Source of the DNA: a virus
DNA: 20,833 nt
Reading direction: 5' to 3' (one strand)
IMG/VR virus record: IMGVR_UViG_3300046733_000578
Span: 1 to 20,833 of that record
The notes beneath the pieces are model-generated. The model worked only from the letters and a program-made list of their open reading frames with translations, was not told the DNA's origin and made no database searches. Numbering within the stretch: the stretch's first letter is position 1; each line of letters starts with the position of its first letter. Shown piece by piece: positions 1 through 20,833 of this stretch. A program made the translations under genes and the position numbers.

Positions 1-1
1 G

Positions 2-1588
2 ACATTTGGACTTTTTGGTAGGCCTTTTAGAAAAATTAATAAACCACAATTGGTAAATTCGGTAAATGAAAAAGATTGTTTAATTGAAATAGAGTTTAAA
101 ATTGGTAGTAAGGCATATAAAGTAAAGCGTGGTATAAAACCCAATGTATTCGAAATTTGGAATACCTACAGTGGAGTTATGATTAATCAGGACTCTAAGG
201 CAAAAGATTATCAGAAATATCTAGAAGAAAATATATTAAAATTGAATTATAAATCATTTACTCAAACAGTAATTTTGGGTAGTGCAACATTCGTGCCGTT
301 TATGCAACTAAGTGCAGCTGACCGTAGAGATATTATTGAAGATTTATTAGATATTAAAATCTTTACGACAATGAATGATATGTTGAAAATAAAACAGATT
401 GAACTTAAAGATGAACTATTTGAGAATGATAAGAATAGAGAATTAACTGATCAGAAAATAGATATGCAAGAAAGATATATTGAATCTGCTGACGCAAATA
501 AACAAAAGGCTGTTCAAGAACATAAGGGAAAAATTGCATTAAAGACTATGGAAATCAATAGTCATATATCTGATGTAGAGGTATTTGGAAAACAGGTAGA
601 AGATTTAAATGAAAGTATAAGTGATTTTTCTAAAATTAAAAAGAAACAATCTAAACTGGACAATATTGAAAGTCAGTTAATGTCTAGTTCTAAAAAACAC
701 ACTAAAGACATTAAGTGGTTTGAAAGTATAGATTCTTGTCCAACTTGTAAACAGTCTGTCACAGAAAATCATAAAAAGAATATGATTAGTGATAAGAAAG
801 AAAAAGTTGGTGAAATTGAAAATGCAATCACTGCACTATCTGCAGAGTTTAAGTCTGTTAATCTCCGCATGAATAAAATTACATCTATACAAGAAAATAT
901 ATCTAATATAAATTCACAAATCGCAGAAAAGAATACAGTTGTTAGAATGTTACAAAAACAAGTTTCAGAACTAACAAATGAAATAGGTGTTATGGAAAAT
1001 GACGATTCCGCATCGGTCACTAAGTTGAATAAAGAATTAAAAGACTTAAAGAAAACATTAAGTGAACACAATAAGATTAGAGAAGAACTTTTAACAAAAA
1101 GAGAATATTATACAGTATCTTCTGTTTTGTTAAAAGATACTGGTGTAAAAACATCTATCATCAAGTATTATTTACCAAAGATGAATAAATTGATTAATAA
1201 ATATTTACAAGAGATGGATTTTTATGTCAACTTTACTATGGATGAAAAATTTAGTGAAAACATAAAATCTAGAGGTAGAGAAAACTTTTCTTATGCATCA
1301 TTTTCTGAAGGAGAAAAGATGCGTATTGATCTTGCACTACTCTTTACTTGGAGAGCAATTGCAAAGATGAAAAATAGTGTTAACACTAATTTATTAATCC
1401 TCGACGAAGTATTTGATAGTAGTTTAGATAATTCTGGTACAGATGAGTTTCTTAAACTATTAAATACATTAGGTGGTAATAATGTTTTTGTTATTAGTCA
1501 TAAAGGCGAAATACTTTATGATAAATTCCGTAGTGTGATTAAGTTTGATAAGGTTAAAAACTTTAGCCAGATTGTTGAGGAAAAATGA
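2..1588 (+). CDS. 46: gp46-like recombination endonuclease subunit (Rad50/SbcC family), 5' truncated
   Basis: ATPase subunit of the gp46/gp47 nuclease complex, which resects DNA ends for recombination-dependent replication. The open frame runs in from the left edge; the first visible residues (TFGLFGRPFRKINK) resemble the stretch just after the Walker A motif in this family, so roughly the first few dozen residues are missing. An internal TTG at 50 is not the real start. In the visible 528 residues there is a long charged coiled-coil region with a zinc-hook CPTC (C246, C249), an ABC signature FSEGEK (S435), a Walker B LLILDE (D468, E469) and an H-loop VISHKGE. The gene ends in an ATGA overlap with the methyltransferase gene. 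gp47 would be expected upstream, outside the window. The family assignment is secure. Confidence 0.95.
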   Translation, partial: TFGLFGRPFRKINKPQLVNSVNEKDCLIEIEFKIGSKAYKVKRGIKPNVFEIWNTYSGVMINQDSKAKDYQKYLEENILKLNYKSFTQTVILGSATFVPFMQLSAADRRDIIEDLLDIKIFTTMNDMLKIKQIELKDELFENDKNRELTDQKIDMQERYIESADANKQKAVQEHKGKIALKTMEINSHISDVEVFGKQVEDLNESISDFSKIKKKQSKLDNIESQLMSSSKKHTKDIKWFESIDSCPTCKQSVTENHKKNMISDKKEKVGEIENAITALSAEFKSVNLRMNKITSIQENISNINSQIAEKNTVVRMLQKQVSELTNEIGVMENDDSASVTKLNKELKDLKKTLSEHNKIREELLTKREYYTVSSVLLKDTGVKTSIIKYYLPKMNKLINKYLQEMDFYVNFTMDEKFSENIKSRGRENFSYASFSEGEKMRIDLALLFTWRAIAKMKNSVNTNLLILDEVFDSSLDNSGTDEFLKLLNTLGGNNVFVISHKGEILYDKFRSVIKFDKVKNFSQIVEEK

Positions 1589-2232
1589 ACAGTTTGATGT
1601 GTAAAGACTATAGAGAAGTAATCGAGGATTATTCATATGATTACATTTTTACTAGTCCGCCAGATTTTGAGGAAATTGGGTCTGATCCAGGCAAGCCCGA
1701 AGATTACCAAGATTTCCTTATTGAAGTTTTTTCGAAAGCGACACCGAAAAAAGGATTAATTACTGTTGCATTTACAGACAGAAAATACAAAGGAACTATT
1801 GTACCAAAATCATCCATCTTAAAACATTCTATGATGGCAATTGGATATAAATTGCAAACACATAAAATATGGGTTAAATCAACTAAGGTAGATTTGTTTA
1901 GATTGACATACGGTAATGTACTTACATTCGGTAAAGGTAAAACAAAACAGAATTTAGAAAAAGAATTTAAACCAGATGTGTGGATGGACGGTACAGATAA
2001 ATATAAGAAATTTGCATATGGAATGCCCGTAAATGTACCCAGAAGATGCATTCTTAATTATACTGCAGAAAATGATGTAGTATATGACCCATTTATGGGT
2101 AGTGGTACAACTGCTGTTGCAGCACATAGGACAAATAGACAATATATTGGTTCTGAGTTGAGTTCGGAATTTCACCAACTATCAATTGAAAGAATTAATG
2201 AAGAAGGAACAAGAATGGATCAATTTCTATGA
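1585..2232 (+). CDS. DNA methyltransferase, beta-type motif order, with SPPD in place of SPPY
   Basis: Predicted S-adenosylmethionine-dependent DNA amino-methyltransferase (N4-cytosine or N6-adenine) of 215 residues. The catalytic motif IV comes first (TSPPD, residues 23-27) and the SAM-binding motif I is near the C-terminus (DPFMGSGT, residues 168-175), the order of beta-class enzymes. The residue after the two prolines is Asp; the family normally has Tyr, Phe or Trp there to stack on the flipped base, so base specificity or activity may differ. The start overlaps the gp46 stop (ATGA) with GAGG 4-8 bases upstream, indicating translational coupling. The protein ends TRMDQFL, resembling the C-terminal clamp-binding tail of gp43. 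No restriction endonuclease partner is visible, so self-protection or epigenetic marking of phage DNA is inferred. Confidence 0.85.
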   Translation: MNSLMCKDYREVIEDYSYDYIFTSPPDFEEIGSDPGKPEDYQDFLIEVFSKATPKKGLITVAFTDRKYKGTIVPKSSILKHSMMAIGYKLQTHKIWVKSTKVDLFRLTYGNVLTFGKGKTKQNLEKEFKPDVWMDGTDKYKKFAYGMPVNVPRRCILNYTAENDVVYDPFMGSGTTAVAAHRTNRQYIGSELSSEFHQLSIERINEEGTRMDQFL

Positions 2233-2552
2233 CTTTAACAGGTGCATCCCAAAACATGCCATTTAATGTAGATATGGCATTGAAAGCTCAACAATATGGG
2301 CATCCAAACGTTTATCCGAATTCTGAATACATAAAACCACCATTAGAAAAGAAAAAACTGAGAGTGGTTGACCCTGCAACTAGAACTGAAATCAGTATTC
2401 AGAGATTTAAAGATATGCAAGAAAGAGTCGATGAACTGAGAGAAACATTACAGACTAATAAAAATGGCTTGACATATGATCGGGTTTCTGGTAATATAGA
2501 GGTTAAATCAGAAAAGATAGATCAAGGTCAAGTTGTGGATATTAGTGTATGA
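2229..2552 (+). CDS. Unknown 107-residue protein between two methyltransferases
   Basis: I do not recognise this protein. It has a Pro/Asn/Tyr-rich N-terminal part (residues 10-40), a basic KKKLRVVDP stretch, and a predicted helix with heptad-like spacing around residues 58-80 (RFKDMQERVDELRETLQ). No signal peptide, membrane segment or catalytic motif is visible. Both ends are ATGA overlaps with the flanking methyltransferase genes, so it is translated as part of that chain and may be an accessory factor for one of them; that is inference from position only. The 3' third also holds a good sigma70-like promoter that could drive the next gene. Confidence 0.75.
   Translation: MTLTGASQNMPFNVDMALKAQQYGHPNVYPNSEYIKPPLEKKKLRVVDPATRTEISIQRFKDMQERVDELRETLQTNKNGLTYDRVSGNIEVKSEKIDQGQVVDISV
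2469..2497 (+). promoter_or_regulatory. Sigma70-like promoter inside the 107-residue gene, ahead of methyltransferase 2
   Basis: TTGACA (2469-2474), a 17-base spacer, then TAATAT (2492-2497, four of six matches to TATAAT). It is embedded in GGCTTGACAT, sharing GCTTGACAT with three intergenic promoters of this window. Transcription would start about 45 bases before the methyltransferase start at 2549. It lies within coding sequence, so chance is possible; the shared extended -35 box argues against it. Confidence 0.5.
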
Positions 2553-3880
2553 ATGAGCAAGAACAAGTATTATATAATTATTTAGAGCAGTGTAAGAATT
2601 CAGATGGATTACCAGTTTTTGACAATCCATTGTTTTCTCATCTTACAGGCGAGTATGGTAGAGAGATGTTTCGTAAAGTACTTGCGGAATATATTACAAC
2701 CGAAAAACCACCATTTCCGTTTAAAGAATTTAAATATGAAGATATGGTCAAATCTTTTAGAAAACTAAAAAAGACTGATTATTCCGATTATATCCAACCA
2801 CAAGACCAAGTACAAAAAGAAGTCATGGAAAAGTATGATGACTATAAGTATTCGTATGCAGATCATGGTTTGGGTATGGTTGATGTACCATCTACTTTCA
2901 ATGAAGTAAGTGATTATTTTCACAATAAAGGACGTATGGCCTGTGGGTCGTATGGGTTTACTTCTCCAGTTGATAGGTGGAACAGTGGAGACAACATTTG
3001 GGGTGTGCTAGGCCCCATCTGGCGCGGAGTAAACGATAGTTGGGAGTTGACACCCAAACAGTACTTAATGGCATTTAGACTTGGTACATACATTGCCACG
3101 CAGTTTAAACCCATGGTCGCAAAAGTGTTTTATGAAATGACTTCTGCGAAAAGAGTTCTTGATACATCAATGGGTTGGGGAGATAGACTTGCTGGTTTCT
3201 TTGGGTCTAATGCAACACATTATATTGGATGTGATCCAAATCCAAATACTTTTGCAATCTATAAAATACAGGCAGAAGAATATTCTAAATTGATTGGTAA
3301 TAAGTATACCATCACAGAGAAAGAAGATTATTTTGCATTGTATGGTGATAAAAAATCATGTGTATTTTATCGTAGTGGTGCAGAGAATTTACCATGGGAT
3401 GAAATAACAGATATTGATTGTGCATTTACATCACCACCATATTTTTCTACAGAAAGATATAATGAAGGTGGTGAACATTCCGAAGATCAATCTTGGTCTA
3501 AGTTTAATGAATACAATGCATGGAGAGATGAATTTTACTTACCAGTTTCTACAAATTCATATAATTCATTACGTGAAGGTGGACATATGATGGTTAATAT
3601 CATGGATCCGAAAATCAAAGGTAAAAGATATTATTCTGGTGATGAATTGGTCGACGAATTAAAAGATTCGTTTTTAGGACAAATTGGTATGCGAATCATG
3701 CAACGTCCACAGGGTAAAGCTGTCTTTTCTGATGAAAATGGTGACTTTGACAAAGAAAAAATGAATAATTTTATGAATAAACTTTACATGGAAAATGTGT
3801 GGACTTTTCGTAAGGGAAACAATGACTTAGACTTGTTTAGACACAAGAGAGTTGTAAGTTTGGATAGTTTCTTTTCATAA
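2549..3880 (+). CDS. DNA methyltransferase (TSPPY), gp43-like C-terminal tail
   Basis: Predicted SAM-dependent DNA methyltransferase of 443 residues. SAM-binding motif I is VLDTSMGWGD (D205-D212), followed by an acidic-loop motif CDPNP and a catalytic TSPPY (residues 294-298): motif I before motif IV, the reverse of the upstream methyltransferase. The first ~190 residues carry no motif I recognise and may hold target recognition or a partner interface. The last residues are VSLDSFFS, nearly identical to the end of this phage's gp43 (ITLDSFFN), whose T4 counterpart binds the sliding clamp. The start overlaps the previous stop (ATGA). No cognate nuclease is visible. The methylated base (N6-adenine or N4-cytosine) cannot be decided from the sequence alone. 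Confidence 0.85.
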   Translation: MNEQEQVLYNYLEQCKNSDGLPVFDNPLFSHLTGEYGREMFRKVLAEYITTEKPPFPFKEFKYEDMVKSFRKLKKTDYSDYIQPQDQVQKEVMEKYDDYKYSYADHGLGMVDVPSTFNEVSDYFHNKGRMACGSYGFTSPVDRWNSGDNIWGVLGPIWRGVNDSWELTPKQYLMAFRLGTYIATQFKPMVAKVFYEMTSAKRVLDTSMGWGDRLAGFFGSNATHYIGCDPNPNTFAIYKIQAEEYSKLIGNKYTITEKEDYFALYGDKKSCVFYRSGAENLPWDEITDIDCAFTSPPYFSTERYNEGGEHSEDQSWSKFNEYNAWRDEFYLPVSTNSYNSLREGGHMMVNIMDPKIKGKRYYSGDELVDELKDSFLGQIGMRIMQRPQGKAVFSDENGDFDKEKMNNFMNKLYMENVWTFRKGNNDLDLFRHKRVVSLDSFFS

Positions 3881-3884
3881 TTGC

Positions 3885-3913
3885 TTGACATTACCATCGT
3901 AATACTGTATTCT
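3885..3913 (+). promoter_or_regulatory. Sigma70-like promoter for the cobT-like gene
   Basis: TTGACA (3885-3890), a 17-base spacer, TATTCT (3908-3913, four of six). It is intergenic, about 30 bases ahead of the ribosome binding site AAGGAG (3933-3938) of the next gene. The 10-mer GCTTGACATT (3883-3892) recurs at two other promoters in this window (6191 and 12823). Confidence 0.75.
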
Positions 3914-3943
3914 TCTAGTATAAGTTGATTCGAAGGAGTAAAA

Positions 3944-6178
3944 ATGTCTAAGGTATTCCACACAAAAGAGTCAAAGTCTCTTCTCGCAAAACTCATGTCC
4001 GAAGAAAATATTACGGTTCGTCATGAGAAAATCGAGACTGCATACTTTGATGTCAAAAATCGTGTACTCGCATTGCCTATCTGGCAAGATATGAGTAATG
4101 ATCTATACGACCTTTTGGTTGGTCACGAGGTAGGACACGCTCTATACACTCCAGAAGAAGGTTTGTTGGAGGCAGTTGCTCGTTCAAATCAATCATTTGT
4201 TAATGTTATTGAGGATGCTCGTATTGAAAAACTCATGAAACGTAAGTTTGCTGGGTTGCGTACCTCTTTCATCAAAGGATATCAAGATTTAGAAGAACGT
4301 AATTTCTTTGAGATGAATGGTGTTTCTCCCGATAAAGTTGCCTTTATTGACCGTATCAACTATTTCTTTAAAACTGTAACTGCAAACCAACTACTCGCTC
4401 GGGATTGGTTTTCTGACGAAGAAATGGTTTGGGTAGACCGCATTTCTGCCGCAGAAACATTTCAAGAAGTTGATGATATTGCTGCAGATTTGTTTGCATA
4501 TCTAAAAGAGAAACAAGAAAATCAACAGGAACAAGAACAGGAACAGCAGAGTCAATCTTCATCTGATGGTGAACAAGATAACAATTCTGAACAGTCTATG
4601 CCTTCACAAGGTAGTGAAGATCAACAGAATGATACTGACGGTTCTGGTGATGCAGATAGTGATGATGCATCAGAAGAAGATGGAGAAGATGAAACTAGTA
4701 ACAAAAAAACTGAATCTAAAGAAGATACTGATGAATCTGAGGAAGAAGAAAAAAGTGAAAAGTCTGGTCAAAAAGAAGTAGACGAAAAGCTTCAATCACA
4801 AAGTGAACAAGATGGTTCTATACTAGGTGGTAAAGAAGGTGGTACTGGTGGTACTGCGATTGATGAACTCAAATCAAATACTGATGATGCAATGTCTCGT
4901 AATTCGCAAAACCTAGTTGATAGAAATGCTCGTGAAATTACTTATGTCAATAAAGTTAACAATGATGTTTTCAATCGCCATGTTAACGATTGGACAGTTG
5001 TTGTTGGTGAATTGGAATCTCAAATAGGTACAGTATCTGATATGATGCCGGATTTCAACTCTGATAACAAAAATGCAATTTCTTACTTAGTAAAAGAATT
5101 TGAAATGAAGAAGTCTGCTGATGCTCATGCTCGGTCTATGACTGCAAACTCTGGACAAATTAATGCGAGTAAATTGTGGAGTTATCAGATTAATGAAGAT
5201 ATCTTTAAAAAGAAAACAGTTTTGCCTGATGGTAAAAATCATGGTATGATTATGTTTGTTGATTGGTCGGGTTCTATGCATGGTAGTCTTTATTCTACAG
5301 TGCGCCAGACTGTGACACTTGCAATGTTTTGTCGCCGTGTTGGTATTCCGTTTGAAGTTTATGGTTTTAATGATAATGGACGCAATGGTAACACAGACCA
5401 AATTGATAATAACAATGTTGGGGATATTATTATTGATAAAAGTTTAAATCTTCGTAATTATATTTCACATCGTATGAATGCTAATCAATTCAAAACTGCC
5501 TGTAACTTGATTTTGAATGTTGCACACAAAATTGATAACGACTACTGGAGTCAGACGTTTGTAAAAGATGGATTGTCTGGAACTCCTTTGAATGCCGCAC
5601 TATGGTGTGCAGACGAAATCATCTATCGTTTTCGCCGTGAAAATGGTTTGCAAAAAGTAAACCTAGTTGTACTTACTGATGGTGAAAATGGTGGTTGGGA
5701 TCAATATGTACAAGACTACGGTAGTGCAAAACATGTAACATCATTCATGACATATCGCCGTACTAAAGTTGTTATGACCGATAAACAAACCAATAAAGTT
5801 TTCACAAATAATGACGAAGATAGTACAAATTTCATTCTGCGTTTCCTACGTGAAAAACATAACATTAACGCAATTGGGTTTTATCTTGTTGGTTCTCGCC
5901 GTAGTGACGCTCGAAATGCAGTACAAAACTATGTTGCAAAAAATTACAATGATGTAACACCATTGGTTCGTCAACTTCGGAAGGATAATTTTCTTGTTAG
6001 TAAATCTACTGGTTATAATGAATATTATATTGTTAACGCAGTTGATGCAAAATCAACTGAACTTGAAGTTAATTCAGATATGACAAAAGGTCGGATTGCA
6101 AAAGCATTCGCCGCCCATAGTTCATCAAAGAAATCTAATCGCCAACTTTTGAATAAATTTGTCGATTTAGTTAAATAA
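3944..6178 (+). CDS. cobT: CobT-like protein: HExxH metallopeptidase-like N-terminus, acidic linker, vWA domain
   Basis: 744-residue protein of the type annotated as CobT or 'peptidase' in marine T4-like phages. The N-terminal part carries HEVGH (H61-H65) and, 29 residues from the first His, NVIEDAR with E90 as likely third zinc ligand. Residues ~189-286 are a low-complexity Q/E/S/D linker. The C-terminal half is a von Willebrand A domain with a MIDAS site: DWSGS (D440, S442, S444), T547 in GTPL, and TDGE (D579). In cobaltochelatase CobT works with the AAA+ ATPase CobS, encoded next, and the large CobN, which is not seen here. Nearly all arginine codons are CGN (only one AGA noticed, in about 40), unlike neighbouring genes. 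Strong ribosome binding site AAGGAG and own promoter. Whether it acts in cobalamin synthesis or remodels another target is open. Confidence 0.85.
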   Translation: MSKVFHTKESKSLLAKLMSEENITVRHEKIETAYFDVKNRVLALPIWQDMSNDLYDLLVGHEVGHALYTPEEGLLEAVARSNQSFVNVIEDARIEKLMKRKFAGLRTSFIKGYQDLEERNFFEMNGVSPDKVAFIDRINYFFKTVTANQLLARDWFSDEEMVWVDRISAAETFQEVDDIAADLFAYLKEKQENQQEQEQEQQSQSSSDGEQDNNSEQSMPSQGSEDQQNDTDGSGDADSDDASEEDGEDETSNKKTESKEDTDESEEEEKSEKSGQKEVDEKLQSQSEQDGSILGGKEGGTGGTAIDELKSNTDDAMSRNSQNLVDRNAREITYVNKVNNDVFNRHVNDWTVVVGELESQIGTVSDMMPDFNSDNKNAISYLVKEFEMKKSADAHARSMTANSGQINASKLWSYQINEDIFKKKTVLPDGKNHGMIMFVDWSGSMHGSLYSTVRQTVTLAMFCRRVGIPFEVYGFNDNGRNGNTDQIDNNNVGDIIIDKSLNLRNYISHRMNANQFKTACNLILNVAHKIDNDYWSQTFVKDGLSGTPLNAALWCADEIIYRFRRENGLQKVNLVVLTDGENGGWDQYVQDYGSAKHVTSFMTYRRTKVVMTDKQTNKVFTNNDEDSTNFILRFLREKHNINAIGFYLVGSRRSDARNAVQNYVAKNYNDVTPLVRQLRKDNFLVSKSTGYNEYYIVNAVDAKSTELEVNSDMTKGRIAKAFAAHSSSKKSNRQLLNKFVDLVK

Positions 6179-6192
6179 TTCGCCTAAAACGC

Positions 6193-6221
6193 TTGACATT
6201 GCCATGTAAATATGGTTCAAT
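6193..6221 (+). promoter_or_regulatory. Sigma70-like promoter for cobS
   Basis: TTGACA (6193-6198), a 17-base spacer, TTCAAT (6216-6221, four of six). It lies in the cobT-cobS gap and shares GCTTGACATT (6191-6200) with the promoters at 3885 and 12825. Transcription would start near 6228, giving a leader of about 40 bases. Confidence 0.65.
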
Positions 6222-6270
6222 AGTAAAGTAAGAAGTGAATGATTCTGTGAAACCCTGTAAAGGATATATT

Positions 6271-7419
6271 ATGAAAAACTTAGAAGCCCGTAAGCAGTTC
6301 TGTGAACTTGCAATGGATACTTATGGTACTGATACTTTGTCACGTACTCAAATCAACAATCTCGCTAAGGTACATCAGTTGCCCGACCCTGCATGGTTGA
6401 AGTCTGATAAGTATCGTGTTGCTCGCGGTAAATATCAGATGCCTTCTGATGAAACAACTAACATATCAGCCCCAGTGACAACGGCGCCTTCTAACAATGT
6501 AGTTAACATGCAAGTTGATTTGTCTTATACTGAAAACTTGGTTCCTGCAAAAGACCCCAGTTTTGTAAAGTTTGGTAATTTTGAAGATCTCAAAACTATC
6601 ATTTCATCTAACATGTTTTATCCAGTTTTTATTACTGGTTTGTCTGGTAACGGCAAAACATTCGGTACGCAACAAGCTTGTGCTCAGTTGAAACGTGAAT
6701 GTATTGTAGTACCTATTACTGTTGAAACTGATGAGTCGGACCTTCTAGGTGACAAAACTCTGATTGATGGTAATGTTTCTTTTGTGCCCGGACCTGTTAT
6801 CCGCGCAATGGAACGTGGTGCAGTTTTGGTATTGGATGAAGTCGATCTTGCATCCAACAAAATTATGTGTTTGCAATCGATTGTTGATGGTAAAGGTGTT
6901 TACCTCAAGAAAGATAATCGGTTTGTTGAACCTGCGCCTGGATTTACTATTGTCGCAACTGCAAATACAAAAGGTAAAGGTTCTGACGATGGACGTTTTG
7001 TAGGTACTAACGTTATGAACGAAGCGTTTCTGGAACGTTTCAAGATTACTTTCGAACAAGAATATCCTAATCAAACTGTCGAGAAAAAAATCTTGACTAA
7101 AGTATTGGATACTTTCGGAATGGAAGATGATTCATTCATTATGAACCTGACCGTATGGGCACAAACTATTCGGAAAACTTTCGAAGATGGTGGTATTGAT
7201 GATGTTATCTCTACTCGCCGTTTGGTTCATATCATTGAAACATATGCGATTTTTAAAGACCGTGTAAAGTCAATTGAATTGTGTACTAATCGTTTTGATG
7301 ATGATACAAAATCATCTTTCGTAGACCTTTATCAGAAAATTTCTGATGATGGTGTATCAACAGAAGAAGTTACTGGTGTTGACCTAGACAAAGCCGATGG
7401 TGAAGAAATCCCATTTTAA
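6271..7419 (+). CDS. cobS: CobS-like AAA+ ATPase (MoxR-type)
   Basis: AAA+ ATPase of 382 residues, the marine T4-like phage CobS. Walker A is GLSGNGKT (residues 123-130), Walker B VLVLDE (D189, E190), and a sensor-like VATANTKGKG follows. In cobaltochelatase CobS hexamers power metal insertion together with the vWA protein CobT, encoded immediately upstream. I take ATG 6271 as the start because AAGGA (6260-6264) precedes it by six bases; an upstream in-frame GTG at 6235 has no ribosome binding site and lies close to the predicted transcript start. Arginine codons appear to be all CGN, as in the cobT-like gene. Known as a widespread auxiliary gene in cyanophages; the true substrate in phage infection is not established to my knowledge. 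Confidence 0.9.
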   Translation: MKNLEARKQFCELAMDTYGTDTLSRTQINNLAKVHQLPDPAWLKSDKYRVARGKYQMPSDETTNISAPVTTAPSNNVVNMQVDLSYTENLVPAKDPSFVKFGNFEDLKTIISSNMFYPVFITGLSGNGKTFGTQQACAQLKRECIVVPITVETDESDLLGDKTLIDGNVSFVPGPVIRAMERGAVLVLDEVDLASNKIMCLQSIVDGKGVYLKKDNRFVEPAPGFTIVATANTKGKGSDDGRFVGTNVMNEAFLERFKITFEQEYPNQTVEKKILTKVLDTFGMEDDSFIMNLTVWAQTIRKTFEDGGIDDVISTRRLVHIIETYAIFKDRVKSIELCTNRFDDDTKSSFVDLYQKISDDGVSTEEVTGVDLDKADGEEIPF

Positions 7420-7429
7420 GGAGTAAGAA

Positions 7430-7726
7430 TTGATAGACTACAAATTTAATGAAGATGTGCTGCTGGATGAAATCCGGCAGTATATCGATAACACTTATAA
7501 AGGCCACTATTCAAAAACCACTTACCAATCGACCGAAGTTATTATGGGTCGAGGCCATGGTGAGGGTTTTTGTATGGGCAATATTGACAAGTATTCTAAT
7601 CGTTATGGAAAAAAAGGTGATGAAGATGATTGGAGAAAAGACTTGATTAAAATAGTTCACTATGGTATACTAGCACTATACAATCACGATATAACTTATG
7701 GAGACAATGAAAATGAAAATCAGTGA
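7430..7726 (+). CDS. Small protein with GNIDKYxxRxGKK motif (DUF3310-like)
   Basis: 98 residues. The core GNIDKYSNRYGKK (residues 50-62), followed by an acidic DEDDWRKDLIKIVHY stretch, resembles the 'GNxxKYxxRxGxK...DLxKAxxY' signature of DUF3310 proteins, which are common in phages and of unknown function. The start is TTG at 7430, chosen because AAGGAG (7418-7423) lies six bases upstream and no in-frame ATG precedes the conserved core closely enough. The 3' end overlaps the start of the sliding-clamp gene by 14 bases, and a possible promoter for that gene lies inside it. The family link rests on motif recall, not on a search. Confidence 0.7.
   Translation: MIDYKFNEDVLLDEIRQYIDNTYKGHYSKTTYQSTEVIMGRGHGEGFCMGNIDKYSNRYGKKGDEDDWRKDLIKIVHYGILALYNHDITYGDNENENQ
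7643..7671 (+). promoter_or_regulatory. Possible sigma70-like promoter ahead of gp45
   Basis: TTGATT (7643-7648), a 17-base spacer, TATACT (7666-7671, five of six). It lies within the preceding small gene and would start transcription about 35 bases before the gp45 start. The -35 box is weak and lacks the GCTTGACAT context of the other promoters. Confidence 0.4.
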
Positions 7727-8408
7727 ATCGACCCAACTAGTTTTGCGAAATTTCGCAAACATCAATCAATCGCTTTTGTTAAAGCCAGGAAACAGAATTA
7801 GTACAATGTCTGTTATGAGAAACATTCTTGCATCGGCAGATGTAGAAGAAACGTTTCCAGTAGAGTTTGGTATTTACGATTTACCTAGATTCTTGGGTAA
7901 CTTGTCTATATATCCAGAGTTGGAATTTAATGATAAGTATGTACTTATGTCAAACGGATCAAAAACATATAAATTTATGGCATCAGATCCATCTATCATT
8001 GTACATCCAACAACAACATTTGCGATGGATGATTCAGAACATAATGCACCAGATGCAAAAGAGGCCCCAGAGTATGATATTGATGTCACTCTTACTGGAC
8101 CTGCTTTGTCAACTATTGCAAAAGTTGCGTCAATAAACTCTTTACCAGATTATGCATTGATGACCGAGGATGGTGTAATTAACTTTGTTGCTCTGGATAA
8201 AAAATCTGATACATCTGATCTTGCGAAAGAACCTGTTGGTAAATCTGATGCAGATTTTAAAATGTTTTTCCGCGCTGAAAACTTGAAACTTGTAGAGGGT
8301 GATTACAATGTACGTGTATCACGCCATAAGATTTCTACTTTCCGCCATCAAACAAAGGCCCTGCAATATTGGGTAACTCTTGAACAGGATTCGGAGTACA
8401 ATGGGTAA
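7713..8408 (+). CDS. 45: gp45-like sliding clamp (DNA polymerase processivity factor)
   Basis: Trimeric ring that encircles DNA and tethers the polymerase; in T4 it also activates late transcription. The product is 231 residues, close to T4 gp45 (228). It has few sharp motifs; the assignment rests on length, the N-terminal KISESTQLVLRNFANINQS and VEFGIYDLPRFLG stretches that match the phage clamp pattern, and position directly before the clamp loader. Of three in-frame ATGs (7698, 7707, 7713) I chose 7713 because GGAG (7700-7703) is nine bases upstream. The stop overlaps the gp44 start (TAATG). If the C-terminal tails noted on gp43, the two methyltransferases and the HNH-like protein are clamp-binding peptides, this is their partner. 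Confidence 0.9.
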   Translation: MKISESTQLVLRNFANINQSLLLKPGNRISTMSVMRNILASADVEETFPVEFGIYDLPRFLGNLSIYPELEFNDKYVLMSNGSKTYKFMASDPSIIVHPTTTFAMDDSEHNAPDAKEAPEYDIDVTLTGPALSTIAKVASINSLPDYALMTEDGVINFVALDKKSDTSDLAKEPVGKSDADFKMFFRAENLKLVEGDYNVRVSRHKISTFRHQTKALQYWVTLEQDSEYNG

Positions 8409-9346
8409 TGAAAGAACAATTCCTATGGGTCGAGAAATATCGGCCACAATCTATTGATGATTGTATTCTGCCAGAAGAATTAAAAGATACATTCAAAGAG
8501 TTTGTGGATAATAAAGACTTGCCTAACCTGTTATTGACAGGTGGGCCCGGCGTAGGTAAAACTACAGTTGCAAAGGCTCTGTGTCTAGAAATGGGCATGG
8601 ATCATCTTCTAATAAATGGTTCGGAGGAGGGTGGTATTGATACCCTCCGAAATACTATTAGAAATTACGCATCCACTGTGAGTTTTTCGAGTCAGGGTAA
8701 AGTTGTGATTCTAGATGAGGCGGATTATCTTAATCCACAGTCTACACAGCCTGCATTGCGTGGTTTCATTGAAGAATTTGCAGGCAACTGTAGATTTATT
8801 TTGACTTGTAATTTCAAAAACCGCATAATCGAACCGTTGCACTCACGATGTTCTGTAATTGAATTTAAAATAAAAAAATCTGATAAACCCAGACTTGCTG
8901 CAAGTTTTGGTAAAAGGGTTTGTGGTATTTTGGATGATGAGAACATTAAATACCAAAAAAGTGTAGTTGGTCAGGTAATGATGAAATACTTTCCTGATTG
9001 GAGAAGGGTATTAAACGAACTACAACGTTATTCTGTTGGTGGTACAATTGATTCTGGTATTTTTGAAAATCTTGGTGAGATATCTTTAGACAGTCTGGCA
9101 AATTCACTCAAAAATAGAGACTTTACTGAAATGCGTAAATGGGTTGCAGAAAACTCTGACAACGACCCAAATCAACTTTTTAGAAAGATTTATGATGGCA
9201 TGTATGACTACCTTGAACCAAATTCGATTCCAGATGCAGTACTTATTATTGCACAATATCAATATCAATCTGGATTTGTTGCAAATACTGATATTAATCT
9301 TGTTGCATGTCTTACAGAGATGATGGTTAGTTGTCAGTGGAAATAA
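8408..9346 (+). CDS. 44: gp44-like clamp loader ATPase subunit
   Basis: AAA+ ATPase of 312 residues that with gp62 opens gp45 and loads it at primer ends. It starts with the WVEKYRP motif typical of clamp loaders, then Walker A GGPGVGKT (residues 45-52), Walker B ILDEAD (D103-D106), and the SRC arginine finger (S146, R147, C148). Length matches T4 gp44 (319). The start codon overlaps the gp45 stop. In T4 genes 44 and 62 are adjacent and translationally coupled; here an HNH-like gene separates them. Confidence 0.95.
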   Translation: MKEQFLWVEKYRPQSIDDCILPEELKDTFKEFVDNKDLPNLLLTGGPGVGKTTVAKALCLEMGMDHLLINGSEEGGIDTLRNTIRNYASTVSFSSQGKVVILDEADYLNPQSTQPALRGFIEEFAGNCRFILTCNFKNRIIEPLHSRCSVIEFKIKKSDKPRLAASFGKRVCGILDDENIKYQKSVVGQVMMKYFPDWRRVLNELQRYSVGGTIDSGIFENLGEISLDSLANSLKNRDFTEMRKWVAENSDNDPNQLFRKIYDGMYDYLEPNSIPDAVLIIAQYQYQSGFVANTDINLVACLTEMMVSCQWK

Positions 9347-9349
9347 CAA

Positions 9350-9814
9350 ATGTCAAAAAAACATTTCAAAAAACTTCTTAAAAATGTAGATTTTTCTGCA
9401 AACTATGGCGCAGCCGGAGGGAGAACTTTTACTCTACTGCGCGATGCTGGATACACTGAAAACCAAATTTCTAATAAATTTAATGGTCACGATAATAGTA
9501 TCAGCTGGGAAGATTTGAGAGATATTTTTGAATTTCAAAATAGATTGTGTTATTATCTTTCTTGGAAAATAGATTTAGATGAATTGTATGTACCATATTC
9601 TCCCTTTGCCCCTTCGGTAGATAGAATTGATAATTCTAAAGGATATGATTTAGATAATATTGTTATATGTACTAGATTTGCAAACTTGGGAATGAGTGCA
9701 TACAACCATCCTAATTTCAGAGAAAGATTGCAGTATGAAATGGATAATAGAGAAAACATATTTGTTGAAAGATACAAAAAGCAACCAAAGTTTGGATTGG
9801 ACAATTTTTTATGA
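9350..9814 (+). CDS. HNH-like nuclease inserted between gp44 and gp62 genes
   Basis: 154 residues. The segment SVDRIDNSKGYDLDNIVICTRF (S89 onward; D91, R92, D94, G98, Y99, N103) matches the 'SxDRIDxxxGYxxxN' core of HNH/homing-type nucleases, with a following asparagine N95 and a later N109-like position in FANLGMS. The canonical first His is replaced, as in some phage members, so activity is uncertain. The N-terminal part is basic. Its position between two genes whose products form one complex is typical of a free-standing homing endonuclease, but it is ATGA-coupled to gp62 and ends FGLDNFL, resembling the gp43 clamp-binding tail, which suggests integration into the replication apparatus. 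Alternatives: a repair or structure-specific nuclease. Confidence 0.6.
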   Translation: MSKKHFKKLLKNVDFSANYGAAGGRTFTLLRDAGYTENQISNKFNGHDNSISWEDLRDIFEFQNRLCYYLSWKIDLDELYVPYSPFAPSVDRIDNSKGYDLDNIVICTRFANLGMSAYNHPNFRERLQYEMDNRENIFVERYKKQPKFGLDNFL

Positions 9815-10197
9815 GTTATGATTTATTTAAAGACTATATCCCAGCAATATCAAACACTAAATTAGATTTAATGAATAGTGGTGATGAACTGTGGGAAAAA
9901 AATTATCCAGCATTTATGGTAAATAAAACATTTTCACATTTTCAAGATACAATTTTATATGCACAGGAGATGAATCGACGCCCCCACCTAGACAATAAGC
10001 TTCAGTTTGACTATTTACTAAATACAATTAGACCGATGAAAAGATTTTCAAGATGGCCTAAAAAGATTGCTCATGATGATTTAGAATATGTTAAAGAATA
10101 TTATGGGTATAATGATGTAAGAGCTGAAGAGGCTCTTAGTTTACTTAATGATGAACAAATAAAAATAATAAAACAAAAGTTGAACAAAGGTGGATAG
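9811..10197 (+). CDS. 62: gp62-like clamp loader small subunit
   Basis: 128-residue non-ATPase partner of gp44 in the clamp loader. Recognised from the pattern seen in marine T4-like phages: N-terminal LFKDYIPAISNTK, a central NKTFSHFQDTILYAQEMNRR and LQFDYLLNTIRPMKRFSRW, then EYYGYNDVRAEEAL. It is shorter than T4 gp62 (187), as is usual in marine relatives. The start overlaps the previous stop (ATGA), with no clear ribosome binding site of its own, so translation probably depends on the upstream gene. It lies directly before regA, as in T4. Confidence 0.85.
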   Translation: MSYDLFKDYIPAISNTKLDLMNSGDELWEKNYPAFMVNKTFSHFQDTILYAQEMNRRPHLDNKLQFDYLLNTIRPMKRFSRWPKKIAHDDLEYVKEYYGYNDVRAEEALSLLNDEQIKIIKQKLNKGG

Positions 10198-10199
10198 TT

Positions 10200-10595
10200 A
10201 TGGGGAATACAGATGTAGAAAGTCTGGTTGAGGTACGCCTCTCAGACCAAGAGGATTTCTTAAAAATTAGAGAAACATTAACACGAATTGGTGTTGCCTC
10301 TAGAAAAGATCGAAAACTATATCAGTCATGCCATATTTTACATAAACAAGGAAAGTATTACATTGTACACTTCAAAGAATTGTTTAAGTTGGATGGGAAA
10401 GATTCAGATTTTTCCGAAAACGACAGGGCAAGAAGAAATACTATCGTAAACTTACTTAAAGAGTGGGCATTAATTGATGTAGTAAGAGAAGATGATTACG
10501 AGGCTGCACCATTGTCTCAGATAAAAATTTTATCACACAAAGAAAAAGATGGTTGGGAATTAGTTCCTAAGTATAATATTGGAAGAAAACGTTAA
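10200..10595 (+). CDS. regA: RegA-like translational repressor
   Basis: 131-residue RNA-binding repressor; T4 RegA binds mRNAs around start codons of early genes, including 44, 45 and its own. Strong resemblance to T4 RegA in DFLKIRETLTRIGVASRKD, LYQSCHILHKQGKYYIVHFKE, the RRNTIVNLLKEWALIDVV region and the C-terminal PKYNIG. The start at 10200 has AAGGTGGA about eight bases upstream and follows the gp62 stop by two bases. It carries about eight extra N-terminal residues relative to T4 RegA. Gene order 44-(nuclease)-62-regA is the T4 order, so autogenous control of this block is expected, though no specific operator can be fixed here. Confidence 0.95.
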   Translation: MGNTDVESLVEVRLSDQEDFLKIRETLTRIGVASRKDRKLYQSCHILHKQGKYYIVHFKELFKLDGKDSDFSENDRARRNTIVNLLKEWALIDVVREDDYEAAPLSQIKILSHKEKDGWELVPKYNIGRKR

Positions 10596-10614
10596 ATAAT
10601 TTATGGAATTTGTT

Positions 10615-11127
10615 ATGGAAAATTTGAATGTTGGTTGCTATAAAGTAACCGAAAACGCACACTTACCAGAATATGGAACTGAACAGGCTGCATGTTTTGA
10701 CTTGAAGGCAAGTTTACAAGATGTAGAAACTGTATCTGTCTTTGGTTATTCAAATTCAAAATCAAAAAGAACTGTAAAGAATAATAGTGTAACACTATAT
10801 TCTAATGAAAGAGTATTAGTTCCTACTGGAATAATTTTTGATTTGAATTTTGGACAATCTCTTAGAATTCATCCAAGATCTGGACTTGCATGGAAAACTG
10901 GTATAACTTTATTAAATTGCGAAGGTGTGGTCGATGCAGATTATGTTGACCCTACTTTTGTGATGTTATACAACATCTCTGATGTACAATTTAAAATTAC
11001 TGATGGTGATAGAATTGCACAGGCAGAAATTATTACTGCAAGTCCTAGAATGAATTTCGATGTTATATCGGAAAAACCTGTTATTAAAACTGACCGTAAA
11101 GGCGGTTTTGGTTCAACAGGAGTATAA
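10615..11127 (+). CDS. dut: dUTPase-like nucleotide hydrolase
   Basis: Trimeric dUTPase that converts dUTP to dUMP, limiting uracil in DNA and feeding dTMP synthesis. All five family motifs are visible in 170 residues: motif 1 around AACFDLKAS, motif 2 PRSGLA (residues 87-92), motif 3 GVVDADY (G104-Y110, catalytic D109 region), motif 4 GDRIAQAEI, motif 5 RKGGFGSTG (residues 161-169) at the C-terminus. Between motifs 1 and 2 there is an extra Ser/Lys/Asn-rich stretch of about 30 residues. I chose ATG 10615 (GGA seven bases upstream) over ATG 10603, which lacks a ribosome binding site; four extra residues are the only difference. Confidence 0.9.
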   Translation: MENLNVGCYKVTENAHLPEYGTEQAACFDLKASLQDVETVSVFGYSNSKSKRTVKNNSVTLYSNERVLVPTGIIFDLNFGQSLRIHPRSGLAWKTGITLLNCEGVVDADYVDPTFVMLYNISDVQFKITDGDRIAQAEIITASPRMNFDVISEKPVIKTDRKGGFGSTGV

Positions 11128-11164
11128 TTTTTTTTGTTTTTATTAATAAAAGTGAAAAAAGTTT

Positions 11165-11172
11165 TATAAATA
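11165..11172 (+). promoter_or_regulatory. T4-type late promoter, perfect TATAAATA
   Basis: Exact match to the T4 late promoter octamer in an intergenic region, 62 bases before hsp20. Transcription would begin about six bases downstream (near 11178), which falls inside the 5' arm of the hairpin at 11175-11201. The phage sigma factor gp55 would be needed but is not in this window. Confidence 0.65.
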
Positions 11173-11174
11173 AT

Positions 11175-11204
11175 ATTGGAGTTGCCGATAGGGGCTCCAA
11201 TTTT
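11175..11204 (+). terminator. Hairpin with T-run between dUTPase and hsp20 (probable terminator)
   Basis: ATTGGAG (11175-11181) pairs with CTCCAAT (11195-11201). The stem extends by two T-G pairs, one bulged G and CC/GG to a GATA tetraloop (11187-11190), and is followed by a short T-run (11201-11204). This looks like an intrinsic terminator for transcripts coming from the clamp-loader/dUTPase block, though the T-run is short. It overlaps the start point expected for the late promoter at 11165. Confidence 0.5.
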
Positions 11205-11233
11205 AACCTTGCTAAATATAATAGGAGGAAAAT

Positions 11234-11692
11234 ATGGTTAGGTTTACAACAGGACAATTAGATCCATTTCTACGTAGTAGTATCGGGTTCGATCATTTAT
11301 TTAGAGAATTGGATAGGGATGCGACAAGAACGCAACAATCCTATCCACCATACAATATTATTAAAGAAACAGATGAAAAATACCGCATTGAGGTGGCTGT
11401 TTCTGGATTCTCTGAGAATGAATTGAATGTCGAAGTAAAAGAAAACACTTTGACAGTTAGTGGAGTTAAAGAAAAGGAAACTGAAATCGAATATCTACAT
11501 AAAGGTATTGGTGGAAGAAACTTTGAAAGAACTTTTACACTGGCAACCGACCTCGTAGTAAAAAGTGCCGATATTCAAAACGGCATTCTTGTAATTGGAA
11601 TGGAATTATTAATTCCAGAACACAAGAAACCAAGAACCATCAAAATCAATGGTGAAGAATCTACTTCAGAACCAGAGTTATTGGTTGAATAA
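11234..11692 (+). CDS. hsp20: Hsp20 / alpha-crystallin small heat-shock chaperone
   Basis: 152-residue ATP-independent chaperone that holds unfolded proteins; Hsp20 is a typical gene of marine T4-like phages. An alpha-crystallin domain runs from about residue 36 (PYNIIKETDEKYRIEVAVSGF) through ELNVEVKENTLTVSG to LVIGMELLIPE, and a C-terminal IxI oligomerisation motif IKI is at residues 136-138. Strong ribosome binding site AGGAGG precedes ATG 11234. The leader contains a consensus late promoter and a hairpin, so expression late in infection, perhaps to assist virion assembly, is likely. Family assignment is secure; the role is inferred. Confidence 0.95.
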   Translation: MVRFTTGQLDPFLRSSIGFDHLFRELDRDATRTQQSYPPYNIIKETDEKYRIEVAVSGFSENELNVEVKENTLTVSGVKEKETEIEYLHKGIGGRNFERTFTLATDLVVKSADIQNGILVIGMELLIPEHKKPRTIKINGEESTSEPELLVE

Positions 11693-11695
11693 ATA
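11688..11695 (+). promoter_or_regulatory. Late-promoter-like AATAAATA at the end of hsp20
   Basis: Seven of eight matches to TATAAATA, overlapping the hsp20 stop codon. A start about six bases downstream would put the stable hairpin at 11702-11721 at the very 5' end of the transcript for the histone-like gene. In an AT-rich genome a 7/8 match can arise by chance; position supports it. Confidence 0.35.
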
Positions 11696-11701
11696 TTATA
11701 A

Positions 11702-11721
11702 GGTGGGGGGAAACCCCCACC
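11702..11721 (+). other. Perfect 8-bp GC-rich hairpin with GAAA tetraloop
   Basis: GGTGGGGG (11702-11709), loop GAAA, CCCCCACC (11714-11721). It is exceptionally stable for so AT-rich a genome and its loop is of the GNRA class. No T-run follows on either strand, so it is not a standard intrinsic terminator; it may mark or protect an RNA end, or terminate or pause by other means. It lies 10 bases after the hsp20 stop and 25 before the next gene. Confidence 0.7.
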
Positions 11722-11745
11722 AAACAACATGTAAAGGTGATAGTA

Positions 11746-11925
11746 ATGGAAACGCACGATCAAATTATTGCTGTAATTGAGCAATACAAACTAGAAAATC
11801 AAAAATTCGCAAGTGGTAATAAAAGTGCTGGCATTCGTGCCAGAAAATCACTTATGGAACTTAATAAATTGACTAAAGTTCGCCGAGCTGAAATCCAAGA
11901 AGAAAAGGAATGGATTGTCAAATGA
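11746..11925 (+). CDS. Small histone H1-like basic protein
   Basis: 59 residues. The segment GNKSAGIRARKSLMELNKLTKVRRAEIQ (from G24; key residues G24, N25, K26, G29, R31, R33, K34) matches the 'GNKxAGxRARK...L..' pattern of short bacterial histone H1/Hc1-like nucleoid proteins. It is rich in Lys, Arg and Glu. ATG 11746 is chosen because AAGGTG (11734-11739) is about six bases upstream; a GTG at 11737 overlaps that site. The stop overlaps the next start (ATGA). Role in binding phage or host DNA is inferred from the motif; it could also be an unrelated helical protein. Confidence 0.65.
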   Translation: METHDQIIAVIEQYKLENQKFASGNKSAGIRARKSLMELNKLTKVRRAEIQEEKEWIVK

Positions 11926-12233
11926 GCGATAAAATTCTTTATCGCACCAAGAGAGGTAAATCTGGAAAGATTGGAGATTTAGAATTTCGTCCAGCACTTC
12001 CCAATGACCAACTCATGGGCGCGATTATGAATAATAAAGTACTTATGTCAAATGGAAATCCACAAGTAATTATGCAAAAAGTTATAGATATGGAGTGGAG
12101 ATGGTTTGAACGTAGGATTATTAAATTTTGTGGAAACACAGAAGAATCTCATGCATTACAACATGCATTGAGAGAACACATTAAAAAAGAAAAAAAATGG
12201 ATCGCAAAAGGAGCAAAAGCAGATGCAATTTAA
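11922..12233 (+). CDS. Unknown 103-residue basic protein
   Basis: Not recognised. The protein begins with a lysine/arginine-rich segment (YRTKRGKSGKIGDLEFRP), has a central Met-rich part (QLMGAIMNNKVLMSNGN) and a C-terminal helix rich in His, Lys and Glu. No membrane segment or catalytic motif is visible. The start at 11922 overlaps the previous stop; AAGGAA (11905-11910) is 11 bases upstream. An in-frame ATG at 11910 is possible but lies within that site. It belongs to a run of four overlapping small genes between hsp20 and gp43. Confidence 0.7.
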   Translation: MSDKILYRTKRGKSGKIGDLEFRPALPNDQLMGAIMNNKVLMSNGNPQVIMQKVIDMEWRWFERRIIKFCGNTEESHALQHALREHIKKEKKWIAKGAKADAI

Positions 12234-12480
12234 TTATGTTACAAGCCCATTTATGAGGGCATTAATTCGAAAATATGAATTTGAAAGAGATGAAGCAATC
12301 GCAAATCTACATGCATTTTTCGAAAATGGTGTAGGTGTGGGAGATCATGCAAATATTGTTTCAAGTATGGATGAGCAAGTATCTAAGTTAGAAGCTGCAG
12401 AGGGTAAACTAAAATCATTGATTACACATTTTGCAGCACAACCATCTGCGCCTGTCGAAGAACCATCAAATGAGTCTTAA
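12223..12480 (+). CDS. Unknown 85-residue helical protein
   Basis: Not recognised beyond a resemblance, from memory, to small conserved proteins of marine T4-like phages carrying a GVGDH motif. Two predicted helices (residues ~10-33 and ~47-70) flank GVGVGDHANIV, and the C-terminus is Pro/Ala/Ser/Glu-rich and probably disordered. It overlaps both neighbours, with AAAGGAG 8-14 bases before the start. Confidence 0.7.
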   Translation: MQFNYVTSPFMRALIRKYEFERDEAIANLHAFFENGVGVGDHANIVSSMDEQVSKLEAAEGKLKSLITHFAAQPSAPVEEPSNES

Positions 12481-12820
12481 ATCTGTAAAACTTGTACGTT
12501 TAATATCTGGTGAAGAACTTTTGGGCGAAGTTACCGTACTTGATAGTGGTAATGTTAAACTCAAAAATTCTTGTCAGGTTGCAACATCATATGCAGATCC
12601 TACATCTGCTACAGCAAGAATAGGCCTCGCACCATTTTTACCGTATACAAACGCAAAAGATGGTGTAGAGGTACAACAGAATTATATTGGATTTATTACA
12701 GAACCTGTTACAGAACTTTTAAATGAGTATAGTAAAGTATTTGGTAGTGGATTAGTATTACCAGATAATGCATTGAAGGCTGCAACTTCTACATCAAATC
12801 ATGGATTTGTGAAGGCATAA
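12470..12820 (+). CDS. Possible Sm-like (LSm) fold protein
   Basis: 116 residues from ATG 12470. The N-terminus KSVKLVRLISGEELLGEVTV followed by a later VKLKNSCQV resembles the Sm1 pattern of Sm/Hfq-like proteins (hydrophobic strand, G-E-E, second strand, then lysine/asparagine turn), and the rest is Ala/Thr/Asn-rich with an aromatic PFLPYTN segment. If correct it could form a ring and bind RNA, but the match is only at pattern level. The start overlaps the previous gene; an in-frame ATG at 12431 would extend deep into it and is unlikely. A promoter for gp43 follows directly. Confidence 0.6.
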   Translation: MSLKSVKLVRLISGEELLGEVTVLDSGNVKLKNSCQVATSYADPTSATARIGLAPFLPYTNAKDGVEVQQNYIGFITEPVTELLNEYSKVFGSGLVLPDNALKAATSTSNHGFVKA

Positions 12821-12824
12821 TAGC

Positions 12825-12853
12825 TTGACATTTTGTATCATTAATGGTACTAT
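12825..12853 (+). promoter_or_regulatory. Sigma70-like promoter for gp43
   Basis: TTGACA (12825-12830), a 17-base spacer, TACTAT (12848-12853, four of six; it continues as TACTATAAC). The 10-mer GCTTGACATT (12823-12832) is shared with promoters at 3885 and 6193. Intergenic, with a leader of about 30 bases before the polymerase start. Confidence 0.7.
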
Positions 12854-12890
12854 AACAACTAATACGATTTAATAATGACTGTGGTGGTAA

Positions 12891-15428
12891 ATGCGTTTTT
12901 ATACAAATGTACAATGTGTCGGTAATAAAATATTCCTCAGAGAATACGACAATGGAAAGCGTAGGGAAGTAAAACTAGATTACTCTCCTACTCTTTTTGT
13001 ATCTGGTGGTAGTGGTAAATCCAAATATAAAACTTTGCATGGAGAAAGTGTTGAGCCTATTAGACATGGTTCAATACGTGATGCAAGAGAATTTATCAAA
13101 AAGTATGACGATATAGAAAATATGAAAATCTATGGTCATACACAATTCATCTATCCATTTATTGGTGATGAGTATCCAAGTGAAATTCAGTATGATGAAT
13201 CAAAGATAAACATTTGCAATATCGATATCGAAGTTGAGTGCGAAAATGGTTTTCCAGAACCAACTCTTGCAAACGAAATTGTTAACGCAATCACAATGAA
13301 AATGAAAGATCAATATATTGTTCTTGGATTGGGTGATTGGGAAAACAAAAGTCCAGAAACACAACATCTTAAAATTAAATACTATAAGTTTACTGATGAA
13401 CTTGCACTCTTGCGTAGTTTTTTGGAAATTTGGACACATGCAAAAATCGATATTGTTACTGGTTGGAATGTGAACCAGTTTGATATGACGTATCTTGTCA
13501 ATCGTATTGGTAAAACTCTTGGTGATGATGAAGTCAAAAGATTGTCCACATGGGGGATTGTCAGGAAAATAGAAAAGAATATTCGTGGTCAGATGCAGAC
13601 ACAAGTACAGATCAGTGGATTATCTATTATTGATTATCTTGATTTGTACAAAAAGTTTACATATGTAACTAGAGAAACGTATAGACTAGACCATATTGCA
13701 TATGTCGAGTTGGGTCGGAAAAAACTTGACCACTCTGAATTTGCAAATATGCATTTATTCTATAAACAAGATTATCAAAAGTTTATTGATTATAACATTA
13801 TCGACGTTGAGTTGGTCGATAAACTTGAAGATAAACTTAAACTAATGGAATTACTTATTACCATTGCATATCAGTCTAAAGTAAATTATGACGAAGTATT
13901 CTCACCTATTAAGGTGTGGGATTCCATTGCATTTCATGAATTGCGTAGAAGTAAAACTGTAATTCCGCCTCGTAATAATAATACTAAATCGGAAGCTTAT
14001 GAGGGTGCATATGTAAAAGACCCAACTGTTGGTAAACATGAATGGGTTATGTCATTTGATTTAAACAGTTTGTATCCACACTTAATTATGCAGTATAATA
14101 TTTCACCAGAAACATTGTATGACAAAGAAAGAGTCAACACATCTGTTGAGAAACTATTGAATCAAGAAACGGATTTATCTAGTTTGCAGCGCAGTAATAT
14201 GACTGTGTGTCCAAGTGGGGTTCTTTTCAATAAAGATAAACGTGGGTTTCTGCCCAAGTTGATGCAAAGTATGTATGATGATCGTACTACATATAAGAAG
14301 TTGATGTTAAAGACCAAACAAGATAAGATTGATGGTAAGGGCGACCCTGTTGAATTGGACAAGAAGATTGCTCAGTTAAACAACAAACAAATGGCCGCAA
14401 AGATTTTGTTAAACTCTGCTTATGGTGCTTTGGGAAATCAGTACTTTAGATACTTTGATATCAGACAGGCAGAATCTATCACTTTGTCTGGACAACTTTC
14501 AATTCGATGGATCGAAGAGAAAGTAAATATATACATGAATAAAATTTTAAAAAACGATGAGGATAAAAATTATGTCATTGCAAGCGATACGGATTCAATT
14601 TACGTTGCTCTTGGTGACTTGGTTGACAAGTTTGTTAAAATCAAGGAAGGTGAGTCAAAATCAGAAGAAACACGAAGGAAAGTTGACTTTCTTGATAAGG
14701 TTGCCCAAGAGAAGTTTGAACCATATATCGATAAGTGTTATCAAGATCTTGCTACGTATGTAAATGCATACGACCAGAAGATGCAGATGGCCAGAGAGGT
14801 TATTGCCGATAGTGGTATCTGGACTGCAAAGAAAAGATACATTCTCAATGTTTGGGATAACGAAGGTGTTAGATATAAATCACCAGAACTTAAAATCATG
14901 GGTTTGGAGGCAGTTCGTTCATCAACACCAGAATCTTGTAGAAATATGATTAAGAAATCACTTGAACTTATTCTGCGTAGTAACAACGATAGTTTGATTG
15001 AATTTATTGAACAGTTTAGACAAGATTTCAAAACATATGAAGTTGATGATGTTGCATTTCCTAGAAGTGTAAATGGACTTACTAAATATCATGACCCCGT
15101 TCTCACATACAAAAAAGGTACACCAATTCATGTAAAGGGTGTATTATTCTACAACCAACTAGTCAAAAAACATAAACTAGAAATGCAGTATCCGCCTATA
15201 AAAGACGGTGAAAAAATTAAGTTTTGTTATCTAAAAGAACCAAACCCATTGCAAAATAATACTATTGCAATTGCGGCCGGTACATTACCCAAAGAATTTG
15301 AGTTGGATAAGTTTCTTGATTATGATACACAATTCGAAAAGGCATATCTCGAACCAATTAAAACTATTGCGGAAACAATTGGTTGGGAAATAGAAAAGAA
15401 AATAACATTAGACAGTTTTTTTAATTAG
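12891..15428 (+). CDS. 43: gp43-like family B DNA polymerase
   Basis: Replicative polymerase of 845 residues with intact proofreading and polymerase sites. Exonuclease: Exo I DIE (D112, E114), Exo II NVNQFD (N193-D198), Exo III YNIID (Y301, D305). Polymerase: motif A DLNSLYP (D390-P396), motif B KILLNSAYG (K504-G512), motif C DTDS (D566-S569), thumb KKRY (K647-Y650). The C-terminus ITLDSFFN corresponds to the T4 gp43 tail that binds gp45. It is slightly shorter than T4 gp43 (898). The gene is uninterrupted, with no intron or split as seen in some relatives. It has its own promoter and a weak GGTGG ribosome binding site. Confidence 0.98.
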   Translation: MRFYTNVQCVGNKIFLREYDNGKRREVKLDYSPTLFVSGGSGKSKYKTLHGESVEPIRHGSIRDAREFIKKYDDIENMKIYGHTQFIYPFIGDEYPSEIQYDESKINICNIDIEVECENGFPEPTLANEIVNAITMKMKDQYIVLGLGDWENKSPETQHLKIKYYKFTDELALLRSFLEIWTHAKIDIVTGWNVNQFDMTYLVNRIGKTLGDDEVKRLSTWGIVRKIEKNIRGQMQTQVQISGLSIIDYLDLYKKFTYVTRETYRLDHIAYVELGRKKLDHSEFANMHLFYKQDYQKFIDYNIIDVELVDKLEDKLKLMELLITIAYQSKVNYDEVFSPIKVWDSIAFHELRRSKTVIPPRNNNTKSEAYEGAYVKDPTVGKHEWVMSFDLNSLYPHLIMQYNISPETLYDKERVNTSVEKLLNQETDLSSLQRSNMTVCPSGVLFNKDKRGFLPKLMQSMYDDRTTYKKLMLKTKQDKIDGKGDPVELDKKIAQLNNKQMAAKILLNSAYGALGNQYFRYFDIRQAESITLSGQLSIRWIEEKVNIYMNKILKNDEDKNYVIASDTDSIYVALGDLVDKFVKIKEGESKSEETRRKVDFLDKVAQEKFEPYIDKCYQDLATYVNAYDQKMQMAREVIADSGIWTAKKRYILNVWDNEGVRYKSPELKIMGLEAVRSSTPESCRNMIKKSLELILRSNNDSLIEFIEQFRQDFKTYEVDDVAFPRSVNGLTKYHDPVLTYKKGTPIHVKGVLFYNQLVKKHKLEMQYPPIKDGEKIKFCYLKEPNPLQNNTIAIAAGTLPKEFELDKFLDYDTQFEKAYLEPIKTIAETIGWEIEKKITLDSFFN

Positions 15429-15437
15429 GAGAATATG

Positions 15438-16469
15438 ATGAGTCTTATGAATAAAATTAGAAAGAACACTACCTTCAAGGATGGGAGAGTTGATGTTTTA
15501 TCAGAGTCAAAGTTTCTGAATCAAAAAGACATGACCTCAACAAGTATCCCTGCAGTAAATATTGCATTGTCTGGATCGCCAGATGGTGGATTCACTTCAG
15601 GACTTACTATGATTGCCGGGCCAAGTAAACACTTTAAGACTGCATTTGGTCTTTTGATGATGAAATCTTATTTGGATAAAAATCCAGATGGCGTTGCATT
15701 GTTTTATGATTCGGAGTTTGGTACGCCGCAGGCATATTTCGATACTTTCCAAATCGATACTAGTAGAGTTATTCATGTGCCTGTTACAAACCTAGAAGAA
15801 TTAAAATTTGATATTATGTCACAACTATCAGACATTGAAGTTGGCGATAAGTTGTTTATCGTAATAGATTCTGTAGGAAATCTTGCATCGAAGAAAGAAG
15901 TTGACGATGCGGAATCTGGTAAGTCTGCAGCAGACATGACACGAGCAAAACAATTCAAGTCTTTGTTTAGAATGGTAACACCACATCTATCAATGAAAGA
16001 TATCCCTATGGTTGCGATTAACCATACATACGACTCACAGGGTATGTTCCCCACTAAAGTCGTTTCTGGGGGTACTGGCATGTACTACAGTGCAGATACT
16101 ATATGGATCATTGGTAGACAACAAGAAAAAACTGGTACAGAAATCTCTGGATATAACTTTATCATCAATGTAGAAAAATCTCGATATGTACGAGAAAAAT
16201 CTAAAATTCCTGTGTCGGTAAGACATGAAGGTGGTATGGATACTTGGAGTGGTCTACTTGATATGGCATTAGATGCTGGGTGTATAAGTCAATCTGGTGC
16301 GTGGTATCAATTAGTTGATTTGGAATCTGGAGAAGTACAGGATAAAAAATATCGATCCAAAGAATTTACTGGAAAAGAGTTTTGGACACCTATTTTAGAA
16401 AGTAATCATTTTAAGAAATATTTGAAAGAAAGATATGTAGTAGGTAATAGTGCGATTATGGAGGAATAA
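15438..16469 (+). CDS. uvsX: UvsX-like RecA-family recombinase
   Basis: Strand-exchange ATPase of 343 residues for recombination-dependent replication and repair. The nucleotide-binding loop is GPSKHFKT (residues 61-68), the atypical P-loop of phage UvsX (T4 has GPSKSFKS). Further on are the FYDSEFG strand, the Walker B region LFIVIDSVGNL and the MVAINHTYDS segment. Of two adjacent ATGs (15435, 15438) I chose 15438, which is six bases from AGGAG (15427-15431). It directly follows gp43. UvsY, its loader, is not recognised in this window. Confidence 0.95.
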   Translation: MSLMNKIRKNTTFKDGRVDVLSESKFLNQKDMTSTSIPAVNIALSGSPDGGFTSGLTMIAGPSKHFKTAFGLLMMKSYLDKNPDGVALFYDSEFGTPQAYFDTFQIDTSRVIHVPVTNLEELKFDIMSQLSDIEVGDKLFIVIDSVGNLASKKEVDDAESGKSAADMTRAKQFKSLFRMVTPHLSMKDIPMVAINHTYDSQGMFPTKVVSGGTGMYYSADTIWIIGRQQEKTGTEISGYNFIINVEKSRYVREKSKIPVSVRHEGGMDTWSGLLDMALDAGCISQSGAWYQLVDLESGEVQDKKYRSKEFTGKEFWTPILESNHFKKYLKERYVVGNSAIMEE

Positions 16470-16793
16470 ATGGCACTATTTGCATCGAAGTATGTATATA
16501 AGCAAAGACTAGATATTTGTAAAGGGTGCGATCAATTTCAAAAGATGGCACTACTTTGCAAATCGTGTGGTTGTTTTATGCCTGCCAAGGCAAAGATTGC
16601 GAATATAAGGTGTCCAGAAGATAAGTGGGTAGAAGTTTATGGTACTGAAGAAAAAGAACCAGAGACAGTAACCCTCTTAAAATCTGTACAAACAGAAACA
16701 TATCAAGAAAAAACAAGTAGACTTATGAATACTGCAAAAAATCTTAGGATAGAGGCAGATAAATTAGAGAAAGAGGCGAAAGGAATATTATGA
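16470..16793 (+). CDS. Cysteine-rich zinc-ribbon-like small protein (DUF6171-like)
   Basis: 107 residues. Six cysteines, C17, C20, C30, C33, C35 and C48, form CKGC...CKSCGC...CP, a pattern expected to bind zinc; 'CxxCGCFMPxK...CPxxKW' recalls a small protein family frequent in marine T4-like phages (DUF6171, from memory). The C-terminal half is a charged helix likely to form a coiled coil. Strong GGAGG ribosome binding site; the stop overlaps the next start (ATGA). Position between uvsX and gp41 suggests a role near DNA metabolism but the function is unknown. Confidence 0.75.
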   Translation: MALFASKYVYKQRLDICKGCDQFQKMALLCKSCGCFMPAKAKIANIRCPEDKWVEVYGTEEKEPETVTLLKSVQTETYQEKTSRLMNTAKNLRIEADKLEKEAKGIL

Positions 16794-17101
16794 CCGACAC
16801 TGTTACTGAACAAACTTTTACCATGATGCAAACCGAAAATGAAGAAGATGGGTATGCAATCAAAATTAATGAAGGCCAATTTCTTAATGTGATTTATACA
16901 ATTGGTTCTGTAAAGATCCATGAAGAAGGTGATGAGGCAAGATTAGAGTTTGATTTTACTCCAATAAAGGGTAACATTATGTGGCCAGTAGAAAAGTTAT
17001 ATGAAAACGAAAAATTACAAGAACTTGCTGGACAAATCCTAAAATATATGTTAGAAGTATCAGTCAATGATGCACTTAACAATGTAAACACGCAGGCCTA
17101 A
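16790..17101 (+). CDS. Unknown 103-residue acidic protein
   Basis: Not recognised. It is acidic, with a disordered-looking N-terminus (TDTVTEQTFTMMQTENEEDG), then alternating strands (YAIKINEGQFLNVIYTIGSVKIHEEGDEARLEFDFTP type pattern) and a C-terminal helix. AAAGGAA precedes the start and it is ATGA-coupled to the cysteine-rich gene; its stop abuts the gp41 start. Its place directly before gp41 recalls small accessory proteins of the helicase/recombination block, but no motif supports a specific role. Confidence 0.7.
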   Translation: MTDTVTEQTFTMMQTENEEDGYAIKINEGQFLNVIYTIGSVKIHEEGDEARLEFDFTPIKGNIMWPVEKLYENEKLQELAGQILKYMLEVSVNDALNNVNTQA

Positions 17102-18481
17102 ATGGAAATTACAGAACTTATAATTTTAAAGAATTTGATTCACAATGATGAGTATTGTCGCAAGGCAATGCCTTTCATACAGAATGAGTATTTCGTAGAT
17201 GAAAAAAACAAGGTTATATTTAATGCAATATATGACCATGTAGACAAATATAATACTGCACCATCTACAACAACTTTGACTGTAACACTAGATGAAATGC
17301 AAGTCAGTGATATGGTACATAAAGAGTGTACTGAAACTATTTCTGTTATGAACCAATTAGAAGATGTTAGTTCTGATTGGTTGGTAGATACAACAGAGAA
17401 ATGGTGCAAAGACCGAGCGTTATATCTTGCTATCATGGAATCAATTCAAATTATTGATGGAAATGACAAGACACAAGATAAAGGTTCATTACCTAAAATT
17501 TTATCTGATGCACTTGCAGTTTCTTTTGATAATAATATCGGACACGATTTTATAGAAGATTTTGAATCTAGATTTGAATTCTATCAAAGAGTGGAAGAAA
17601 GAATTCCTTTTCATTTGGATATGTTGAACAAAATCACCAAAGGTGGTTTGGTTAACAAATCTCTTAATATTGCACTTGCTGGTACTGGTGTCGGTAAATC
17701 TTTGTTTATGTGTGATGTCGCAGCAAACCATTTGATGATGGGTAAGAATGTTTTGTATATTACTTTGGAGATGTCCGAAGAAAAAATTGCAGAACGTATT
17801 GATGCAAACCTTTTAAATGTACCTATATCTCAAGTTGAGAGTATGCCGAAAGACTTGTTTGAAAAAAAGATTGAAAAATTAAGACAAAAAACAACTGGAA
17901 AACTTATTGTAAAAGAGTATCCAACTGCTTCTGCAAATGCAAATCATTTCAGACATTTAATACAAGAACTTGCACTCAAAAAGAATTTTGTGCCAGATAT
18001 TATATACATTGATTATCTCAACATATGTACGTCATCTCGCATTAAACAGGGTGGTAGTGTTAATTCATACACATATATTAAATCTATTGCAGAAGAAATA
18101 CGTGGACTTGCAGTAGAGAATAATTTGCCTATCGTTAGTGCAACACAAACTACACGTAGTGGATATACCAACTCTGATGTTGGACTAGAAGATACGTCAG
18201 AGTCATTCGGTTTGCCTGCAACTGCAGATTTGATGTTTGCTTTAATTAGTACAGAAGAATTACAGGAATTAGATCAGATACTTGTAAAACAGTTGAAAAA
18301 TCGATATAATGATCCAAATGTAAATAAAAGATTTGTAGTTGGTATCGATAGACCTAAAATGAGACTATACGATGCAGAAGATGCAGCCCAAGATGAATTG
18401 ATTACAGAACAACAAGATAGTACATTTAAATCAAACTTTGGACAAAGAAAGAAATTAGGAAGTGTAGAGATAAAAATATGA
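17102..18481 (+). CDS. 41: gp41-like replicative DNA helicase (DnaB family)
   Basis: Hexameric 5'-3' helicase of 459 residues that opens the replication fork and recruits primase. The N-terminal ~170 residues are the helical DnaB-like domain. The RecA-type motor has Walker A GTGVGKS (G194-S200), a downstream ITLEMSEEKIAERI segment typical of DnaB motif 1a, Walker B IIYIDYLN (D304), and SATQTTRSGY, where DnaB has the Q-x-x-R motif. Length is near T4 gp41 (475). It starts at the base after the preceding stop and ends in an ATGA overlap with the oxygenase gene. The primase gp61 is not recognised in the window. Confidence 0.95.
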   Translation: MEITELIILKNLIHNDEYCRKAMPFIQNEYFVDEKNKVIFNAIYDHVDKYNTAPSTTTLTVTLDEMQVSDMVHKECTETISVMNQLEDVSSDWLVDTTEKWCKDRALYLAIMESIQIIDGNDKTQDKGSLPKILSDALAVSFDNNIGHDFIEDFESRFEFYQRVEERIPFHLDMLNKITKGGLVNKSLNIALAGTGVGKSLFMCDVAANHLMMGKNVLYITLEMSEEKIAERIDANLLNVPISQVESMPKDLFEKKIEKLRQKTTGKLIVKEYPTASANANHFRHLIQELALKKNFVPDIIYIDYLNICTSSRIKQGGSVNSYTYIKSIAEEIRGLAVENNLPIVSATQTTRSGYTNSDVGLEDTSESFGLPATADLMFALISTEELQELDQILVKQLKNRYNDPNVNKRFVVGIDRPKMRLYDAEDAAQDELITEQQDSTFKSNFGQRKKLGSVEIKI

Positions 18482-19119
18482 GTGAAGAATTTACAGAAGA
18501 ACAGACAGTTTTAGAAACTGAAGATACATTCGAAATGGTACAACCAAGTGGTGCAAAGTCATTTATTTGTATGTATGATAATGCATTAGAAGATGATATG
18601 TGCGACAAGTTGGTTGAACTTTTTGATAAATCAGAAGAATATCATAAAGTAACAGAAACTGAAGGGTTTCGTAAGTTTACTGAATTAAATATATTCAATA
18701 GTGAACTTTTGGAAAAAGAACCAGAGTTTAATAGACTCGGATTTAGAATGTTGGAAAAGGTGCAAGAATATACCGAATCATATCGTAGATTTTGGAATAT
18801 TGAACATTTTCCAACCCAGGCATCTAATGAAGAAATTAGAATGAAAAAGTACACTGCAAATGCGGAGACAGAAGAACATTTTGGTTATCATTCTGATGTT
18901 GGAGATTATGCCTCCGCAAAGAGATTTTTGGTAGTTATGTTTTACCTTAATGACGTTGAAGAAGGTGGCCAGACTATTTTTCCAGAATATCAACTTGCCG
19001 CAAAACCAACAAAGGGTAGTCTTATGGTGTTTCCACCATTCTGGACTCATCCTCATCTTGCAGAAGCACCTAAAAGTAACGACAAATATATCATTAGTAC
19101 GTATTTGCACTATCTATAG
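18478..19119 (+). CDS. 2-oxoglutarate/Fe(II)-dependent oxygenase (prolyl-4-hydroxylase-like)
   Basis: 213-residue predicted non-heme iron dioxygenase. The iron triad is visible as HSD (H138, D140) and a distal histidine in WTHPH (H191 or, more likely, H193), with K203 in NDKY in the place of the basic residue that binds 2-oxoglutarate. VVMFYLNDVEEGGQTIFPE and KGSLMVFPP are typical strands of the double-stranded beta-helix in prolyl-4-hydroxylase-like enzymes. Such genes are frequent in marine T4-like phages; the substrate (protein, nucleobase or other) is unknown. ATGA-coupled to gp41. The first ~25 residues are acidic and probably disordered. Confidence 0.85.
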   Translation: MSEEFTEEQTVLETEDTFEMVQPSGAKSFICMYDNALEDDMCDKLVELFDKSEEYHKVTETEGFRKFTELNIFNSELLEKEPEFNRLGFRMLEKVQEYTESYRRFWNIEHFPTQASNEEIRMKKYTANAETEEHFGYHSDVGDYASAKRFLVVMFYLNDVEEGGQTIFPEYQLAAKPTKGSLMVFPPFWTHPHLAEAPKSNDKYIISTYLHYL

Positions 19120-19132
19120 TATACTTTTTTAC

Positions 19133-19161
19133 TTGACAATCCTTGCCTAATAGTTTTTAAT
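19133..19161 (+). promoter_or_regulatory. Sigma70-like promoter ahead of the 19195 gene
   Basis: TTGACA (19133-19138), a 17-base spacer, TTTAAT (19156-19161, five of six). It overlaps the 5' arm of an inverted repeat and a late-promoter-like box, so early and late start points may lie within a few bases of each other. Confidence 0.6.
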
Positions 19162-19188
19162 AAATATGAACTAACAGAGCAAGGATTG
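19137..19188 (+). repeat. 10-bp perfect inverted repeat that can hide a ribosome binding site
   Basis: CAATCCTTGC (19137-19146) is the exact reverse complement of GCAAGGATTG (19179-19188), separated by 32 bases. The 3' arm contains AAGGA (19181-19185), the ribosome binding site of the gene starting at 19195. In RNA that reads through from upstream both arms are present and the site would be paired; RNA started inside the loop lacks the 5' arm. Confidence 0.75.
19159..19166 (+). promoter_or_regulatory. Late-promoter-like AATAAATA in the hairpin loop
   Basis: Seven of eight matches to the T4 late octamer TATAAATA. The expected start (near 19172) lies between the two arms of the inverted repeat, the arrangement known for T4 late genes such as e and soc. 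Confidence 0.5.
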
Positions 19189-19194
19189 ATTCTA

Positions 19195-20598
19195 ATGGCA
19201 TATAATCTAAGATTAAATGACGCAAAAGACACTAAACTAGTTCCCGCAACACGCCCTAGGCGAAAAGATATAGTTGGAATACAACAGTATATCAACGAAA
19301 CATATAGAAGTCCAATTATCTTAGATCCTAAAGGTAATTATACTACTATTAAAATTCCTAGAAGTGTTTCTAAGAATATCACTATCCCAAATCTCAAACG
19401 TGCATTAACAAAAGCTGGTTGTAACATCAGTCAATTAAATATTACATTTGGTGATGGTTCTGGTAAAACCAAAGGTGGCATGGATGCATCTGAAACCAAG
19501 TTTCAAGAAAATGCCACACTAGAGTTTTGCAAACAAATGATTGAAAAAAATAAAAAACCTACATTTAATACAATTAAAAATATCTACAAAAAAGTGGATG
19601 ATGATTGGATGGAAAGTTTTGAGGCAACCGCTCAGGCATTAAAAGACTATGTGAAACGAGGTGGATATGAATATAGTAGAGATACAGGAGTCATGCCAGT
19701 AATTGAAAAACTCGCATCACAATATTGTGGAGTTACTAAAAAAGATGCTTGGAACCCAATGGATATTGTTATTATTCGTAGTTCTAAGAAATTTAAAATT
19801 ATGAAGGAGTTGAATGAAGTGAGAAAATTTAATGATAAAGATGCCGCACTAGATTACTTAAATTCTAAAATGAGATATTATGCCCATGATAAAGATTTGT
19901 TGGGAATCTCTTTAAAGAAAGTAAACCCTAAGAAAAGAATTAAAACTGAATGGAGTGACCCTAAAATAATCAGACAACAAGAATCTCCAAACATCAAAAT
20001 TATTCAGAGTGGGATAAATTTTGATTGGACACTTCAAAGTAATGGAGAATTCAAAACTGGAGAACTTTCCTTTCAATTGGATATTAATGGAAACTTAGTT
20101 ACGATGCAGAAAAGATCCTTTTCTGGTGGAGTGCGAGAGAAAAACCAAATAGACATGACTGCAAAGGGTGCATCTGCAAAATTGGGTAAAGTATCTGGAC
20201 CTCTTGCTGTAGACCCTTTCTTAAAACTATACTCTATGTCACGGTTTGATATGAAAAATATGCCAAGAATGGGATCATTCACTCAAAATGAAATTGATTA
20301 TTGGGTACACTTATATAAAAAGGTTTACTTGAAGAAAATTGATAGACAGAATATCAATTTTGGACCTGCAAAAAATCCGACTATATTTAAAAACACTTTA
20401 ACAGCCGCAATTGAATTGGAACAAGATATCGCAAGAACTGCATCACAACTAAGTTCGAAATTACAGTCTCTTTATTTCTTAAATTTGTTGGTACAAATTG
20501 ACGAAAAGGGTGGTATTAAAGATTTCTTTGAAGTGATGTATTATGGTGCAAAAAAACAATATGAAAGTGCCGGTGTGTTTTTGAAAATATCCGATTAA
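19195..20598 (+). CDS. Unknown 467-residue protein, possible PD-(D/E)xK-like nuclease
   Basis: I do not recognise a named family. The N-terminus is basic (NLRLNDAKDTKLVPATRPRRKD). A segment SETKFQENAT (E100, E105), then WNPMDIVII (D190) and GISLKK (S239, K241) give an E...D...SxK spacing that recalls restriction-endonuclease-like folds; YEYSRD before it is also conserved-looking. The C-terminal half is strand-rich and lysine-rich with a helical end. The start is ATG 19195, nine bases from AAGGA (19181-19185); the in-frame TTG at 19186 lies inside the inverted repeat. Late-type regulation ahead of it suggests a late function such as DNA processing, packaging or a virion protein. Nuclease assignment is a weak inference. 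Confidence 0.75.
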   Translation: MAYNLRLNDAKDTKLVPATRPRRKDIVGIQQYINETYRSPIILDPKGNYTTIKIPRSVSKNITIPNLKRALTKAGCNISQLNITFGDGSGKTKGGMDASETKFQENATLEFCKQMIEKNKKPTFNTIKNIYKKVDDDWMESFEATAQALKDYVKRGGYEYSRDTGVMPVIEKLASQYCGVTKKDAWNPMDIVIIRSSKKFKIMKELNEVRKFNDKDAALDYLNSKMRYYAHDKDLLGISLKKVNPKKRIKTEWSDPKIIRQQESPNIKIIQSGINFDWTLQSNGEFKTGELSFQLDINGNLVTMQKRSFSGGVREKNQIDMTAKGASAKLGKVSGPLAVDPFLKLYSMSRFDMKNMPRMGSFTQNEIDYWVHLYKKVYLKKIDRQNINFGPAKNPTIFKNTLTAAIELEQDIARTASQLSSKLQSLYFLNLLVQIDEKGGIKDFFEVMYYGAKKQYESAGVFLKISD

Positions 20599-20605
20599 AA
20601 AAATA

Positions 20606-20613
20606 CATAAATA
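20606..20613 (+). promoter_or_regulatory. Late-promoter-like CATAAATA
   Basis: Seven of eight matches to TATAAATA, in the 40-base gap before the last gene; the expected start (near 20619) leaves a leader of about 20 bases ahead of AGGA (20627-20630). Confidence 0.45.
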
Positions 20614-20638
20614 ATAGTTTAACAACAGGAAAAGTAGG

Positions 20639-20833
20639 ATGATGGAATCCTTTAATGAATTTTTGACAGAAGATAAGGGTGGTAAGAACCTGCATCTCGA
20701 ACATATTGAAGATGAAATCATCAATTATGGAATTAGTGGTGGTAGGGCTTCAATAAATTTCTTACGTTCGTTGAGAGATATGTTATCTGGTTCTTCTACC
20801 AAACAAGTTAATATGACTGTTAAGTGGGATGGT
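20639..20833 (+). CDS. Start of a KWDG-motif protein (DUF6267-like), 3' truncated
   Basis: Sixty-five residues are visible before the right edge. The segment HLEHIEDEIINYGISGGRASINFLRSLRDML and the terminal VNMTVKWDG match a conserved protein of marine T4-like phages (DUF6267, from memory). K-x-D-G is the nucleotide-binding lysine motif of DNA/RNA ligases and other covalent nucleotidyltransferases, so an adenylating or ligase-like activity is possible, but the remaining motifs lie outside the window. Start 20639 is eight bases from AGGA (20627-20630); ATG 20642 is an alternative. Confidence 0.75.
   Translation, partial: MMESFNEFLTEDKGGKNLHLEHIEDEIINYGISGGRASINFLRSLRDMLSGSSTKQVNMTVKWDG

Follow-up and report, generated by a model that had tools for sequence, protein, structure and literature searches.

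Why should a methyltransferase of a T4-like phage end in the same residues as the phage's DNA polymerase? Both proteins are encoded in the window analyzed here, a 20.8-kb stretch of DNA that is a piece of the record of an uncultured, marine T4-like virus. The window contains genes for gp46, two amino-methyltransferases (MT1 and MT2), cobT/cobS-like proteins, gp45, gp44, an endonuclease VII-like protein, gp62, regA, gp43, uvsX and gp41; all window features located below lie on the + strand. The MT2 gene (2549–3880; 443 amino acids) closes with codons for VVSLDSFFS (3851–3877) followed by the stop codon (3878–3880), and the clamp-type tail proper, SLDSFFS, is encoded at 3857–3877. The family-B DNA polymerase gp43 (12891–15428; matched by phrog_262 across residues 1–845) ends in KITLDSFFN; ITLDSFFN is encoded by 15402–15425, and the clamp-binding tail TLDSFFN within it (15405–15425) matches in position the T4 gp43 tail, KASLDFLFG. 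Reading both open reading frames confirmed the observation of the initial annotation that the two proteins share a C-terminal tail (VSLDSFFS and ITLDSFFN). Three of the five codons for the shared LDSFF differ synonymously (TTG GAT AGT TTC TTT in MT2; TTA GAC AGT TTT TTT in gp43).

The enzyme bearing this tail was matched to PF01555 (N6_N4_Mtase) above the Pfam cut-off (E value 2.4e-6; 28.1 bits over residues 289–379, with a curated cut-off of 26.7). Motif I (DTSMGWGDRLAGF, residues 205–217) precedes motif IV (TSPPY, residues 294–298), and both the SAM motif DTSxGWGDR and TSPPY were invariant among 34 homologues. The AF2 model of MT2 has a confident fold (mean pLDDT 87.5). Because Foldseek searches with this model matched only generic Rossmann SAM methyltransferases, including RNA and small-molecule enzymes, the DNA substrate and the modified base are assigned here from the family; a search of solved structures by sequence gave no match. 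On this basis, MT2 is probably an N4-cytosine/N6-adenine-type DNA methyltransferase. No cultured MT2 relatives with an intact C-terminus were found, and homologues from a Vibrio phage and a Bacteroides phage (24–31% identity) end without the motif.

In T4, gp43, gp55, gp33 and DNA ligase bind the sliding clamp gp45 through sliding-clamp-binding motifs (SCBMs) (PMC2988020, PMC7892883; PDB 6DRT, 1B8H), and those of gp43, gp55 and gp33 are experimentally interchangeable (PMC2988020). The related tails that the initial annotation had mentioned for the latter three proteins were verified as SLDFLFG, SLDFLYEAND and TLDFLL, respectively. Like the MT2 tail, these motifs are hydrophobic and acidic, place two hydrophobic residues after Leu-Asp/Glu and occupy a flexible end, which is C-terminal in gp43, gp55 and gp33. 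The end of MT2, SLDSFFS, has the T4-type arrangement of a C-terminal L-[DE]-x-[FL]-[FLY]-like core. It differs in its carrier, a methyltransferase, and in having FF rather than FLF, and its binding to the clamp is predicted from this likeness. A gp45-type clamp gene (7698–8408; phrog_223, E value 2.3e-59) is present on the same phage, and its product is the presumed partner of the MT2 tail. The best Foldseek matches of the gp45 model (AF2 pLDDT 93.3) were 6DRT (T4 gp45 with a ligase peptide), 1CZD and 1B77, with a TM score of 0.84; the fold is that of T4/RB69 gp45, whose structures were determined together with ligase and polymerase peptides. The large clamp loader subunit gp44 (8408–9346) was assigned from its phmmer family, which has members in loci with gp45, gp62 and gp43, and from the T4-like gene order, and the small subunit gp62 (9811–10197) was assigned by PF16790 (E value 1.4e-10) and phrog_225.

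The frequency of such ends was compared with chance. With a looser motif pattern, gp43-type ends were found in 4 of the 25 window proteins (MT1, MT2, the endonuclease VII-like protein and gp43) versus 0.022 expected from shuffled proteins. Under a strict pattern ([STGNR][LM][DE]x(F/L/M)(F/L/M) plus 0–3 residues), 104 were seen among 1,210 unique neighbouring phage proteins from related contigs, nearly all of them gp43 and MT2, compared with 0.39 expected from shuffled C-termini or 0.30 from internal cut-points of the same proteins. The motif is short, its regular expressions were drawn up after the first tails had been seen and the counted sequences are related; P values are overstated for these reasons and should be taken as indicative only.

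Conservation of the tail was then assessed in 80 IMG/VR loci, which gave 60 usable rows of MT2 homologues from uncultured phages. The pattern L[DE]x[FLM][FLM] plus 0–2 residues forms the C-terminal end in 46 of these, at identities of about 50–79%. Twelve of the other 14 end in LPI, one ends in ATLF and one lies on a frameshifted contig (L067) whose other frame codes for SSTLEEFLS. Absence of the tail from related phages had been named in advance as the outcome that would count against a clamp tether; instead, 46 of 60 had the gp43-type end and 12 of 60 a gp33-type end. The accompanying expectation, that the tail would be kept while adjacent residues drift, also held: the L, F and F positions varied by 0, 0.34 and 0.84 bits, respectively, as opposed to 2.06 and 2.24 bits at the positions directly before. 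Among 48 unique motif-bearing MT2 proteins, the Leu was invariant but written with five codons (TTG, TTA, CTT, CTA and CTG), and when each MT2 was compared with the gp43 of its own contig, 58 of 112 amino-acid-identical codon pairs differed synonymously. This free codon use, together with the synonymous differences between MT2 and gp43, argues for selection on the tail at the protein level; recent copying or gene conversion from gp43 as the source of the tail was ruled out by the codons. In one lineage, LF replaces FF in both proteins (gp43 LEALFG and MT2 LEGLFG). A third type of MT2 end, RATLF, occurs in three sequences (L060:8197–9516, L310 and L311) and fits neither clamp-tail type.

Duplication or gene conversion of the gp43 3′ end could have left the tail as a relic of gene adjacency, with no clamp function. 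MT2 does directly follow gp43 in most relatives with a 4-base overlap (for example, gp43 at 497–2971 and MT2 at 2968–4227 of contig L009). On two contigs, a third gene lying between gp43 and MT2 also ends in this way, so that three consecutive genes have the same kind of end: an 83-residue protein ending in TTLEDFFS (L015:3887–4138) and an HNH endonuclease ending in GTLEGFFG (L020:794–1186). Against this, the motif persists under the codon drift described above, the window MT2 keeps its tail 9 kb away from gp43, the clade without the motif has acquired a gp33-type end even though MT2 and gp33 are not neighbours on the contigs seen, and Mom-family proteins and a second methyltransferase family bear the tail away from gp43. 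A relic of adjacency is thus a very improbable account of the tail; copying from gp43 could be how the MT2 tail originated, but not why it has been maintained.

The MT2 clade lacking the gp43-type motif ends in (A)TLPI or SVLPI, that is, it keeps ATL or SVL and then has PI. Frameshift or sequencing error was rejected as the cause of these ends, as 12 unique sequences agree and TLxxFF could not be recovered in any of their frames; L067 alone carries a frameshift. When the tree was computed with the tail removed, the LPI sequences fell within the gp43-type family as a single change. The same end was found on the late-transcription coactivator gp33, which in a related 66.6-kb contig ends in VATLPI and in the cultured pelagiphage HTVC008M ends in TATLPV. 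LP[IVL] ends 86 of 87 marine T4-like gp33 open reading frames (L216:47004–47213 is an example of such a gene), including those of cyanophages with unlike preceding residues. T4 gp33 holds gp45 by its C-terminus (PMC2988020), and from its position the marine LP[IVL] end is likely a divergent clamp-binding end. The simplest reading is that the LPI clade has not lost its clamp tail but appears to have exchanged a gp43-type for a gp33-type one. One protein of the second methyltransferase family (L333) terminates in EQTLPM, possibly a gp33-type tail on another enzyme.

Alternatively, the tail could bind some other replisome or late-transcription partner common to gp43 and gp33, such as the single-stranded DNA-binding protein gp32 or a host factor. 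The case for gp45 rests on sequence resemblance, and the near-invariant marine gp33 end LP[IVL] is unlike TLDFLL of T4 gp33, both of which leave room for such a partner. However, the C-terminal motif of T4 gp43, gp55 and gp33 is an experimentally established and interchangeable gp45 ligand (PMC2988020; PMC7892883), and gp45 is the known partner that these three proteins have in common. We therefore give a partner other than gp45 only a slight chance and retain gp45 as the probable target.

The predicted structure of MT2 bears on whether the tail belongs to the enzyme itself. In the AF2 model, the tail lies past the last strand (residues 411–421), pLDDT falls to about 65 and further to 49 at the end, with LDSFF as a short helix, as a free short linear motif would show. 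The C-terminus is accordingly modelled as a flexible, exposed end outside the fold. If it instead belonged to the methyltransferase fold or made a dimer contact, its likeness to gp43 would be convergent and imply no shared function; the nearby upstream residues D428 and F430 do not vary, so part of the C-terminal arm is kept for its own reasons. But the model has low confidence beyond residue 430 and no packing strand, a whole clade swaps the last residues for LPI while its core is still conserved, and the tail is missing from distant paralogues that share the fold. A structural role for these residues is, on this evidence, highly unlikely, and a clamp-binding role is again preferred.

Two further window tails had been missed in the initial annotation. 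The endonuclease VII/HNH-like protein encoded between gp44 and gp62 (9350–9814; phrog_3322 endonuclease, E value 9.9e-16; phrog_1035 endonuclease VII, E value 7e-11) ends in FGLDNFL, of which the clamp-type GLDNFL (9794–9811) forms the end of the open reading frame; a search for divergent homologues with a C-terminus found only identical copies or fragments. MT1 (1585–2232; PF01555, E value 8.8e-25), the second amino-methyltransferase, in which motif IV (TSPPD) comes first and motif I last, ends in TRMDQFL. Its final RMDQFL (2212–2229) is a weak candidate clamp tail, and MT1 is retained only as a possible clamp client, since most homologues do not conserve the tail. The catalytic motif of MT1 is TSPPD rather than TSPPY, with the D retained in homologues down to ~42% identity, which suggests an altered chemistry or base.

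The C-termini of proteins other than gp43, MT2 and the second methyltransferase family were surveyed with the looser pattern, which matched 16 proteins versus 2.9 expected. These included the late sigma factor gp55 (KGLEKFME), an HNH endonuclease (GTLEGFFG) and one further copy of the gp43 end. Several were DNA-modification proteins: two of the Mom family (GTLEAFL and GSLEAFL), a beta-architecture methyltransferase (TLDEFLIT) and a TAGT glycosyltransferase (NTLENFLND). Two of the window's own proteins (the endonuclease VII-like protein and MT1) were also matched, as were two small proteins with no assignment and some open reading frames that were either spurious or for the baseplate hub. The hub protein gp26 fits the loose pattern with LEGMQSFLG, a match attributed to chance. 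In the second methyltransferase family, the tail was present in 26 of 37 T4-like contigs versus 0 of 22 others, and in the Mom family in 15 of 35 versus 0 of 13, where T4-like context was defined by at least two matches to the HTVC008M proteome, a rule loose enough to let in some phages that probably fall outside the T4-like group. Several of the T4-like misses are near variants (TLEAFI). Among HTVC008M proteins checked beyond gp43, gp55 and gp33, no convincing tails were found.

Mom-family tails in T4-like contigs include TLEAFL, SLEAFL and TLEGFF (L145:1883–2773, L159:2924–3751 and L396:4004–4813). The last of these contigs is the cultured Methylophilales phage Melnitz (EXVC044M), whose Mom-family protein (QZI94857) ends in GTATLEGFF. 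On contig L077 (49–3045), MT2 (TLEEFLS), an MT1-like methyltransferase (TDLTNMFDV) and a TAGT-family glycosyltransferase (NTLENFLND) are clustered before uvsX, a possible clamp-tethered modification operon. Some non-T4 homologues of the modification enzymes end in QMDLF, QNDLF, QLKLF or QMELF, resembling the bacterial beta-clamp consensus QL(S/D)LF; examples are QMDLFKGYEV (L193:8001–9272), QNDLFNF (L137:550–1878) and QMELFI (L349:6973–7800). These ends possibly tether their carriers to the host clamp.

The clamp-tether reading of the MT2 tail is supported by comparison with homologues, gp43 and gp33. Four things are read directly from the sequences: the tail itself, its conservation, the gp33-type end that one clade has in its place, and tails of this kind on T4-like modification enzymes unrelated to MT2. 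From these, MT2 is likely tethered to the phage gp45 by a gp43-type C-terminal SCBM (S/T-L-D/E-x-F-F). Docking of the disordered tail in the hydrophobic pocket of gp45 would let MT2 ride on freshly loaded clamps, prefer clamp-loaded DNA over DNA without clamps and methylate nascent phage DNA ahead of host restriction. The clamp gp45 also tracks DNA in late transcription, away from forks. Methylation just behind the fork, as proposed in the initial annotation, is an inference, as are the binding to gp45, the DNA substrate and the benefit of the tether.

Precedents for parts of this scheme exist. T4 alpha-glucosyltransferase (alpha-GT) binds gp45 (Sommer 2004, as cited in PMC13216743), an association confirmed by pull-down (PMC13216743). 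Like the proposed MT2, it is a phage DNA-modification enzyme that associates with the sliding clamp, and its action has been suggested to accompany replication; unlike MT2, it is a glucosyltransferase, and its C-terminus, CFKEQFDIITK, lacks the gp43-type motif. The dominance of alpha-GT is attributed mainly to expression rather than clamp contact (PMC13216743); since expression mostly set its level of modification, a tether on MT2 could have only a modest effect. The cellular parallel is human DNMT1, a DNA methyltransferase that is brought to the clamp PCNA so that newly made DNA is methylated (PMC9690074). It modifies cytosine at position 5 and reaches PCNA, its partner, through a PCNA-binding motif; the proteins are unrelated and share the logic alone. 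The plasmid methyltransferases M.EcoGIX and M.BceJIII associate with DNA polymerase I (PMC7736820) and are thus coupled to replication through a polymerase, yet they have no described clamp motif, are single-strand specific and use a host polymerase. Counting against the tether are the RATLF ends, which match neither motif, and T4 Dam: this classical phage methyltransferase, like MT2 a DNA amino-methyltransferase from a T4-like phage, ends in DEVYIFN, without a clamp motif. In line with the initial annotation, no description of a clamp-tethered phage methyltransferase was found in the open-licence literature, a scope in which absence is weak evidence, but alpha-GT is already a clamp-associated phage DNA-modifying enzyme. 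What appears to be new is the clamp-tailed methyltransferase and the generality of the pattern.

Together, these comparisons suggest that in T4-like viruses of this kind, enzymes that modify DNA are coupled to the replication machinery and mark new viral DNA during its synthesis. With less assurance, we consider it fairly probable that marine T4-like phages have repeatedly given unrelated modification enzymes (two methyltransferase architectures, Mom-type proteins and a TAGT glycosyltransferase) and nucleases tails for their own clamp, with some lineages swapping gp43-type for gp33-type ends and some homologues in other phages having host beta-clamp-like ends (QMDLF, QMELF and QNDLF), and that replication-coupled modification is a general phage strategy. 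Exchange of tails between lineages, matched to the phage's replication clamp, would offer a route to find clamp clients from sequence. The trait amounts to seven residues in MT2, and Melnitz, a cultured phage with a tailed Mom-family protein, makes the idea testable now. If true, the clamp tether would offer a simple explanation of how newly made phage DNA is marked ahead of restriction while host DNA is left unmarked.
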